Shown: piece by piece, positions 1 to 64,000 of the stretch
Layout: the number at the start of each line of letters is the position of its first letter
Numbering within the stretch: the first letter of the stretch is position 1
Origin: Streptomyces sp. NBC_01351
GTDB lineage: Bacteria; Actinomycetota; Actinomycetes; Streptomycetales; Streptomycetaceae
Length of the DNA: 64,000 bases
Direction of reading: 5' to 3'
Assembly (NCBI RefSeq): GCF_036237315.1
Contig: NZ_CP108356.1
Span: 1 to 64,000, forward strand
Position numbers and translations under genes: made by a program
Notes under the pieces: model-generated
What the model was told of the DNA's origin: nothing
Database searches by the model: none
Seen by the model: only the letters and a program-made list of their open reading frames with translations

Positions 1-45
1 CGCTGCGCGCTCAGGAGAGAACCGCCTCGCTGCGCTGACGGGGCT

Positions 46-290
46 CGGCTTCGCCGAGCCAGGGCCGCCCTTCGGGCCGGGGTCCTTCGCTTCGCTACGG
101 ACAGTTCGGGGTTCCGCTTCGCTCCACCTCGAACAGCCTGCTTCGCAGGCTTGGGTGACCCCGTTTCACGGGGTCCGGGCTTGCGGCCCGTTGGGCGGGT
201 CCGCTTCGCTCCCCCACCCGGGTCCTTTGGCTCCGCCTCCAGGACCAGCCCGCTCCGCGGGCGGCTGGCAGCGAGGAGATCGCGGGTGCC
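46..290. repeat. Palindrome-rich repeat, copy A
   Basis: This segment is packed with short perfect hairpins that close on a TTC loop, for example GGCTCGGC-TTC-GCCGAGCC at 46-64, GCCTGC-TTC-GCAGGC near 140 and GACCCCGT-TTC-ACGGGGTC near 159. The heptamer GCTGCGC, also seen in Streptomyces telomere palindromes, occurs just before it. From about position 62 the order of hairpins recurs at 1066-1290 in the same orientation. It lies beyond the 3' end of the MPRRRP-type gene. No coding function is apparent. A telomere-related or plasmid-replication role is only a guess. Confidence 0.6.
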
Positions 291-325
291 TCGGCCGACT
301 CCTGGCTTGCGGCTCCCGGGGAGTG

Positions 326-814
326 TCACAGGTGGCTGGTCTCGTCATAGAGTCGCCAGTGCCACCAGCCACCCCTGCGATGCGCCTGCCGGTAAGCGAA
401 CGGGTCTGGGAGGGTCCTACACCACAGTTCGTCATCCAGTCGTGCCAGCAGCCCCTCCAGTTCCCGGCGCGGACGCGGAGGAAGCCTATGCACGACCACC
501 TCGAGGAGATCCCGGGCCACCGCAACGTTGTCCAGGAACTCATGCTGCTCACAACCGCAGATGGACAGTCGCAGGTACACGTACCTGCCCGGAAGAGCAA
601 GGAAGCTGCGATAGGCAGCGAGAGCGTCTCGGGTTGCCCCGGGCCACCAACCGTCGTGCGGGCGCCGGTACTCCTCGCGATAGATCGCGGAAACAGTCTG
701 CGAAGAAAGACGCCAACGCTTGGGAAACCGCCCGCCCCAATCGCTGATGCCTGCGTACAGCTGCCGCGGGACCACTCGTTGCGCGCGCAGTGCGCTGGGC
801 CGTCTACGCGGCAT
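326..814 (-). CDS. MPRRRP-type small protein (paralogue of the gene at 8323)
   Basis: A 162-residue protein that starts MPRRRPSALRAQR and ends in a charged helix with the motif HLPPRPRRELEGLLARLDDE followed by RTLPDP. The gene at 8323-8739 has the same opening (MPRRRP) and the same closing block (HLPPGAKRDLDRLITRIDEE, RTLPEP), so the two are clear paralogues that differ mainly in the middle. The leaders also match: TCCGAAAGG lies a few bases before ATGCCGCGTAG in both, with GAAAGG as a good ribosome binding site. There is no signal peptide or membrane segment. Function is unknown. The paralogue is cargo of an ISL3 element; this copy sits between the two palindrome-rich repeats. Confidence 0.7.
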   Translation of the reverse strand: MPRRRPSALRAQRVVPRQLYAGISDWGGRFPKRWRLSSQTVSAIYREEYRRPHDGWWPGATRDALAAYRSFLALPGRYVYLRLSICGCEQHEFLDNVAVARDLLEVVVHRLPPRPRRELEGLLARLDDELWCRTLPDPFAYRQAHRRGGWWHWRLYDETSHL

Positions 815-833
815 AAGCCTTTCGGAACACAGT

Positions 834-851
834 CATGAAATTGATCATGAC
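834..851. promoter_or_regulatory. Palindrome upstream of the MPRRRP gene
   Basis: The inverted repeat TCATGA-AATTGA-TCATGA lies about 20 bases upstream of the reverse-strand start codon at 814. Its position suits an operator or promoter element, but no regulator is identified. Confidence 0.3.
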
Positions 852-1065
852 ACGGGCGAGACGAAACTTCCAGGCGTGATACCGATCGTCACCAAAGTGA
901 CCAGGCAGAACGTCAAAAACGTCAGTACAAAGACGGCAACCACTGTCAGTGGCAAACCCGGACTCAGAGACCACTGACCAGGGACAACCCCAGACGACAC
1001 CACTGACACCTCAACGCCGAACCACCACTGACAAACGAACACAGATCATCACTTCGCGCCCTCAA
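852..1065. other. Intergenic, no gene seen
   Basis: The stretch from 852 to the secreted-protein start at 1520, apart from repeat copy B, has no convincing gene. It holds an irregular run of ACCACTGAC-like words (about 940-1030) with no clear period. The long frames here lack ribosome binding sites and Streptomyces-like third-position bias. Confidence 0.4.
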
Positions 1066-1290
1066 GGCCGGCCCTTCGGGCCGGAGTCCTGCGCTGCGCT
1101 CCGGACGGTTCGGGGTTCCGCTTCGCTTCACCCCGAACGGCCTGCTTCGCAGGCTGAACTGACCCCGTTTCACGGGGTCCGGGCCCGCGGCCCGTTGGGC
1201 GGGTCCGCTCCCTTCCCCAGCCCCGATCCTTCCGGCTCCGCCTCCAGGAGCAGCCCGCTTCGCGGCCGTGCGGTGCTCGGATCCGCGGTT
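1066..1290. repeat. Palindrome-rich repeat, copy B
   Basis: Second copy of the segment at 62-290, in direct orientation. It keeps GGCCGGCCCTTCGGGCCGG, GCCTGCTTCGCAGGC, the perfect GACCCCGT-TTC-ACGGGGTC hairpin and the following GGCCCGTTGGGCGGGTCCGC. The copies diverge mostly in loops and spacers, with stems conserved, which suggests that the fold rather than the exact sequence is kept. Together the copies bracket the reverse-strand gene at 326-814. Confidence 0.6.
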
Positions 1291-1519
1291 GAGCTGGGAC
1301 AGGGCCACGACGGGGATCTGCAACTCCTTGGGGTTGTACCCACGGCCTACCTCACCTGGGGCTCCTCAGCTCCGCCGGCATCCTCCTGCACGACACCACC
1401 GCCCGAGCCAAAACAGTTGATCTCCACAGAAGTTGGGCCGAACCCCTAGCAAGATCACTACCCCCGTGGATGGGGTAGGGTCGGACACCCCATTGGCCAC
1501 ACCACCAGGGAAAACACGC

Positions 1520-2002
1520 ATGAGCTTCACGCGCCGAATAGGCACCACCGCCGCCATCACCGCAGTACTCGCAGCAGCCGGCCTGACCGGCACCGCACAC
1601 GCGGAGGAGCTCACCCCCGACAGCTCCACCATCACCGTCGACGCCTACGACCCGTCCGAAGTCATCCTGCTTAACGCACCACTCTCCAGCGGGTGGGACT
1701 ACGTCGGTGCCAGCACGTTCAGATACCGCGATACCAACTTGGGCGAGTGGTTCACCGGCTACGTCTACTCGACCGGCGGCAACTTCCTGGCGTGCGTCTC
1801 GAGCCGGACCTCCTACCACAAGTACTCCCTGTGGGAGCGCGACGACACCGGCTCCCGCCGGATCTCCACTGTCACCAGCAAGGGCGGATGCCTCACCTTC
1901 AAGGGCCTCGATGCCTATGTCGACGGAGCCAACAACAAGGCGGAGTTCATGCTCTCCACCAACGACCCGCAGGGCGGGTACAGCGTCACCTACTATGACT
2001 GA
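1520..2002 (+). CDS. Small secreted protein, unknown function
   Basis: A 160-residue exported protein. The start at 1520 is chosen because it opens directly into a classical Sec signal peptide: MSFTRRIG, a hydrophobic Ala/Leu core, and an AHA cleavage site before EELTPD (about residue 27). An upstream in-frame start would add 29 unlikely residues. The mature part is rich in Tyr, Ser, Gly and aromatic residues, with two cysteines (in FLACVSS and GGCLTF) that could form a disulphide, as in small beta-sandwich secreted proteins of Streptomyces. It stands alone, with no operon partner. I do not recognise the family. Confidence 0.75.
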   Translation: MSFTRRIGTTAAITAVLAAAGLTGTAHAEELTPDSSTITVDAYDPSEVILLNAPLSSGWDYVGASTFRYRDTNLGEWFTGYVYSTGGNFLACVSSRTSYHKYSLWERDDTGSRRISTVTSKGGCLTFKGLDAYVDGANNKAEFMLSTNDPQGGYSVTYYD

Positions 2003-2460
2003 TCTGCCTCAGTAGCTACTGCCCAGCGCCCAGGTGAATCCTGGGCGCTCGTTGCTTCTCGGAAATCCCTGTACCGACCAGGCCAAGCAAGAACTCCCAC
2101 AGACCGCTCATGAACAACAACCGCCAGGCAAGCCTGGCGGAAGCCAGCCGTGAGGCCAGGCGCTACTGATTCAAAATTTGATGCAAGATAGACTTTGGGA
2201 TCTCCCACACCTGACCCTGCACCGGTTCCCCTTCCGATGTTGTCGCCGATAGGTGAAACTGCGCAGTACCCAACCAACCTGCGCAACCAGGCCCCACGCT
2301 CAAAAATCCGCAGGTCAGACAGCTGGCGTACCCGGGAACTGCGCAGATTCAGTGAGCCAACACAGCCACCAACCCGCTCAACCAATCTGCACAACCCCAG
2401 GTCAGAAGCATGACGACTGCTCAGATTCACTGACGGGCGACAGCCGGGCCGTTTCGCCGC
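2003..2460. other. Intergenic, no gene seen
   Basis: Convergent intergenic space between the secreted protein and the YbaK-like gene. It is less GC-rich than the genes around it. It contains imperfectly repeated words such as CTGCGCAGATTCAGTGA (about 2340) and CTGCTCAGATTCACTGA (about 2418). No hairpin terminator or ORF with a ribosome binding site stands out. Confidence 0.4.
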
Positions 2461-3015
2461 TCAAAGGCCGAGACCGTCGAGCACGACCGCACCCGGGAGT
2501 TCCGCAAAGAGCCGGCCGGGTACGACGAGCTTGCCGCGGCGACGGCCACTGCCGATCAGGACATACGGCAAGGCGACCACGGCCGAGTCCACAAGCAGCG
2601 GCCAGTCCGCAGGCAGGCCGATCGGTGTAATGCCTCCGTACTCCATGCCGGTCAGCTCCACCGCGGTATCCATAGCCGCGAACGAGGCCTTGCGCACTTC
2701 GAGTTGGCGACGAACCACCCCGTTCACGTCGACCCGGGCCGCGGAGGGGACCAGGCAGGCGGCAAGCGCCGACTCGCCGCCGCGCTTTGTCGCGACAATG
2801 ACGCAGTTCGCCGACTGCGCGAGCAGGTCCTGGCCGTAGCGCTCGACGAAAGCGCCAGTGTCGGCGATGGCCGGGTCGGAGTCGATGTAACTGATCTGCT
2901 CGGCGGGGACGGTCCCCTGCAAGGTACGGACCGCAGCGGCCACGGGCGGGGTCAGCAGGTCGAGGCAGTCAGGGGCGGGCTGGGCGTCGTCGAAGTGTCC
3001 GAGAAGAGCGTTCAT
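2461..3015 (-). CDS. YbaK/EbsC-type aminoacyl-tRNA deacylase
   Basis: A 184-residue single-domain protein of the YbaK/ProX editing family, which hydrolyses mischarged aminoacyl-tRNA in the cytoplasm. Family signatures are visible: the QSANCVIVAT strand, the variable middle with ACLVPSAARVDVNGVVRR, and the conserved C-terminal block GGITPIGLP followed by LVDSAVVALPYVLIGSG with basic residues RRRGKL. Length is close to the usual size of free-standing members. Substrate (Cys-tRNA, Pro-tRNA or other) cannot be told from sequence alone. It is monocistronic, and no strong ribosome binding site is visible before the ATG at 3015, so the start could differ by a few codons. Confidence 0.85.
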   Translation of the reverse strand: MNALLGHFDDAQPAPDCLDLLTPPVAAAVRTLQGTVPAEQISYIDSDPAIADTGAFVERYGQDLLAQSANCVIVATKRGGESALAACLVPSAARVDVNGVVRRQLEVRKASFAAMDTAVELTGMEYGGITPIGLPADWPLLVDSAVVALPYVLIGSGRRRGKLVVPGRLFAELPGAVVLDGLGL

Positions 3016-3355
3016 GCCAGCACGTTAACAGCGTGTACGAATACCCCGGTTGGCCGTGTCGTACACGGTGGATGCGATCTCTCACTTTCATGTCAGTACG
3101 TGACCTGCACATCTCTCACCCGAAGACAGTGGATCGAGCCTCAATCTCTCACCACGTGACAGTGAGAGCGGCAGTCAGCACCTGGCCCTGACCAGTCACT
3201 CCCCCACGGACGTGAAGACCCAGGAACGCCCATCAGCTGCTCCAGCTTCGCTGGTAGGCGCCCAAGTTCCCTCCGCAGACTGTGGACCTGCCGCACGCCC
3301 GTCGGCCGTCGCCTCGTCGGCGCCTGGAGCACCGGTTCACACTGGGGTCGTGACC
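3016..3355. other. Intergenic between divergent genes
   Basis: About 340 bases separate the YbaK-like start from the gene at 3356. The word ATCTCTCAC recurs (near 3069, 3111 and 3142), with TCACGTGAC nearby, a pattern that could be a regulator binding array. No ORF is supported. Confidence 0.3.
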
Positions 3356-3766
3356 ATGCCGAACACCCTCTTCCACTACACCAGCACCGAGTCCTGGGAG
3401 GAGATCCGCACGTCCGGCTACATCGACACCACGTCCCAGGCGGCACGCCACCTGGACGGCCAGCCCCGGCATATGTGGCTCACCGACAGCCACGGACACG
3501 ACAGCGGCCTACGCAACCCGGACCGAACCATCGTCCGGATATCCGTCGCCCCGGTCCCGTCCATCCTCTACTGGCCACTGTGGCGCGAGCTGTGCGACAA
3601 CCGCACCGCCGTGGAACAGGCTGGCGGCGACCCGGCAGCCTGGTACCTCACCGATCAGCCCATCACAGCCGAGCACTGGGGCACCGTGATCCGCATGGAC
3701 ACAGACGAAACGCTCCACGGCACTGGCTTTGTCAGCGAGTTACGGGTTCTGGCACACATTCCGTGA
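3356..3766 (+). CDS. HYT-motif protein whose 3' end is formed by a MITE
   Basis: A 136-residue protein starting MPNTLFHYTSTESWEEI. The early Leu-Phe-His-Tyr-Thr motif followed by an Ile-x-x-Ser-Gly segment is typical of the opening of DUF2971-like and ADP-ribosyltransferase-like folds, but the rest is too divergent to name a family. The ATG at 3356 is preferred to the GTG at 3350 because it opens directly on this motif. The last seven codons and the stop (from 3745) lie inside the left inverted repeat of the MITE at 3745-3885, so the original C-terminus has been replaced. It may be a truncated toxin-like or immunity gene; that is inference. Confidence 0.5.
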   Translation: MPNTLFHYTSTESWEEIRTSGYIDTTSQAARHLDGQPRHMWLTDSHGHDSGLRNPDRTIVRISVAPVPSILYWPLWRELCDNRTAVEQAGGDPAAWYLTDQPITAEHWGTVIRMDTDETLHGTGFVSELRVLAHIP

Positions 3767-3885
3767 GCGATCTTGCTGGCTCTCCGTCAGCTGGTGGTGC
3801 GCACCACGCGAGCTGCGCAGATTGAAGGTTCACAGGAGGTGGTGGAGCCCGATTCAAGATCGTTCACGGAATGTGGGCCAGAACC
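3745..3885. mobile_element. ISL3-related MITE (141 bp)
   Basis: The two ends are imperfect inverted repeats of about 30 bases: GGTTCTGGCACACATTCCGT at the left, and the complement with GGTTCTGGCCCACATTCCGT at the right, both continuing to a GATCTTG word. It is flanked by GAGTTACG (3737-3744) and GAGTTGCG (3886-3893), an 8-base duplication with one mismatch, the size expected for ISL3-family transposition. There is no gene inside. The first eight bases equal those of the ISL3 element that begins directly after the right duplication, so that transposase is a plausible mover. Confidence 0.75.
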
Positions 3886-4003
3886 GAGTTGCGGGTTCTG
3901 GCACAGATCTTGGGGAGCGGTCGCGGAGGGTGACCTCGATGTTCGATTGTTAGGAGGCGGGTTCGTGTGAGACGGCGTACGCCTTGTCGTCCAACGGCCA
4001 GAA

Positions 4004-5661
4004 TTGACGCTCCCTCAGGTGTCTGCCAGCCGCTGCTGCGGGCGGTTGTGGATGGCGATGGTGCTGTTCATGCAGACCGATGCACCGTTCTGGGACTCGC
4101 TGGTGTTCAACGGGATCGACGATGTGGATGTCGAGACGGCTACGGCCGCGTTCGGCATGGTCGAGGTGGTGGCGAGAGGTCGTGCCGCCGGGGCTGCATG
4201 TCCGGACTGCGGTCGCTTCTCGTACCGGGTCCACGACCGTTACCAGCGCAAGCTGAAGGACCTTCCGCTCGCTGAGCAGGGCTTTGAGATCCGGCTGACG
4301 GTCCGGCGCTTCATCTGCGGAACGGCGGACTGCCCGCGCCGGACGTTCGCCGAGCCGTTCTCCCGGCTGGCCGCCCCGCACGCAAGGTTCACGACTCGGC
4401 TCAACCGCGCCCTGGAGCGAGTGGGGCTCGCGCTGGCCGGGCGGGCAGGCGCTCGGCTGGCTCCCCAGCTGGGGTTCGGCGCGGGACGGATGACCTTGTT
4501 ACGCAGGGTCATGGCACTGCCTGATCCGCAGTTCAGACTCCGCGTGTGCTGGGCGTGGACGATTTCGCGATCCGTCGCGGCCAGACCTACTCCACCGTCT
4601 TGACCAGCGTCGAAGACCATCGCGTGGTCGATGTGCTCCCGACGCGTGAGGCCGGGCCGCTGGCCGTGTGGCTGGTCCGTCACCCAGGCGTGGAGATCAT
4701 CTGCCGGGACCGGGCGGGCGCCTACGCCGAAGGCGCCCGGCGCGGTGCCCCCGACGCTCTGCAGGTCGCCGACCGGTTCCATCTGTGGCAGGGCCTCGGC
4801 CGGGCCGTGGAGACCTGCGTCGCCGCCCATCGCGACTGTCTGAGCAATCCTTCGCCCAGCGGCATGCTGCCGGAGGCCACCCGACTGGCTTCCGGTCGGC
4901 CGCAGGACGACTCGGTACCAGCCGGCCGGCGGGCCGAGCGGAAGAAGGCAGCACATGCCCTGGTCCACAAGCTTCTTGCTCAAGGTCACTCACGTCGGGC
5001 GATTGCCCGGCACCTGGGCTGGGGCCTCAACACCGTGCTCCGGTACGCGAACGCCGCACGCTGGCAGGACACCATCCGCGACAACCGGCCCCGACCCAGC
5101 AGGCTCGACCCCTACAAGCCCTACCCGGAGCGCCGATTCGCCGCGGGATGCACCAGCGTCACCCACCTCCACAATGAACTCGTCGCCGACAACGCACCCG
5201 TCACTTACCAAATGGTCCGCGCCCACATCGCCACCCTCCGCGGGGCTCCGGCCGACGCACCGCCCCGGCCCCCGACGGTGCGCCAGGTGACCGGCTGGCT
5301 CACCCGACACCCCACCGCGCTGAGCGAGGACGACCGCGCCGGCCTCAAGGATGTCCTGGCACGCTGCCCCGAACTGGACACGGCCGCCGGGCATGTCCGC
5401 GCCTTCGGCGAGATACTCACCGGCCGCCTCGGCGCCACACTTCTCACCTGGATCGACACGGTCGAGGCCAGCCAGCTGCCCGGGCTCAGGGGCTTCGCAC
5501 TCCACCTGCTCCGGGACCTTGACGCTGTAACAGCCGGGCTCACCCTGGACTGGAGCTCGGGCAGCATCGAGGGCGCCGTGAACCGGATCAAGAAGATCAA
5601 GCGACAGCTCTACGGTCGAGCCGGATTTGAACTGCTCCGAAAAATGATCTTGCTTCAGTAG
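4004..5661 (+). pseudogene. ISL3-family transposase, frameshifted (copy 1)
   Basis: DDE transposase with an N-terminal zinc-binding domain (CPDCGRFS ... FICGTADCPRRTF) and an RNaseH-like core: GVDDFAIRRGQ (first Asp), IICRDRAGAYAEG (second Asp) and GSIEGAVNRIKKIKRQLYGR (Glu). It reads in one frame to MALPDPQF (about 4530) and then needs a +1 base to continue into VLGVDDF (second frame 4546-5661). Copy 2 has one base more at this spot (TTCAGCACGCCG against TTCAGACTCCG), so this is a one-base deletion. Without a frameshift product no full transposase is made. Confidence 0.85.
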
Positions 5662-5899
5662 CTCCTCGCAGAGGTGTGGCTCTGCCGCTGGTCGACGCCT
5701 TCGAAGCCGGTCGCCCAGATCCCGACAGGGTGCCCACTCGGGGGTTCGTGAGTGGGGCTGACCAGTGAGTACGGAGCCGGTTGGAGGTCGTTTCCCGTGG
5801 GCCGGGTGAGTTTCCCCCACTGGCGGTGGGCAGTCGCCGTGGAGGCCCCCGATCGGCCGCGGGGACCGTGGTGCTACTTTTGCCGAAATCTGCGGAAGG

Positions 5900-6352
5900 G
5901 TGGGCAAGCTGGTGAACAGTGCCCTGCGGCGTGCTGCTGTCGTGGCCCTCGGCGAGCTCGGGCGAAGCAGCGACTCTGGGGACCGGGCGGACGCCGGTCG
6001 CGGTCTGGCGAGCTTTGCCGAGATGGAGGAGGCTGTCGATCCGCTGCTGGAGCTGGTGCTCGACCGCGAAGACACCTTTGTCACACGGGTGACCGCAGAA
6101 GCCTTGCTTCGACGGCAGGACAGGGCCGGACTGCTGATTGTCGCGTCCGCGCTGGCAGTCGCCAGCCCGAACCATGGCGATTGGATCCACACCGCGGTCC
6201 ACGATGCATTTGCCATCTACGCCAGCGACCGCGACGACGCGATGCGGCTCTGCGAGGAGCTGACGCGGGATCCTGACGAACGCGTCGCCCTGGGAGCTCA
6301 CGAGCTGAACGAAAGCCTGACCGGGATCCACTGCGTTCTTCACCCCGAATAG
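5900..6352 (+). CDS. HEAT-repeat-like passenger protein
   Basis: A 150-residue helical protein placed between the transposase and the right end of ISL3 copy 1. The GTG at 5900 follows GGAAGG. The sequence has paired amphipathic helices with the spacing of HEAT repeats (FAEMEEAVDPLLELVLDRED, then TRVTAEALLRRQDRAGL, then DAMRLCEELTRDPDERVALG), and resembles small Streptomyces HEAT-type proteins that act as binding scaffolds. It has no enzyme motif. Copy 2 of the element carries a quite different gene in the same slot, so this is cargo rather than part of the transposition machinery. Confidence 0.6.
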   Translation: MGKLVNSALRRAAVVALGELGRSSDSGDRADAGRGLASFAEMEEAVDPLLELVLDREDTFVTRVTAEALLRRQDRAGLLIVASALAVASPNHGDWIHTAVHDAFAIYASDRDDAMRLCEELTRDPDERVALGAHELNESLTGIHCVLHPE

Positions 6353-6621
6353 CGCAGGGGCACACGGCACCGTAGGCGCCCAGACACTCGACGACCGCGA
6401 CTTGGTGACCACGTTGCAGTCAAGCATCCGGGCTCATGACTCCCGTTTTCCATCGAACGACACTGTCACCATCTGTGACCACTCCCCAAGATCTGTGCCA
6501 GAACCCTTCTCGGTTCTGGCACAGATCTTGGGGAGTCGTCGCAGAGCGTTACCTTGATGTTCGATTGTGAGGAGACGGGTTCGCGTGAGACCGCGTACGC
6601 CTTGTCGTCCGACGATCAGAA

Positions 6622-8279
6622 TTGACGCTCCCTCAGGTGTCTGCCGACGGCTGCTGCGGTCGGTTGTGGACGGTGATGGTGCTGGTCATGCAGACCGATG
6701 CACCGTTCTGGGACTCGCTGGTGTTCGCCGGGATCGACGAAGTGGATATCGAGGCGGTGACGGCCGCGTTCGGCACGGTCGAGGTGGTGGCGAGAGGCCG
6801 CGCGGCCGGCTCTGCATGTCCGGACTGCGGCCGCTTCTCGGAACGAGTCCACGACCGATACCAGCGCAGGCTGAAGGACCTTCCGCTCGCTGAGCAGGGC
6901 TTCGTGATCCGGCTGACGGTCCGGCGCTTCATCTGCGGAGCGGCGGACTGCCCGCGCCGGACGTTCGCCGAGCCGTTCTCCCGGCTGGCCGCACCGCACG
7001 CACGGTTCACGACACGGCTCAACCACGTCCTGGAGCGAGTGGGGCTCGCGCTGGCCGGGCGGGCCGGAGTCGGCTGGCTGCCCAGCTTGGCTTCGGCGCG
7101 GGAAGGATGACCTTGTTACGCAGGGTCATGGCATTGCCCGATCCCACGTTCAGCACGCCGCGTGTGCTGGGTGTGGACGATTTTGCGATCCGTCGAGGCC
7201 AGACCTACTCCACCGTCTTGACCAGCGTCGAAGACCATCGCGTGGTCGATGTACTCCCGACCCGCGAAGCCGGGCCACTGGCCGCCTGGCTAATCCAGCA
7301 CCCAGGCGTGGAGATCATTTGCCGGGACCGAGCCGGCGCCTACGCCGAGGGCGCCCGCCGCGGTGCCCCCGACGCTCTGCAGGTCGCAGACCGGTTCCAT
7401 CTGTGGCAGGGCCTCGGCCGAGCCGTTGAGACCTGTGTCGCCGCCCACCGCGACTGCCTGCGCAACCCATCGCCCACCGGCACGCTGCCAGGCGCGACCC
7501 GTCCAGACCCCGGTCGGCCGCGGGACGACTCGGCGCCCGTCGGCCGGCGGGCCGAGCGGAAGAAAGCAGCACATGCCCTCGTCCACGAGCTCCTCGCCCA
7601 AGGTCACTCACGCCGGGCGATCGCCCGGCACCTGGGCTGGGGCCTCAACACCGTGCTCCGGTACGCGAACGCCGCACGTTGGCAGGACACCCTCCGCGAC
7701 AACCGGCCCCGGCCCAGCAGACTGGACCCCTACAAGCCCTACCTGGAGCGGCGATTCGCCGCAGGATGCACCAGCGTCACCCGACTGCACGACGAATTGG
7801 TTGCTGAGCTCGCTCCTGTCACCTACGGCATGGTCCGCGCGCACATCGCCACTTTGCGCGGGGCTCCATCCGAGGCGCCGCCCCGGCCGCCGACGGTGCG
7901 GCAGGTGACCGGCTGGATCACCCGTCACCCCGCGACCCTGGCCGAGGAGGACCGGGCCGGCCTGAAGGAGGTCCTCGCACGCTGCCCCGAACTGGACACG
8001 GCAACCGGACATGTTCGCGACTTCGGCGAGATACTCACCGACCGCCTCGGATCCACGCTTCCCACCTGGATCGATGCAGTCGACACCAGCCAGCTACCCG
8101 GTCTCACCGGCTTCGCGCTCCATCTGCTCCGAGACCTCGACGCCGTGACAGCCGGGCTCACTCTCGACTGGAGCTCCGGCAGCATCGAGGGCGCCGTCAA
8201 CCGCATCAAGAAGATCAAAAGGCAGCTCTACGGCCGAGCCGGATTCGGACTGCTCCGCAAGATGATCCTGCTCCAGTGA
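6622..8279 (+). pseudogene. ISL3-family transposase, frameshifted (copy 2)
   Basis: Same protein as copy 1 with the same zinc-binding N-terminus and DDE residues (GVDDFAIRRGQ, IICRDRAGAYAEG, GSIEGAVNRIKK). Here the break is upstream: after LALAGRAG the frame is lost because copy 2 has GCCGGAGTCGGC where copy 1 has GCAGGCGCTCGGC, one base fewer. The second frame restarts at 7107 with MTLLRRVMALPDP and runs to 8279. The lesions in the two copies are at different sites, so neither is a programmed frameshift. Confidence 0.85.
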
Positions 8280-8322
8280 CACCAGCCGTGGCAGGATGGC
8301 CTCATGTTGATCCGAAAGGGCG

Positions 8323-8739
8323 ATGCCGCGTAGGCGTCCCAAGGCCGTCCGTGCAGAGCGGTGGCGGCCACGATGGCAGTATCCGGTCCTGAGGGTCCGC
8401 GGTGTCTCCGCGCGGACTCGTGCAGCGATCCGCCAGGTCGAAGACCAGGAGATGTGGCCCAACGCGGTCGCGAATGCGCTCTCTCGCTTCGAGTGGGCCT
8501 TCAAGCAACCTGGCCGCTACCTGAACGCCTCCGAGGCTTGTTCGCCTGGGATAGAGGTGGAGGACGCTCGTGACGATCTGGAGCGGGCGATGCTGCACCT
8601 TCCTCCCGGAGCCAAACGGGACTTGGATCGACTGATCACGCGCATCGATGAGGAATTCGAGCGCCGCACCTTGCCGGAGCCCAACTACATCGAGTGGGCA
8701 ATGGACGGCTGGTGGTGGACCAGGATGCGTGAACGCTGA
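8323..8739 (+). CDS. MPRRRP-type passenger protein
   Basis: A 138-residue soluble protein between the transposase and right end of ISL3 copy 2. ATG 8323 is preceded by CCGAAAGG, the same leader as its paralogue at 326-814. The N-terminus is strongly basic (MPRRRPKAVRAERWRPRW), the middle carries RFEWAFKQPGRYL, and the C-terminal third repeats the family block HLPPGAKRDLDRLITRIDEE with RTLPEP, then a Trp-rich tail (WAMDGWWWTRM). The basic head suggests nucleic-acid or ribosome contact; function is unknown. It is cargo, because copy 1 has another gene in this position. Confidence 0.65.
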   Translation: MPRRRPKAVRAERWRPRWQYPVLRVRGVSARTRAAIRQVEDQEMWPNAVANALSRFEWAFKQPGRYLNASEACSPGIEVEDARDDLERAMLHLPPGAKRDLDRLITRIDEEFERRTLPEPNYIEWAMDGWWWTRMRER

Positions 8740-8846
8740 CGGACCCGGCCTCGTGTCCCTTCGCTGGAATCGAACGACACCGTTACCGTCCGCGACGGCT
8801 CCCCAAGATCTGTGCCAGAACCCGCTTGAAACCTACGCAGCCAGGG

Positions 8847-8909
8847 ACGCGAAACGGGACCTCAAAGGGAACCCGGAACGAGACTCCAAAGAGGACCCGA
8901 AACGGGACC
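8847..8909. repeat. 24-bp tandem repeat (about 2.6 units)
   Basis: Units start at 8847, 8871 and 8895 with consensus ACCCGAAACGGGACTCCAAAG. If read in the plus frame it encodes an eight-residue repeat of the type KRDLKGNP / ERDSKEDP / KRDP. It begins only 25 bases outside the right end of ISL3 copy 2, so it could be the broken 5' remainder of a gene that the element cut. Confidence 0.45.
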
Positions 8910-9070
8910 CCCCGTCAACCATGGCCCCGCGCCCGGATCACGGTGGCGAACTACTCACGGGCGGGGCCAAGGTGATGAGACTCCTTGAAAAACGGCCAGA
9001 CCTGCTTCTCTTCCTCACTTGTTCCAGGTTTGGAGCGTCTGGGGAAGGTGGGGAGCATGAGCGTGTTTGA

Positions 9071-9102
9071 GGGGCTGCCGACCGTCAGGTCGGCAGCGCC
9101 CC
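9071..9102. terminator. Strong hairpin left of IS21 element
   Basis: GGGGCTGCCGAC pairs with GTCGGCAGC-GCCCC around a short loop. It lacks a T tract, as is common for Streptomyces terminators. It lies just outside the IS21 left end. Confidence 0.5.
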
Positions 9103-9247
9103 TGGTGATCGGTGAGGGTTGTCCACGGACATGGCCGCGTCCTTCTGGGTGGACATCTGACTTCCCTGCGGGCGGACACCTGATCTCCCTCTGCGGTGTG
9201 ACTTTTCGTCCCTCGTGTGGCTGAGCGCCAGCTGGCATTCTGACTCC

Positions 9248-9394
9248 ATGAGCGATGACCAGCCGCCGTCTTCTGGGCTTCCTGCCGTTGAGCCCGTGCG
9301 CCCTTGCGACTTTTGCGGATGCCTGGTCGTCGAGGGGTCCATTGACGAACGCGACTGCCCCGCGTGTGGAGACGCGGAAGACGTCGACGAATGA
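9248..9394 (+). CDS. 48-residue zinc-ribbon-like ORF inside the IS21 element
   Basis: An ORF of 48 residues starting MSDDQPPSSGLPAVEPVRPC. It contains CDFCGC and, 16 residues further on, CPAC, which together have the four-cysteine spacing of a zinc ribbon, and ends in an acidic tail (GDAEDVDE). It lies between the left end and istB and is convergent with istB, ending 22 bases before the istB stop. No strong ribosome binding site is seen. It may be an accessory protein of the element or a captured gene; it is small, so a chance ORF cannot be excluded, though the cysteine pattern argues against it. Confidence 0.5.
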   Translation: MSDDQPPSSGLPAVEPVRPCDFCGCLVVEGSIDERDCPACGDAEDVDE

Positions 9395-9415
9395 CGCGAT
9401 CGCGCCTCGGCTGGG

Positions 9416-10264
9416 TCAGCTCAGTGGCTTGACGCCTCTGCCCGTGGTTGCCTGGGTGAGCCGGAGGCTGGTGCCTTCGGTCAGGACGATGTGCGCGTGG
9501 TGCAGGAGCCGGTCGACCGCGGCCGTGGCGAGCGTCTTGGGCATGATCGTGTCGAAGCCCGAGGGGTGGAGGTTCGAGGTCACGATCACCGAACGCCGTT
9601 CGTAGGCTGCGTCGATGACCCGGTAGAACGCCTCGGCGGCCGCCTGGCCGGATGGCAGCATCCCGATGTCGTCGAGGATGATCAGGTGAGCCCTGGTGAT
9701 CTTCGCGATCGCCTTGGCGACGGTGTTGTCGACGGTGGCCCGCCCGACGTGGGCCGTGAGCGATTCGAGACTGAACCAGGCGACTTGCATGCCCCGGTCG
9801 ATGGCCTTGTGGGCCAGGGCCTCGGCGAAGTGGCTCTTGCCGGTGCCCGACGGGCCGGCGATGGCGAGGTTCTCAGAACGGCCGATCCACTCCAGCGTCA
9901 TCAACGCCTGCTGGGTCGGGGCCGGGATGGAGGAGTCCTCCTCGCGCCAGGAGTCGAACGTCTTGCCGGTGGGCAGGTTGGCCTGCTTGCGGTGGCTGCG
10001 ACGGGTGGCCGCCTCACGGCCCTTGATCTCTTCTTCCAGTAGGATCCGCACGACCTCGGCCGGGTCCCAGCGTTGCGAACGGGCCGTGGCCAGCACCGAC
10101 GGGGCGGCCTTGCGGAGATAGGGGAACCGCATCCGCTTCAGCACGTTCTCCAGCTCGGCCGGGATCGGCGGTGGGGCCGGTGGGGAAGGCAGCGGGGTGG
10201 GTGCGGGAGCCAGGGCCTCGGCGGCCGGTTCGGTCGTCGGGTCCAGCAACGCGATGCCGGTCAT
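9416..10264 (-). CDS. istB: IS21 helper ATPase IstB
   Basis: A 282-residue AAA+ ATPase of the IstB/DnaC type that helps the IS21 transposase choose and capture target DNA. Walker A is AGPSGTGKSHF and Walker B is LIILDDIGM; sensor-like VTSNLHPSGFD follows. The N-terminus has a Pro-rich extension before LENVLKRMRFPYLRKA, the usual helical entry. It overlaps the end of istA by four bases (ATGA type), so it is translationally coupled to it. Confidence 0.92.
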   Translation of the reverse strand: MTGIALLDPTTEPAAEALAPAPTPLPSPPAPPPIPAELENVLKRMRFPYLRKAAPSVLATARSQRWDPAEVVRILLEEEIKGREAATRRSHRKQANLPTGKTFDSWREEDSSIPAPTQQALMTLEWIGRSENLAIAGPSGTGKSHFAEALAHKAIDRGMQVAWFSLESLTAHVGRATVDNTVAKAIAKITRAHLIILDDIGMLPSGQAAAEAFYRVIDAAYERRSVIVTSNLHPSGFDTIMPKTLATAAVDRLLHHAHIVLTEGTSLRLTQATTGRGVKPLS

Positions 10265-11853
10265 GGACGCAGATTCCTTTCGGCGGGGCCGCTGTTGGTG
10301 CGGCCGAAGTCAGCCCATGCGGAAGTGCCGGGCTGAACGGAGTGGGCCTCGTCCGCGACGACGAGGTCAGCGGGACGGACGCCGGACTTGCGGTGGGTGA
10401 CGATCGACAACAGGTCGTCCTCGGCGAACCGGCCCGCGGTCGCCGCCAGACCGAGGGAGATATCGACCTCGGCGACGCCGACCAGGGCGGCGAGCTCGAC
10501 GGCGGCGGCCATCTTCACCCGCATCCGGGTCGTTCCGGCCGCCGCGGCCTCGATCAGCCACGACTTCGCCCCTGGCCCGAGCGCCAGGAAGGCGGTCTCA
10601 GCGTCGTCGACGGGCTTCGGCCGAGGAGGCTTGGGCGAACCGTCCATCTCCTGCGGATGGTTCGGATAGTGGGCGGGGTCGATGACCGGCCGTCCGGGCA
10701 GAGCGATCTGGTGCCGGGCGACCTCCGCGAGCCCGGCGGGTCCTTGCAGCCACTCGGGCCGGCGGACGAGACGGGCCAGATCGGTCACGACCACCAGCTC
10801 GTCGCCGTCGACGCGGACCCAGGCTTCCTGCCCGACCAGACCGGCCGGGGTCGAATACCGGACCGACCCGAAGCGGACCGTCTGGTCCCGCAGCACCTGG
10901 CGGGACTCGCCGAGCGCGAGAGTGTGGGGTTCGACGGGCAGCGGATGCAGGCGGGTCCGCTCGATGTCGAGCATCGAGGCGGGGGTTCTGCCGGTCTCGC
11001 GGTGGATCCGGTTGTTCACCATCTGGCAGAAGATCGCGCACTCGCCGCGGAGTTCGGCGAAGCTGTCGTACTCCTTGCGCAGATTCGCCGTCGTCGGCAC
11101 CAGGTCCGCCTTCGCGATCCGGACCGTCGCCTCCGACCCGCCCTTCGACTCGGGGTCGAACGGGACACATGTATGGACCTGCATCCCGTAATGCCGTCCG
11201 GTCGCGACGACTTCGGGGTGACGGACCGCGACGCCGGCGACCCGGTCGATCGTCACCGTCTTCTCGTTGTCCGTCAGCGCATACGTCGGAGCCCCGCCGA
11301 TCGCCCGCAAAGTGGAATCGATGCAGGCCACCAGGGTCGGCAGGGTCCGGTCCCAGGTCGGGATCACCACCCGGAACCGCGACCAGGCCAGCCAAGCGCA
11401 GAACAGCAGCGTCACCCGCGGCTCGCCGCCGCCCGGGCCGGGAACCTTCGGCCCCCAGCCCCAGTCGAACTGCAGCCACAGCCCCGGCTCGGTGATCCAG
11501 GGCCGGTAAGTCCGCTGTTTGCCGGCCCGCCAGGCCGCCTTCGCCCGGGCCACCGCCCGCCGGGTCGTGCGCTCGTCGCCGGTGAACCCCAGCAGGACCA
11601 GGCGCTCGTGGAGCTTGTCCGCGCGGACCCTGCCCTCGGAGCGTTCGACCCATTCCTCGATCTTCGGCATGAACGGGTCGATCATCTTCGGCCGCTGGAC
11701 CGGGCCGGTGACCGGCCGACCGGTGTCCCTCATCCGTGCGTACCTCCGCACGGTCTTCGGATCGACCCCCGCCAGCACAGCCGCCGAATGCGCGCACTCG
11801 GTGGCGTCCAGGGCCTCGAAGATTTCCATGATCTCCCTGTCAGACTTCTTCAA
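10261..11853 (-). CDS. istA: IS21 transposase IstA
   Basis: A 530-residue DDE transposase. An N-terminal helix-turn-helix (ALDATECAHSAAVLAGVDPK, VRRYARMRD) binds the terminal repeats. The catalytic core shows QFDWGWGPKV (first Asp), YALTDNEKTVT (second Asp) and DPESKGGSEATVRIAK (Glu). The C-terminal half has the SH3-like region of IS21 transposases (RFGSVRYSTPAGLVGQ). Length is typical. It is upstream of, and overlaps, istB. Confidence 0.92.
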   Translation of the reverse strand: MKKSDREIMEIFEALDATECAHSAAVLAGVDPKTVRRYARMRDTGRPVTGPVQRPKMIDPFMPKIEEWVERSEGRVRADKLHERLVLLGFTGDERTTRRAVARAKAAWRAGKQRTYRPWITEPGLWLQFDWGWGPKVPGPGGGEPRVTLLFCAWLAWSRFRVVIPTWDRTLPTLVACIDSTLRAIGGAPTYALTDNEKTVTIDRVAGVAVRHPEVVATGRHYGMQVHTCVPFDPESKGGSEATVRIAKADLVPTTANLRKEYDSFAELRGECAIFCQMVNNRIHRETGRTPASMLDIERTRLHPLPVEPHTLALGESRQVLRDQTVRFGSVRYSTPAGLVGQEAWVRVDGDELVVVTDLARLVRRPEWLQGPAGLAEVARHQIALPGRPVIDPAHYPNHPQEMDGSPKPPRPKPVDDAETAFLALGPGAKSWLIEAAAAGTTRMRVKMAAAVELAALVGVAEVDISLGLAATAGRFAEDDLLSIVTHRKSGVRPADLVVADEAHSVQPGTSAWADFGRTNSGPAERNLRP

Positions 11854-12289
11854 CGTCCCTCCGGTGGATTGGTCTCAATGCCAGGCAGCACTGAGCCAAC
11901 CGCCGGGGGGATCGTCTGTTCGGAACCGACACGAATGGGTCCACGGAGAGGGAGATCAGCTGTCCGCAGAGAGGGAGCTGTCCTGTCCGCCTACAAGGAT
12001 CTTGCGCTGTCCGCTCTCAAGGGTCCGGGGATATCGGGCGTGGTGGACCGGAACAGCTTGTGCCAGAGACGATCGCGCCGTGGCACCTGACTTGCAGCTC
12101 AGTCCGTGCGTCGCGGCTTCGTCCCCTTCTTGTGGCGGGCGGGGCGGCTGTATGCCTCGCCAGTGGCGAGTACTCGGCCTACGTCGTGACGGGTAGCCGG
12201 GTGGCGGTTCTTGGAGCCAGGTGGTCGTCCGGGACCGGGGCGAGTCGGTTTCGGTGCACCGGCTGGGGGCCCGTCCTCGCGCGCAGGTT

Positions 12290-12730
12290 CCTGAACCCCC
12301 GCCACACTCGGTCCGCGGTCAGCTTGTTCGGTGGGGCTGGCTTCTCCGCCTGCCGGGTCATCCAGCGGCTCCGGCCGTTGCCGACGATGAAGCCGGCGCC
12401 GCGGACCGTCGCGGATGTCGAGCGGTTGTGGATCGTGGACGGAACACTGGTCCAGGTCTGTGACCGCACCGTCGGTGCCTCGAGGCGTAACTACCGCCTC
12501 GGTAAACGTGCAGGTCGCCATCGACGCCGACACCCCGCTGGTCGTTGCCTCGGCCCGGCCGGCGCCCGAGAACAATGCCGACGCCCACGTCTGGCGGGAG
12601 TCTGACCTGCCAGCCTCGGCGGCCAGGACGACGCTGGTCGCGGACGGTGCCAACCTGGGCACCACTTTGATCGTCCCGCAGTAGAAGGGCCGGACGGTCC
12701 CTCAGTTCACCCTTGAAACTTTCCCACAAG
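12290..12730 (+). pseudogene. IS5-type transposase remnant
   Basis: Fragments of an IS5-family transposase are readable in two plus frames: VERLWIVDGTLVQV and RRNYR around 12415-12500, then VQVAIDADTPLVVASARPAP, WRESDLP and LVADGANLGT up to 12684. In intact relatives these join as one block that contains the first and second catalytic Asp. A frameshift near 12500, a stop after IVPQ and loss of the Glu region leave it dead. It lies between the IS21 element and the lipoprotein gene. Confidence 0.6.
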
Positions 12731-13642
12731 GATCTTGACTTCGGCGACTTGTGCATCGAGGGCAGCCTTTATCTCCGTGAGCTCCTTTGAGTGCTCGGCG
12801 ATGGCGGCCTGCTGGTATGACGACTCCGCCGCGAACCACACACCGACCAGGTTCGTCTCCTGCTTGCACGCGACATCTGCCTTGGCCTGAGCGATCTCCG
12901 CGCCGCTCGGCTCGGCAGCGCTCACGGACGGCGCGGAGGCTGCGTGCAGAGGGTCGGTCAGCTCGTAGCCTCTGAGCTTCATACAGTTCGACCACTTCTG
13001 GAAGATGGCGGTCACGCGGCCATCCGCCACTGAGTCGGTGAAGCTCTTGGCCTTGATTTCGTTGACCAGGCCGGCTGCCTGCCATCGTCGCGCCGTCATG
13101 ACCCGCTCAAGTTCGGTGAGGCAGCCGTTCTTGGGTACCGGTTGACCCTTGTACATGGTCGCCGGAGCCTGGGTGGTGGGGTCGGTACCGGTCAAAACGA
13201 TCAGGGTCTCCGGGGACATGTCGCCGAGTCGCTGAGGCTCGCCAGTGGGCGCTGTGGTCCCGGTCTGGCGCCGAAGGTGGTATCCCCATTGCGAAACGGT
13301 GTCCAGGTCGGTGACGCCATAGCGGCGGTAGAGCACGGAGTAGGCGGACGTGATCACGCTGCTGTCCGTGGCCGGCTTGGCCGGGACCGGGTAGTCGAGT
13401 CCGAAGCGCACCATGCAGGACCGGATGGCGGCCCTGTTCACCCAGTCCAGCTGTGCTGACTGCATGGGCGTAGGCATGTAGGTCTCGATGGGCAGATGCA
13501 GGCTCTCCAGCGGTGCCGCAGGCGATGCGGACATGACTATGGGCGGCTTCTGCGCTGATGTGGAGGGTGACGTGCAGCCGCTTGCCATGGACAGTGCGCA
13601 TACGCCGACTGCAGCCATGCGGTGAAACCTTGTGGGGAACAT
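12707..13642 (-). CDS. Secreted lipoprotein, unknown function
   Basis: A 311-residue predicted lipoprotein. The start at 13642 has GAGGA upstream and leads into MFPTRFHRMAAVGVCALSMA with a lipobox (SMASGC) at about residue 23, so the mature protein would be lipidated on the outer face of the membrane. The body is helical, with VNRAAIRSCMVRFGLDYPVP, FQKWSNCMKLRGYEL and a coiled-coil-like tail (KELTEIKAALDAQVAEVKIL). Four or more scattered cysteines may pair. It lies 78 bases downstream of the secreted I36-like gene on the same strand, which suggests one transcript. The motif set is common in Streptomyces proteins of unknown role. Confidence 0.75.
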   Translation of the reverse strand: MFPTRFHRMAAVGVCALSMASGCTSPSTSAQKPPIVMSASPAAPLESLHLPIETYMPTPMQSAQLDWVNRAAIRSCMVRFGLDYPVPAKPATDSSVITSAYSVLYRRYGVTDLDTVSQWGYHLRRQTGTTAPTGEPQRLGDMSPETLIVLTGTDPTTQAPATMYKGQPVPKNGCLTELERVMTARRWQAAGLVNEIKAKSFTDSVADGRVTAIFQKWSNCMKLRGYELTDPLHAASAPSVSAAEPSGAEIAQAKADVACKQETNLVGVWFAAESSYQQAAIAEHSKELTEIKAALDAQVAEVKILVGKFQG

Positions 13643-13720
13643 GGAAATCCTCAAAGCGGCCAAGGTGGTCATCGGGGCCGTCCACCGCCTCGTGTCGGCG
13701 GACGGCCCCGATGTCACGGA

Positions 13721-14251
13721 CTATCGGAGAGCGTCAACGCCGACGCCGGGGCAGTTCACCGGGTCGTAATAACCGATCGAGGCCTCGTTGTTGCGGAGGT
13801 TGGAGGTGAGGTTGCCGCCTCGGTACGCAGGGACCCAGTTGACGTCGCCGACGTAGTTGGGATAGACCCAGATTCCCAGTCGGCACGCCGTCGAGTTCTC
13901 CGCGGACGCCGCGTTGTTGCGCACCTGCTGCCCCGCACCGGCCGACCCGTACCCGTCATCCGAGAAGGTCCCATCGATCGCCGCGTCGTAGCTGAAAGAG
14001 GTCCACCACATCGCACCCTCTGCACCCGGGGAGTAGTAGAGGCAGACGTCCTTGCGTTGGATGTTCACGCTACAGCGGACGGGTGCCGAGGCGGTGTTCC
14101 AGCCGCTGACGGTCGACTCAGAGGCGCTGGCCTGACCTGCCCCGGCAATGAGGCCCGAGGCAGCTACAACGACCGACGCAGCGGCGATGGCGAGGTTGCG
14201 GATGGCCGATCCGACGATGAAGCCGGACTTGGCAACGGTGTTCCCTATCAA
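13721..14251 (-). CDS. Secreted peptidase-inhibitor I36-like protein
   Basis: A 176-residue exported protein with a long signal peptide (hydrophobic IAAASVVVAASGLIAG, cleavage near ASA-SES). The mature part begins with a cysteine-bearing strand, and the CLYYSPGAEGAMWWTSFSYD segment is typical of beta/gamma-crystallin-like I36 inhibitors, followed by VRNNAASAEN and NLRNNEASIGYY. The start is TTG at 14251, chosen for the AGGAAG five bases upstream. It is first in a likely two-gene operon with the lipoprotein. The target protease, if any, is unknown. Confidence 0.65.
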   Translation of the reverse strand: MIGNTVAKSGFIVGSAIRNLAIAAASVVVAASGLIAGAGQASASESTVSGWNTASAPVRCSVNIQRKDVCLYYSPGAEGAMWWTSFSYDAAIDGTFSDDGYGSAGAGQQVRNNAASAENSTACRLGIWVYPNYVGDVNWVPAYRGGNLTSNLRNNEASIGYYDPVNCPGVGVDALR

Positions 14252-14735
14252 AGTTCTTCCTAGGAATCTCGATGTTGCTGCTCGCGCATGCAGACCTCAA
14301 AAGAGTGCAGTGATGCCCGATGCTCCGTTGCCCGGGGCGGTCCCACGGTTGTTGGAGTCCTGGCGCGTCAGGTGCTCGGGGTAAGACTCTGGCAGCCTAG
14401 GGGCCCACTGGACCTCGTAGATTTACCCAGCGTGCGGACTTCCTTGATCATGCGTGCAAGTGCGGCTCCGGCAGGTGGGCTCCGCGAGGGCTGCGTTTGC
14501 GTTTATGTCCGTACCCCGTGCGGCGCCGCTGCAGGCAGCCACCTGCCCGGGAGGCGGAAGGTGCCGATGGACTATTCGGAGTCCTCCTCGCCGCGCACTT
14601 GGCTCGCCTCGGCGAGAACACCGCCTGGAAGGACGCCCTGTCCTCCGCCGCGGCCCGTTCCAGGCAACCGCCTCGGCGAGGACTTCCTGAACATCTCCAC
14701 CGCGGGACGGGCTGTGATCGCCCGGCACCGCAGGG
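14252..14735. other. Scrambled DNA, no intact gene
   Basis: Between the secreted-protein promoter and the IstA fragment, all frames are broken. A plus-frame string ARLGENTAWKDALSSAAARS (about 14603) looks like part of a real protein but has no intact context. The stretch is probably a recombination scar between several mobile elements. Confidence 0.35.
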
Positions 14736-15062
14736 CTGGCACGGATCGCAGTGCGGCCGCGCGTCGTAGCGGCGAAGAGCCCGCGTGAAGGTCGAGTACC
14801 CGCCCCGATATCCCAGTTCGACGACCTCGTCGAACAGTGCGCTCGCCCAAAGATGCGGATCGTCGGCCAGCCGCTGACGGCAATAGTCCAAGAACGACAC
14901 GAACCCATCCGGCGCCTGACGGCGCTGGCCGGCTTCCACCTCGCCCTTTAGATACGCGCGGATCGTCTTGCGATCACGCCTCAGATGCCGGGCGATCGCC
15001 GAGATCGTCCAGCCCTGGCGACGCAGAGCATGCGCGTCCACGTCTTCCTCCCGCGTGAGCAT
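14736..15062 (-). pseudogene. IS21-family IstA, N-terminal fragment
   Basis: The first 109 residues of another IstA: MLTREEDVDAHALRRQGWTI, then a helix-turn-helix (SAIARHLRRDRKTIRAYLKG) and FDEVVELGYRGGYSTFTRAL. After RRYDARPHCDPCQ the homology stops, so the catalytic domain is absent. It differs from the IstA at 10261. Its start lies 24 bases beyond the point where the relaxase reading frame is lost, so this fragment marks the insertion that broke the relaxase. Confidence 0.8.
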
Positions 15063-15085
15063 CCGACACGGGCCTCCGAACAGGG

Positions 15086-15622
15086 GGCTGCGACCCGACC
15101 GCCGGGCGGCCGCACCCGGTAGACGCCGTCCTTGCCGGACCGGATCACTGCGACGTGGTCCTCGATCCACTCCAGCACCCGCTCGATCGCGCGCTCGTGC
15201 GCGGCCTCGATCGCCAGCCGGGTCCCCTCATCCCCCAGGGCCCACAAGAGGTAGATCGTCGGCTGCGGCCGGAAGACGAAGTCGAAGCCGACGACCTTCA
15301 CCCGCCGCCCCAGCGCCCCGGCCCGCCGCGCCATCTTCGGGGAGTCACCCATGGCAAGCCGTTCGTCCACGAGCCGCTCCGCGTCCGGGTGTCGGCCTCC
15401 CTCACCGAAGAGGTTGCGCAGCTGCTCCTCGGTGACCTCCTCACCCGCCACCAGCCCGAGAGCGCCGAGCCCGAGGCCCATCCAGCGCCCGACCGGGACA
15501 CCAGCCTCTTCCTGAGCCTGCCTCAGCGGCGTCCGCCTACGGCGGCGCCCGTCACCGACGACAGTCTCGCGCGTGTAGTACCGGTACATCTGCCCAGCCG
15601 TAATGATCTTCGCGTCCACCAT
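15086..15622 (-). pseudogene. MobF/TrwC-type relaxase, 5' fragment
   Basis: About 179 residues from the N-terminus of a TrwC-type conjugative relaxase, starting MVDAKIITAGQMYRYYTRET (catalytic tyrosines at the YY pair). It continues through the actinobacterial insert (GEGGRHPDAERL) to VKVVGFDFVFRPQPTIYLLW and GKDGVYRVRPPGG. The three-histidine metal site and the helicase domain should follow but are missing, because homology ends at the IS21 fragment near 15086. This is good evidence for a past conjugative plasmid or ICE. No second half was found in the window. Confidence 0.82.
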
Positions 15623-15963
15623 GCAGACCACGCCACACCGCCCCGACCTGCAAGGAAAGGGCTGGCGGAGATCTAGCCCGCCAGGCGGGAAGCGGCGCCA
15701 GCCCCGGCAGCGAATGTCATCGCTCTCCGGTCCCAACTCCCGCACCCCGGTAACTCACCAATCCACGCACCACTCAGCGCCCGCCGGGCCGCACTCACCG
15801 GTGACTCACCACACCGAACGCAATCGAGCACGACCAAGCACACCGGTGACCCGAGTTCACCGCACACGCCCTTCCGAACCCCGCCCTCCAGCACCGGGGG
15901 CTTCGTGCTTCCCGGAGGAGACTTCGTGCCGACCGTCGAGACGCTCCCCCGCTTCACCGCCGG
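15623..15963. other. Upstream of relaxase fragment, no gene seen
   Basis: This stretch contains repeated ACTCACC/GGTGAC words (15750-15850), which may be plasmid regulatory or nick-region DNA upstream of the relaxase. No oriT nick consensus could be fixed by eye and no ORF has support. Confidence 0.3.
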
Positions 15964-16150
15964 CCTTCGGCACCTCACCCCGCCCAGCGCCGGCGCTTCC
16001 GCCGCGTCGTCCTGGAGTCCTTCGCGCCTGACCTCCGCACCGGCCAGCCCTTCCGGCCGGGCTTGCAATCAAGGGCGTCCGCTGTGCTCCGGGCGTCTAC
16101 GAACTCACCTGGGCGCCGGACGGGCGCGCGACGTGGTCGTACGGCCGGGA
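15964..16150 (+). repeat. Direct repeat copy 1 (gene fragment)
   Basis: About 185 bases almost identical to 17766-17952. In the better-preserved second copy the plus frame reads LTPAQRRRFRRVVLESFAPD and PDGRATWSYG. Copy 1 lacks one C in a C run (CACCCCGCC against CACCCCCGCC) and is frameshifted. It is a fragment of a Streptomyces gene of unknown function. Confidence 0.6.
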
Positions 16151-16173
16151 GCTGCGCCGCGGGCCGGGCAGCC

Positions 16174-16200
16174 GTGCCACCGGTCGTGGGCCGGTGGCAC
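16174..16200. terminator. Hairpin terminator
   Basis: Perfect 10-base stem GTGCCACCGG / CCGGTGGCAC with a 7-base loop, downstream of the reverse-strand secreted protein at 16268-16624. Confidence 0.6.
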
Positions 16201-16267
16201 AGCTGCTGCGGCGGAAGGCGCCTACGCATTCGGTACGGCGGCCTGACCGGACCGGCCGAGGGTCAGG

Positions 16268-16624
16268 TCAGTTCCAGACTTCGCCGTAAAAGAACCCACC
16301 CGTGCCCTTCAAGTAGTAGTGCTGCCCGTACAGTCCACCCGTGCACGCTTGCTGCCAGCGGAAGCCGTTGGTCGCGATGGAGCCGACCATCACCCCGGTG
16401 TCGCCGTCCCAGAGTTCGGCGCGCCCCCAAGAGGCCAGAGCGTTGTGCTTCCCGCCGAAACAGACCTGGTGGTTGCCATTGGCCGGGATGGGGGAGCTGG
16501 TGCAAAGCGTCCCGCCCGAGGTCGAGCAGGAAGCGGACGCGGCGCTCGCCGGGGCGGCACCGATCAGCCCGAGGGCGGCTACCGCGGTAGCCGTCATGAC
16601 CGCCTGAACGATTTTCTTCTTCAC
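16268..16624 (-). CDS. Small secreted cysteine-containing protein
   Basis: A 118-residue exported protein. The GTG start at 16624 follows GGAG at good spacing and opens MKKKIVQAVMTATAVAALGL, a Sec signal peptide cut after ASA (about residue 28). The mature chain has four cysteines (ASCSTSGGTLC, HQVCFGG, QACTGG) and is rich in Gly and aromatic residues, like small extracellular beta proteins. It ends upstream of a clean hairpin, so it is probably transcribed alone. Family not recognised. Confidence 0.7.
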   Translation of the reverse strand: MKKKIVQAVMTATAVAALGLIGAAPASAASASCSTSGGTLCTSSPIPANGNHQVCFGGKHNALASWGRAELWDGDTGVMVGSIATNGFRWQQACTGGLYGQHYYLKGTGGFFYGEVWN

Positions 16625-16684
16625 GGCAACTCCATGTGTTTCGGCAAGGTTGTTAGGACGTCACCGAATCTAGGCAGGAGTTGA

Positions 16685-17710
16685 TCACAGCGCTGAACCG
16701 TCAGCGCGGGATCCCTTAACGCTCAGCGCGCGGAACTCGGTGGGGCTGATTCCGTACGCCTCGCGGAACGAGCGGCTGAAGACCACCGGGCCGCTGAAGC
16801 CCCAGCGGGCGGCGATGGTGTGCACCGGGTGGGCACCGAGATCGGGGCGGCCGAGGTCGGAGCGGCACTGCTCCAGGCGGCGCCGACGGATCCGGACGTG
16901 GACGCTCTCCTCGTGGCCTTTGAAGAGCTGGTGGAGACTACGCACCGAGATGTTGTGGCGGGCGGCGATGGTGGAAGGGGTCAGCTCCGGGTCGCCGAGG
17001 TTGTGCTCGATGAAGCCGTAGATCCGCTGCAACAGGGCCTGTGCGCGGACTTCGGCGGGAAGATGCTCCTCAGAGTCCAGGTGCTGGGCCAGGCAAGCGG
17101 CTGCAAGGTCGAGGGCGACCGTGCCGAGATGACGCAGCTCCTCTGGTGTGCACTGGGGGCCGTGGTCTTCCAGGGCCGTCAGGAAGGAGGCCAGGATTGC
17201 TGCCATGCCGCGACCGCCCTGTATGCGGCGGGCGAGCAGTTGGTCGAGGCGTTGGCTGCGCAACGGCAGAACGTCCCTGGGGATTTGGAGGACGACCACC
17301 TGTACTGGGCCACCACCGGTCAGCTCAGCCTCTTGGGGCCGCGAGGTGTCCCACACCAGGAAGTCATTGGTTCCGGCAGTGCACTCGTTCCTGTGCTGGG
17401 ACAACGACGTGACGCCCTGCCTCATCAGCGCCAGCTGATACTGCTCGGGGTCGCCGCGCCGGATCATCGCGGCTGTGCGCCGTGAACGCAGGGGCGAAAA
17501 GGCGAACCGCGCCAGACGGAGTTCTCCCAGGTCCAGTGCGGCAGCCTCGGCCTGGAAGTCGGCGGGCCGCTCGCTGCTGAGCACAGAGGGCATCACCTCA
17601 CGCGAAATCAGATCGGAGAACCACTCGAAGCGTTCCCTCGCGGGCACCCCGCCCGACGACACTACTGACCACATCCACGCCCCCCAGTTTGAAGTCTCAG
17701 CGGGAACCAA
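16685..17710 (-). CDS. AraC-family regulator
   Basis: Up to 341 residues. The N-terminal two thirds match the AraC-binding-like cupin region common in Streptomyces (RFEWFSDLISREVMPSVL, DPEQYQLALMRQG, NDFLVWDTSRP). The C-terminal third is the AraC double helix-turn-helix (FIEHNLGDPELTPSTIAARH, VRSLHQLFK, then IAARWGFSGPVVFSRSFREA and YGISPTEFR). The start may be at Met-13 (MWSVVSSGG). A truncated paralogue lies at 19817-20539. No target gene is obvious; the secreted protein next to it on the same strand is a candidate. Confidence 0.85.
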   Translation of the reverse strand: MVPAETSNWGAWMWSVVSSGGVPARERFEWFSDLISREVMPSVLSSERPADFQAEAAALDLGELRLARFAFSPLRSRRTAAMIRRGDPEQYQLALMRQGVTSLSQHRNECTAGTNDFLVWDTSRPQEAELTGGGPVQVVVLQIPRDVLPLRSQRLDQLLARRIQGGRGMAAILASFLTALEDHGPQCTPEELRHLGTVALDLAAACLAQHLDSEEHLPAEVRAQALLQRIYGFIEHNLGDPELTPSTIAARHNISVRSLHQLFKGHEESVHVRIRRRRLEQCRSDLGRPDLGAHPVHTIAARWGFSGPVVFSRSFREAYGISPTEFRALSVKGSRADGSAL

Positions 17711-17765
17711 GGATGCAGCGACGGGATCTCTGCCGGTACATGGTTCGATCTCCCGCGTGGCGCTG

Positions 17766-18030
17766 GGCTTCAGCGCCTCACCCCCGCCCAGCGCCGGCGC
17801 TTCCGCCGCGTCGTCCTGGAGTCCTTCGCGCCTGACCTCCGCACCGGCCGGCCCTTCCGGCCGGGCTTGCGTGTGAAGGGCGCGCGGGTCGCTCCCGGCG
17901 TGTACGAACGCGCCTGGGCGCCGGACGGGCGCGCGACGTGGTCGTACGGCCCCGGGAGCTGCGCTGCGGGGCCCAGCCTATCGTGTGGCGCCGGATCGGC
18001 GCCCACAACATCATCCCCCGAGGCCTGACG
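17766..18030 (+). pseudogene. Direct repeat copy 2, degraded gene fragment
   Basis: In the plus frame: LTPAQRRRFRRVVLESFAPD, RTGRPFRPGLRVKGARVAPG, WAPDGRATWSYG; after a one-base shift near 17953 it continues as ELRCGAQPIVWRRIGAHNII. The ending resembles small Streptomyces proteins found on mobile elements, whose strand order is reminiscent of RelE-like folds, but that is weak. No start codon or ribosome binding site is attached. It partners the copy at 15964. Confidence 0.5.
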
Positions 18031-18147
18031 GCCTGGCGTGACCCTCAAACCGGACTGGGACGGCAGCACTCAGCTTGTCGTTTATCGTCAATGCCGTTGA
18101 CTTTGGGGTGATTTGGCGGTTCAACAGATACCAGGGGGTGGTGTCTG

Positions 18148-18561
18148 ATGACCGCTCGGTTGGTGGACCGGATCGGGTTGGGGGACCTGACGGAGGTATA
18201 TCCGCCGGAGCTGGTGGACGCGGCGTTGGCGAAGTTCCGGACCCGTGAAGTGCGGATTCGGCTGCTGCCGCCGAGGTTGATGGTGTACTTCGTGCTCGCG
18301 CGAGCGTTGTTCTCCGGCGAGCCGTACCGAGAGGTTCTTCGGACGCTGGCCGAGGCGGTGCGGCGTGAGGACGGGTGGGGTGCCTGGCGGGTGCCGGACA
18401 AAGCGGCAGTCTTCCGTGCTCGCCAGAACCTCGGGGTGGAGGTGCTGCGTGAGCTGCTGCTTCATGCCGGGGCAGCGGTGGCGGACGAGCGGACGCCCAG
18501 GGCGCTCTGGCGGGGCTTGCGGCTGATGGCTGTCGACGGGACGACGCTGCAGGCCGCCGTC
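18148..18561 (+). pseudogene. IS4-family transposase, N-terminal fragment
   Basis: Reads MTARLVDRIGLGDLTEVYPP, FRTREVRIRLLPPRLMVYFV and DKAAVFRARQNLGVEVLREL, then GLRLMAVDGTTLQA, which is the IS4 N-terminal domain up to the first catalytic Asp. The reading stops at 18561, where DNA for a serine resolvase begins. The rest of the catalytic domain is missing. Confidence 0.75.
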
Positions 18562-18858
18562 TGATCTTCCACGTGTTCGCCGCGCTCGCGGAGTTCATCC
18601 GGGAGCTGATCGTGCAGGGCACCAACGAGGGCCTGGCCGCCGCGCGGGCCCGCGGCCGGGTTGGCGGCCGGCCCACCGTAGTCAACGACAAGCTGCTGCG
18701 CGCCGCCCGCGACATGCTGCCCAACCCGGAGAACAGCATCGAGACCATCGTGGCCCTGCTCGGCGTCTCGGTGGGCACGCTCTACAACCACATCCCCGGC
18801 CTCAAGGAACTGCGGACGTCCCGCATCCCCGGCCAGCTCGAAGGCAGCGTCCGGTGAT
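18562..18858 (+). pseudogene. Serine resolvase, C-terminal fragment
   Basis: Joined directly to the IS4 fragment. Reads FHVFAALAEFIRELIVQGTN, EGLAAARARGRVGGRPTVVN and then a Hin-type helix-turn-helix (TIVALLGVSVGTLYNHIPGL). The catalytic N-terminal domain with the active serine is absent. Its stop overlaps the start of the small ORF at 18855. Confidence 0.75.
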
Positions 18859-19018
18859 CCCGCACCCGCACCGCATGAAGGGGGCCGCCCTCGTCCAGGG
18901 CGCCGGCACCGCTGGCGAGAGTGGACCCTTCGGGCCGTACGGCGGCGACATCGAGGACGGCGCCGACGAGCTGGACCAGGAGCACGCCGAACCCGGAGAA
19001 GAAGGTACGGAGCGATGA
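18855..19018 (+). CDS. Small acidic protein (53 aa)
   Basis: A GTG overlapping the resolvase stop opens a 53-codon frame: a short basic head (MIPHPHRMKG), Gly-rich middle and very acidic tail (DIEDGADELDQEHAEPGEEG). Its stop overlaps the next ATG in an ATGA arrangement, strong evidence of translational coupling. An ATG at 18876 is an alternative start. Function unknown. Confidence 0.45.
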
Positions 19019-19248
19019 CCAACCTGTGGCGGACCGTGCTGTCCGCACTCCGAGATCCTGATGCCCCGGGCCGCGAGCAGGCCCTGGCCCGCGGCGCCGC
19101 CTCGCTCGCCCTCAAGCGGACCTCGGAGGCGACCACGGACGACGTACTGGAGATCGGCCTGTACGAGTTCGGCGTCCCGATCGAACCGCAGATCGCCGCG
19201 GCTGCCCTGGCCGCCCACAGGGTGACCGAGCCCGAGCAGGAGCGTTGA
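19015..19248 (+). CDS. Small protein, unknown (77 aa)
   Basis: A 77-residue helical protein (MTNLWRTVLSALRDPDAPGR, then VLEIGLYEFGVPIEPQIAAA). It overlaps the upstream small ORF by four bases and is followed closely by another small gene, so the three look like one operon, probably left over from a plasmid or ICE. GGAG lies upstream of the ATG. There is no membrane segment. Confidence 0.6.
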   Translation: MTNLWRTVLSALRDPDAPGREQALARGAASLALKRTSEATTDDVLEIGLYEFGVPIEPQIAAAALAAHRVTEPEQER

Positions 19249-19271
19249 ACCGGTGACGCCCACCAGCCCCC

Positions 19272-19499
19272 TTGGGGCTACACCCCCTGCTGCTGCCGGA
19301 CCGGACGGCCATGGTTGCCCCGCCCGGTCCGGCACCCGCACCCTGCGAGGCTTCCCGGCTGATCGAGCGCATCGTGGAGGCCGTGCGCGCTGGCGACGAC
19401 CCAGCAATCCGTACCCTGCTGCACCAGTTGGCCGATGTCGGCGACACCGAAGCCCTCCTGCTGCTGCACCGCCGGCTCAACGAGGACCTGTACCGCTGA
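19272..19499 (+). CDS. Small helical protein (about 62-75 aa)
   Basis: The conserved-looking part is EASRLIERIVEAVRAGDDPA then LLHQLADVGDTEALLLLHRR, two amphipathic helices. The start is uncertain: 19272 gives 75 residues, ATG 19311 gives 62. Third in the small-gene cluster that begins at 18855. Function unknown. Confidence 0.5.
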   Translation: MGLHPLLLPDRTAMVAPPGPAPAPCEASRLIERIVEAVRAGDDPAIRTLLHQLADVGDTEALLLLHRRLNEDLYR

Positions 19500-19522
19500 C
19501 CAGCACGACCAGAAGCCGGACC

Positions 19523-19690
19523 ATGCCCGTCCGCGTCGACACCAGCACCGCCCGGCCGCACCTGGCACGATGCCGCGAGATCGCTTCTCACCTGGTCATC
19601 CGCACCGGCAAGAAGCGCGGCCAGCACCCGGCCCCTGCGACCGTCATGCGCATGCTGCGCGACCGCGACGAACAGGCCGCAGTGTTGGCG
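19523..19690 (+). pseudogene. Serine recombinase C-terminal fragment
   Basis: IASHLVIRTGKKRGQHPAPA followed by TVMRMLRDRDEQAA matches the last 40 residues of the intact recombinase at 34687-35544 (AKRLVITTGSKKGQRPSPAT, VMRMLREHDE). Only this tail remains. It abuts the cut end of the AraC fragment at 19817. Confidence 0.65.
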
Positions 19691-19816
19691 AGCGCACGCA
19701 GGGCCGGGGGGAACCAGAGCTGGGTACTTGATCAGTGCCATGCCGGCCAGGAACGCCAGACCGATAAACATGCCATTCGGGCAGATAGGTGGAGGGCTGC
19801 CGCGTCGGAGTGAACA

Positions 19817-20539
19817 GGCGATGGTGTCCGGGCCGAGCCGCGGGTCGGGCAGGTTGTGGTCGACGAAGGCCCGGATCCGGGCCAGCAGGGCCTGGCGGCG
19901 GGTCTCGGCTGGCAGAGCGCCGGGGCCGCCGGACTGCACAGCGAGATAGGCGGCGCACAGATCGAGGCCAACGGAGCCGAGGCGGGACAGCTCGGTGGAG
20001 TCGGAGCGCTCGGCATGGGTGCGCAGCCCGGTCAGGTACGAGGCGAGCAGCGTGCCCGAGGCGGTGCCGGTGGCGAGCCGGGTGCCGAGGAGCCGGTCGG
20101 CGTGGTCCTGGGGCAGAGGCAGGGTGCTCCGGGGCACCCGAAACAGGGAGACCCGGGAGAGCCGGCCCTCGTCGAGGAACTCGCAGTTCAATGGGTGTGA
20201 GGAGTCGAAGAGCGTCATGTCACCTGCGCGGAGCAGGGCGTTGCTGCGGTTCTGCTCCAGGCCGACCGGGCTGCCGTGGACGAGGAAGAGGAAGTAGTTC
20301 TCCGGGTCCGCGCGCCGGATGTGCCCCGCACCGCGCCAGGCGGACGTCGGTGAGGAGGCGAACCCGGACAGGTCGGTGTGGGTGAGGTCGAGCGTCGTCG
20401 CCCTGCCGCGGAACTGCTCGACGTGCGGGCTGGTGATGGAGACCGGCATCACGAGGTCGCCGACCATGCCTGCCCACGACTCGAAACCGTCTCGCGCGCG
20501 GACGCTGACCGTCTGTGTACGCGGCTGTATACCCGCCAC
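19817..20539 (-). pseudogene. AraC-family regulator lacking its DNA-binding domain
   Basis: Paralogue of the regulator at 16685: GFESWAGMVGDLVMPVSI, ADPENYFLFLVHGSPVGLEQ, RAGDMTLFDSSHPLN and FVDHNLPDPRLGPDTIA correspond block by block. Right after PDTIA, where the helix-turn-helix should start, the sequence changes to unrelated DNA next to the recombinase fragment. The remaining ligand-binding part cannot bind DNA alone. Confidence 0.75.
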
Positions 20540-20693
20540 GAAGCCCCCCGCTCCACGGTGATGTGTACACGCCCATAGTTGGCGGTCGGCGGGCCGCCGG
20601 GATAGCGAGGTGTCGGCCAACTCCCGTCCATCCGCGGCCTGTCTGCGCTCAGTACGCAACGCATCTGCGCACCGTGCCATCGATGCCGGCCGA

Positions 20694-21462
20694 CGCCAGC
20701 AGTTCGTGGACGGGACGTGGGCGAAGTACCGAAACGACGCCGACGGCAACGGGCGCGCCGATCCGTTCGACGTCGGCGACGCCGTGATCGCCCAGGGCCG
20801 CTACATGTGGTCCCTGCTCCAAGACGCCAAGGAGTCCGGCCGGCCTCGGTGACGACGTCCGCCGCCTCGCGCTCGCGGGCTACAACGCCGGCTGGGGCGC
20901 CGTCCTCGACTACGGCGGCGTCCCGCCCAAGTCCTTCACCAAGGGCCAGACCTACTGGTACGTCATCAACATCATGAACCTGATGAAGGACTACAAGGGC
21001 GCGCCCCTGCTGAACGTCGGCGGCGCCGGCTCACAGGCACTGCGGCGGGCGGCCGCTCGGATCGGCACCCCGTACGCCTACGGAGGCGGCGGACCGGCCG
21101 GGCCCGGCCGGGGCTTCTGCGACGACGGCAACGGCTTCCTCCGCGGCCGGTGCGCGGTCTCCTCCACCGTCGGGTTCGACTGCAGCAGCTTGGTCCAGTA
21201 CGCCTACTGGCCCCACACCCAACTCCCCCGCACCGCCGCCGCGCAGTACCAGGCCACGGCACACCGGCCCGTCTCCCGCGGTGAACTCCGTCCGGGCGAC
21301 CTGCTCTTCTGGGTCCGCCGGGATGGGTTCATCTACCACGTCGGCCTCTACGCGGGCTCCGGCCAAGTCCTCCACGCACCCCGCACAGGCCGCCAGGTCG
21401 AGGTCGTCCCGCTCGACTCCGCCATGCCCGCAGGCGACTACCGCGGCGCGACCCGGGCGTGA
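20694..21462 (+). pseudogene. Transglycosylase-NlpC/P60 cell-wall hydrolase, frameshifted and 5'-truncated
   Basis: The 5' part is the end of a lytic transglycosylase domain (QQFVDGTWAKYRNDADGNGR, DPFDVGDAVIAQGRYMWSLL; after the shift LALAGYNAGWGAV). The 3' part (from about 20974) is a complete-looking NlpC/P60 endopeptidase: VGFDCSSLVQYAYW with the catalytic Cys, FIYHVGLYAGSG with the His. In between, TCCGG-CCGG-CCTCGG at 20834-20848 contains a duplicated CCGG; removing it restores the frame. Such two-domain enzymes cut the wall for conjugation machines, matching the relaxase fragment nearby. Confidence 0.8.
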
Positions 21463-21734
21463 CCACAAGGAGATCTTTTGCAAAATCCGAGGTGCCCCGA
21501 TAATTCCCATAAAGGGCCACTTCACCCCGATTCAAAGCATGATCATCCTCTAGGGTTTCTTGTTAGGCATGTGCCCAATTAGCGCCGGAAGGGCAGCGTC
21601 CTCTTCGGCAGCGCCGAAATGACCCACGAGAAGGGGCTGTTGTTTTCCCTGGGTGGTTCGCAAAACTCCCCGTCCGCGCACTCAGCCGGAAATCTCCCCC
21701 CGGGAGGTTCCGGAAGGAACGGACGGAGGTGCTG
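21463..21734. other. Leader region of the small gene at 21735
   Basis: About 270 bases that are less GC-rich than the surroundings. A direct hairpin (GGCAGCG-TCCTCTT-CGGCAGCGCCG) lies near 21590. No other gene is supported here. Confidence 0.3.
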
Positions 21735-21884
21735 GTGGACACGCCCGACGAGACGGCGACATCGTGCGCAGCATGCAGGAGGAAACGGCGTAGGTTCCGC
21801 CGCATCCGCCAGTGGCTGGCCCCGGTGTCGACAGCTGGCTACTACGTGACTCGCACGTTCAGGGAGTTCATCCTCAACCTGTGA
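21735..21884 (+). CDS. Small basic CxxC protein (49 aa)
   Basis: GTG 21735 with GGAGG six bases upstream opens MDTPDETATSCAACRRKRRR, followed by FRRIRQWLAPV and a C-terminal YYVTRTFREFILNL. The CAAC pair and the arginine run suggest a nucleic-acid-binding or metal-binding peptide. The stop is followed after one base by a 12-base perfect terminator hairpin, which supports a real transcription unit. Confidence 0.55.
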   Translation: MDTPDETATSCAACRRKRRRFRRIRQWLAPVSTAGYYVTRTFREFILNL

Positions 21885-21885
21885 G

Positions 21886-21918
21886 CCGGACCTGCTCCTT
21901 GGTACTGAGCAGGTCCGG
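21886..21918 (+). terminator. Terminator hairpin of the 49-aa gene
   Basis: CCGGACCTGCTC pairs perfectly with GAGCAGGTCCGG around CTTGGTACT, one base after the stop codon at 21884. Confidence 0.8.
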
Positions 21919-22170
21919 AACCCCGCGTAGAGCGCGGCCGGGGCCTTCGGCGTTCGCAGCGCTGCGGGCCCCGTCTCACATCTGGGCGGCGCAAAGACCG
22001 CGCACCCAGCATCCCACAGAATTGAATCCACTGTGTCATCGACATATTTTGCCGGTATCCCCCCGCATAGTGGCGCGGTCAGTGGTGCGCCACATTTACC
22101 GACCAGATTCCGCGAGCGTCCGGAGTCAATTCCGGAATAGCGGCGCAGGTACCGGTGGGCAAGAGGCGCG

Positions 22171-22398
22171 TTACTGCTGGCGATGCACGGTTTCCCCGGT
22201 ACGCGGCATCCATGTCCGCATGTCCGTACGCGCGCCCTCCGTCTCCCGCCACAGGGTGATGACCACGCCGTCGGTGCTGCCGCGCCTGCCCACCCACGAG
22301 CGGAACTTGCGCAACGCTGCGGCCTCGTCCTCCCACTGACCCTCGACTGCCGGGCCTCCGGCCCGGAATCGGACGGTGATGTGAAAACGATCGCGCAT
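22171..22398 (-). CDS. Conserved small protein (75 aa)
   Basis: Start at 22398 chosen because MRDRFHITVRFRAGG begins a compact domain; upstream in-frame residues look non-coding. The rest (EGQWEDEAAALRKFRSWVGR, GVVITLWRETEG) suggests a small alpha/beta protein conserved in Streptomyces. Function is unknown. It is divergent from the FGE fragment at 22667. Confidence 0.55.
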   Translation of the reverse strand: MRDRFHITVRFRAGGPAVEGQWEDEAAALRKFRSWVGRRGSTDGVVITLWRETEGARTDMRTWMPRTGETVHRQQ

Positions 22399-22666
22399 GC
22401 CGGGGACCGTACCGACCCGCGCTGATCCCCCTACCGCGCGGTCAACGCTCCTTCCTTCGAGTGCTGGCAGGTGTCGGCGTACACATGAAAGTAAGTGCTC
22501 AGCCTGGTACACGCGAACGTGCACCGCTCCCCATGCCGGAGCACGGCCGGTCCGTGGCCCGATGTCCTGGTTCCAAGGTCGCTGTAGAGATGGGGCCATC
22601 GGCCGATGCCGGCTCCGACCATGGAGGCGATCATGAGGGTTGTTCCGTTCGAGCCGAGGAGGAGCC

Positions 22667-22969
22667 ATGCGGATGGAGCAGGTGAACTGGGTCGAGGTAC
22701 CGGCCGGGTTGCTGCGTCGGGGTACGCCGGTCGACGAGGTGGCGGGAGTGGCCCGCCGCTATGCGGGCACCGGGGTGCCGGTGGAGTGGTACATGAAGGA
22801 AGCCCCGCGCGCGGAGATCCACGTCCCGGCGTTCCGGATCGCCCGCACCCCGGTCACGGTCGGCCAGTGGGCCCTCTTCGCGGCGGCCACCGGCCGCCCG
22901 GCCCCACAGGCGCCGACGGACCACCCGGTCATCGGGGTCGCCTGGGAGGCGGCGAGCGGCTCGCCGTAA
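22667..22969 (+). pseudogene. Formylglycine-generating-enzyme-like protein, 5' fragment
   Basis: ATG 22667 follows GAGGAGG. It reads WVEVPAGLLRRGTPVDEV, VPAFRIARTPVTVGQWALF and DHPVIGVAWEAA, the first third of the FGE/sulfatase-modifying-factor fold. The following FGE core, with its Ca and Cu/Cys site, is absent: the frame ends nine bases on and unrelated DNA then leads into the IS element at 23062. Confidence 0.75.
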
Positions 22970-23061
22970 GCACATATCCGGTGCAGTGACACTGCGTTAT
23001 CACCCGGGCGGCGGTGCCGCTGGGTCCCTGACGGTACTGCTGCCCGGCACGTTCGCCACTA

Positions 23062-24065
23062 GGCACTGTTTCTTGGATCATGTGCGGAGCCAGATGATGA
23101 GGGCTGCGAGGGTGACGGTGCCGAGGTAGATGTAGGCGCGTTTCTCGTATCGGGTGGCGACGGCGCGGAAACCCTTGAGCCGGTTGATGGCTCGTTCGAC
23201 GGTGTTGCGTTTTTTGTATCGCTCGCTGTCGAAGCCGGTGGGCCGGCCGCCTCGAGACCCGCGGTTCTTGCGGTGTCTTTGCTGGTCGAGACGTTCGGGG
23301 ATGGTGTGCCGGATTCCGCGTCGTCGCAGGTAGCGGCGGTTCTTCCGCGATGTGTAGGCCTTGTCCGCCAGGACGTAGTCCGGTCGAGTGCGGGGCCGGC
23401 CGACTCCGGTACGGGGTACGGAGACCTGCTCCATCACCCGCTCGAACTGGGGCCCGTCACCGTAGTGCCCCGGTGTCAGGACGAGGGCGAGAGGCCGGCA
23501 TCGCCCGTCCGCGGCGAGGTGGATCTTGGTGGTGAATCCGCCGCGGGAGCGTCCCAGACACTCGCCGATCTGACCACTTCCCCGAGTCGGATCACCAGTT
23601 TCCGCAACACCGGATCGACCTGATTCGTCCCCCGAACGTTCCCCTTTTGAGGATCGGCGGCCGCCGGTGTCTTCCTCGCGCCGGCGGCGTGCTGGTGGGC
23701 CCGCACTGCTGTCGAGTCCACCGACACGTCCCAGTCGATCCGGCCCGCGGCGTCCTCGGCCGCCTGGATCCGAGACAACAACATCGTCCACGTTCCATCA
23801 GCTGACCAGCGGCGATGACGTTTATAGACCGTCTCCCACGGCCCGAACCGCTCCGGCAGATCCCTCCACTGCACGCCCGTCCGGACCCGGTAGAGCACCC
23901 CGTTGATCACCCGGCGGTGATCACTCCACCGGCCCCCACGGGCACCGCCAGGAGGCAAGAACGACTCCAGCCGGTCCCACTCTGCGTTCGTCAGATCCCC
24001 ACGCCCCATACGGACAGCCTGACCCCAACACCCCACTCCCGTCAGGAGATCCGAGAAACAGTGCC
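23062..24065 (-). mobile_element. IS5-family (IS427-group) element
   Basis: Terminal inverted repeats GGCACTGTTTCTTGGATC (23062) and the complement GGCACTGTTTCTCGGATC (ending 24065) differ by one base. The target duplication is TA (23060-23061 and 24066-24067), as expected for this group. It contains a two-frame transposase. Confidence 0.88.
23078..24036 (-). CDS. IS5-family transposase in two overlapping frames
   Basis: Frame A (24036 to about 23560) carries the N-terminal domain (MGRGDLTNAEWDRLESFLPP, GVQWRDLPERFGPW) and the first catalytic Asp (VSVDSTAVRAHQH). Frame B (ending 23078) carries the second Asp (VLADKAYTSRKNR) and the Glu (RNTVERAINRLKGFR). IS427-group elements make the full enzyme by a programmed frameshift in the overlap, so the split is expected rather than a defect. 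Likely functional. Confidence 0.85.
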
Positions 24066-24258
24066 TAGGCGACTGTCAGCGTGGTGATGAGGCGGGGTGT
24101 CGGCGACACTCCCGTTGCACACGGGATGTAGTTGTGTCCGGGATCGGACTGTCCCTTCGTGCGCGACGACACGGTGAACACGAGCGAGCCATGGTGCCGT
24201 CGTTTGCTCAGAAGGCCTCGACGTAAGGCCGTGCCGTCGACGTCGGTACTTTACGGGC

Positions 24259-24627
24259 ATGGATCACCCCGCCCGGCAGTACTACAACCCGCACATCACG
24301 GCGGCCGAAGAGCGCGTCCTGCTGCGGAGGAACTATCTGCTCAATCAGACAGGTCAAGCGGCGCTGGGACTCGTCGGGCCACATCTTCACGGTATCGCGG
24401 TAGAGCCTCGACCGAACGCGATCGTCCTCCACTTCGCCATCATCGAACGTACTGCTGAGGTGGAAGAAGACCTTGACGACATCATTTTCGAGCTCAGCGT
24501 GTTCCTCGGCGGCGGACCTGAACAACATTCGGAGATCGCCGCCGAGATTCATGTTGGTCGGACGGACGCTACGTGGCCCGGGCGCCGCCACGCTCTGCTC
24601 TACGTCGCGAAGCCGGAAGCAGGGTGA
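24259..24627 (+). CDS. Hypothetical protein (122 aa)
   Basis: A soluble alpha/beta protein: MDHPARQYYNPHITAAEERV, then helices (LLRRNYLLNQTGQAALGLVG), a strand pair (GIAVEPRPNAIVLHFAII), and an acidic helix (EVEEDLDDIIFELSVFL), ending in strands with LLYVAKPEAG. Similar small proteins occur widely in Streptomyces beside immunity-type genes. It lies just outside the IS5-family element and has no close same-strand partner. Confidence 0.55.
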   Translation: MDHPARQYYNPHITAAEERVLLRRNYLLNQTGQAALGLVGPHLHGIAVEPRPNAIVLHFAIIERTAEVEEDLDDIIFELSVFLGGGPEQHSEIAAEIHVGRTDATWPGRRHALLYVAKPEAG

Positions 24628-24768
24628 CTGAAAGCCCACGGGTTCTGACCATTTCACGTCCAAGACCAACGACGCCTTGAGCAACATGATTCTTTGGGGT
24701 TTGGGCAGGCTGGCGGTACTTCGTCGTGCTCGGAGCGGGAGCACATCGCGGTCTGCGGAGGCTGTCGG

Positions 24769-25352
24769 GTGCTGATCGTCGACAACGACGTCCTGCTGGT
24801 GGAACGTCAGCTGAGAGAAGGCCAGCTGACTTGTCCGGCCTGTGGGGCGTTCTGGCGCCGTGGGGTCATGGCCGGCCGCGGTCGATCCGGGGTGATCTTG
24901 GGGCCCGGTTGTTTCTGCGGCCGCGCCGTACGCGGTGTTCGGGTTGCAGGGTCACGCACGTGCTGCTGGCGGAGGTGTTCTGGCCGCGGCGGGTGGATGC
25001 GGCCGTGGTGATCGGGGCCCGGCTGGAGATAGCCGCTCTGGGCATGGGGCACCGCCAGGTCGCCGCCCGTCTGGGCTTGGCCGAGGGCACGGTCCGTGGG
25101 TGGCTGCGGGCGTTCGCCGGGCGGGCGGAGGCAGTTCGCCGGCACTTCACCGTCGCTCTGGTCGCGCTTGCGGACGACCCGGTGATGCCGGATGCGGCGC
25201 CGTCGACGCTCGCCGACGCGGTCTCGGTGGTCGCGGCCGCACATCGGGCGGCCGCGACGAAGTGGCCGCACATGCTCATGGTGTCGCGGTGGGAGTTCGC
25301 CGGGAGGGCGATAGGCGGCAGGGTCCTGACCTCGTCTTCTTCCGCTATTTGA
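24769..25352 (+). pseudogene. DUF6431-type IS accessory protein, frameshifted
   Basis: GTG 24769 after GGAGG opens MLIVDNDVLLVERQLREGQL with a zinc-binding TCPACG; one base is then missing near 24850, and the +2 frame continues with FLRPRRTRCSGCRVTHVLL (second zinc pair), RRVDAAVVIGARLEIAALGM and a helix-turn-helix (VAARLGLAEGTVRGWLRAFA). These zinc-ribbon/HTH proteins usually accompany integrase-type transposases in actinobacteria, but none follows here. Confidence 0.65.
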
Positions 25353-25476
25353 TCAACACGGCCGCCCCTGGGCGGGATCGGAGGGTGCCGGAAGTCTTGA
25401 TCGTGTCCGCCGGCATAGCGGCGGGCTTTGTTCGAGATGCGAGGTGGGTTGCCTATGTCACCTCCTAATGACGCTG

Positions 25477-26667
25477 TCAAGCCGCAGATACAGCGGAGAG
25501 TCCATGCTCGTAGCACCGTCCATCACGGAGTAGGGCCCACAGAACGTTGACGCGCCGTCGGGCAAGGGCGAGGACTGCCTGCGTGTGTCGCTTGCCTTCG
25601 GCGCGTTTGCGTTCGTAGAAGCGCCGCGAGACGTCGCAGTTGCGGATGCTGATGAGCGCGGAGGTGTAGAACACGCGTTGCAGGCCGCGGTGGTAGCGCC
25701 TGGGGCGGTAGAGGTTACCGCTGACGTTGCCGGAGTCCCGAGGCACCGGCGCGACGCCGGCGAGGCTGGCCAGGCGGTCGGCTGTGCCATAGCGGCTCAT
25801 ATCGCCGGCGGTGGCGGCGAGGAACTCGGCTCCCATCAGCGGGCCAATGCCGGGCATGCTCTCGATCACTTCGGCGAGCTTGTGCTCACGAAACCGGGCC
25901 GCAATTAGCTTGTCGATCTCGATGATCTGCTCGTTAAGGTCCATCACCTCCTTGGCCAAGGTATGGATCACCTGCGCGATGATCTTCTCCCCCGGGACGG
26001 CGGTGTGCTGTCGCCCGGCAGCTTCCATGGCGACCGCGGCGAGGGCTTCGGGGCTGCGGACCTTGCGGTTACGCAGCCACGTTTCCAGCCGTTTACGGCC
26101 GGTGCGACGCAGGGCAGCAGGGGTCTGGTAGCCGCTCAGCAGGATCAGTGGACCGTTGTTGCTCAGGTCCAGTGCCCGTTCCAAGGCAGGGAAAATACCT
26201 GTGAGTTGACCGCGAAGTCGGTTGATCCTGCGGGTGCGATCAGCAGTCAGGTCGGCACGGCGGTTGGTGAGGATTCGCAACTCGATGGCGTGCTCGTCAT
26301 CCGGCCGTAGCACGGTCAGGTCCCGGCGCATCCGGGCCTGGTCGGCGATGACGGTCGCGTCCTTGGCGTCTGTCTTGCCCATGCCTCGATAGCCGGCCGA
26401 GGCCCGGTTGACCGCCAGGCCCGGTATGTAAACCAGGTGCTGGCCGTGATTGAGCAGCGCGTTGATCCATAGGGCGGCCATGCCGTCGGCGACGTCGACC
26501 GCCCAGAGCACATCCTCGTCCAGGGCCAGTACGTCGGCGAGGAGTGTCAGAAGTTCCGGCTCGTCGTTCAGGACCCGGCGCGAGAGCCGCTTCGTTCCTT
26601 CGGCGTCCAGGACCACGCAGTGGTGGTGGGTCTTGCCGATGTCCACGCCCGCCCAGATCTGGGGCAC
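25477..26667 (-). CDS. IS110-family transposase
   Basis: About 396 residues from GTG 26667 (GGAGG five bases upstream). The N-terminal RuvC-like DEDD domain starts QIWAGVDIGKTHHHCVVLDA and includes GMGKTDAKDATVIADQARM; the C-terminal Transposase_20 domain has ESMPGIGPLMGAEFLAATAG and LASLAGVAPVPRDSGN, with the IS110 serine region (SGNVSGNLYRPRRYHRGLQR). The length is complete. IS110 elements lack clear inverted repeats, so boundaries are not called. The IS5 element at 26733 lies immediately upstream. Confidence 0.9.
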   Translation of the reverse strand: MPQIWAGVDIGKTHHHCVVLDAEGTKRLSRRVLNDEPELLTLLADVLALDEDVLWAVDVADGMAALWINALLNHGQHLVYIPGLAVNRASAGYRGMGKTDAKDATVIADQARMRRDLTVLRPDDEHAIELRILTNRRADLTADRTRRINRLRGQLTGIFPALERALDLSNNGPLILLSGYQTPAALRRTGRKRLETWLRNRKVRSPEALAAVAMEAAGRQHTAVPGEKIIAQVIHTLAKEVMDLNEQIIEIDKLIAARFREHKLAEVIESMPGIGPLMGAEFLAATAGDMSRYGTADRLASLAGVAPVPRDSGNVSGNLYRPRRYHRGLQRVFYTSALISIRNCDVSRRFYERKRAEGKRHTQAVLALARRRVNVLWALLRDGRCYEHGLSAVSAA

Positions 26668-26732
26668 TGGCTCCTCCGGTTCGTCGGTGTGCGCTGTTCT
26701 CCCGAACGACCTCGCCAGCGTGGTCCTACTTA

Positions 26733-27617
26733 GAGGTCCTAACAAAGCCGTTGGACGTGTCGGTGGGTGATGAGGCAGGTGGCGAGTCCGAGGAAGGCTT
26801 CGTGGATGTCGTCGCGTCGTTCCCATCGGATCCGTAATCGGCGGAAGCCGTGGAGCCATGCGATGGTCCGCTCCACGACCCACCGGTGGACGCCGAGGCC
26901 GGAGCCGTGCGGGACGCCGCGGCGGGCGATCACCGGTTTGATGCCCAGTGCCCAGACGAGACGGCGGTATTTGTCGTGGTCGTAGCCGCGGTCGCCGAGC
27001 AGGCTGTCGGGTCGGTTGCGTGGCCGTCCGACCAGGCCGGCGACAGACGGGATCTTCTTCAGCAGGGGCATCAGCTGCGTGATGTCGTTGCGATTGCCGC
27101 CGGTCAGCGAGACGGCGAGTGGGATGCCCTGGCCGTCAACGATGAGGTGGTGCTTGCTGCCCGGACGTGCTCGGTCGACCGGGCTGGGACCGCTTTGGGG
27201 CCCCGCCGAGCGGCCCTGACGTGGGAGGAGTCGATCACCGCCCGAGACCAGTCCAGCTTCTTTGCGACCCGCAGCTTCTTCAGCAGCACCAAGTGCAGTT
27301 GGTCCCACACGCCGGCATCGTTCCACGCGGCCAGACGCCGCCAGCAGGTCATGCCTGATCCGAAGCCCAGCTCCTGCGGCAGGTACTCCCACTGGATCCC
27401 GGTATGCAGCACGAACAGGATCCCGCAGAGTGCCTGCCGGTCCGGCACCCGAGGGCGTCCCTCCACCTGCTTCGGCGCCGGCTCAGGCAGCAACGGCTCG
27501 ATGAGCGACCACAGTTCATCCGACACGATCCATGGCCGCGACTGACGTTTCCCCACGGCCAGACCAACGACCATCCGAACCGAAAGTCACATGATCGACT
27601 GCTTCTGTTAGGACCTC
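26733..27617 (-). mobile_element. IS5-family element with TTA target duplication
   Basis: Ends GAGGTCCTAACAAAGC (26733) and the complement GAGGTCCTAACAGAAGC (ending 27617). TTA flanks both sides (26730-26732 and 27618-27620). It has inserted just upstream of the IS110 transposase. Confidence 0.85.
26739..27574 (-). CDS. IS5-family transposase in two overlapping frames
   Basis: Frame A (from 27574) contains RPWIVSDELWSLIEPLLPEP, GIQWEYLPQELGFGSGMTCW and the first catalytic Asp (AVIDSSHVRAARRG). The reading moves near 27190 to frame B, with SKHHLIVDGQGIPLAVSLTG, the second Asp (LLGDRGYDHDKYR) and the Glu (HRWVVERTIAWLHGFRRL). As in related elements a frameshift in the overlap gives the whole enzyme. 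Distinct from the element at 23062. Confidence 0.85.
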
Positions 27618-27620
27618 TTA

Positions 27621-28019
27621 GCGATACACCCGCAGGTGCCCGCAGCTCCTAATCAGCGGCCGAGTCGTCGTGAGACACCGGGCGGCCAGGTGACAGGGAA
27701 CCATCGAGGGCAACCGAGTGAAAGCCATACCTGGTGTCTCTGGGCCTCTGGACCTTACGACAGCCCGTCCGACCCACCAACAAAGTAGGACCGAGTGATT
27801 GCGGTGCGGCTCCGGTCGCGGCGGGCGGGCCTGCGGGCCGTGCCCTGTCCGAGAGCGGCCGGGCCGCCACCTGGGCGGGGCGAATCCTAGGGCAAGGGGA
27901 TCAATTTCCGCCGAGTTCCCCGCTTTTGCCGCCCCCCTGGTGGCATGTGGGTAGCGTCTGCGCTCACCACCGGCCGGAGATGTGACGCCGGCCGGGCCGT
28001 CGAGTGCCAAGAGGAGCGA
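27621..28019. other. Intergenic, no gene seen
   Basis: About 400 bases of GC-rich DNA between the IS element and the roadblock gene. There are some short inverted words around CGGCCGGG and a likely promoter zone before 28020, but nothing that can be named. Confidence 0.3.
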
Positions 28020-28025
28020 GTGCTG

Positions 28026-28400
28026 ATGATGGGTGTCGAGACGTCTCTGAAGGAGGCGATGACCTCGATCGAGGGGGCGTTGGGGGCCGCGCTGGTCGAC
28101 TACACGAGCGGCATGGCCCTTGGGACGCTGGGCGGCGGCAAAGACCTCGATCTGACGGTAGCCGCTGCGGGCAACACCGATGTGATCCGTGCGAAGGTCC
28201 GCACGATGGAGATGCTGGACATCAAGGACGGCATCGAGGACATACTGATCACCCTCGGCAGCCAGTACCACCTCATCCGGCTGCTCAATGGCCGTGGGAG
28301 CAACGGGCTGTTCCTGTACATCGTCCTGGACAAGGGCAGGGCCAACCTGGCCATGGCCAGGCACCAGCTCAAGCGCATCGAGGCGGAACTGGAGGTGTAA
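28026..28400 (+). CDS. Roadblock/LC7-domain protein
   Basis: A 124-residue single-domain protein: VETSLKEAMTSIEGALGAAL, VDYTSGMALGTLGGGKDLDL, then VRTMEMLDIKDGIEDILITL and LFLYIVLDKGRANLAMARHQ. In bacteria such proteins pair with small Ras-like GTPases or regulate motility and polarity; in Streptomyces many are orphan. ATG 28026 (or 28029, or GTG 28020) follows AGAGGAG. No GTPase partner is adjacent. Confidence 0.8.
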   Translation: MMGVETSLKEAMTSIEGALGAALVDYTSGMALGTLGGGKDLDLTVAAAGNTDVIRAKVRTMEMLDIKDGIEDILITLGSQYHLIRLLNGRGSNGLFLYIVLDKGRANLAMARHQLKRIEAELEV

Positions 28401-28591
28401 CCGTCCCACCGTTTCCCGGCTCCGCCTGCCCACGAATTGAAAGAGTCTTCAATTCGGCACATCCGAATGTGATCAGCGATGAGGCAGGCCGGGGCCAGGA
28501 GGCGGGAGGATGGCCGAGGCTGGGCGGCAAGGCCCCGACAGGCAAGGGCTACCGCTGGAACAATGGTCGATCCGGGCAGGAGTGTTGTCGC

Positions 28592-29011
28592 ATGCAGGTG
28601 CCGCTGTACCAGGCCAAGGCAGAGTTCTTCCGCATGCTCGGGCACCCCGCCCGGATCCGGGTCCTGGAACTGCTTCAATACGGGCCCGTACCGGTACGCG
28701 AGCTGCTCAGCGAGATCGATATAGAACCGTCCAACCTCTCCCAGCAGCTCGCGGTCCTACGCCGGTCCGGCATCGTGGTCTCCATCCGCGACGGCTCCAC
28801 CGTCAGCTACGCCCTGGCCGGTGGCGACGTGGCGGAGCTTTTGCGGGCCGCACGGCGCATCCTCACCGAGCTGCTGGCCGGACAGAGCGAGCTGCTCGCT
28901 GAACTCCGGCACACAGACACCGCGGCCCAGGACGGCTCAGGCCGCCCGGTGACGGCCCGGACCGTGCCGGGCAGCCGGAATGACGAGGGGTCACCGGCCG
29001 CGCGCCCATGA
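28592..29011 (+). CDS. ArsR-family repressor
   Basis: A 139-residue winged-helix regulator from ATG 28592: YQAKAEFFRMLGHPARIRVL, then the recognition region (ELLSEIDIEPSNLSQQLAVL, RRSGIVVSIRDGSTVSYALA) and a C-terminal dimerisation helix. There is no clear metal-binding Cys pair, so the signal may not be a metal. It is convergent with a truncated ArsR paralogue at 29229-29507 that lacks the N-terminal helix. Confidence 0.85.
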   Translation: MQVPLYQAKAEFFRMLGHPARIRVLELLQYGPVPVRELLSEIDIEPSNLSQQLAVLRRSGIVVSIRDGSTVSYALAGGDVAELLRAARRILTELLAGQSELLAELRHTDTAAQDGSGRPVTARTVPGSRNDEGSPAARP

Positions 29012-29228
29012 TCGTGCTGTTCACTGCCGCTACTGCTGTACAGGCGGCTCGGGTGCGGACCAGGTGGGGCCGTGCCCGGTGACGGGTCGGCGCCTGCTGG
29101 CCACGAGCCTGTAACGCGGGGGCGAGGAAGAGAGGGAAGCGGCCGTCTCCGGTGTCAGAAGCGCCGGGTGAAACCCGTACTACGGGAGACGGCCGCCGCT
29201 GGAGGCGCGCCAGGTCCGGCCTTTTGCG

Positions 29229-29507
29229 GCTGGTGGCGCGCAGGTCGGCCAGGAGGTCGGCCTGGCCCTGGAGGAGGCCGGAGAGGATGCCGCGGGCGAC
29301 GCGCAGGAGTTCGACGACGTCGGGGCTGGTGAGCCGGTAGTAGACGTTGGAGCCCGCGCGGCGGGTGGCGACGAGGTTGGCCTTGCGGAGCACGGCGAGC
29401 TGCTGGGACAGGGACGCGGGGTCGATGCCAACCTCGCCGAGCAGCTCGGCGACGGCCTGTTCGCGTTCGGCCAGGAGTTCAAGGACGCGGATGCGGGCCG
29501 GGTGGCC
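29229..29507 (-). pseudogene. ArsR-family regulator, 5'-truncated
   Basis: Reads GHPARIRVLELLAEREQAVA, LGEVGIDPASLSQQLAVLRK, RAGSNVYYRLTSPDVVELLR and ILSGLLQGQADLLADLRATS, a close relative of the ArsR at 28592. The first helix (YQAKAEFF-like) is missing and no start codon sits at the right place; a longer frame from 29618 begins with unrelated residues. Confidence 0.65.
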
Positions 29508-29841
29508 GGCCAAGACACCGATGCCGCGATGCCTGGGCCGGGTGGTGACACCCGGCGGCCTACTTCCCCGGGATCGCGGGTCAGCCAGAAGAACGAGGCC
29601 GAGGCCGTGGGCGATCACCTGCGTGAGGAAGTCGCCGAAGGCCGTGAAGTGCCCCGTCGGCAGGGCCTGTCGCCCGGGGGCTGCACCGGATGGACACCGG
29701 CGACCTGTTTCACCGCGCCTGAGCTTGTCCTACCTTCCAGACCTGGGTCTGAGGCGGTCATTCGTAGGATCGGGGAACGACTACCCCATCCTTGCCTGGC
29801 CAGGCTTCAACTCCCACCCCGAACTCGTAGCCGAGGCACGA
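29508..29841. other. Break region, no intact gene
   Basis: Between the truncated ArsR and the chimeric ORF at 29842. A plus frame reads FVGSGNDYPILAWPGFNSHP into that ORF without a clear start, so an older gene may have begun here. Confidence 0.3.
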
Positions 29842-30261
29842 ATGGTCGCGGCCTCCGTGCTCGACGCAGAGGGGCTGTGGGCAGAGTCCATGGACGACGT
29901 GCAACTCCACTTCATGGTCCATGACCTAGTACTCGCTGCCGATTGGCAGTGCCGGTTGCACGGGTATCTCGGCTGCTGGCGCTGGCCACCAGACGTTAAA
30001 CGGCAAGCTGAGGGTTCGGAGATGGGCAAGCTCCGCCGGGAAATGCACCGTCGGATGCTCGGCAACGGATACTGTGCTCGCCCGGTCGAGATGGACTGCC
30101 ACTTCGAGTCGATCTGCGAGTCGTGCACGTTCTTCGTCACCACGATCGAGTTTCGCCTGACCCTCGAACGCCAGCGGGACGACGCGGCGGCCAAGGGCCA
30201 GGTCGCGCGCGAGCAGATCTTCGACGGGCTACTGACCCGCCTGGACGAGCAAGCCAGCTGA
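29842..30261 (+). pseudogene. Chimeric ORF ending in a tyrosine-integrase tail
   Basis: The first 60 residues (MVAASVLDAEGLWAESMDDV, DLVLAADWQCRLHGYLGCW) are unfamiliar. The rest, from about KLRREMHRRMLGNGYCARPV through CHFESICESCTFFVTTIEF to IFDGLLTRLDEQAS, is the cysteine-containing C-terminal tail found on large Streptomyces tyrosine integrases. The catalytic domain is absent. The junction around 30020 suggests fusion of an unrelated gene to the integrase tail. Confidence 0.5.
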
Positions 30262-30266
30262 CCAGC

Positions 30267-30686
30267 TCAGCTGCTGCAACGCCAGAATCCGGTTTCGCTG
30301 TGGCGCCACCAGTACAGGACCGTACGGTCCTTGGGCCACAGAGCCAGTTCAACGGTCTGAGGCTCGAAGTGGTCGCGCTTCGGATCAATCGGCCGCCAGC
30401 CCTGGTCCAGCGGCTCGTCGTCCTTGGCCGGGCGTACCTGTTTCATGGACCGCTCGTCGCATGATCCGAAGGCTTGGTAATTCTTCTGGGCCACAACCAA
30501 TGAGATCCCGTTGGGCGGCACCGCGTAGTCCGGCCAGCGCAGTTGCTGGGCGTCATCCTCCCAGAAGCAGACTGGGCAGATGCCATACGAGCTCGGCGGC
30601 CCAGCCATGGTCAGATGGCCGCAGCAAACGCAGGGATATTTCAAGGTCACGACCTCATCCTGTCGCACGGCACCGTGAGGTTCCAC
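30267..30686 (-). CDS. CPCC-family cysteine-rich protein
   Basis: A 139-residue protein with two zinc-binding pairs: YPCVCCGHLTM and YGICPVCFWEDD, the signature of the CPCC family, then a helical C-terminal part (LVVAQKNYQAFGSCDERSMK). The true start may be the GTG just before TLKYPCVCCG. Members are often in polymorphic-toxin immunity loci. It is convergent with the integrase-tail ORF. Confidence 0.75.
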   Translation of the reverse strand: MEPHGAVRQDEVVTLKYPCVCCGHLTMAGPPSSYGICPVCFWEDDAQQLRWPDYAVPPNGISLVVAQKNYQAFGSCDERSMKQVRPAKDDEPLDQGWRPIDPKRDHFEPQTVELALWPKDRTVLYWWRHSETGFWRCSS

Positions 30687-30732
30687 GGCTTTCCAGGGTT
30701 GACAGCGAGACCCGCATATTAGAGGTGTCCCG

Positions 30733-32961
30733 ATGTCGATCGTCTACGACCGGACCAAGACCGTGGTCCGTCGGCATGTCGCCCCTGGTGAGGCCGTTCC
30801 TCTGCATCCGGAGGCAGTCGCCTTCGCCGGGCATTACGACTTCGATGTCGACGTCCGGATCGACCTCGTCACGGCCGAGCACGGGTCCGTCAAAGCGCCT
30901 CGACGGGCAGTGACGACGGAGGGCCTGGGCTACCTGCTCCTTGCCAGGGTGGTGCGGCCGAGCTACGAGTTCCTGCAGGGCTACCGGACCTCGGGGCTCT
31001 ACCGTCATGCCAAGCAGGACTTCGGCGCCGAGGTGTTCGCCAAGGTCCGCCAGGCCCCCCTGGCCCGGGGGATGAGCCCCAGCCAGCTGAGCACGGCCGA
31101 GAACAGCCTGGTGAAGGTCGCCTTCCAGACTGGCCGCGATCTCGACCGGCTCACCGCCGAGGATATGCTCGCCTACTACGACTGGAGCAGGAAAACCTTC
31201 GCCAAGGCGCCCGCAGGACTCCACCTGGCCTGGGGCCTTGTGCGCGACGCTGGCCTGCTGCCCGCCGGACTGCCCTTGCGCCGGACAGTGGCACGGGGAC
31301 GGCTTTCCGCGGCAGCCATGGTGGACAGGTACAACATCCAGTGCCGACCGGTGCGCGAGCTGCTGGTCCGCTATCTGGAGGAACGCCGCCCGAGCCTCGA
31401 TAACACCTCGCTTCAGGGCCTGGCGAGCCGGCTGGTGGGTGCCTTCTGGGCTGACATCGAGAAACACCACCCGGGTATCGACACCCTGGACGTGCCTGCA
31501 GAGGTCGCCGAGGCGTGGAAGGAGCGGATCAGATTCATCACCCGGGACGGCAAGGAACCTGTTCCCCGCCGGACCCGGACTGCTGTGCTGACCGGAGTCC
31601 GTGCCCTCTACCTGGACATCCAGCAGTGGGCTCTGGAGGACCCGAGCTGGGCGGCCTGGGCGGTCCCCAGTCCGGTCCGCAAGGCTGACACCGGCGGGTT
31701 CACCAAGGTCAAGAAGAAGGTCCGGGCCAAGATGCACCAGCGAGTGCGTGAACGGCTGCCCCGACTCCCCGAGCTGGTGGACAGCACCGAAGCCCACCAC
31801 AGCACGCAGAAGCGACTGCTGGCCGTGGCCCAGGCCACCACCGTCGGAGAGACCTTCGACTACGAAGGTCAGCACTATCGCCGCATCAGCCGCCGGGAGG
31901 ACCGAACCAAGAAGCGCTTCCAGTACCGGCCGGAGATGGTACTGATCGAGGACCTGGGCACGGCGGAGCAGGTCGACGTCACCCGTGACGAGGACGAGGC
32001 GTTCTGGTCCTGGGCCATCATCGAGACGCTCCGACACACCGGAGTGCGGCTGGAGGAGCTGCTGGAAATCACGCACCTTGCGCTGGTGTCCTATCAGCTC
32101 CCCGACACCGGTGAGATCGTGCCCCTGCTGCAGATCATCCCGTCGAAGGGAAACGAGGAACGGCTCCTGCTGGTCAGTCCCAAACTCGCCAGCGTCCTCG
32201 CCACCGTGATCACCAGGCTCCGCGGAGACAACGCCAGCGCCATCCCTCTCGTCGCGCGCTACGACTACCACGAGCTGGTCACCGGGCCGCCACTGCCGCA
32301 CCTGTTCCAGCGCCGGATCGGCTGGAAACACGACGTCATCAGCACGAACACGCTCTACCAGTTACTCAACGACACCCTGGCCCGAGCCGCCCTCACCGAC
32401 CAGACGGGCGAGATCCTGCACTTCACGCCGCACGACTTCCGAAGGATCTTCGCAACCGAGGCCGTCGCCGGCGGACTGCCCGTCCATATCGCCGCCCGTT
32501 TGCTTGGCCACACCAGTACGAGCACCACGGAGGCGTACCTGGCCGTCTTCCAAGAAGATCTGATCCGCTCCTACCGGGCCTTCCTCGACCAGCGACGAGC
32601 GACATGACCCGCAGAGGAATACCGCGAACCCACGACGGACGAATGGCGCGAGTTCCAAGAACACTTCCACACCCGCAAGCTGGAGCTCGGCGACTGCGCC
32701 CGCCCCTACGGAACCCCCTGCCAACATGAACATTCTTGCCTGCGCTGCCCCATGCTCCAGGTATCGCCCCGGCAGCGGCCCCGGATGGTGGAGATCATCC
32801 GCAATCTCGCCGAGCGTACCGAGGAAGCACGGATGAACGGCTGGCTCGGTGAAGTCCAGGGCCCCAGGTCAGCCTCACCAAGGCCAAGGAGAAGCTCACG
32901 GCCCTCGACCGCAGCCAGCAGCGGATGCGCGGCACCAACCGGAGCGGCCTCACCGATCTAG
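30733..32961 (+). pseudogene. Large tyrosine integrase, interrupted by a stop codon
   Basis: ATG 30733 gives 624 residues up to TGA at 32605-32607. The catalytic domain is intact: LRHTGVRLEELLEITH (Arg I), HFTPHDFRRIFATEA (His-x-x-Arg), LLGHTSTSTTEAYL (His and nucleophile Tyr). After the stop the same frame continues PAEEYREPTTDEWREFQEHF, CARPYGTPCQHEHSCLRCPM and IIRNLAERTEEARMNGWLGE, the conserved cysteine tail. A CGA-to-TGA change would explain the stop. A later one-base change near 32870 disturbs the last 30 residues. The 624-residue piece might still recombine DNA. Confidence 0.8.
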
Positions 32962-33063
32962 GCACGCCAGTGATCTCCAGAACGAAGCCAGAGCCAACCT
33001 GATTGCCGGAGATCATCTTGGTGATCGGGTAGGGCTGCCTCACGGGGGCCTAGGCTGAACCGG

Positions 33064-33804
33064 GTGACGGGATTCCCAGGATTCGATGTGTTGTTGAGCC
33101 GGTTGGCGGAGCACCGCGGGCTGTGCGTTGATGACCTGTCCCGCTTGTCCTCTGTCCCGGAGGCTGAGCTGCGGGCGGTGTTGGGTGGTGCAGCGCCCAG
33201 CCCGTCGTTGCTGCGACGGCTCGCCCCTGTTTTCCACCTGGAGACCGAGGACCTGTATGTCGTTGCCGCGGTGACTTTGCCATTGGAGATGACGCCCCTG
33301 GACCCTCTAGCCGGAACGGCTGTGGCTCGCCTCGCTTGGCACGCAGCCCAGTTGGCGCGGGCTCAACGGGACCAATTGCGTCAGATCGCGCGATCGCTGC
33401 CGCAGGAGCGCCGCACCCAGCCGGTCCCGGAACCGCGCGCGTATCTGCAGTACCCGCCAGGTCCTGGTGGACTGCTCATGCGCTTGCTCGCCAACCGGAA
33501 CCTGGGGTGGTTGGCGGGGGCACAGACATTCCTGGCCCTGACCGGCCGGTACTGGTCTGCGGCAACGTACGGGCAGGTCGGCCACGGCCGCATGGAGCTG
33601 ACCGCCGATCTCCTGGCCGACTACGCCATCGTGCTCGGCATCCGCGCCGACGACCTGGCCGCACTGACCGGCGTCGACCTGTGGGACAGGACGGCGTCCC
33701 CGTCTGAGGTAGTCGTCGACGTGACCGGCCTCATCTGGGACGTCCGCCGCCTGACACTGGACCAGGTACAGCAGCTACGCGATACCGCGAAGAATATGCG
33801 TTGA
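33064..33804 (+). CDS. XRE-type regulator
   Basis: A 246-residue regulator with two helix-turn-helix-like halves: LSRLAEHRGLCVDDLSRLSS with VPEAELRAVLGGAAPSPSLL at the N-terminus, and LTGRYWSAATYGQVGHGRM with LTADLLADYAIVLGIRADDL further on. GTG 33064 is the start. Such proteins are common next to mobile or immunity genes in Streptomyces. It stands alone, convergent with the SUKH gene. Target unknown. Confidence 0.7.
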   Translation: MTGFPGFDVLLSRLAEHRGLCVDDLSRLSSVPEAELRAVLGGAAPSPSLLRRLAPVFHLETEDLYVVAAVTLPLEMTPLDPLAGTAVARLAWHAAQLARAQRDQLRQIARSLPQERRTQPVPEPRAYLQYPPGPGGLLMRLLANRNLGWLAGAQTFLALTGRYWSAATYGQVGHGRMELTADLLADYAIVLGIRADDLAALTGVDLWDRTASPSEVVVDVTGLIWDVRRLTLDQVQQLRDTAKNMR

Positions 33805-33813
33805 GCCAGGGGG

Positions 33814-34251
33814 CTACAGCTGATACCAGTCGTCGCCACCTTCGCGAAGTGAGCGGCTGAGGTAGTCCCGCAGGTCGCCGGCCGCCCACCGCCTGCTGTC
33901 GGTCTCGTGCTCCCACACGAAGATGTCGGGACGCTGCGGTCTCTGCACGAAGGCGAAGTGATCACCGCCCCCGTTGTCTCCGAAGAACAGCAGGGCTTCA
34001 AACGACATATACAACTGGGCGAAGGATGGGTCGGACCAGAAGAGAAGGTTCTGCTCGACGATCCGGTCGAGTGCCCAGACGGTGTCGACCGAAGTCTGAC
34101 CGATAACCCCGTTGCTCTGAAGGAGCAGCTGCTTCAGCTCTGGAGGCATCTCCCGGCCAAGCCGTCGCTCAGCCTCGGCGACTTCGGGGGCATGAGCTGG
34201 CTCTCGGAAGCCGACGCCAGGAAAGGCCTGCAAGGCCGTCTCTCTCCACAT
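33814..34251 (-). CDS. SMI1/KNR4 (SUKH) family protein
   Basis: About 145 residues, starting MWRETALQAFPGVGF. The SUKH pattern is clear: EVAEAERRLGREMPPELKQL, LLLQSNGVIGQ, ALDRIVEQN, FGDNGGGDHFAFV and the final WAAGDLRDYLSRSL. SUKH proteins are typical immunity partners of contact-dependent or nuclease toxins. No toxin gene is adjacent, so it is an orphan immunity gene at most. Confidence 0.85.
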   Translation of the reverse strand: MWRETALQAFPGVGFREPAHAPEVAEAERRLGREMPPELKQLLLQSNGVIGQTSVDTVWALDRIVEQNLLFWSDPSFAQLYMSFEALLFFGDNGGGDHFAFVQRPQRPDIFVWEHETDSRRWAAGDLRDYLSRSLREGGDDWYQL

Positions 34252-34281
34252 GATCAGAATCGTAGTGACCCGATTCACTGA

Positions 34282-34572
34282 CTACACGCTGGGCCCAGCC
34301 AAGCAGAACTCGTAGTCCGGATAATCGTCCGACATGGCCCGGAAGGCGACGTCCGGGCGCCGCAGCAGGCCCGTGGTCACCCTCGCGGCGATGTGGTCGT
34401 CGCGGGTCATCTCCTCGACCGCCCGGACCCGGTCTTCCTGCCGGACCTGCGCGACGACCGTGGGCCGCTTGAGCAGATCGCCGGTGACGACCGCGGCGAC
34501 TTCCCCTTCCCGTCGAACCCGCCCGTTGGGGCGCCCCTGCTCGGCGTGTACGTACGCCAGTCCCCGTTTCAT
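34282..34572 (-). CDS. DUF6192-like protein, short form
   Basis: From ATG 34572 (inside a motif of the 34566 array) the protein is 96 residues: MKRGLAYVHAEQGRPNGRVR, VAAVVTGDLLKRPTVVAQVR, then TRDDHIAARVTTGLLRRPDV and FRAMSDDYP. It matches only part of the DUF6192-type plasmid/ICE DNA-binding proteins of Streptomyces; N- and C-terminal regions are missing and the last ten residues look unrelated. It is divergent from the recombinase. It may be a remnant. Confidence 0.5.
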   Translation of the reverse strand: MKRGLAYVHAEQGRPNGRVRREGEVAAVVTGDLLKRPTVVAQVRQEDRVRAVEEMTRDDHIAARVTTGLLRRPDVAFRAMSDDYPDYEFCLAGPSV

Positions 34573-34679
34573 AGGTGGTCGCCTGTGAAACGGCGCGCCG
34601 CCCGGCAGTCCACCTGCGGCGACCATGTTTCATGAGGCGTTGCAAACGGTGGGACGCCTGAAACACCCTCATGAAAGGT
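34566..34679. promoter_or_regulatory. Five-copy GTTTCATGAGG motif array
   Basis: GTTTCATAGG (34566), GTTTCACAGG on the complement (34582-34591), GTTTCATGAGG (34627), GTTTCAGG on the complement (34657-34664) and TTTCATGAGG on the complement (34667-34676). Neighbouring copies face each other, forming two large inverted repeats. The array lies between the divergent starts at 34572 and 34687. It could be a recombinase res/att site or an operator. Confidence 0.65.
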
Positions 34680-34686
34680 GAGGGCT

Positions 34687-35544
34687 GTGAACGACGACTT
34701 CAAGCGCGTGGAATCGCACGACTGCCCGATGTCCACCTGCGCCGCCCCCGCCGGCTCCCCGTGCCGGACCGGCAAGGGCAAGGTGGCCATCCAGTACCAC
34801 ACCGCCCGCTTCCGCCTCGTGCCCCAACTCGCCAAGCTCTTGAGCGTCCCAACCCCGGCCGTGCGCAAGCCCGGCTCGGCGTGGACCGAGCTGCCCCGGC
34901 CCGCGAGCACCGGCACGACACCGGTCGGACACGTCCGCCTCGGGTACGCCCGCGCCTCGACCGCCCTGCAGTCCCTCGACGCACAGCTCGACTCCCTCAC
35001 CGAGGCCAGGGTGACCCGTATCTTCTCGGAGAAGATCTCCACCCGCGCCACCCGACGCCCCGAGCTGGAGGCCGCGGTGAAGCTCGCCGGGGAGATCCGC
35101 TCCTCCGGCGTCGCCGTCACCCTCGTCGTCCACGAGCACAAGCGGCTCGGCCGCGGCATCGAACTCGCCATGCTCGCCGAGGCACTGAAGGTCAGTGACG
35201 TCGGCCTGGAGTTCCTCACCGGAGAGCTGACGGGCTCCCACGCCCCCTCCGGCATCGTGTTCACCGTGCTGGCGGCCATGTCCGGCATGGAGCGCGAGTA
35301 CATCCGCGACCGCACCCTCGAAGGACACGAGTCCGCCCGCAAGCGCGGCAAGACCATCGGCGGCGCCAGCGTCACCGACGACTCCATGCTCTCCATGGCC
35401 CCCCACCTCCGTGACCAGGAGATGAGCCTGCGCGACATCGCCAAGCGGCTCGTCATCACCACCGGCTCGAAGAAGGGACAGCGCCCCTCGCCCGCCACCG
35501 TCATGCGAATGCTCCGCGAACACGACGAGACAGCAAGCCGCTGA
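34687..35544 (+). CDS. Serine recombinase with N-terminal zinc finger
   Basis: About 285 residues. The N-terminus has a Cys/His pattern (CPMSTCAAPAGSPC, then YHTARF). The resolvase domain follows: LGYARAST with the catalytic Ser, FSEKISTRATRRPELEAAV, LVVHEHKRLGRG (His replaces the usual Asp before KRLGR-type residues) and AAMSGMEREYIRDRTLEG. The C-terminal helix-turn-helix is SLRDIAKRLVITTGSKKGQR. GTG 34687 and GTG 34678 are both possible starts. A tail fragment of a close relative is at 19523. The motif array upstream is a likely binding site. Confidence 0.85.
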   Translation: MNDDFKRVESHDCPMSTCAAPAGSPCRTGKGKVAIQYHTARFRLVPQLAKLLSVPTPAVRKPGSAWTELPRPASTGTTPVGHVRLGYARASTALQSLDAQLDSLTEARVTRIFSEKISTRATRRPELEAAVKLAGEIRSSGVAVTLVVHEHKRLGRGIELAMLAEALKVSDVGLEFLTGELTGSHAPSGIVFTVLAAMSGMEREYIRDRTLEGHESARKRGKTIGGASVTDDSMLSMAPHLRDQEMSLRDIAKRLVITTGSKKGQRPSPATVMRMLREHDETASR

Positions 35545-35600
35545 CGTCAGCCGGAGTCCTTAGCGTTCAATCCTGGAGAAGTACCGGAAGTGAAGACCGA

Positions 35601-36188
35601 TCAGCTCGGCAGCTGAAACAGCGTGCGCAGCGCCAGGTCGGCCACTTGGTGCAGCTGGTAGCGGGTATGGCCACTCGCCGCCTGCACGGCGATGCCGTCG
35701 GTGATGGTGTGCACCAGCTGGGCGAGGACGCGCGGATCAGAGTCCGCTGGCAGGTCGGCTGCCTGCTCGAAGCGCCGACGAAGCGCAGCCTCGCCGGCCA
35801 TCCGCCGTGCGATCACCTCCTGGCGGATCGGTTCGGAGTCCGGACCGCAGGCATGCACGGTGTTGACGCTCAGGCACCCGTGGGGCGTGTGCGGCCCGGT
35901 GGTCAGCTCGACGGCCCCGAGGACCAGCTGCTCGACGACATCCCGCACGGTGGACGCATCCAAGGCCTCGGCGGCGAAGGCTCCGGGGCTGGTGAAGTAG
36001 CGGTCGAGCACCTTGCGGAACAGCTGCTCCTTGTTGCCGAAAGCCGCGTACAGACTGGGCCTGTTGATTTCCATGGCCGCGGTCAGGTCCGACAGGGACG
36101 TCCCCTCGTAGCCCTGCCGCCAGAACACCTCAAGCGCCCGATCGAGCGCAGCCTGCGGGTCGAAGGCGCGCGGGCGGCCGCCTGGCAT
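35601..36188 (-). CDS. TetR-family repressor
   Basis: About 195 residues from Met 36188 (MPGGRPRAFDPQAALDRALE). The HTH is TSLSDLTAAMEINRPSLYAA and FGNKEQLFRKVLDRYF; the C-terminal part has TGPHTPHGCLSVNTVHACG, typical of the TetR_C subgroup that controls oxidoreductases. It is divergent from the oxidoreductase at 36291, and the palindrome at 36253 lies between them, so it probably represses that gene and itself. Confidence 0.88.
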   Translation of the reverse strand: MPGGRPRAFDPQAALDRALEVFWRQGYEGTSLSDLTAAMEINRPSLYAAFGNKEQLFRKVLDRYFTSPGAFAAEALDASTVRDVVEQLVLGAVELTTGPHTPHGCLSVNTVHACGPDSEPIRQEVIARRMAGEAALRRRFEQAADLPADSDPRVLAQLVHTITDGIAVQAASGHTRYQLHQVADLALRTLFQLPS

Positions 36189-36252
36189 GCCGTACCTCCT
36201 CAAGTTTTTTACCTATCGGTACGTTACCCCTTGAACTCAGACGCCCACCCCC

Positions 36253-36282
36253 CTAGTTTCGTATCGATCGGTACGAAACTAG
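36253..36282. promoter_or_regulatory. TetR operator palindrome
   Basis: Perfect inverted repeat CTAGTTTCGTA - 8 bases - TACGAAACTAG, nine bases before the oxidoreductase ATG, so it overlaps its leader. A related half site (CTATCGGTACGTTAC) lies near 36212-36226 before the TetR gene. Confidence 0.8.
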
Positions 36283-36290
36283 GGGGACGC

Positions 36291-37367
36291 ATGATCAAAG
36301 CCGGGATCGTCGGAGCCAGTGGCTGGGCCGGCGCGTCGCACCTGCCCGCACTCGCCGGGCTCTCCGGGTTCGAGGTGACCGCGGTCGCGACGACCAACCA
36401 GGCCAGCGCGGACAAGGCGGCGGCTGCCCACGGCGTACCACTCGCCTTCGCCGATGCCGGGACGCTCGCCGCCCACCCCGACGTGGACCTGGTCGTGGTG
36501 TCGGTCAGGGCGTCCGAACACGCGAAGGTGATCAGGGCCGCGCTAGAGGCGCGCAAGCACGTGCTCTCCGAGTGGCCGCTGGGCGTGGACGCCGCCGAAG
36601 CGGACGACCTCGCCCGGGCGGCCGGCGACGCCGGCGTCGTTCACGCCGTGAATCTGCAGGGATACCAATCCCCGGACGCCCGGTACGTGGCCGACCTGAT
36701 CGCCGGAGGCACGATCGGCCGACTCGAATCGGCCGTATTGGTCGCTGCGGGCGACCCGCTGGGCGGCGCCCGCATTCCGCCGGAGCTGGCCTGGTCCACC
36801 GACCCGGCTGCGGGCACCTCGCTCCTGACCATCATGGCCGGACACTTCCTGGCCACGCTGGACCGGATGGCGGGCAGGCTGGTCGAGGTCTCCGCGCGCC
36901 TTCCCCGCCCGTACGACCACGTCGAAGTCGCGGGAACCGGCAGGACGGTGCCCAACGGGGTGCCCGCACAGGTGCTGCTCCACGGCGTCCTGGAGAACGG
37001 CGCCACCGCGTCCGTCGCCGTGCACGGAGGCAGTGGGAATCCGGACGGATTCTTCGTCAAGTTCGTTGGCTCGAACGGCACTTTGACGGTTGCTCCCACC
37101 CGACCCGGCACGTTTATGCACTGGACCGACTGGGACATCCGGGTCAACGGCGAGCCGGTGAAGGTGCCCGGCGACTACCGGACTGTCCCCTTCGACCCCG
37201 CCGCCGGACCGGTCGCCAACGTTGCGGCCGTCTACCAGGAGATCGCCCAATCGATCGCCGAAGGACGTCGGCCCCACCCCGACTTCCACACCGCCGCGGC
37301 TCACCACAGGGTGCTCGCGGCCATCGAACGCGCCGCAGAGTCCGGCGTCGCGGAGAAGGTCGCATGA
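36291..37367 (+). CDS. Gfo/Idh/MocA-family NAD(P)-dependent oxidoreductase
   Basis: A 358-residue cytoplasmic enzyme. The Rossmann opening is MIKAGIVGASGWAGASHLPA; HPDVDLVVVSVRASEHAKVI and HVLSEWPLGVDAAEADDLAR (EWP in place of the family EKP) are the cofactor-site strands. The C-terminal half is the usual beta-sheet domain (VLLHGVLENGATASVAVHGG). Start ATG 36291 has AGGGGGA. Regulation by the divergent TetR through the palindrome at 36253 is likely. Substrate unknown; probably a sugar or polyol. Confidence 0.88.
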   Translation: MIKAGIVGASGWAGASHLPALAGLSGFEVTAVATTNQASADKAAAAHGVPLAFADAGTLAAHPDVDLVVVSVRASEHAKVIRAALEARKHVLSEWPLGVDAAEADDLARAAGDAGVVHAVNLQGYQSPDARYVADLIAGGTIGRLESAVLVAAGDPLGGARIPPELAWSTDPAAGTSLLTIMAGHFLATLDRMAGRLVEVSARLPRPYDHVEVAGTGRTVPNGVPAQVLLHGVLENGATASVAVHGGSGNPDGFFVKFVGSNGTLTVAPTRPGTFMHWTDWDIRVNGEPVKVPGDYRTVPFDPAAGPVANVAAVYQEIAQSIAEGRRPHPDFHTAAAHHRVLAAIERAAESGVAEKVA

Positions 37368-38057
37368 TGGCCCTGACCGTCGCGCTACCGGGGGTGGCGG
37401 TAAGACCATGCCACCAGCCGCAAACGGCGGTGCCCAGTCCTTGGGCTTGGCGGGCCGGGGTAGTTCGGCCAAGAAAGTTGGGGGAGGGTCCCTCACGATG
37501 TCCGGTCCCGGTAGCGTGAGGGACCAGCCGCCGCGCCGGCCTGACTCCGAGCCGCCCCGCCCATGCCGGGGACGGCAACGAGGACAAGGGCACCCTCGCG
37601 CACAGCAGCACCCTCACGTCCGTGGCCGTTCGCCCGTGGCGGGGAGGCATGGGGACACTCCGCCGGTCGGGAGACCACGATGACCGCCGACAAGCACGCT
37701 AAGCGCGCCGCCCTCACCGAGACAGGACAGAGATAGGAGAGGGCCGTCTGTGCCGTACATACCGGTGTTGCGCTCCAGCAGGTCCTTGGGAAAGCTCGTG
37801 TCGCTCGTGGCGCGGCCGTAGTACAGGTTGTCGGCCGTCGACGCGAACGTGCTCCCGGTGCAAAACGCTTGGCCAAGGCACTCCAGGTCCCGTACGGCCA
37901 CTCGCTACAGTGGGGTGTGTTGCGTGACGTCAAGCCGCCTCTTCTTGATCATCCACCCATTGTCAGTGGTGGGCGGCAGACTGAAGTCATGAGAACGGCG
38001 GCCTCTGCCCGGCCTGCGAAGCAGGGACAGAGACCGCCGCGGGTGGAACCCCGCACC
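37368..38057. other. Mixed region with one hairpin and a gene fragment
   Basis: No intact gene. GGTCCCTCACG (37487-37497) pairs perfectly with CGTGAGGGACC (37515-37525), a terminator-like hairpin downstream of the oxidoreductase. On the minus strand, 37720-37901 reads VRDLECLGQAFCTGSTFAST and LERNTGMYGTDGPLLS, which looks like a real protein fragment of unknown family without a proper 3' end. Confidence 0.4.
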
Positions 38058-38082
38058 TCGCGCCTCTTGGTGTCCTACCACC
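38058..38082 (-). terminator. Terminator of the small gene at 38100
   Basis: CTTGGTG-TCCTAC-CACCAAG hairpin about 18 bases downstream of the reverse-strand stop. Confidence 0.6.
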
Positions 38083-38099
38083 AAGGGGCGCGTCGCGTT

Positions 38100-38303
38100 T
38101 TACAGGCGGCTGACCAGCATCTCGTACAGCCACACCGCGAACTGAGTGATCCAGTGCGCGGTCTCGTCCGCAAGACCAGCCAGAAGGGCCTGGGCTACGC
38201 CGGCGAGCAGTACATCGCGAACGGTGCTGTGACTCTCACCCCGGACACGCGGCGCGCCGTCGTCCTCCGAACCGTCGGACATCGGCTTGTCGCTACCGGG
38301 CAT
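38100..38303 (-). CDS. Small amphipathic protein (about 67 aa)
   Basis: Starts MPGSDKPMSDGSEDDGAPRV (Met 38303; Met 38282 is also possible). A hydrophilic N-terminus is followed by a long amphipathic or membrane-associating helix (VRDVLLAGVAQALLAGLADE, then WITQFAVWLYEMLVSRL). The hairpin just downstream supports a real gene. Function unknown. Confidence 0.5.
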   Translation of the reverse strand: MPGSDKPMSDGSEDDGAPRVRGESHSTVRDVLLAGVAQALLAGLADETAHWITQFAVWLYEMLVSRL

Positions 38304-38539
38304 GTGAGTCCCCCAATCAGGACCGCCGCGCCTCAACTGGAGGGCCGGGGCGACGGTCCGTCAAAACCCGGCCTTCCAGAAGCTGCACACGCTCTCTGTA
38401 TGGGCCCGTTCAGAGTATCTACACCCGCTGACAACGGGCCGTCGGTGACGTCGCCCACCGCAGGCAGGTCCCTTCACCGGAGTCAGCATCGCAACCTGCC
38501 AAGGCACCGACCCATGCCCGTGAACAGGACTTTCAGCAC

Positions 38540-38930
38540 CGGAGACGGACTACTTCTCCTCGTCGACGCAGTTGTCGATGAAGTCGATGACCGGGTGCGT
38601 CACCTGGGACTTCTTCGTGCGTGAACGGCGGCTTGGTCACGTCGCAGGTGCGCGCGGTTGTACGTACAAGGCGGCCCTTTCGACAGCAGGTCGCAGGTGC
38701 AGCGCGTGGACGCGACGCGGGAGCAGAGCCTTTGGGCACACCTGATCGTGTCGCCGAGGGAGTCAATCTCCTTGTAGATGACGTCCGAGATCTTCCTGCC
38801 CATGACCCGCCAGTCCGGCATGCTCCCCATGCCTTGGCAGACGTCGATGGTGGACTCGATCTCTATGCCTGGATGCGACGTCTTCGCGAGGATCTGCCCG
38901 TCTCGATCGAGGCGCGGCGATTGCCGTGAA
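38540..38930 (-). pseudogene. Degraded cysteine-rich gene (three frames)
   Basis: The minus strand reads STIDVCQGMGSMPDWRVMGR, SDVIYKEIDSLGDTIRCAQR and CDLLSKGPPCTYN in one frame, then CDVTKPPFTHEE in a second and HPVIDFIDNCVDEEK in the third, ending near 38550. The pieces join as one protein with frequent Cys if two single-base lesions are corrected. Family not recognised. Confidence 0.4.
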
Positions 38931-39178
38931 CGGTGATCCGAGATCTCCGGACGGCCCATCAGGTGGACAGTCCTCCCGAACTGTTCGATTGCCGCCCTAA
39001 GATCACCTGGCAGCTTAAGCCTGCGGGGGCCTGGAACCCGGGCGCTCCATGTACCGCGACTGCGCTCGCACTGCCCAACACGTCCGTGCTCGCTTCCGAA
39101 CCACGAAGCGCCCGGACTGGAGACTGAGCCGACCAGGACACCTCAGCCTCCAACCCAACCCCGACGAGAAAGGACGAC

Positions 39179-39595
39179 ATGGAGCAGCTTTCGGCCGCCC
39201 AGATTCACCGGATCATGAACCTGATCTGGGGCGGTCAACCGCATGAGGCGGAGACCGCGGCTCTCGCCGACCAGTTCACCCGCACGATGCTGAAGGTCGG
39301 CTACGGCTTCACGGCGGACACCCCCCGAACGCGGCCCGGCACCCGCAAGCCGAGTCGCTACGTGCGGTTCTGGGGAGACGGCACCAAGTACACGGTCGCC
39401 TACCTGAACATGCCGAGCGGCCGAGTCGACTTCTACCTGGACGCCGATGACAGCGTTGCCCGGGAGTACGAGGACAGCGGCTATGTCGAGTACGGCAACC
39501 AGCCCAGCAAGGACACCAACGTCGCGGTCGTGCTGCGCGACGAGAAGGCCATCGAGATAGCCCTGCACCTGGCCATCAACGTGTACATCGGATAA
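39179..39595 (+). CDS. Hypothetical protein (138 aa)
   Basis: ATG 39179 follows GAAAGGA. It reads MEQLSAAQIHRIMNLIWGGQ, ADQFTRTMLKVGYGFTAD, YVRFWGDGTKYTVAYLNMPS, GRVDFYLDADD and ALHLAINVYIG: an alpha-beta cytoplasmic protein with no known catalytic motif. It lies between the degraded gene and the integrase operon. Family unknown. Confidence 0.6.
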   Translation: MEQLSAAQIHRIMNLIWGGQPHEAETAALADQFTRTMLKVGYGFTADTPRTRPGTRKPSRYVRFWGDGTKYTVAYLNMPSGRVDFYLDADDSVAREYEDSGYVEYGNQPSKDTNVAVVLRDEKAIEIALHLAINVYIG

Positions 39596-39778
39596 TCCGG
39601 CAGGCCCCCGGCGGTAGTGGTAGAGCACTTTCCCCCTGAGGCGGAGATAGGAGTCCGGGGCCGTGTCGGACACCTCGACCGTGGGAGGACCGCGCCCCGC
39701 CAACCGAAGAAGACTGCGGTCACGAGGCCCTGACGGCTATTTGCGGCTGGTGACACGGTTCGGAACCCCAACAGGCTT

Positions 39779-40891
39779 TCAGGTGAGGCCGGCGGAGGCG
39801 TTGTCGTCCCAGCCGTCCTCACGCTGCATGTAGCCGAGCATCGAGCGGGAGTGCCGCGCCCAGCCGCCCTGGTCGGCGATGGCGATGGCGTCCTTGCCCT
39901 TCTTCCGGCCGGTGGAGGCAAGGCCGATGCGCAGGGAGTGCCCGGTCCAGGAGATTGGCACCCCGGCCCGGGTGGAGATCCGCTTGATGGCCCGGGTGAC
40001 GCTGTCGGGGACCAGGCCGCCGGTGATGTGGCCGTGTCGGTCGATGCCGACGAAGGCCGGGGTGGAGGGGGCGGCCCACTGCTGGCCGTGCTCGGCGACC
40101 AGGCGCTCGCGGTAGGCGGTGTAGGCGCGGACGGGGCAGATCTCCGGGTCCTGGGCGTAGCCGATCTTCGCCTTGCGGACGGAGTGCTTGGTCTTGCCGG
40201 TGAGCACGGTGACGACCAGGCCGCGTGGGTGCAGGGTGACGTCGCCGCTCTGGAGGCCGGCGGGATCCTGGGAGCGCGAGGCGTAGTGGAAGCCGGTGAG
40301 GACGAGGGCCTTGTCGCGGTCGCCAGCGAGGGTGTCGGGGCAGGAGCGGGCGATGGCGTACAGCCCGTCGATGTCGGCGCCGACTGCCTGGCCGCGGCCG
40401 CGCCGCTCCCCGGCCTGCAGGAGCTTGACCTCCAGCCCGGCCAGGGCCTTGCGGGCTTCGGCCTGGTCGTCGCCGCTGACGGAGGTCCCGCGCTCGCGCA
40501 TGCCGATGACGACGGCGGCGAGGTGGGTGTCGGCGGAGCTCGGCGCGTAGCCCTTCCCGGTCTGCCGACCCTCGCGCAGCATCCAGGCCACGAACGCGAC
40601 CAGCGCGCCGCGGGAGCCCTCCCGTTCGGGCAGGCCGGCGGTGGCACAGAACCGCGTCCACACCCGCCACGACTTCTTGTACGTGTCCACGGTGTTGTCC
40701 GGGGTGATCTCGGCGGCAACCGCGTCGGCAAGGTCCTCGGCCTCGGCCAGCCGGCGGGCGGCGTCGACGCCGTGCCGCTCGGCCCACCGCGTGATCAGTG
40801 CCTGCCGCGCGGCGGCGTCCGCGGCCAGGAGCGACAGGGCGGCCGCCGGGCGGACATCGTCGGGAGCGGACGTCTCAGACACGGCCGTCAC
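39779..40891 (-). CDS. Tyrosine recombinase/integrase
   Basis: About 370 residues from GTG 40891, whose start overlaps the stop of the upstream gene. It has an N-terminal SAM-like core-binding domain (EITPDNTVDTYKKSWRVWTR, VAFVAWMLREG) and a catalytic domain: LTGFHYASRSQDPAGLQ (Arg region, with Ser after), TGHSLRIGLASTGRKKG (His-x-Leu-Arg), and GWARHSRSMLGYMQ (His and nucleophile Tyr). Similar integrases occur on Streptomyces plasmids and conjugative elements. Translational coupling to the DUF2971-like gene is unusual. Confidence 0.85.
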   Translation of the reverse strand: MTAVSETSAPDDVRPAAALSLLAADAAARQALITRWAERHGVDAARRLAEAEDLADAVAAEITPDNTVDTYKKSWRVWTRFCATAGLPEREGSRGALVAFVAWMLREGRQTGKGYAPSSADTHLAAVVIGMRERGTSVSGDDQAEARKALAGLEVKLLQAGERRGRGQAVGADIDGLYAIARSCPDTLAGDRDKALVLTGFHYASRSQDPAGLQSGDVTLHPRGLVVTVLTGKTKHSVRKAKIGYAQDPEICPVRAYTAYRERLVAEHGQQWAAPSTPAFVGIDRHGHITGGLVPDSVTRAIKRISTRAGVPISWTGHSLRIGLASTGRKKGKDAIAIADQGGWARHSRSMLGYMQREDGWDDNASAGLT

Positions 40892-41769
40892 CGCGCAGCT
40901 CCTGTCCGGACCCCTTCGGGGCCGACGGTGACGCTGAACCCGGGCAGGGTGCCGCCCCAGCGCATGGTGGTCTCCCGTTCCTGGGCCTGGATGTCGATGA
41001 CGCCGTCCGGCACGAGCGCCTCTCCGTTCCAGTACCAACGGGCCATGCCGTTCGCGGAGCGGGCGAAACCTATGCTGTACGAGCCCACGGGGATGCCCGG
41101 CCACGGCACGTCAGGCCTCTCCCTCATCAGGCGCTGCACGGCCTGCACCGCGGTCGCGAAGCCGGAGACCGCCTCCTCCGGGCTCCGGTCGCGGGGCGGC
41201 GGCGTCCAGCCCTGGGTGCCGACGATGACGCCGGCGACGAGATGATGCGTGAAGGACACCGCGCCGGCCTCGACGCCGACCTCCGGCCAGATGGACAGCA
41301 CGGGCTCGGCCTCGGCCTCGAAGCAGAGCCGCCACTCCCGTTCGTGCAGCCAATCCGACCGTCGCCGCCCGGGATGCGGCTCGTACACCACGCAGCGGTT
41401 GTACGTCCGCGGCGGCAGCTCGGCCCTCATCCGGTCCCGTTCCTCGCGGGAGACGTAGAGGGCGGGTCGGGCCCCGGCGCCGATGAGCTGCTGGCGATCG
41501 AGCACGAGACCCCAGGGGGCGTACGGGCCCCGCCTGCCGGCCCCGTCGCGGAGCATGGCGCGGCGGGCGTCCTCGGTGACCTCGCTGAAGGAGATCACCG
41601 GGGCGTCGGACCAGTAGTCCGGCGCCCCGCGCAGGGTCCCGCTGTGCAGGATGCTCACCAGGCGGTCCTCGGCGCCGCCGTGGGCGAAGTCCGGTGGCAG
41701 GTCGCTCTGCCTGCGGGGCCGGCCGGTGAAGTGGACCAGGGTGTCGGGCAGGTCGGGGTGCGTGCTCAC
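40888..41769 (-). CDS. DUF2971/AbiGi-like protein coupled to the integrase
   Basis: A 293-residue protein. N-terminal LVHFTGRPRRQSDL, then RLVSILHSGTLRG, VISFSEVTEDARRAML and YVSREERDRM are the blocks that open DUF2971- and AbiGi-like proteins (a possible ADP-ribosyltransferase-type fold). Then CVVYEPHPGRRRSDWLHERE and GVIVGTQGWTP. The stop overlaps the integrase start (GTGA), so the two are made together. A phage-defence or toxin-like role is possible but unproven. Confidence 0.6.
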   Translation of the reverse strand: MSTHPDLPDTLVHFTGRPRRQSDLPPDFAHGGAEDRLVSILHSGTLRGAPDYWSDAPVISFSEVTEDARRAMLRDGAGRRGPYAPWGLVLDRQQLIGAGARPALYVSREERDRMRAELPPRTYNRCVVYEPHPGRRRSDWLHEREWRLCFEAEAEPVLSIWPEVGVEAGAVSFTHHLVAGVIVGTQGWTPPPRDRSPEEAVSGFATAVQAVQRLMRERPDVPWPGIPVGSYSIGFARSANGMARWYWNGEALVPDGVIDIQAQERETTMRWGGTLPGFSVTVGPEGVRTGAAR

Positions 41770-41829
41770 GTCGAGTCCTCCCCCAGGTCCGGCGCTCGGG
41801 ACGACGGGTCGTCATGTCCCGTTCTGTCG

Positions 41830-41856
41830 CGTCGGATAAGGAGAGCTTATCCGACG
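41830..41856. promoter_or_regulatory. Palindrome between divergent operons
   Basis: Perfect 11-base inverted repeat CGTCGGATAAG-GAGAG-CTTATCCGACG in the 190-base gap between the starts at 41769 and 41959. Probable operator controlling one or both operons. Confidence 0.65.
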
Positions 41857-41958
41857 TGATGAGGGAGATTCGGGGTCCTCAAGATTCTTTGACGGACCGG
41901 GGCTGCCCCGGGACCGAGAGGTGATGCATGCTGCCGATCGACAAGGAGGACCTCCCCG

Positions 41959-42843
41959 ATGGGCCACTTCCCCCGCCTCTGGACCCACGACGTCGTTGAC
42001 TGCATCAACGACTCCCTGAGGAACCACCCGGACACCTTCATCTTCATGAACTCCGGCGCGGGCATGGACGTGCTCAGCGTCTACCGGGACGGGCCGCTGT
42101 CTCGCATCTACCGGAAGCCGGATATCCAGCTGCTGCCGAGTTACGGCCCGCTGATCGAGCTGCGGGCTCCCCACAGCGCCGCCGAGGAACTGCAGGGCAT
42201 CGCCATGGGAGAGATGGTCGCCTTCCCCGCCCCGCCCGATCTTCCGGGCACGGTGCGCGCGCTCGGCGCACGGCAGGCCGCTCTGGTAGGTGACCACGCG
42301 CACGTGGACGCCTTCACCGCCCATGAGCTCGCCCTGCGTACCGGTCCGCACTGGCGGGAGGCCGTCTCCACCGCGCTGCTCGGCGAATGGGCGGCCCCGC
42401 TGCACCGGGGCGAGATGCTCCACCCGTCATCCCTTTCGCAGTTGGCGGCCGAGGCGCGGGCCATCCACCGGCAGCTCACACCGCTGTGGCGGCGCAAGGC
42501 CGGCCACGGCAGAGTGCTGCTGCTGGACACGCCCCTCGGCCATGGCGCGACGCTGTACGACCTGGTCGCAGGTCGGCCCGACCCGGAAAGCACACTGCTC
42601 GGCACTGACGATCCACGTCTGAGGGCGGTACTTAACGCCCTTACTCCCGCCGAGCGGAAGGTGGCACTGGCCTGGGCCCACTGGCAGGTCACCACCTGGA
42701 CCGAAGCCGCGGCCCTCGCCGGCGCCGCCGATCCAGCCGCCCTCGGCGAGCGGGTCCGGCGCAAGCTCAAGCGCCAAGGCACTGAGCACACACGCCGCCG
42801 AACCGCACTCTGGACTACTGGCTCCGAGGGAAGCACGTCATGA
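41959..42843 (+). CDS. Hypothetical protein with C-terminal HTH
   Basis: A 294-residue protein starting MGHFPRLWTHDVVDCINDSL after AAGGAGG. The first half is alpha/beta without known motifs (HPDTFIFMNSGAGMDVLSVY). The C-terminus (LTPAERKVALAWAHWQVTTW, EAAALAGAADPAALGERVRR, KLKRQG) has the layout of a sigma-region-4-like helix-turn-helix. It overlaps the small gene 42840 by four bases. It may bind the palindrome at 41830. Confidence 0.6.
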   Translation: MGHFPRLWTHDVVDCINDSLRNHPDTFIFMNSGAGMDVLSVYRDGPLSRIYRKPDIQLLPSYGPLIELRAPHSAAEELQGIAMGEMVAFPAPPDLPGTVRALGARQAALVGDHAHVDAFTAHELALRTGPHWREAVSTALLGEWAAPLHRGEMLHPSSLSQLAAEARAIHRQLTPLWRRKAGHGRVLLLDTPLGHGATLYDLVAGRPDPESTLLGTDDPRLRAVLNALTPAERKVALAWAHWQVTTWTEAAALAGAADPAALGERVRRKLKRQGTEHTRRRTALWTTGSEGSTS

Positions 42844-43010
42844 GCCTCCTCTACGATGCCCTGCCCGAGTTCCTCGGCAGCACCAGCGCCGCTGCCTTCG
42901 TGGCAGTCGCCGCCTGGACCGTGAAGAAGTTCCGTGCCCGCCGCCCTTGCCCGATGCTGGCTCGGCCCTCGGGCCGGGAGGAACGGGACGACGACCCGGA
43001 CGCTGCTTGA
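42840..43010 (+). CDS. Small membrane protein (56 aa)
   Basis: The ATG overlaps the stop of the upstream gene (ATGA). It reads MSLLYDALPEFLGSTSAAAF, with one transmembrane segment (AAAFVAVAAWTV), then a basic patch (KKFRARRP) and an acidic C-terminus. Translational coupling indicates a joint role with the HTH protein. Confidence 0.65.
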   Translation: MSLLYDALPEFLGSTSAAAFVAVAAWTVKKFRARRPCPMLARPSGREERDDDPDAA

Positions 43011-43256
43011 CCGGTCGAGGTCCAGCTGCTCGTGGCCGCTGACTATCGCGCAGCTCAGTGGCGAGGCCCTGAAGTCGGCCTCCGAGTACCAGGACATCTT
43101 CGGCAAGGGCCGCTACTTCCTGGAGTTAATGGACCACGGCATCGAGATGTCGACGGTCACCGCAATTCCCCACCCTCGCAGTCACGCTTCCCCATGGGGA
43201 TAACGGTTGCGAGTGGACGCCCACCGGCGGGGCCCTAACCCGACTCTCCCTGCTGT

Positions 43257-44018
43257 TCATATGAACGGCGGGTCGACCGGCGGCCATGGGTAGCCCAGCT
43301 GCTCGGCATGATGCGAACCTCCCCAGACCTCGGCGGTGGCACGGGGATCGCCTGCGGTCAGCTGAGCCTCAAGGCTCTCGGCCTGGTCCGACGGGTCGTC
43401 CGCGGAGATCGGGAGGGTCATCCCGAGCTGGATCCAGGGCAGCTCCGTATCGGGCCCGCTAGGGGGGTGCATCAGGATGACCTGGATTCGGTCGGGTTGC
43501 TTGCGGGAGGCCCAGACGTACTGCAACTCGCACTCCCACCGGAGGAGCCAGTCCTCGCGTCCCCTCAGCCCTGCCTCAAGCAGCCGCGCAACTGCTCCTG
43601 CCGGCCACTCCCAGCTGCGGTCCTCTCCGGCTCGTAGGACTTCGGTCTCGTACTGAGCTGCGGTGAACCGGAGCTCTGGCAGGGCTACGTCCGGGTTGGC
43701 CGGGTCGCGCCAGCCCGCCCAGACAACATGATCCCCTTCACGCGTGACCGTCACGTACAGGGCACCACAGCATTCCTCCGCGCCGCACCCGGACCAAGCG
43801 AGACGAGCCTCGTGGGGCGTCGCGGTGGCATGCAACGGCCCGTCCCGGTCCAACAGATACCGGGGGCCCACTCCCAGGTACCGGGAGCCTCCCACGCCCC
43901 CAGGGAGCACATCAGCCAGAAGATCCCGGCCATTGACGATCGGGCGGACCTCCACGCCACCCTCATCAGGCGGTGGGCACACGATGCTCAGGCTGAGAAA
44001 GTCCGGTCGCACGATCAT
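43257..44018 (-). CDS. Hypothetical protein (253 aa), Streptomyces type
   Basis: Starts MIVRPDFLSLSIVCPPPDEG, then GGVEVRPIVNGRDLLADVLP, EECCGALYVTVTREGDHVVW (paired cysteines), and DWLLRWECELQYVWASRKQP. It is a mixed alpha/beta cytoplasmic protein; related sequences are frequent in Streptomyces accessory loci and resemble immunity-type proteins, but this is not established. Its promoter region adjoins the ISL3-ended cassette at 44158. Confidence 0.55.
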   Translation of the reverse strand: MIVRPDFLSLSIVCPPPDEGGVEVRPIVNGRDLLADVLPGGVGGSRYLGVGPRYLLDRDGPLHATATPHEARLAWSGCGAEECCGALYVTVTREGDHVVWAGWRDPANPDVALPELRFTAAQYETEVLRAGEDRSWEWPAGAVARLLEAGLRGREDWLLRWECELQYVWASRKQPDRIQVILMHPPSGPDTELPWIQLGMTLPISADDPSDQAESLEAQLTAGDPRATAEVWGGSHHAEQLGYPWPPVDPPFI

Positions 44019-44157
44019 CAGCTCATGGTCGTGGAGCCAGCCACAGATGTCATGTGAGTTCGTGTGGCCCTACCCGGGTCGGTAGTTCGAGCTGCTGTCA
44101 GGTACGCTGGCCTCCGGCCACCTCCGGAACGTCGGGATGACAGCCTGGGGAAATACG

Positions 44158-44806
44158 GGCTCTGTCGCAGATCTTGTGACGCCGCGTCTCTCTGACTGTC
44201 GGGGCCATAACTCGAGCCGCACGAGGTTGATGCTTCAGAGGCAGGGCCGCACCCGCTGGTTCGGGCTGGGAGGATCGAAGGTCAGGCCGTTCTCGTCGAG
44301 GGCGTTGGAGACCGTCAGCCGGGCGTCGGGGAAGACGAAGCTCACGTCCGTGGTGCGGCTGGCGACGTTGTCCACAGTCCACTCGAGCAGTTCGACACCC
44401 TGCAGATTCATCCCGCGGATCGTCTGCAGCTCAGGCAGCGGATCAGAGCGCCATTCCAGGTCAAAGCCGGTCCAGCTGACCGGACGGCAGGGGTCGATCG
44501 TGTTCCAGGTCAGGGAGAGGTCGCCGAATTTCTGCTGATTGATCTCCACTTGCACGCCATCGAAGTCCAGCAGTACGGGGCAGTCATAGAACCATTCATC
44601 GTCCACGAGGTCCCACACCATCCAGACCCTCGTCAGAGGACGGCCGCTCAGCGCGTGGAGACGACGCCCATGCGTCCGCACCACGAGACCTGGGCCGTTC
44701 AGCCAACGCGGACGGTATCCCTCAATCCCAAAATCGAACATACGCACATCATGCCCGGGCTGACGTCAGTGCTTACGTCAGGCGTCACAAGATCTGCGAC
44801 AGAGCC
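44158..44806. mobile_element. ISL3-ended cassette carrying one orphan gene (no transposase)
   Basis: Perfect 26-base terminal inverted repeats: starts GGCTCTGTCGCAGATCTTGT at 44158, and the complement of the right end (44781-44806) is the same. Flanks GAAATACG (44150-44157) and GAATTACG (44807-44814) match at seven of eight bases, the ISL3 duplication length. The first 19 bases match the ISL3 copies at 3894 and 6512 at about 16 positions. The only gene inside is the ORF at 44235-44747, which has no transposase feature. This is the form of a mobile insertion cassette that needs a transposase in trans. Confidence 0.8.
44235..44747 (-). CDS. Cassette-borne orphan protein (170 aa)
   Basis: GTG 44747 opens MRMFDFGIEGYRPRWLNGPG. 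The protein is rich in beta-strand (RLHALSGRPLTRVWMVWDLV, DEWFYDCPVLLDFDGVQVEI) with many Trp residues, and ends DENGLTFDPPSPNQRVRPCL. The design is like small beta-rich immunity or chaperone proteins in Streptomyces. No catalytic motif. It fills almost all of the ISL3-ended cassette, so it has been moved as cargo. Confidence 0.6.
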   Translation of the reverse strand: MRMFDFGIEGYRPRWLNGPGLVVRTHGRRLHALSGRPLTRVWMVWDLVDDEWFYDCPVLLDFDGVQVEINQQKFGDLSLTWNTIDPCRPVSWTGFDLEWRSDPLPELQTIRGMNLQGVELLEWTVDNVASRTTDVSFVFPDARLTVSNALDENGLTFDPPSPNQRVRPCL

Positions 44807-44896
44807 GAATTACGCAAACGTCCACACGAGATCGAGCGCCGGTTCCGCGACGGGCTGCTGGAGATCGGCAACCATGCACATCACATCTCCGCTCCA

Positions 44897-44923
44897 GGCC
44901 CTCGCCCCTCTTGGGCGAGGGCC
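44897..44923. terminator. Rho-independent terminator
   Basis: GGCCCTCGCCC-CTCTT-GGGCGAGGGCC, 11-base perfect stem followed by TTCGGTGTTGT. It could serve the plus strand to the left of it or the minus-strand XRE remnant. Confidence 0.8.
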
Positions 44924-45119
44924 TTCGGTGTTGTCGCTCAATGGGCCGCTTTCGGCGGATCCCCGTGCGTGGGCGGGCCGGTCGGGGGCAGCCTGGAGGT
45001 CGTGGCCCGACGGAGGGGCCGACCCGGTGCCGTGACCGCAAGCCTGTCACGTTGCTTAGCAGCCCAGGTGAGGTACGTCCCGAGCTCGAGTCCCGTAGGG
45101 GCCGCAGGTGCTGAGCTTC

Positions 45120-45696
45120 GGAGGAAGGAGCTGTACCCCAAACCTTGTGCCAGGCGGCAAACCAGGCCGACGTGGTGTCGTCGGGCACCGTGCACGCTGG
45201 AGGAAGGCGAGGTACTGCGCAAGATCCGCCGGCAGGGCCCGCGCCGTAACGATGCGGTGGGCAGTGCTGCGGGACAAGTGCCAGCGGCCCCCACGTTCAG
45301 ACAGGCACCGCAACGGCGGATATCCGGCGGCGGCATAGGCGTCTCGCAGGGCCCTGCTCAGGTCGGCCCGGTCCGAGACGAGGTCGGGGCGCGGCTCAAC
45401 GGTCGCCCTAGCCGAATACCGACAGGCCTCCGTGGCTTGCGCCAAGAGCCGCGCCGCATACTCGTAGTCGGTACCCCGGGTGACCTCGCAGGCGCGCAGG
45501 TACCCCTGGACGTGACCCCAGGTAGGAAGCGTATTGCCGGAGGCCGCGCGCTTGAGCGTCGAAGCGCCCCAGGCGCTACGTGCGGCCAGTTCGGAGTACG
45601 GGACGCCTCCACGACGGTCGCGGAGGAATTGCGCCAGCTCACCCAGCTCGGGGATCCTGCCTCCGACGGGGCTTCGGGACGCCCCGGCCGGGCCAC
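45120..45696 (-). pseudogene. XRE-family regulator with two frameshifts
   Basis: GTG 45696 begins MARPGRPEAPSEAGS; the frame then shifts (about 45645) to IPELGELAQFLRDRRGGVPY, SELAARSAWGASTLKRAASG, a helix-turn-helix, and LLAQATEACRYSARATV up to YLAFLQRA. A second shift near 45195 joins TVPDDTTSAWFAAWHKVWG, the usual ending. Two lesions mean no complete product. The start overlaps the membrane-protein stop by one base. Confidence 0.6.
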
Positions 45697-45974
45697 TAGT
45701 TCACGCTCCCGTTGCCGGGACCGACAGCGGCGTTCAGCAGCCGTCGCAGCAAACCGGTCCTGCCGCCCTTGCCGTCATTGACATTCGAAGCGACCAGCAC
45801 GGCGACGCTGACCGCACCAGCGCCGCCCAAAAGAACGAGAATGTCCTGCACCGGCATGTGTGCGATCAAGGCGAGAAGGACCGCGGCCGCAAGGTACGCC
45901 GTAATGACGAAGGCGTGTGCTGCGGTGAAACGCACGCCGCCGGTCGGGGCGGACACCCCGTCGATCGATTCCAT
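45696..45974 (-). CDS. Two-TM small membrane protein
   Basis: From Met 45974 (MESIDGVSAPTGGVRFTAAH): two hydrophobic segments, FVITAYLAAAVLLALIAHM and ILVLLGGAGAVSVAVLVAS, then a basic C-terminus (RTGLLRRLLNAAVGPG). It is directly upstream of and overlaps the XRE remnant, an arrangement repeatedly seen in Streptomyces mobile DNA. Function unknown. Confidence 0.65.
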   Translation of the reverse strand: MESIDGVSAPTGGVRFTAAHAFVITAYLAAAVLLALIAHMPVQDILVLLGGAGAVSVAVLVASNVNDGKGGRTGLLRRLLNAAVGPGNGSVN

Positions 45975-46024
45975 GATGGACTCCCCGGGATACCCGGACG
46001 GCGACCACGAAGGTCTCCGACCGG

Positions 46025-46381
46025 CTGCTACTGGCTCCAACAGCCCCTGACCACTGGATGATTGGCGTCACCCGAGCAGCGGACAGAGCATCTGCGACGC
46101 CAACGATCCCAGGCCCCAGGGCACTTGCACCAAGAGCCCGGAATTGGCCCCGAAGAGGTCCAAAGTTTGTGAATGCGTGAAATTGTGTTGATCAAGCGTT
46201 GACCTGGGGTTACGCCGTCGCAGGGGCCGCAAAAAACATTTGGCCCAACTTCCGTCCCAGCCGATGAACTATCAAACCGTACGCAAGGATCCGTAGCCTT
46301 CATTCTCGTACGCGCATCCAAACGCGATGCGAGAGGTATGCGTGCGTGCATCCCGGCGCCCTGACTGCTACTGGCTCCAAC
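46025..46381. repeat. 17-bp direct repeats bracketing a non-coding segment
   Basis: CTGCTACTGGCTCCAAC occurs at 46025-46041 and 46365-46381. The segment between has lower GC than the rest (for example AAAGTTTGTGAATGCGTGAA, GCAAAAAACATTTGG). It could be an attachment-site scar, an origin or a promoter region; no ORF is supported from 45975 to 46670. Confidence 0.45.
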
Positions 46382-46429
46382 CAAAGCAACCCCAGGGACA
46401 TTGCAGGCCACGTTGGCGCGTGACCCGCA

Positions 46430-46468
46430 CGAAAGCCGATGACGCCACATGGCCGTCATCGGCTTTCG
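46430..46468. terminator. 15-bp perfect hairpin
   Basis: CGAAAGCCGATGACG-CCACATGGC-CGTCATCGGCTTTCG, the typical 'attenuator-like' or terminator structure of Streptomyces DNA, in the non-coding stretch before the gene at 46671. Confidence 0.75.
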
Positions 46469-46670
46469 CCATATCGGACCCCCAGCAGCGAACGAATGGC
46501 CCTCGCCACCCGGATTGCCTCACTCGCCCTGGCACCCACCCGAGCCCACAGCGGCCGCCTGAGCGTCCCTCACGGCTTGTCCAATGGAGGCAGCCAAGGA
46601 CGTCACACGCGCCCGTGTACACCCGTCGGCGCAGGCTGTAGCGACCCTAACCACGGCCAGCCCGGGCAAG

Positions 46671-47465
46671 ATGTCCCGCGTGGACCAGATTTTCGACTTC
46701 ATCACAGACAACTCCGGAGCCCTCACCATCCTGGTGCCCTTCCTCGCGATCCTCGGCGGCATCTGGGGCAACCGGATCGGCGCCAAGATCCAGGCAAGCG
46801 GTGGGAAGGCACAGGCATCCGCGGCGCGCGACGCCGCACGCATCACGGCCGAGGCGCAGCGCCTCGCCGCCCTGCACACGGACCGCCGAATCGAGATAGC
46901 CGCGTTCATCCGTGCCGCCAGGGACAGTGTCAAGAGCGCGAGCCTGATGTTCCTACGGCCCGGCTACGACGGACCGGCTAAACAGGCGTACACGGACCTG
47001 CAGGTGCAGCTGGCCGAGGTGGAGGTCATCGCTCCCGAGCAGGTCGTGGAACTGGCCCGCCAGGTCGTGACGGCCGTCGAGGACTACCTACAGCTCGCGT
47101 CCTCGCGTGCTGACGCTGCCAGGGTCACCCTGCTCCTGACCAGCCAGCGCGTGGGGCGACCCGGGTACCAGATCGCCCGCAGGGCCTTGTCCACGCTCGA
47201 AGCGCTGCGCACCGCGTACGAGGCCGAGGACAACGAGGGCGAGCAGCAGGCCTTCCGGTCGGCCGCATCGACCGCACTGGACGACATACCTGACATCAGC
47301 AGCAACGAAGCCGAACTGCTCCTGGCCGACGCGGCACTGCCCACCCTCGAACCGCTCAAGCACCAACGCCATACCGCATTCAGCGCGGCCCTGACGAACT
47401 TGATAACGGCAACCCGCGCAGTGCTGCGTTCCAACGACTTCGAACAGCACCAGCCCACAACCTGA
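46671..47465 (+). CDS. Membrane-anchored helical protein
   Basis: 264 residues from ATG 46671 (MSRVDQIFDFITDNSGALTI). One transmembrane segment (LTILVPFLAILGGIWGN) is followed by a long cytoplasmic helical region (AQASAARDAARITAEAQRLA, then RRIEIAAFIRAARDSVKSAS) that is coiled-coil-like. No enzyme motif. Similar one-TM coiled-coil proteins occur near Streptomyces defence and stress genes. It is convergent with the frame ending at 47380. Confidence 0.6.
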   Translation: MSRVDQIFDFITDNSGALTILVPFLAILGGIWGNRIGAKIQASGGKAQASAARDAARITAEAQRLAALHTDRRIEIAAFIRAARDSVKSASLMFLRPGYDGPAKQAYTDLQVQLAEVEVIAPEQVVELARQVVTAVEDYLQLASSRADAARVTLLLTSQRVGRPGYQIARRALSTLEALRTAYEAEDNEGEQQAFRSAASTALDDIPDISSNEAELLLADAALPTLEPLKHQRHTAFSAALTNLITATRAVLRSNDFEQHQPTT

Positions 47466-48540
47466 GCGGCGGCGCGTGACCTGGCGTCGAACCCGCGGGC
47501 TCGGAGGCGTGGCGTTGTTCGCTGCTCGCCATCCTCGGCGGGCACCACGACGACCAGACCCGCCCACGCTGCGCGCGCTCGCCCGTGTTCCCCACGGCTG
47601 TCCTCGACCGGCTGCGCGGGTTTAGCGCACTGGCGGGCCGGGCGCGGTCGGCGTGCGGAGCGCGAGTGGGACCATGTCGGGGCGGTTGCGGCCAAGGTGT
47701 AGGCCGGGCTGGTGCGTGGGTCAATGGGGGGGCGTCGCGGGCGTCTCGTGCCGCCTGCTCCCGTGGCACGTGATAGTAGGCGTGGGCACCGCTCTTGGTG
47801 CGGCAGAACGTCCCGGGTTCGGCGCCGCAGGTGGGGCACTCGAAGTCGAGGCTTATAGGCCCCAAGTTGAAGGGCCTGACGCCGAAGGTGTCGGTAAGGA
47901 CGGCGAAGACATCACGTGTCAGTTGCGGTGCGCCCTTGCCGAGTGGGGCAGTGCCAAGGACGACGGCTTCGGCCTCCTCGATCCCGATGGAGTCGAGGCG
48001 GGCGGCGAGTTCGAGGGCCTGGCCGGCGATGCGGCGTATGCCGGACGCGTGGTCGCGGTCGCCCGTGTCGCCCTGTTCGAGGGCGAGGAGCCGGAGCCCG
48101 GTCACGGATGCCTGGCGATCGGCAAGTTCGACGAGGGCCGGCTCGCTGTCCTTCCAGCGCTTCCAACGGAGGACGGTGAGGATGCGAGCGGCGTCGGTGG
48201 CGAGCTGCGCGGCAGGCTTGCGAAGCTGTGTCGTCAAGGCGAACGACTGCCCTTCTGGGGAGTAGTGAAGCTCGCCCGGGACCGGGCAGACCACCAGGGG
48301 AAATGGAGCGGGGCCCACAAGCTGTGCCGGCGAGGACGCTGACACTGCCACCCTCGGTGCCGCCGAGGGCCGGGACAGGGCGGTGGGGGGAGACACGCGC
48401 CGGGGTGTGGGCGGGCTGCTCGATTCGGCGTCGACCGCGGGACGCGGACGGTCACCGCCGCCCGGTCCTTCCGGTGGTCGGAGGTCACGGTGCCGCTGGC
48501 GGAATGGGGGCCCCGGGATTGCGCCGCGCTTCGGCCTCAT
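47380..48540 (-). CDS. Zinc-finger-containing hypothetical protein
   Basis: The clear coding part is 47750-48330: SFALTTQLRKPAAQLATDAA, ILTVLRWKRWKDSEPALVEL, RQASVTGLRLLALEQGD, IRRIAGQALELAARLDSIGI and then LDFECPTCGAEPGTFCRTKS with GAHAYYH, a Cys-Cys-Cys-His finger like that of the recombinase at 34687. The Pro/Arg-rich ends, including the last 110 residues that overlap the neighbour gene, may be read-through. The start is uncertain (48540 or an internal Val). Plasmid or ICE origin is likely. Confidence 0.45.
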   Translation of the reverse strand: MRPKRGAIPGPPFRQRHRDLRPPEGPGGGDRPRPAVDAESSSPPTPRRVSPPTALSRPSAAPRVAVSASSPAQLVGPAPFPLVVCPVPGELHYSPEGQSFALTTQLRKPAAQLATDAARILTVLRWKRWKDSEPALVELADRQASVTGLRLLALEQGDTGDRDHASGIRRIAGQALELAARLDSIGIEEAEAVVLGTAPLGKGAPQLTRDVFAVLTDTFGVRPFNLGPISLDFECPTCGAEPGTFCRTKSGAHAYYHVPREQAARDARDAPPLTHAPARPTPWPQPPRHGPTRAPHADRARPASALNPRSRSRTAVGNTGERAQRGRVWSSWCPPRMASSEQRHASEPAGSTPGHAPPLRLWAGAVRSRWNAALRGLPLSSSSGPR

Positions 48541-48904
48541 ATGGCTTCAACAGCAGGTTGATTGTGCACGCTGGGCATACATGCCGGGAGGGGTGCCCAC
48601 GATGCGGGCGCCCCTCCCGGCCGGACTGACGGTCACCTCGGAATCTTGGGGCGCTCGGCGGTACTGCCCCCAGTGCGGCTGGGCACCGAGGCGGCCTCAC
48701 CCAGGCGCGCCGTATCGGCGCGGGCTGCACCGACCCCAACCGCGGCCGGCCCCGGCACCACGGCCGCCGTCCGCCGGCTTGTGGTGTGTGGCCTCAGGAC
48801 ATAGACGACACGCGCGGAGCCACCCCCGCCAGCGTCAGCCCAGGGCCCGCCAAGACACTCCCCGTATCTACACCACTGTCGCGAAATCGAGAGATCGCTG
48901 TCAG
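48541..48904. other. No supported gene
   Basis: Between the zinc-finger gene and the IS982-bounded unit. A plus frame from 48582 reads MPGGVPTMRAPLPAGLTVTS and YCPQCGW but degenerates into Pro/Arg strings that run into the repeat at 48905. Treated as not coding or as a remnant. Confidence 0.3.
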
Positions 48905-48926
48905 CTAGATGATCGATTCCAAGGGG

Positions 48927-49451
48927 TCAGTGATCGTAGGCGGTCAGCTCATCGGCCAGCAGGTCCATCAGGAGCCCGTTGTGCCAGCTGCCGTCCGGTC
49001 CGCGTTCGTAGTTGCGCATGATGCCGACCGGGCGGAAGCCGACCTTGGTGTAGCAGCGGAGGGCGGCGGCGTTGTCCGCCGCCGGATCGATCACCAGGCG
49101 GTGGAAGCGGTGATCGATGATGAGGTGCCGGGCCAGGGTGCGGACGGCGTCGGTGCCCAGGCCCCGTCCGTGCATCGCCGGGTCCAGATAGAGGTCGATG
49201 TTCGCGTGCCGGTAGTCCGGATCGGTCTCCTCGCCCCACTGGATGCCACCGACCGTGCGGCCGTCCAGCTCGATGACCAGCAAGCTGACCCCGGGATCGC
49301 CGAGGTCGCCGGCGACCTCCGCGGCAAGGTCCGCGTCGCCACGCCAGCGCGCGTACACCTCGGGCTTCGCCCGGATGGCGGCCAGCGCCGGAACGTCGGA
49401 GGGGACAGCAGGCCGGAGGGTCACCTCGGCGCCGTACAGAATCGTCTCCAT
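48927..49451 (-). CDS. GNAT acetyltransferase, AAC(6')-like
   Basis: 174 residues from ATG 49451 (METILYGAEVTLRPAVPSDV). GNAT motifs: LLVIELDGRTVGGIQWGEE, DIDLYLDP-like NIDLYLDPAMHGRGLGTDAV (acetyl-CoA loop with HGRGLGT), RFHRLVIDPAADNAAALRCY and KVGFRPVGIMRNYERGPDG. This layout is that of AAC(6')-I aminoglycoside acetyltransferases and their relatives; the true substrate is not shown. The last six residues (LTAYDH) and stop come from the IS982 end repeat. The gene is inside the 48905-50460 unit, the context of a mobile resistance gene. Confidence 0.8.
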   Translation of the reverse strand: METILYGAEVTLRPAVPSDVPALAAIRAKPEVYARWRGDADLAAEVAGDLGDPGVSLLVIELDGRTVGGIQWGEETDPDYRHANIDLYLDPAMHGRGLGTDAVRTLARHLIIDHRFHRLVIDPAADNAAALRCYTKVGFRPVGIMRNYERGPDGSWHNGLLMDLLADELTAYDH

Positions 49452-49462
49452 GGACGGGAGGC

Positions 49463-50460
49463 TAACTGATCGATTCCAAGGGATCGGCTGCGCGCATAGG
49501 ACGAGGGCGCCCAACGTCATTGTGTGAAGACAGAGTTGGAAACCCTCGTCACCGCACTCTATGTGAAGACCGACGACCTGCTGAAGGACTCACCGCATCT
49601 CGCTCCGTGGCGGCCGACGGTTGGGATTGCCCCGCAGCTGAGCGACGCCGAGCTGGTCACGCTCGCGATGATGCAGGCCATGCTCGGCTTCACCTCCGAG
49701 GCCAGATGGCTCCGCCACGCCGGCGCTCACCTGCGGCATCTCTTCCCGTACCTGCCCAAGCAGCCCGGCTACAACAAGCGTCCGCGCAAGGCCGCCGACT
49801 TGCTGCGTCGGGTCACCCGACTGCTGGCCAACGACACCTCAATGTGGAGCGACGACGTGTGCATCGTGGACTCCACGCCGGTGGAATGCGGACGCTCGCG
49901 CGAGACCGTCAAGCGCTCTGACCTGGCCGGATGGACAGAATACGGGTACTGCGCCAGCCACAGCCGCTTCTTTTGGGGCCTGCGGCTACACCTGGTGTGC
50001 ACCCTCCGCGGCCTGCCCGTCACCTTCGCCCTGACCGGGGCCAAGGCCGACGAGCGCGAGACCCTGCTGGACCTCCTCTCCGCCGAATCCGGCCTTGTCG
50101 CCGACCGGCCCGGACAGACGCTGATCGGCGACAAGAACTACTTCGGCCGCGACTTCGAACATCAACTGGTCGAGCAGGGCATCCGGCTGCTGCGGCCAGC
50201 CCGCAAGGGCGAGCCGGACCGGCCCGACGCGCCCCTGTTCAAGCCGTTGTGGCAGGTCATCGAGTCGGTCAACGAAACCTTCAAGGGCCAGCTCGATCTC
50301 GAGCAGCACCGCGGACGCACACCCAGCGGTGTCATCGCCCGCGTCATGCAGCGAATCCTCGCGCTGACGGCCGCGATCTGGCACAACGACCACACCCGCC
50401 AGCCCATCCTGCGCTCACTGACCGCCTACGATCACTGACCCCTTGGAATCGATCATCTAG
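49463..50460 (+). mobile_element. IS982-family element
   Basis: Left end with TGATCGATTCCAAGGGATC (from about 49466) and right end whose complement is CTAGATGATCGATTCCAAGG; the shared core is 19 bases with one mismatch. The single transposase gene is intact. The GNAT start lies only a dozen bases outside the left end. Confidence 0.8.
49524..50438 (+). CDS. IS982-family transposase
   Basis: A 304-residue DDE transposase: ALYVKTDDLLKDSPHLAPWR, PQLSDAELVTLAMMQAMLGF, the catalytic Asp in CIVDSTPVECGRS, second Asp in LIGDKNYFGRDFEHQ and the Glu in ESVNETFKGQLDLEQHRGRT. GTG 49524 is the likely start. Full length, probably active. Its last residues (LTAYDH) overlap the right end. Confidence 0.9.
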   Translation: MKTELETLVTALYVKTDDLLKDSPHLAPWRPTVGIAPQLSDAELVTLAMMQAMLGFTSEARWLRHAGAHLRHLFPYLPKQPGYNKRPRKAADLLRRVTRLLANDTSMWSDDVCIVDSTPVECGRSRETVKRSDLAGWTEYGYCASHSRFFWGLRLHLVCTLRGLPVTFALTGAKADERETLLDLLSAESGLVADRPGQTLIGDKNYFGRDFEHQLVEQGIRLLRPARKGEPDRPDAPLFKPLWQVIESVNETFKGQLDLEQHRGRTPSGVIARVMQRILALTAAIWHNDHTRQPILRSLTAYDH

Positions 50461-50583
50461 AAGTCGGCTCCGCTGCTGGTCCTGCCACCCGCGCAGCATG
50501 GCTTCGAACATGGCGGGCTCCGGGTCCAGCGCACGGACGTTGCCTGCACGGACCAGCCGGATCGCACCCGGCACATCTGCCAC
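50461..50583 (-). pseudogene. Tyrosine integrase, N-terminal stub cut by IS982
   Basis: From GTG 50583: VADVPGAIRLVRAGNVRALD, EPAMFEAMLRGWQDQQRSRL, the opening of a tyrosine recombinase core-binding domain. The frame ends exactly at the IS982 right end (50460) and then runs into IS sequence. The rest is not found on the other side of the unit at 48904. Confidence 0.65.
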
Positions 50584-50752
50584 ACCCACCCCACACCTCC
50601 GACGGTTGCACCTAATGCAACATCGTGGCGTCGGATACTCCACCCCAGGTCCAGAACCCCACACCCTCACCTGGACGAGTGACACCCCCGTTCTCAGGTC
50701 GCACCGCACTGTCGGCGGAAGCGACGGAATGATGCGTCCAGCCCAACTCCGC

Positions 50753-51202
50753 CTACTTCGAGTCGTGAACCTCGGCCAGTGGGACACAATGATCAACGTC
50801 AATGCCTGCCGCGTCGGTCATCGTGACGTCGTCGTACGGGCTCAGCCATACCCCGCCCGACAGCTTGCAGCCAGCAGCCACCTGCGGAGCCTCAAGCGCC
50901 TCGGACAGGATCACCTCTCGGCGGGTGTCACACCCGTCGGTGGCGTTCAGGCCGCGGTTCCAGTGCTTGTACAGGCTCCGCGCGTAGCCCTCGCGCTGCT
51001 CCTAGGGAACCGGGATCCGGTCCACCGCCTCGAACAACGGCAGCGGCGCCCGCATACCCAACCCGGAAGTGCCCGCTGCTGCGGCTGAGACAGGCGCGGC
51101 GGCCGGGCGGTGGTCGGCGTGGGAGGCGGGGGCGGTGGCGAGCAGGGGCAGGGCGGCGAGAGCGAGCGCGGGCAGACCACGCCACATCAGGTTCTTGATC
51201 AC
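50753..51202 (-). pseudogene. Secreted HNH-endonuclease-type (DUF1524) gene with amber stop
   Basis: GTG 51202 gives a 66-residue signal-peptide peptide (MIKNLMWRGLPALALAALPL, cleavage near ASHA-DH). After TAG at 51004 the same frame continues EQREGYARSLYKHWNRGLNA, GCDTRREVILSEAL, GCKLSGGVWLSPYDDV and GIDVDHCVPLAE, the known secreted HNH/DUF1524 pattern with the VDH metal motif, then a second TAG at 50753. So the gene has an internal amber codon and lacks its 3' end. Confidence 0.75.
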
Positions 51203-51369
51203 ATGGCTGGGTGTAGCGCGCCCAGCCGGTGCCTGGACATGGTGCGGGCAGCCAACTCACCCGAGTGGGGGGCTCAATTCACTGGGGAAACGATCTTCCG
51301 CCGAACCGCAGTCAACGCACCGGAGGCGGCTGCCCCGCCCGGGACAAGACAGGCGCTCCAGGACCCGGC

Positions 51370-51794
51370 GGGGCCTGCCGCCTGTCGGCGGAGCCTGCGC
51401 ATCGGCGCGTGAAGCGACCCGCGCCTTCCTCGCCCACGCCACCCGCGCCCAGCCTCCCACCCACCCGGGAAGCGCCGACATCGTCCTCCTGGTCGTCGGC
51501 GAGCTCGTCGCGAACGCGATCGGCACACCGACGGACCCCTGCACCCTCCGCCTCGCCCTGCACGGCGACCACATGGACATCGCCGTCGCCGGTACCAGCC
51601 CCGACCCCGGCCTCAGCCTCGCCCGCTGGGCAGTGGATGAGGTTGCGGAGCGGCTTGCGGATCTGTTCCTCCCCTCCGTCGCAGATGTTGTCGTGCTGGG
51701 GGACGTTTGGCGGAATCACAGAGGTGGCTGTTACAAGGCGTTGAACTCGTTCGGCGCAGGGCTATGGGCGGCGAAGAAGCCGGGGCATCGGTGA
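51370..51794 (+). pseudogene. HATPase (RsbW-like) fragment in a chimeric ORF
   Basis: The readable part is ASAREATRAFLAHATRAQPP, SADIVLLVVGELVANAIGTP and CTLRLALHGDHMDIAVAG, the N-box half of a Streptomyces anti-sigma-type ATPase. The Gly boxes are lost and replaced by unrelated sequence ending near 51794. The frame has no proper start. Confidence 0.5.
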
Positions 51795-52051
51795 GGCGGG
51801 ACGCTGCAGTCCATGGGCCTCCTGGGCTGGGATCGGACCTGCCGCCTCCGGGGGTCAATGCGGCTTGACGTATGCCCTCTACAAGGGAGAGTTACGGACA
51901 TGTCCTCATTGGGCAACACGCGCTGTTTTCGCCGCTTTCGGGCGTGATTCGGGGCCAGAGTGTGGCTCCCCGGCAGGACCGCCGGGAACTGTTCGGAGCC
52001 CGCCCGGCGTGCACGAGGCCGGGCGGGCTGACCGCCCAAGGAGCCATCCGC

Positions 52052-52525
52052 ATGTCTGCTTCTCTCGCAACCCGCCGCACTCTCGCCGGCCTCCTCGCCG
52101 CCGGCGCCCTGATCGGCGCGGCAGCGATGCCGGCCGCCGCCGACGACCAGCGGCGCAACCACCGCGGCCCGCACTCCTCCATCGTCATCGGCGACGTCGA
52201 GAACGCTGGCCGCGGGCGCGACCACCGCGCCCTGAACCGCGAATGGGTCGAGGTGAAGAACACCGGCCGCCACAGCGTCAACCTGCGGGGGTTCACCCTC
52301 ACCGACCGCGACGGCAACCGCTACCGCTTCCAGGACTTCCGCCTCGACGGCCACTCCAGCGTCAGGGTCCACACCGGCAGCGGACGCGACACCCGCCACG
52401 ACGTCTACCAGGACCGCCGCCACCAGATCTGGGACGAGCGCGACACCGCCACCCTCCGCGACAACCGCGGCAACGTCATCGACACCGAGTCCTGGGGCCG
52501 CCGCGGCCACCACCACCACCGCTAA
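52052..52525 (+). CDS. Secreted lamin-tail-domain protein
   Basis: 157 residues from ATG 52052, AAGGAG upstream. Signal peptide MSASLATRRTLAGLLAAGAL with AAA cleavage before DDQRR. The mature part is one lamin-tail domain: REWVEVKNTGRHSVNLRGFT, LTDRDGNRYRFQDFRLDGHS, HTGSGRDTRHDVYQDRRHQI, and a C-terminal His tract (GHHHHR). Such domains in bacteria are extracellular and often next to nucleases; the degraded HNH gene lies 850 bases away. Gene stands alone. Confidence 0.85.
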   Translation: MSASLATRRTLAGLLAAGALIGAAAMPAAADDQRRNHRGPHSSIVIGDVENAGRGRDHRALNREWVEVKNTGRHSVNLRGFTLTDRDGNRYRFQDFRLDGHSSVRVHTGSGRDTRHDVYQDRRHQIWDERDTATLRDNRGNVIDTESWGRRGHHHHR

Positions 52526-52581
52526 CCCACCCCGGCAGCCACACCCACCGGGACCGTGAACTGCCGCCAGAGGAAACCACG

Positions 52582-52613
52582 GCGTGCCACGGCCAACCAG
52601 CCGCGGCACGCCA
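52582..52613. terminator. Hairpin after the lamin-tail gene
   Basis: GGCGTGCC ... GGCACGCC, 8-base stem with a 16-base GC-rich loop, about 55 bases past the stop. Confidence 0.5.
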
Positions 52614-52776
52614 CACCCATACAAGACAAGCACCCAACCTCCCCACATGACCCGCCGACCCGACGGACCAGGCCACAAGCGAAGACCTGACCAACCAGGA
52701 GACGCAACGAAGCGGACCGTAGCCTTATGCGCCCACGCGCCTGTGACGGGCGGGGCCGTCAGGCCTTGTTGTCGGC

Positions 52777-53139
52777 ATGGACGACGACATGCTGGATGTA
52801 CTGCTCGACGGTGTGAACGAGACCCGGCTGAAGCTGATCAGCGAGGATGAAGCCAGGGCCCTGATGATCCTCCTCGCCGTACTCGACGACCACACCCAAA
52901 CCGAGGACATCAGAAGGGGGCCGCAGGCGAGATGCGGTTCAGGCTCGGCTCCCGACTGGCCTCGTCCCAGCACTCCCACGGCGCAGCCTCGTAAGAGACG
53001 TGCGCTCAAGGCCCGGGGATACCAGGACGCCGGCTGCCGTCAGGCTTCCGGACGCGCTGTTGAACGCGGATCCGCTGCCGGCCTGTCAACTGCTCTCTGC
53101 CTCCCACGGCTCAGAGGGGAGGCGCCGGAGCTACGGTGA
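52777..53139 (+). CDS. Small acidic protein (N-terminal half conserved)
   Basis: ATG 52777: MDDDMLDVLLDGVNETRLKL, SEDEARALMILLAVLDDHTQ is a well-formed acidic helical domain of a type common in Streptomyces. After TEDIRRG the composition turns Pro/Arg/Cys-rich and looks non-coding, so the natural stop may have been lost by a frameshift near 52910. Function unknown. Confidence 0.45.
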   Translation: MDDDMLDVLLDGVNETRLKLISEDEARALMILLAVLDDHTQTEDIRRGPQARCGSGSAPDWPRPSTPTAQPRKRRALKARGYQDAGCRQASGRAVERGSAAGLSTALCLPRLRGEAPELR

Positions 53140-53380
53140 GGCTTTGGCAGCTCTTCAGACTCTGCGCAAAACCACAGGTCAGAGGACCCAACCATGCGTC
53201 GGCAGCTACTCAAGCGACCGAAGGTCAAACATAGGCTTACCGCAATGCAAGCCTGCAGGGGTCAGTAGCCGTTGTCTTTCCGGACTTGATCGGTGGGTTT
53301 CCGCTGGTCAGGCGTGAACTCTGTTGAATCGACGAAGAATCGGGCCGTCACGTCTGTCGGTTATGACACGGAGGTTGTCG
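53140..53380. other. Intergenic upstream of IS-associated gene
   Basis: No gene seen. The region ends at the start of the coiled-coil gene (53381). Confidence 0.3.
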
Positions 53381-53868
53381 ATGGCTTCGGTCATGGGCTT
53401 GTTGGAAGCGCGCGAGACGGCCGCGCAAGTTCGGGTCGAAGAGCTCCGCGAGGAGGCGGAGCGGGTGCTGGCCGAGCTTGCGAAGGCGGAGGCGGTGCTG
53501 GAGCGACGGGCCATCGCCCGCTTGGAGCTGGCCGAGGCCCTGTCCGGGCCGGAGTCGGAGGCCGACCACCCGCCGGAGTCGGCGCCGGCCGTTGCCGAGG
53601 CCCCGGTGGCGGGGTCGGTGGTGCCGCACTGGCGGGTGGGCCTGACGATGGAGGTGCTCGCGCCGGACTACCAGCGGCTGGTGGGCGTGCTGGAGGCGGA
53701 GGCGGGCGGGTCCGGGCTGCGGGCGCGGGAGTTGGCCGGGCGGCTGGGCCTGGAGTCGGTGCCGGCGAAGGTCGAGGGGGTGCGGTCGAAGGTGAAGCGG
53801 CTGGTGGAGCGGGCTGGCTGGCCGAGGAGCGTCCCGGGGTGTTCACGCCGAGGCGGGCTGCCGGGTGA
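53381..53868 (+). pseudogene. IS-associated coiled-coil/winged-helix protein, copy 1 (frameshifted)
   Basis: MASVMGLLEARETAAQVRVE, then a coiled coil (ELREEAERVLAELAKAEAVL) and a C-terminal winged-helix-like part (GLRARELAGRLGLESVPAKV, VEGVRSKVKRLVER). One G is missing near 53813 compared with copy 2 (GAGCGGGCTGG against GAGCGGGGCTGG), so the ending [17 protein letters not shown] is out of frame. These proteins commonly lie beside IS5-type transposases in Streptomyces. Confidence 0.7.
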
Positions 53869-54087
53869 CGTTTCGGCTCCGGTGGCGGGCGAGGCGGCGT
53901 CCCATGAGCATGGTCATCGACCACAGGACGGCGGCTTCGCTGCTTTCGGGCCGGGTCTCGTAGTCCCGGGCAAGGCACCGCGAGCGCATCAGCCAGCTCA
54001 GCGTCCTCTCCACCACCCACCTGCGTGGAAGCACCACGAACCCGCTCATGTCATCGGTGCGTTTGACGATCCGAAGGGAGAGCCGCC
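53442..54087. repeat. Direct repeat, copy 1
   Basis: 53442-54087 recurs at 55384-55850 except for a deletion of about 175 bases in the second copy. It contains the 3' part of the coiled-coil gene and the convergent C-terminal piece of an IS5-type transposase. The secreted beta-barrel gene and the CbiO fragment lie between the two copies. Confidence 0.75.
53843..54087 (-). pseudogene. IS5-type transposase C-terminal fragment
   Basis: [40 protein letters not shown] and [20 protein letters not shown]: the segment with the catalytic Glu (VVERT). The N-terminal domain and both Asp residues are missing. Same fragment appears in the chimera at 55611. Confidence 0.75.
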
Positions 54088-54191
54088 CTGGACGTCCCCT
54101 TGACCCACACTTCCTTTCGTCCGACCGTCTCCCATGATGCAACGCGAGGGGAGAAGGCCGGATTCCGGGGTCAGGTGGACGTCGGGGTCCG

Positions 54192-54689
54192 TCAGACGAG
54201 GTGGATCGTGAAGCGCCTCACGACCCTGGGGGTCGTGAAGATCGTGTCGGAGTGGACCGAGCCGCGAGCCTTCTCGTACTCCCCGGTGCCGCCGGTGATC
54301 GCGTTGTCGAAGGGACCCTGGTCGAGGTAGTTGAAGTACATCCCCTGCACGGTGAGCTGGCCGCCCGGGAGGGTGTAGGTCACGACGCACTGCTCCGCTT
54401 CATCGGCGCCGCCCCGGGTGGTGGTGCATGTGCCGTGGGTCTCGCCGACCTTGTTGTGCGCCTCGTCGAAAAGGTCCGAGCGGACGACGACCTGATCGCC
54501 CTGCGAGACGATGCCGGGGGTGACGGGGAAGCGGGTCAGCTGCTGCACCTCGGCCAGGACTGTGATGATCCGGCCTTTACCCCCGGCCTGGGCGGAACCG
54601 GTGTCCGTCGCGGCGGCCGCGACGGGGGTGCAGGCGAGGAGGGTGACCAGCGTGGCCGTGCCGAGGCAGGCCGCTCTGATGGGGCGCAT
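54192..54689 (-). CDS. Secreted allene-oxide-cyclase-like barrel protein
   Basis: A 165-residue exported protein. Signal peptide [20 protein letters not shown] with AAA cleavage before TDTGS. The mature barrel has [56 protein letters not shown] (disulphide pair), [20 protein letters not shown] and [19 protein letters not shown], the GGTGxY pattern of AOC/dirigent-like barrels. Enzyme activity is not implied. It is an intact gene trapped between the repeats. Confidence 0.8.
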
Positions 54690-54836
54690 GATGCGACTCC
54701 TGAGGTTGATGTTCGGGAATAACCGGAAGGCGAACTTCCATCCGATCCCGTTCGATTCCCTTCATAACCTCGACTCCGCCGCCGCACGGAGCACCCCGGC
54801 ACGAACCACCGACACATCCAGCCGGTCGGACCAAAG

Positions 54837-55383
54837 TCAGGCGGCGGAGCTCGGTACGAAGCCGAACGGCAGCTCCAGGCGATGCCGGGCCATGAGCTCC
54901 TCGTCGGCGACGATCCCGCCCGTCGGCCCGTCGGCGGCGATGACGCCCTCGCTGAGGATGACCGAGCGCGGGCAGAGCTCCAGGGCGTACGGCTGGTCGT
55001 GGGTGACCATCAGGACGGTGACGTCCAGGGAGCGCAGGATGTTGACGAGCTCGCGGCGCGAGGCCGGGTCCAGGTTGGAGGACGGCTCGTCGAGGACGAG
55101 GATCTCCGGCTCCATGGCGAGGACCGTGGCGACGGCGACCCGGCGGCGCTGCCCGAAGGAGAGGTGGTGCGGGGGCCGGTCGGCGAAGTCCGCCATCCCG
55201 ACCTTTTCCAGAGCGTGCAGGACCACCGCGTCCAGCTCGGCGCCCCGGACGCCCGCCGCGGCCGGGCCGAAGGCCACGTCCTCGCGGACGGTCGGCATGA
55301 ACAGCTGGTCGTCGGGGTCCTGGAAGACGATGCCGACCTTCCGCCGGATCTCGGCCATGTGCTTCTCGCCGACGGGCAGCCCG
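54837..55383 (-). pseudogene. CbiO-type ECF/cobalt ABC ATPase lacking Walker A
   Basis: Reads LPVGEKHMAEIRRKVGIVFQ, DPDDQLFMPTVREDVAFGPA (Q loop), HHLSFGQRRRVAVATVLAME (signature), PEILVLDEPSSNLDPASRRE (Walker B) and VLMVTHDQPYALELC (H loop). The first 70-80 residues with Walker A are gone: at 55383 the sequence switches to the coiled-coil repeat. It cannot bind ATP normally. No EcfT or CbiQ gene is near. Confidence 0.8.
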
Positions 55384-55636
55384 GAGCTCCGCGAGGAGGC
55401 GGAGCGGGTGCTGGCCGAGCTTGCGAAGGCGGAGGCGGTGCTGGAGCGACGGGCCATCGCCCGCTTGGAGCTGGCCCGAGGCCCTGTCCGGGCCGGAGTC
55501 GGAGGCCGACCACCCGCCGAAGTCGGTGCCGGCGAAGGTCGAGGGTGTGCGGTCGAAGGTGAAGCGGCTGGTGGAGCGGGGCTGGCTGGCCGAGGAGCGT
55601 CCCGGGGTGTTCACGCCGAGGCGGGCTGCCGGGTGA
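55384..55636 (+). pseudogene. IS-associated coiled-coil protein, copy 2 (internally deleted)
   Basis: Same ELREEAERVLAELAKAEAVL coiled coil, then an extra C (CTGGCCCGAG) shifts frame, and about 175 bases corresponding to 53583-53758 are deleted, joining to VPAKVEGVRSKVKRLVERGW and [16 protein letters not shown]. Its 5' end is cut at the CbiO junction. Repeats 53442-54087. Confidence 0.7.
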
Positions 55637-56632
55637 CGTTTCGGCTCCGGTGGCGGGCGAGGCGGCGTCCCATGGTCATCGACCACAGGACGGCGGCTTC
55701 GCTGCTTTCGGGCCGGGTTTCGTGGTCCCGGGCAAGGCGCCGCGAGCGCATCAGCCAGCTCAGCGTCCTCTCCACCACCCACCTGCGTGGAAGCACCACG
55801 AACCCGCTCATGTCATCGGTGCGTTTGACGATCTGAAGGGTGAGCCGGAGTGTCTCCTTCGCCCAGTCGACCAGGCGGCCGGTGTAGCCGCCGTCGGCCC
55901 ACACCAGGCGGATCTTCCGGTAGCGGACGCGGCAGACCTGCCGCAGGATCTCAACAGCGGGTAGTTTCCGCAGTCCGGGTGGGGCCTCGGAGTCGTAAAC
56001 GGCTTGCAGGATGTGCATGCCGTCCTCGCCAACCCGAAGCACATAGGCGATCAAGGCATCGCCTCCGCGGGGAAGCCGGTCATAGCGGACCGGGCGGCCG
56101 TAGCGGTCACCCCAGTCCGCAGTGACGAGAGCCCGGCCAGCCATTCCTGGCCGTTCACCACGAGCTCTTCCAGAGCCATTCTCAGGGTCTCGGCGACCAG
56201 CTCACCCCGGTTCAGCCGGCGTACTGCCGCCAACACGTGGGTCGAGTCGGTGCGGACCCTGCCGCGGCGCTTGACCAGGCCCGCAGCCGCAAGACGTTCG
56301 ACCATCACAGCCAGCAGCCGGTCCGCGCGGTCCCCTTCGGCCAGCCGGTCACGGAACTCGCTCAGCACCGAGAAGTCGAAGCCCGCATCATCGAGCTCCA
56401 GGCCCAGGCAGTACTTCCAGTCCAGACGGCACCGGACGGCGTCCGCCGCCTGCCGGTCAGTCAGATTCTCCGTATATTGCAGTGCCGACACCAGTGCGAG
56501 CCGGGCCGGCGACAGACCCGGGCGCCCATCCGCCGGATACCAGGCGGCAAAGTCCTCGTCGACGAACAGCTCGTCCAGACGGTCACGCATCCACATCGCT
56601 GCGGTGCCCCGCGGATTGCTCGCCCGGGCCAT
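55611..56632 (-). pseudogene. Chimeric transposase: IS1182 front, IS5 tail
   Basis: From Met 56632: MARASNPRGTAAMWMRDRLD, DEDFAAWYPADGRPGLSPAR, RLDWKYCLGLELDDAGFDFS, VLSEFRDRLAEGDRADRLLA and VRTDSTHVLAAVRRLNRGEL (IS1182). A frameshift near 56150 leads to ALVTADWGDRYGRPVRYDRL and LRKLPAVEILRQV. At about 55937 the homology changes to IS5: RKIRLVWADGGYTGRLVDWA, then [20 protein letters not shown]. The frame is continuous across the IS1182/IS5 junction. Confidence 0.75.
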
Positions 56633-56865
56633 CTTTACCGTCAGCGGCGGAACCATCCGACCCGAACCACACCCCATTGCCATTCCGGCCCCCTCCGACC
56701 GGCAGAACTACCCCGCTCGACAACAGCAGCACGTCGACAGTCACCACGAACAGCATGTCAGCGTGCTTTCACTCCACCGAGCGAAGATCACCAACAGCAT
56801 CCATTCCGTGAGGACGATCACCGGCGACAGCGCTGGAGTTCGTCACCATCCGCAGGCCATGCTGT
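56633..56865. other. Intergenic
   Basis: IS1182 leader and 3' side of the DUF4240 gene. No inverted repeat could be assigned with confidence. Confidence 0.3.
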
Positions 56866-57294
56866 TCAATCAGCCCAGCCCTCGGTGTTCGAGTACGACT
56901 CGTAGGAGTAACGCGTGTCGCGGTCCCACGCCTCCCCGGTGATGCGTCTGTATGCCCGGTCCGGTGTGTAGAGCAGGCTCTCGGCCCAAATGAGATCGGT
57001 GGCGTAAGGAGTGAAGGCCGCAGGGTCTTCGAGGACGCTGTCGAAGACCGTGCGGCCGGCGGCAACGACTGCGGCACGGGTGTAGAGAAAGGCGTCTCCG
57101 CCTAGGTCGTGCCCGTACTCCTTGCGGTCCAGCTGGTAGAGCGCCCACGACAGTTGTTCGGCAAAGCCGATGACCAGCGACACCGGAGACTGGGCAAGCC
57201 GCTCAGTGAGGGTGTCTGCAAGGAGGTCGGCGTCCGGGTCAGGTTCCGTGGGCCTGCAGTCCTCGATGAGCTGCCAGAAGGCGTCTTCGTTCAT
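56866..57294 (-). CDS. DUF4240 family protein
   Basis: From Met 57294: MNEDAFWQLIEDCRPTEPDP, LADTLTERLAQSPVSLVIGF, QLDRKEYGHDLGGDAFLYTR and GRTVFDSVLEDPAAFTPYAT. This matches the DUF4240 layout (FW-x-LI opening, then W-x-A-like second half), common in actinobacterial proteins of unknown, possibly immunity-type, function. Complete length (142 residues). It lies between two transposase remnants. Confidence 0.78.
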   Translation of the reverse strand: MNEDAFWQLIEDCRPTEPDPDADLLADTLTERLAQSPVSLVIGFAEQLSWALYQLDRKEYGHDLGGDAFLYTRAAVVAAGRTVFDSVLEDPAAFTPYATDLIWAESLLYTPDRAYRRITGEAWDRDTRYSYESYSNTEGWAD

Positions 57295-57337
57295 GCTGGC
57301 GAGCATGCCCCAGGGGTCTGACAGGCCTGGCTCCGGG

Positions 57338-58915
57338 TCACCAGTTTGCTGCGGCTGTGAGAAGGACGCGTTTGCGGAGCAGGGGGAGCTTGGCTCGCCC
57401 GAACATCTGGCGTTTGACCATCTTGATGTGATTGACGCGGCCCTCGACGGGGCCGGAGTTCCAGTGTGTACTCAGGCCCTGGAGCACGGCATCCCAGTCC
57501 TTCTCCAGACCGGTGGCGAAGGCATGCAGACGTGGCAGGTCCGCGGTGCGGACGGCGATTATCCAGTCTTTGAGGTGCTGACCGGAGCGGGTTTGAAGGA
57601 TCTCTGCGAAGCCGCGGACGTGCTCGTGGAGGGCCTTCAGTTCAGCGCAGTGGGCAAGTAGGGCGACGAACTGTTGGCGGTCTCCGTCGGCCAGATGCTC
57701 GGGGTGCCGCATCATCCAGCCGGTGACCCGGCGGATTCCTGGTGGTGCGGGTGGGACAACGCGGATGCGTGGGCGGCGCCTCGGCCGCAGATAGTGGCTG
57801 ATGATCTGGTAGCTCCCGCGGTAGCCGAGGTTTTGGAGCTCGGCATGCAGCCGGATGGCGTTGGTGTGTCCTTCGGCCCAGAGTTTGTCCAGGTGGGGCT
57901 TGTAGGGGTCGAGCTGGCTGGCCCGGGGCTGGCGCCTTCCGGTCAGCAGCTGTTCGGGGACTGCTGCGCGGGCGTTGCGGCGGACGGTGTTACCGCCCAT
58001 GTGCAGTTCCCTGGCGATCTCCCGGATCCCGGGTCCTTGGGCCAGCAGGGCATGGATGGTCGCGCGCCGCTCTCTGATGCGAGCTTCGATCGGCGACATC
58101 GTCTTCGTCGCATCCGCGCTGTCGCCATCGCTCGCAGGGCCATCAGGGCTGGTGAAAGCCGCCTTGAGGCACGTGCTGTGGAGTCTGACGGTGGCTTCGA
58201 CGGCGGTGCCGAGGTTCTGCCAGAGGTGGAAGCGGTCGGCCACTTGGATCGCGTTCGGTGCACCGGTCCGGGCGCCGTCGGCGTAGGAGGCGGCCCGGTC
58301 ACGGCAGATGATCTCGGCGCCGGGATGCTCACGCAGCCAGCCCGCCAGGGTGGAGGCGCCGCGGCCGGGCAACAGATCGAGAGGCCGGCCGGTCTCGCAG
58401 TCGATGAGGACAGTGCCGTAGTGGTGCCCGCGACGGGTGGCGAAGTCATCGACACCCAGCACCTTTGGAACGGCCCAGAGAGGATCAGGCACGGCCATGA
58501 TCGCCCGCAGCAGCGTTGTCCGGCTCACCCTCGTCTGCAGGACAGCTGCCAGACGGGCCCCGGCCCGGCTGGCGAGGGCAACTGCAACGACCGCCAGGAC
58601 ACGGCGCGAGGCCGGAGTCCTTCTCCCGTACCTGAACGTCAGCCCCGCAACCTGCTCAACGAACGTACGACGCCCGCACAAGGCGATATCACAGTACAAC
58701 CGCCGCACGGTCAGTGCGATCACCACCGGCTGGTCACCGACCGGAGTGTCGGCCAGCCGACGTTCGTAGCAGCTGTGCACATGACTCGACGGAAGCTCGC
58801 AGTCCGGGCACGAAGCCGTGCCATCGAGGGTTCTCGCACGGTGCTGCGGGGGGGCTGGAACGCGTCGGCCGCCTCCTGGTACGGGATCGGCAGGGTCCGG
58901 AACCGGCCCTGACAC
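57338..58915 (-). CDS. ISL3-family transposase (third type), probably 5'-truncated
   Basis: 525 residues. Zinc domain TASCPDCELPSSHVHSCYER and YCDIALCGRRTF; DDE core KVLGVDDFATRRGHHYGTVL, IICRDRAASYADGARTG and NSGPVEGRVNHIKMVKRQMF. The catalytic part is intact. The first 35 residues (MSGPVPDPADPVPGGGRRV) do not look like the usual opening, so the 5' end may be cut near 58860. A left end GGGTCTGACAGGCC lies at about 57314; no matching right end was found. It differs clearly from the copies at 4004 and 6622. Confidence 0.75.
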   Translation of the reverse strand: MSGPVPDPADPVPGGGRRVPAPPQHRARTLDGTASCPDCELPSSHVHSCYERRLADTPVGDQPVVIALTVRRLYCDIALCGRRTFVEQVAGLTFRYGRRTPASRRVLAVVAVALASRAGARLAAVLQTRVSRTTLLRAIMAVPDPLWAVPKVLGVDDFATRRGHHYGTVLIDCETGRPLDLLPGRGASTLAGWLREHPGAEIICRDRAASYADGARTGAPNAIQVADRFHLWQNLGTAVEATVRLHSTCLKAAFTSPDGPASDGDSADATKTMSPIEARIRERRATIHALLAQGPGIREIARELHMGGNTVRRNARAAVPEQLLTGRRQPRASQLDPYKPHLDKLWAEGHTNAIRLHAELQNLGYRGSYQIISHYLRPRRRPRIRVVPPAPPGIRRVTGWMMRHPEHLADGDRQQFVALLAHCAELKALHEHVRGFAEILQTRSGQHLKDWIIAVRTADLPRLHAFATGLEKDWDAVLQGLSTHWNSGPVEGRVNHIKMVKRQMFGRAKLPLLRKRVLLTAAANW

Positions 58916-59022
58916 TCCAGCTCACCCGGCGCCCTGCGCATCACCCGGATCTCGGGAGTGCTCTGCCGGGCGCGTGCCGCCGGAAACCGGCCCAGGAGGC
59001 GGCGTCGTGAGGGACGGCCGGC

Positions 59023-59601
59023 TCAGCGGAACAGCATGGACGCGTCCCCGGCCGGAGTGGTGACCGAGCCCGGACACAGGAAACTGCCCGAGGCCTTGGC
59101 GGCGGTGAATGCCCGGTTGATGTACTTCCGGCTCGCCCCGTCGCGGTCCCACACGATGTTCGTCGCCTTGTAGCGGCAGGAGATGAAGCTCTGCCTGCCG
59201 GTGATGTCGATCAGATCCGTCCGCGCCGTGCCGGCGGCGTCGTCGAAGGTGAAGGCGGGGTTGTTGTTGAGGGTGGCGGCGATGCCGCCGCCACAGGCCA
59301 GGTTTCCTCCGGGCGCGTTGATCGTGGTGCGGTCAACGGTGAGGGCCTCCGGGGCAGCGGCGCTGGTGCTCGCGTTGGTCCAGCTGCAGCTGTTGCCGGC
59401 GACCACCATCACGCCGTCGACCTTCTGGTCGGCCGCCGAGGCGCCGGGGTCGTACGCGAGGGCAGTGCCCGTACCGGCGAAGGCCGCCGCAACGACCAGC
59501 GTCGCGATCCCGGCGATGCGTGAGATGCGGGTCCTGCGGGTGCTGTGCCCCGTGTGACTTCTGGGTGTGATGGGTGTGATGGGTGTGATGGGCCTCATGG
59601 T
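59023..59601 (-). CDS. Secreted protein, unknown function
   Basis: From Met 59601 (or 59613): MRPITPITPITPRSHTGHST, then a twin-Arg region (TRRTRISRIAG), hydrophobic IATLVVAAAFAGTGTALA and cleavage before YDPGA. The mature part has SCSWTNASTS, LACGGGIAATLNNNPAF and FISCRYKATNIVWDRDG with four Cys, a beta-rich exported protein. The N-terminal Pro-Ile-Thr repeats derive from a 9-base tandem repeat. Family unknown. Confidence 0.65.
   Translation of the reverse strand, partial: TMRPITPITPITPRSHTGHSTRRTRISRIAGIATLVVAAAFAGTGTALAYDPGASAADQKVDGVMVVAGNSCSWTNASTSAAAPEALTVDRTTINAPGGNLACGGGIAATLNNNPAFTFDDAAGTARTDLIDITGRQSFISCRYKATNIVWDRDGASRKYINRAFTAAKASGSFLCPGSVTTPAGDASMLFR
59565..59595. repeat. 9-bp tandem repeat (GGGTGTGAT)
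   Basis: Three copies of GGGTGTGAT encode the ITP repeats in the signal peptide N-region of the secreted protein. Such a tract can change length by slippage. Confidence 0.6.
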
Positions 59602-59925
59602 TCGCTCCTCCATGCCGCGTACTGGTGGGGGTGGGCGAGGCGCTGAGCCTCTCAGAGGGTGCGGAGTGCGTGCCGGGAGGGTCCCACAGCCGCCCTGAAC
59701 TGTCAGGAGCCTGTCAGGGACATGGCAATGATTGGCTGGAATTACCGGTCGGTACAAGATGCCGCCGGGAGCGACGGACTGTGGTGGCGAACGGCCGCGT
59801 GCGGGCCGATTCACTCTTCCACATCACGGTCCGACGCCCCCTGGCCCCCGGCGAGCCGCCGACGTCTACGGGGTCCGCGTCGGGGTGAACCTCGTAATGG
59901 GGTTTGCCCCCGTTTGTGGACATCT
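59602..59925. other. Promoter region of the secreted protein; no gene
   Basis: No ORF with support. Near 59905 the words GGGGTTTGCCCCCGTTTGTG precede the hairpin at 59926, which may mark the end of a mobile element. Confidence 0.3.
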
Positions 59926-59959
59926 CTTGAAGATCGGATCGTGGGATCCGATCTTCAAG
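59926..59959. repeat. 15-bp perfect hairpin at element boundary
   Basis: CTTGAAGATCGGATC-GTGG-GATCCGATCTTCAAG. It contains an AAGATC word and sits directly before the Tn554-like remnants, so it may be a recombination scar or element end. Confidence 0.55.
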
Positions 59960-60189
59960 AAGCAGCCTTTGCCATGGGCGCCGCCGACTGGGTCATCCGC
60001 AACTTCGACGACCAGATCGCCGGCTACAACAAGGCGCTCAAACAGATGCAGCGCGCCCTCGAAGACCTTCCCGAGCTGGAGCGAGCCGCCGTCGAGAACG
60101 CCGCGCGAGCACTACGCAAGGCACGCTCGGCCGCCGCCTTCATCCCCGTGGAAGGGCTGACCATCCGGAGCGCACGTGACCAGCACTGA
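59960..60189 (+). pseudogene. C-terminal remnant of a TnpB-type recombinase
   Basis: ADWVIRNFDDQIAGYNKALK, QMQRALEDLPELERAAVENA and ARALRKARSAAAFIPVEG: a helical tail like that at the end of Tn554-type tyrosine recombinases. The catalytic domain is missing. Its end overlaps the start of the DUF6262 remnant, as in intact Tn554-like operons. Confidence 0.5.
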
Positions 60190-60700
60190 ATCCTCTCGTG
60201 ACGCCCGCGCGGGCCCGCCTGCGCCGGGGCCGCGCAGCGGACAGCGCCACCAAGACCGCTCGCACGCGGGGCGCCACCCGTGGACCTGCTCAGCGCCGGA
60301 CAACGCATTTCCTTCGCCAGGGTGGCGCGCGAAGCCGGCGTGTCTACCTGGTTCGTCTACAACACACCCGCCATCAAGTCCGCGATCCACAATGCAATGA
60401 GCGACCAGGCCCAACATGGCAGGGAAGCAACCGCCATGCCCCGACCTGAACGGGCCACGCCCGCCAGCCTGCACACCGACCTTGCCCTCGCTCGCGAAGA
60501 GATCCAAGAGCTCAGACGCGAGCGCGACGCCTTGAAGCACCGCGTCCAACTCGCGCTGGGTGCGGAGATCGACAACGTCGCGCAGGCCGATCTCGTCCAA
60601 CGGATCCAGGACCTGGAACAGCAGAATAGCGATCGTCACGCCACATTCGGCCGCCGCCCGGGCCGAGCCCCGGCGAACTCGGGCAGGCGGCCTCGGCACC
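60172..60700 (+). pseudogene. DUF6262/TnpC-like protein, frameshifted
   Basis: GTG 60172 opens MTSTESSRDARAG; frame then shifts to RAADSATKTARTRGATR and again to LLSAGQRISFARVAREAGVS, TWFVYNTPAIKSAI, ALAREEIQELRRERDALKHR and QADLVQRIQDLEQQN. This is the HTH plus coiled coil of DUF6262 proteins that accompany Tn554-like recombinases. Two frameshifts occur in the first 40 codons. Confidence 0.7.
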
Positions 60701-60707
60701 TTCGGAC

Positions 60708-61109
60708 TCAGCCCTGTACGGCAACCACGATCCGCACCGCGCACGCCGCGAGCACCGCGCCGGATACGGCCATGCTGATGACCAGCCCGCGCGTACTCTT
60801 GGGAAGGCGCTCCGGGAGGCTCACCTCCTGCGGGCGCTTCGGATCGTAGATCACATCGAGGCGGCCCCCGACCCGCACGGGCGGGAACACGAAGGGGCCC
60901 ACCGTGTACTGCCGCGCGGGACCGCCCTGGGGCGTGTACTCCAGCAGCAACATCGAACCTGCCGCGACCTGACCCACATTCACACAGACGGCAGAGGTTC
61001 GCACGCCCCGCTTCAACAGCGGGCTGGAGTGAACGTAGATACCCAACGAGATCCCGAAAATCAAAAGCCCGACCAGCACAGACATGGTGATCAACAAGGT
61101 CACCGACAT
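60708..61109 (-). CDS. DUF3592 membrane protein
   Basis: 133 residues: N-terminal TM helix (LLITMSVLVGLLIFGISLGI), an extracytoplasmic beta domain (QGGPARQYTVGPFVFPPVRV, GGRLDVIYDPKRPQEVSLPE) and a C-terminal TM helix (GLVISMAVSGAVLAACAVRI). This is the DUF3592 layout. The gene seems intact. Role unknown. Confidence 0.8.
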   Translation of the reverse strand: MSVTLLITMSVLVGLLIFGISLGIYVHSSPLLKRGVRTSAVCVNVGQVAAGSMLLLEYTPQGGPARQYTVGPFVFPPVRVGGRLDVIYDPKRPQEVSLPERLPKSTRGLVISMAVSGAVLAACAVRIVVAVQG

Positions 61110-61186
61110 CGCCCCCCGACCGATGGAAAGCCCAGATCATCGCGTACGCCCAGCAGGGACACAAGAGGCGGCTGCTCCCTGGGCGC

Positions 61187-62662
61187 CTACCTCGTGCGGT
61201 GACTCACCGAACGGATGGTGACCGCGGCACGAAGCACCGCAAGGGCGAGGGCGAGTGCGGATACCGCGATGATCAGCCGCCCGGCGTCGGGCGCGAAGAG
61301 CAGAACCTGGCGCAGGTCGGTCGCGACCTGGCCTGGAAGCACGGCATAGGCCGTAGTGGCCAGCAGCAGACAGGCCGCCACCGCGGTTACGCCTCCCGTG
61401 AGAGCTCGGATCCTGCTCTTCTTCCTTTGTACGCTGGGCGGCCGGACCAGGCGGAACAGGGACCGGACGACCCCTGCTCCCAGCACGGCGGTGACGGCGG
61501 CCAGCGCGGTCAGCAGACAGCCGAACAGCGGGTCCTCATCGGCTGGTTGCGGCTCGGCGCCGAGCAAGAGGCGCAGCGCCCCAAAAGCTGTGGCGCCCAG
61601 CAGCTCGTCGTTCTGGGTGCCGTAGACGTTCTGCTCCACGACCACTGCGAGCTTCTTCTCGGGCGCGAGGATCAGGATGCTGTGGTAGCCGGGGGTCGCG
61701 CCGGCGTGCCAGACGGTGCGCACGCCCAGGTCGTCGAAGGCGTCGTCGCGCCAGCCGAGGCCGTACCGGTGGGCGTCGCGCACGGGCACGGTCCCCGTAT
61801 GCATCTGGCGTATCGCGTCCTGGGACATCACGGTCTGCGGGCCGCCGAGTTGTGCGATGGCGAAGCGGCTCAGGTCCTCCAGGCTCACGCCGAGGTATCC
61901 GTACGGCACCCCGGAGGTGTCGAAGGGTGGGGCGTACGCCTGCGGCCGGCCGAAGAAGTACCGGTGGCCGGGGGCCAGGCCCGCGTTCTCGGCGGTCCGG
62001 GCATCAGTGATCGCCCCTGTCATGCCCAGCGGTTGGAGGACGGAATCGCGCAGGTGGTCGCCGAAGGGCCGCCCGGTGACCTGCTCGACCACGGCGGCGA
62101 GCAGCATGTAGTTGGCGTCGCTGTACTCGTGTCGTTCGCCTGGCAGCGCGATAAGCCTGACATCGGCCAGACTGCGCGCCAGTCGCAGGATGCCGCCGGG
62201 CTCGTTGTCGTAGCGGTCGGATCTGAGATAGCCCTCGCGCTCGGAGATCCCGCTGGTGTGGGTAAGCAGTTGACGCACGGTGATGCGCTCGCCACCGTCA
62301 CCCGAGGGCGAGAACCAGGGCAGGCGCTCACGCACTGGCCCGTCCAGGGCGACCTTGCCTTCCTCGGCCAGCTGCATGACAGCCATGGCGGTGACCGGCT
62401 TGGACACCGAGCCGATGAGGAACGGGGTCCGGGGCGTGACAGGTGTCCCGTTCCCGTCCCGTCCCCACGTGCGCTGATGCACCACCTGGTCGCCACTGAT
62501 GACGGCGTACGCCAGACCGGGCGTGCGCGTGCGCTCCCTCTGCTCTTGTACGTACGCATCGACCTGGGCGAAGTCGCCCTGGGCTCGGTCGGCCGCACTG
62601 GCGGGTCGTACAACTCCCAGGAATAACAGGGTCATCAGACCCACCACACGCAGACGTCGCAC
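61187..62662 (-). CDS. Serine beta-lactamase-like hydrolase with C-terminal TM domain
   Basis: 491 residues, exported: signal peptide MRRLRVVGLMTLLFLGVVRP, AxA near ASAAD. Class C/DD-peptidase-like domain: FLIGSVSKPVTAMAVMQLAE (SxxK), HEYSDANYMLLAAVVEQVTG (YxN) and VWHAGATPGYHSILILAP (HxG). The last 130 residues have three or four TM helices (LLTALAAVTAVLGAGVV, GGVTAVAACLLLATTAY, LIIAVSALALALAVLRA). Probably an esterase or peptidase rather than an antibiotic beta-lactamase. Divergent from the TetR; the operators lie between. Confidence 0.88.
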   Translation of the reverse strand: MRRLRVVGLMTLLFLGVVRPASAADRAQGDFAQVDAYVQEQRERTRTPGLAYAVISGDQVVHQRTWGRDGNGTPVTPRTPFLIGSVSKPVTAMAVMQLAEEGKVALDGPVRERLPWFSPSGDGGERITVRQLLTHTSGISEREGYLRSDRYDNEPGGILRLARSLADVRLIALPGERHEYSDANYMLLAAVVEQVTGRPFGDHLRDSVLQPLGMTGAITDARTAENAGLAPGHRYFFGRPQAYAPPFDTSGVPYGYLGVSLEDLSRFAIAQLGGPQTVMSQDAIRQMHTGTVPVRDAHRYGLGWRDDAFDDLGVRTVWHAGATPGYHSILILAPEKKLAVVVEQNVYGTQNDELLGATAFGALRLLLGAEPQPADEDPLFGCLLTALAAVTAVLGAGVVRSLFRLVRPPSVQRKKSRIRALTGGVTAVAACLLLATTAYAVLPGQVATDLRQVLLFAPDAGRLIIAVSALALALAVLRAAVTIRSVSHRTR

Positions 62663-62675
62663 GCCCCCACCTCCA

Positions 62676-62725
62676 TAACCATACGGCTGTACGGTTATGA
62701 CGTTACCGTACGGCTATATGGTTAA
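62676..62725. promoter_or_regulatory. Two near-palindromic TetR operators
   Basis: TAACCATACGGCTGTACGGTTA (62676-62697, written here as two halves TAACCATACGG and CTGTACGGTTA) and TACCGTACGGCTATATGGTTA (62705-62725). Each is an imperfect palindrome and the two are direct repeats. The second ends four bases before the TetR start. Confidence 0.8.
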
Positions 62726-62728
62726 GCC

Positions 62729-63379
62729 ATGCCTCGTGTTGCCGACCATGACGAACGCCGCCACCAAGTCGCCGCCGCGGTCCGGCGGCTCATCGCCGCC
62801 GAGGGCCTGAACGGTGTGACCGTCGCCAAGACCGCCGCGGAGGCGGCGATTTCCGTCGGGCTCGTCCAGCACTACTTCCGCAACAAGGACGAGATGCTGC
62901 TGTTCACCTACAGCCACGTCCTAGAGCGGATCGAGCACCGCGTGACCGCCCTGGTCGCGCGCTCCGAATCCATCGGCACACGCATCGAGCACATCGTCCT
63001 CGACGCACTGTCGGAGAGCATGCCGCTGGACGACGAGCGCCGGCAGGAATGGCGGGTCGCCCTCGCCTTCACCGGCCGCTCGGCCGACGACCCCCGGCTC
63101 AGCGAGGTCAAGGTCGCCGCCCTGAACCGCACTCGCGCCCTTCTGGCACAGGCGGTCACCAATGCCAAGGAGTGCGGCGAGGTCGCCCCGGAGACCGACT
63201 CGGCGCGAGAGGCGGCACGTATCGCCGCGTACACCGAGGGCCTCTCCGCCCACCTCTACGCCGACCCTGCCGGGATGCCGCCCGCCGCAGCCCTCGCCGC
63301 CCTCGCCGACCACCTCGCGACCGTCTTCTCCGGCGAATGCCGCCTCCGCCGTCGGCCCCCCGGCGAGCGCCCGACGTAG
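62729..63379 (+). CDS. TetR-family repressor
   Basis: 216 residues: MPRVADHDERRHQVAAAVRR, HTH EGLNGVTVAKTAAEAAISVG with LVQHYFRNKDEMLLFTY, and a C-terminal ligand domain of the BetI/PF13977 type (RRQEWRVALAFTGRSADDPR). ATG 62729 lies close to two operator palindromes, so autoregulation and repression of the divergent hydrolase gene are likely. Intact. Confidence 0.9.
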   Translation: MPRVADHDERRHQVAAAVRRLIAAEGLNGVTVAKTAAEAAISVGLVQHYFRNKDEMLLFTYSHVLERIEHRVTALVARSESIGTRIEHIVLDALSESMPLDDERRQEWRVALAFTGRSADDPRLSEVKVAALNRTRALLAQAVTNAKECGEVAPETDSAREAARIAAYTEGLSAHLYADPAGMPPAAALAALADHLATVFSGECRLRRRPPGERPT

Positions 63380-63641
63380 GCCCGCCCAGGCCGATCAAGA
63401 TCGGCGCCCTGCCTGTCACCAGCAGCGCGCAAAGTTCGGTTGGTGTCACCAACTCCTTTGTCCCATCAGCTGTCTGAACTGCGCAGCGTCCCGGCGGCCA
63501 GCGCAGCGCGATAGGCGTGGCAAGCAGTGCCGCCGCTTATCGCTTGATCCCGCGGCATACGAGCAACAGGCGGTGCGGAGACGTTGCCTGGCGAGCGGGT
63601 ACGACGGCACCATGGGAGCACGGGAACGGGGGGTGGAGCCG
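63380..63641. other. Intergenic
   Basis: No ORF or hairpin could be supported between the TetR stop and the gene at 63642. The latter has GGGTGGAGCC upstream of its ATG. Confidence 0.3.
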
Positions 63642-64000
63642 ATGAGTCGCTTGGTACTGCCGTACCTCTCCACCTACAAGGCGTCGCTGCCCCAGCAGGA
63701 AGCTGCTGAACTGGTCGGCCCCACGGGCGGCAAAGTTCACGTCCTGGAACACGAGCTCCCATGGTCCCTCGACGCATGGCGCGCAGACGGCGTACACGTA
63801 GGCCCTTTGTTCTTGGTGCGGACTCCCCGGCCGGGTGACGCATCCCTGAGGTTCCTGTTCGACACGGCGGGTGCCCCCTTTCCGACCTGGCGGGAAAGCT
63901 GCCTCGTGCCGTGCACGGCGCAGACCTGCCGCCGCTGGGTCGAAGCCGCCCTTGCCTATGCCACCGCCGTGGACGACATCAGCGCCGAGCTGGTTGCCGC
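63642..64000 (+). CDS. Hypothetical protein, runs off the window
   Basis: ATG 63642 after GGAG opens MSRLVLPYLSTYKASLPQQE, then GGKVHVLEHELPWSLDAWRA, GVHVGPLFLVRTPRPGDASL and TWRESCLVPCTAQTCRRWVE. The frame is open to the last base (119 codons). Three Cys within VPCTAQTCRRW may bind metal. Family not recognised; the 3' end is outside the window. Confidence 0.55.
   Translation, partial: MSRLVLPYLSTYKASLPQQEAAELVGPTGGKVHVLEHELPWSLDAWRADGVHVGPLFLVRTPRPGDASLRFLFDTAGAPFPTWRESCLVPCTAQTCRRWVEAALAYATAVDDISAELVA

Follow-up and report, generated by a model that had tools for sequence, protein, structure and literature searches.

A GNAT acetyltransferase gene inside a putative IS982-family transporter insertion sequence of Streptomyces

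Main finding

The AAC(6')-like acetyltransferase gene and the IS982-family transposase gene that lie side by side in the window (64,000 nucleotides from the start of the largest contig in a Streptomyces genome of 8.9 Mb) very probably form one transporter insertion sequence (tIS). The outermost pair of ends is most likely the one on which the transposase of this unit acts, so that the whole 1.56 kb would be mobilised, while an internal left end of the insertion sequence (IS) appears to be in the course of being lost. A composite transposon is its probable origin. The argument is built on sequence comparison and draws on the structure of the unit, its recurrence at another locus and the anatomy of its sister copies in the genus.

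Structure of the unit

The unit is 1,556 bp long and reads, in order, a copy of the IS982 right end (IRR), the GNAT gene, an internal IS982 left end (IRL), the transposase gene and the IRR, with CTAG at both tips (Table 1). Two properties reported in the preliminary description of this DNA hold on re-examination: the outer ends are perfect inverted repeats, with arms of 43 nt that are 100% complementary and enclose 1,470 nt, and the final LTAYDH and stop of the GNAT gene are the same DNA as the end of the transposase gene. The interior of the outer left end resembles the unit's own IRR rather than the IRL consensus (alignment scores 25 vs 5). The transposase scored 171.5 bits against the IS982 model NF033520, above the family cut-off of 130. 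An IS of 999 bp is still recognisable within the unit, and its left end, absent from the preliminary description, has an altered tip with CTAAC in place of CTAGA; plain copies (e.g. L165, L182 and L185) read CTAGATGATCGATTCC at this position. The CTAG at each tip most likely belongs to the target and not to the element. The unit is present once in its own genome, where the 19-bp tip occurs just at the two unit ends.

Table 1 Features of the unit and its immediate flank (positions in the window)
Feature	Position	Strand	Basis
Outer left end, copy of IS982 right end (43/43), starts CTAG	48905..48947	-	Repeat comparison
CTAG left, probable 4-bp target duplication	48905..48908	.	Flank comparison
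GNAT acetyltransferase, 174 aa, AAC(6')-like passenger	48927..49451	-	Start by homology; Pfam PF13302/PF00583
Putatively IS-derived 3' end of GNAT gene (LTAYDH + stop)	48927..48947	-	Same DNA as transposase end
10-bp spacer, GNAT start codon to internal IRL	49452..49461	.	Sequence
Internal IS982 left end (IRL), 24 nt, 88% to right end	49462..49485	+	Repeat comparison
IS982-family transposase, 304 aa, unbroken ORF, GTG start	49524..50438	+	NF033520; PF01609/PF13612
IS982 right end (IRR), overlaps transposase 3' end	50418..50460	+	Repeat comparison
CTAG right, probable 4-bp target duplication	50457..50460	.	L186 CTAG, L187 TTAG
5' remnant of site-specific integrase gene adjoining unit	50461..50589	-	End coordinate estimated from L186

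The acetyltransferase and its C-terminus

The longest open frame of the GNAT gene spans 48927–49520 (197 aa), and the start was set at the ATG at 49451 because database homologues begin there. Among the NCBIfam AAC(6') models listed, the best score was 176.5 bits for NF000225 (AAC_6p_Strep; cut-off 250), and the protein fell under the cut-off of every one of them. Its best solved relatives are AAC(6')-Ib11 and AAC(6')-Ib (best E 1e-10, residues 69–146). The predicted kinship with AAC(6') enzymes that had been proposed for this gene is therefore fairly expressed as "AAC(6')-like", whereas AAC(6') proper is not established at this score.

The close relatives P0003, P0006 and P0012 end in ELTD, so LT is native and about four residues (AYDH) would be new. 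The earlier proposal of a new C-terminus thus stands as regards an IS-derived end and is to be reduced in size from six residues to about four. Four extra residues, of the kinds AYDH, TYGH, AHDH, TDAH and AQDR, are found, in that order, in P0001, the second unit L036 described below, P0002, P0004 and P0005; the tails read LTTDAH in S. specialis, LTAHDH in URMC 129 (P0002) and LTAQDR in DSM 44917 (P0005). An IS-like tail occurs in four (P0001, P0002, P0004 and P0005) of the best 60 of 7,707 homologous proteins. Among GNAT loci (the best 80 of 205 relative-encoding stretches, with the C-terminal tail parsed in 67 of the 80) it occurs in two of the 67, namely L036 and L037 of S. specialis. Most of the relatives end otherwise (ELTD, ELE, ELVR etc.), and the expectation that native C-termini differ from LTAYDH holds for most of the 67 parsed tails. 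The putatively IS-derived tail is older than the window unit, and the junction is compatible with a short CTGACC(G) match shared by the ends of the two genes.

Recurrence of the unit

The GNAT gene lies between the same two ends in different flanking DNA at locus L036 of Streptomyces sp. Isolate_45. This copy matches the window unit at 96.9% over 640 bp and 99.1% over 110 bp, and the homology stops at the outer ends. The middle of its transposase gene is deleted, so that little except the final 28 codons survives beside the right end in a unit of 743 bp. L036 provides the second locus with other flanks that the preliminary description had called for, and it excludes the objection that no other locus exists. 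That description had proposed that a detached IS982 right end was placed beyond the GNAT gene to form a two-ended, gene-carrying unit. The second right end and the two-ended structure are confirmed, the route of placement is a reconstruction taken up below, and the unit turns out to belong to a family whose passengers are many and varied.

In L037 of S. specialis the GNAT DNA is ~91% identical to that of the window. Over the final codons of this gene and the bases that follow, 27 of 43 positions agree with the IS right end, the highest agreement within the locus, and 22 of 25 bases match up to and beyond the stop. A 42-bp sequence 5' of the GNAT start resembles fused IRL/IRR tips, and each half is unique among 17,002 locus positions at so good a match. 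This locus looks like a decayed relic of the unit. A relative with such a tail and no IS nearby had been named as evidence against an IS origin, and S. specialis, one of the relatives with a tail of this kind, retains IS-tip relics. The 20-bp tip at ≤3 mismatches gave no match on either strand in 1,251,184 bases of 78 GNAT loci (L038–L115).

Sister copies in the genus

A whole-unit search in 392 genomes of the genus gave some match in 305, many of them weak, and the exact 19-bp tip was present in 32 of the 392. The comparison was made on 40 hand-picked, near-full-length copies (query ≤600 to ≥1528, down to 73% identity) from 35 genomes including that of the window; as only two candidates per genome were scored, the proportion of units among them is not a census. 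Classed by hand, 20 copies are passenger units with an outer end: that of the window, two each in G380 and G237, and one each in G363, G149, G367, G157, G040, G166, G243, G197, G024, G326, G302, G204, G169, G151 and G334. Two more (G011 and G382) have a passenger by homology, a clear outer end being missing. The rest are 13 plain copies, four ambiguous ones (G023, G255, G366 and G191) and one undetermined (G146). Plain copies measure 994–1012 bp (12 of 13 measured), and gene-carrying units are mostly 1.3–3.2 kb.

An orientation test independent of the hand classing sought the tip at ≤3 mismatches within 2.4 kb of each copy, on both sides and in both orientations. An extra tip on the upstream side, inverted relative to the right end, was found in 21 of 40 copies, and one upstream in the other orientation in none; downstream, the two orientations gave 0 and 2 of 40. 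The transposase match is split into several pieces in 16 of the 40 copies, including 9 of the 20 passenger units, and many units may therefore be dead or unable to move alone.

In 24 units compared, the outer tips match at 17–20 of 20 positions (mean 18.9 of 20), against 17.2 of 20 for the inner IRL in the five units in which it is recognisable. The outer end matches the IRR well past the tip in the window unit, L036, G204, G387 and NBC_01450 and less far in G157, G363, G367 and G149, and in the remaining units it resembles the IRR little past ~20 bp. A distant IS982 copy in G018 (L230:1969-3896; 58% protein identity) has an outer end ~1 kb before its transposase, so passengers may extend past this IS982 subfamily.

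Passenger genes

The passengers of the sister units are diverse (Table 2), and eight types each recur at two loci or more, with homology that begins and/or stops at the ends of the element. The homology of the DUF1203 pair begins 32 bp inside, and in some recurrent copies the transposase end is shortened. The DUF1203 passenger is 91.0% alike in L159 (G204) and L215 (G011), whose transposases are 84.0% alike and are not sisters in the transposase tree; exchange of modules or faster decay is a possible explanation of this discordance.

Table 2 Passenger types of sister units, named from one representative per type and two for the G151 type, with the G237b and NBC_01450 ORFs left out; the G151-type ORF had no Pfam match above cut-off
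Passenger	Source	Basis
Mycothiol-S-transferase	G380; same unit G149, G166	Pfam
DUF4440/SnoaL	G363	Pfam
DNA polymerase III beta clamp (DnaN)	G040; same unit G326	Pfam
NUDIX	G197	Pfam
M15 D-Ala-D-Ala dipeptidase	G024	Pfam
Alpha/beta hydrolase	G302; also G169	Pfam
DUF1203	G204; also G011	Pfam
Imm5-like	G068, outside the 40	Pfam
Hexapeptide-repeat transferase	G387, outside the 40	Pfam
TetR + zinc dehydrogenase pair	G367; also G243	Pfam
HEAT-repeat protein	G157	Pfam
Metallo-beta-lactamase-fold protein	G023 (ambiguous copy)	Pfam
ABATE + annotated DNA alkylation repair protein (Pfam just below cut-off)	NBC_01001, outside the 40; also G209	
Pentapeptide-repeat protein	pSTRVI01, outside the 40	Pfam
Second GNAT	S. 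clavuligerus pCLA1, outside the 40	Pfam

The DnaN paralogue of G040 scored 213 bits against TIGR00663, and the units that carry it lie at different sites (L152:2240-4465 in G040 and L153:2461-4684 in G326). Such a transposon-borne clamp could be a drug-resistant copy of the target or an aid to transposition. Passengers of putative resistance type comprise two GNATs, the D-Ala-D-Ala dipeptidase-like enzyme and the pentapeptide-repeat protein, and those scored against NCBIfam lay below its specific cut-offs.

The open frame of the second GNAT (pCLA1, L192:1917-3460) starts within the inverted repeat, where ATGATCAATTCCAAGGGG reads MINSKG, and its true start may lie further into the frame. A plasmid GNAT in L188 ends at an IS tip but sits outside the tip.

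Transposase-deleted derivatives that retain both ends were found twice, in L036 and in L234 of G065 (L234:2315-3126), the latter keeping a G151-type passenger. Separately, a SAM-dependent methyltransferase gene (TIGR00027, 276 bits) at L166:3494-4604 lies between two inverted 118-bp miniature elements derived from IS982. This arrangement, which looks like a transposase-less cassette, is common to nine other loci (L167–L173, L178 and L179) at ~95–97%. Six of the nine lose homology no more than ~65 bp from the outer ends of these miniature elements, and the other three, L170, L178 and L179, lose it before the second element is reached.

Target sites and movement

The window unit cuts a site-specific integrase gene of which approximately the first 43 codons are left. 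An uninterrupted integrase homologue on an S. virginiae plasmid (L186) reads CTAGAAGTCGG, where the window reads CATCTAGAAGTCGG and L187 reads TTAGAAGTCGG; the uninterrupted L186 target already holds CTAG, and L187 holds TTAG. Plasmid matches to the DNA left of the window unit were all short (~90–130 bases, 11 records) and none continued the integrase; the window target is therefore matched on one side only. In L149, CTGG stands on both sides, which fits a 4-bp direct repeat and not a part of the inverted repeat. Several copies have unequal terminal tetramers, and the CTAG flanking the window unit is palindromic. CTAG is a probable 4-bp target duplication, with base-level support from one side of the window unit and one CTGG/CTGG case. 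Reading-frame continuity across joined flanks, tried as a gauge of duplication length, fixed no length, since TAG stops occur within CTAG and many of the sites lie between genes.

The G204 unit occupies a spacer adjoining a gene that resembles, by eye, one for a MarP-type protease. Its joined flanks match in one piece in one of 61 genomes (G019: 1–444, 74%, 8% gaps, weak middle). In G005, G024, G029 and others, the first ~45 and last ~205–225 flank bases lie 33–140 bp apart, and CTAG was not exact in three aligned relatives of this empty site. The joined flanks of the G166 unit had no contiguous empty site in the 61 genomes, the left flank matching over ~190–215 bases in some. At two distant sites, L146 and L147, G380 carries 1,708-bp units that are identical to each other and also have 78 bp in common outside the left end. 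This shared stretch, which the left flank of L158 resembles by eye, may be a repeated target or a further end outside the recognised one.

The orientation test (21 vs 0 of 40) and the empty site support movement as units. By comparison, namely the other flanks of L036, the arrest of homology at the ends and the empty site of a sister unit, the window unit would likewise move as one.

Alternative explanations

An ordinary IS982 beside a GNAT gene, with a stray right-end fragment or a gene conversion on the far side and no joint movement, could also produce the arrangement in the window. The unit is indeed single in its genome, and the internal IRL is recognisable, so that the IS could once have moved alone. 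This coincidence is nevertheless barely credible in view of L036, where the GNAT unit has other flanks and homology stops at the ends, of the passengers in 20–22 of the 40 sister copies and of an orientation bias of 21 to 0 of 40. The C-terminus might instead be a native GNAT tail that merely resembles the transposase end, with the 43-bp identity due to later homogenisation. In favour of this idea, relatives have LT natively and similar tails occur in P0002, P0004 and P0005, but the identity runs past the stop into inverted-repeat sequence common to sister IS copies, and in S. specialis the agreement at 22 of 25 bases through the stop is joined by the 42-bp relic of fused IRL/IRR-like tips upstream. 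A native tail is accordingly quite improbable.

The transposase of ISEcp1 bypasses its own left end for a look-alike sequence past a neighbouring gene. Capture of this type, in which a chance look-alike beyond the adjacent gene was used, would suit the many units whose outer end is IRR-like over no more than its first ~20 bp, and a single IS with an adjacent mobilised fragment is a known class according to the available part of PMC9330008. The outer tips of the 24 units, however, match at 17–20 of 20 positions and no tip was found in 1.25 Mb of controls, so chance sites must be rare; in the window, moreover, the match spans 43 bp through transposase coding sequence. Chance capture is therefore considered unlikely, and the transporter IS with two IS982-derived outer ends is the reading preferred here.

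Origin of the unit

For this transporter IS, the lengths of the outer-end matches and the anatomy of G191 point to a path from two inverted IS copies. In G191 (L201:472-4290), a full IS982 is accompanied, 2.9 kb away, by an inverted transposase 3' fragment (aa 253–304) with an IRR, and the interval encloses a long ORF resembling, by eye, that of a NACHT-type NTPase. G191 is a possible candidate for an intermediate between a composite transposon and a single-IS unit. The window unit probably started as a composite transposon in which two head-to-head IS982 copies, their IRRs outermost, enclosed a gene. One copy would next have been deleted down to its tip, after which the GNAT frame could have read into the leftover tip at the CTGACC(G) match and acquired its stop codon. 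Loss of the inner left end would then have followed.

In the transposase tree, passenger and plain copies interleave, with at least six label changes forced by well-supported branches. The passenger label is also clustered (7 changes vs a shuffled mean of 13.4), and copies with one passenger group together; passenger gains are therefore fewer than copies and indistinguishable from losses. Perhaps one Streptomyces transposase lineage has acted as a gene-capture platform, repeatedly packaging unrelated genes or gene pairs into compact, standard-ended units that include transposase-less cassettes moved in trans. This wider reading is a tentative one, about which some doubt is in order.

Comparison with known systems

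The available text of the 2020 IS982 review (PMC7335449) covers 70 members of 845–1282 bp, none from Streptomyces, with direct repeats of 2–10 bp when present and 57 of 69 members beginning with AC; ~42% of ISCef2 hits came from Streptomyces. The words passenger, tIS and MITE have no mention in its main text as available. The elements described here share with the family the NF033520 transposase, plain copies of ~1 kb, a single ORF and terminal inverted repeats. They differ from the members covered in that text (PMC7335449) in that most units are 1.3–3.2 kb with passengers as against 845–1282 bp, and in that the end begins with CT, or with AT if CTAG is target, where the reviewed members mostly begin with AC.

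Transporter ISs are defined, in the available parts of PMC3129680 and PMC9330008, as IS copies that include passenger genes unrelated to transposition. The GNAT gene between the IS ends in the window and the Pfam-named passengers of the sister units agree with this definition; what sets the present unit apart is the position of the passenger, enclosed by an additional copy of the right end on one side and the worn internal left end on the other. No description of an IS982 tIS was found in the open-access papers searched, and the available passages of PMC9330008, PMC10886379, PMC9484755, PMC11092175, PMC11628540, PMC6542083 and PMC7471000 describe no IS982 element with passenger genes.

L036 and L234, each a gene with both ends and no intact transposase, resemble mobile insertion cassettes as presented in the accessible portion of PMC3913671. 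The window unit keeps its transposase, whereas, according to that portion, MIC231 depends on the transposase of IS231A; the window unit is not a mobile insertion cassette, and L036 and L234 agree with one in anatomy alone. A composite transposon, in which a gene is enclosed by two IS copies in inverted orientation (cf. G191), is the probable ancestor, but the second copy here is reduced to its tip, leaving one IS and a 43-bp end. The passenger itself shares with AAC(6') enzymes the GNAT family and has AAC(6')-Ib11 and Ib as its best solved relatives, although it lies below every listed NCBIfam cut-off for AAC(6').

Transporter ISs and mobile insertion cassettes are already known kinds, and it is to the IS982 family that the gene-carrying branch adds: in the available text of the review (PMC7335449) IS982 appears as a set of simple ~1 kb elements, a picture that the passenger-bearing branch broadens. 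The copies can be read as a series from plain IS through three-ended units, units with worn inner ends and transposase-less derivatives to relics, and the step from an IS to a transporter IS is therefore open to comparative study. If the capture platform is real, it would operate in a genus that produces many antibiotics and carry genes of resistance type, and it would correspond to the IS231/MIC231 modules or, in its effect, to integron cassettes.
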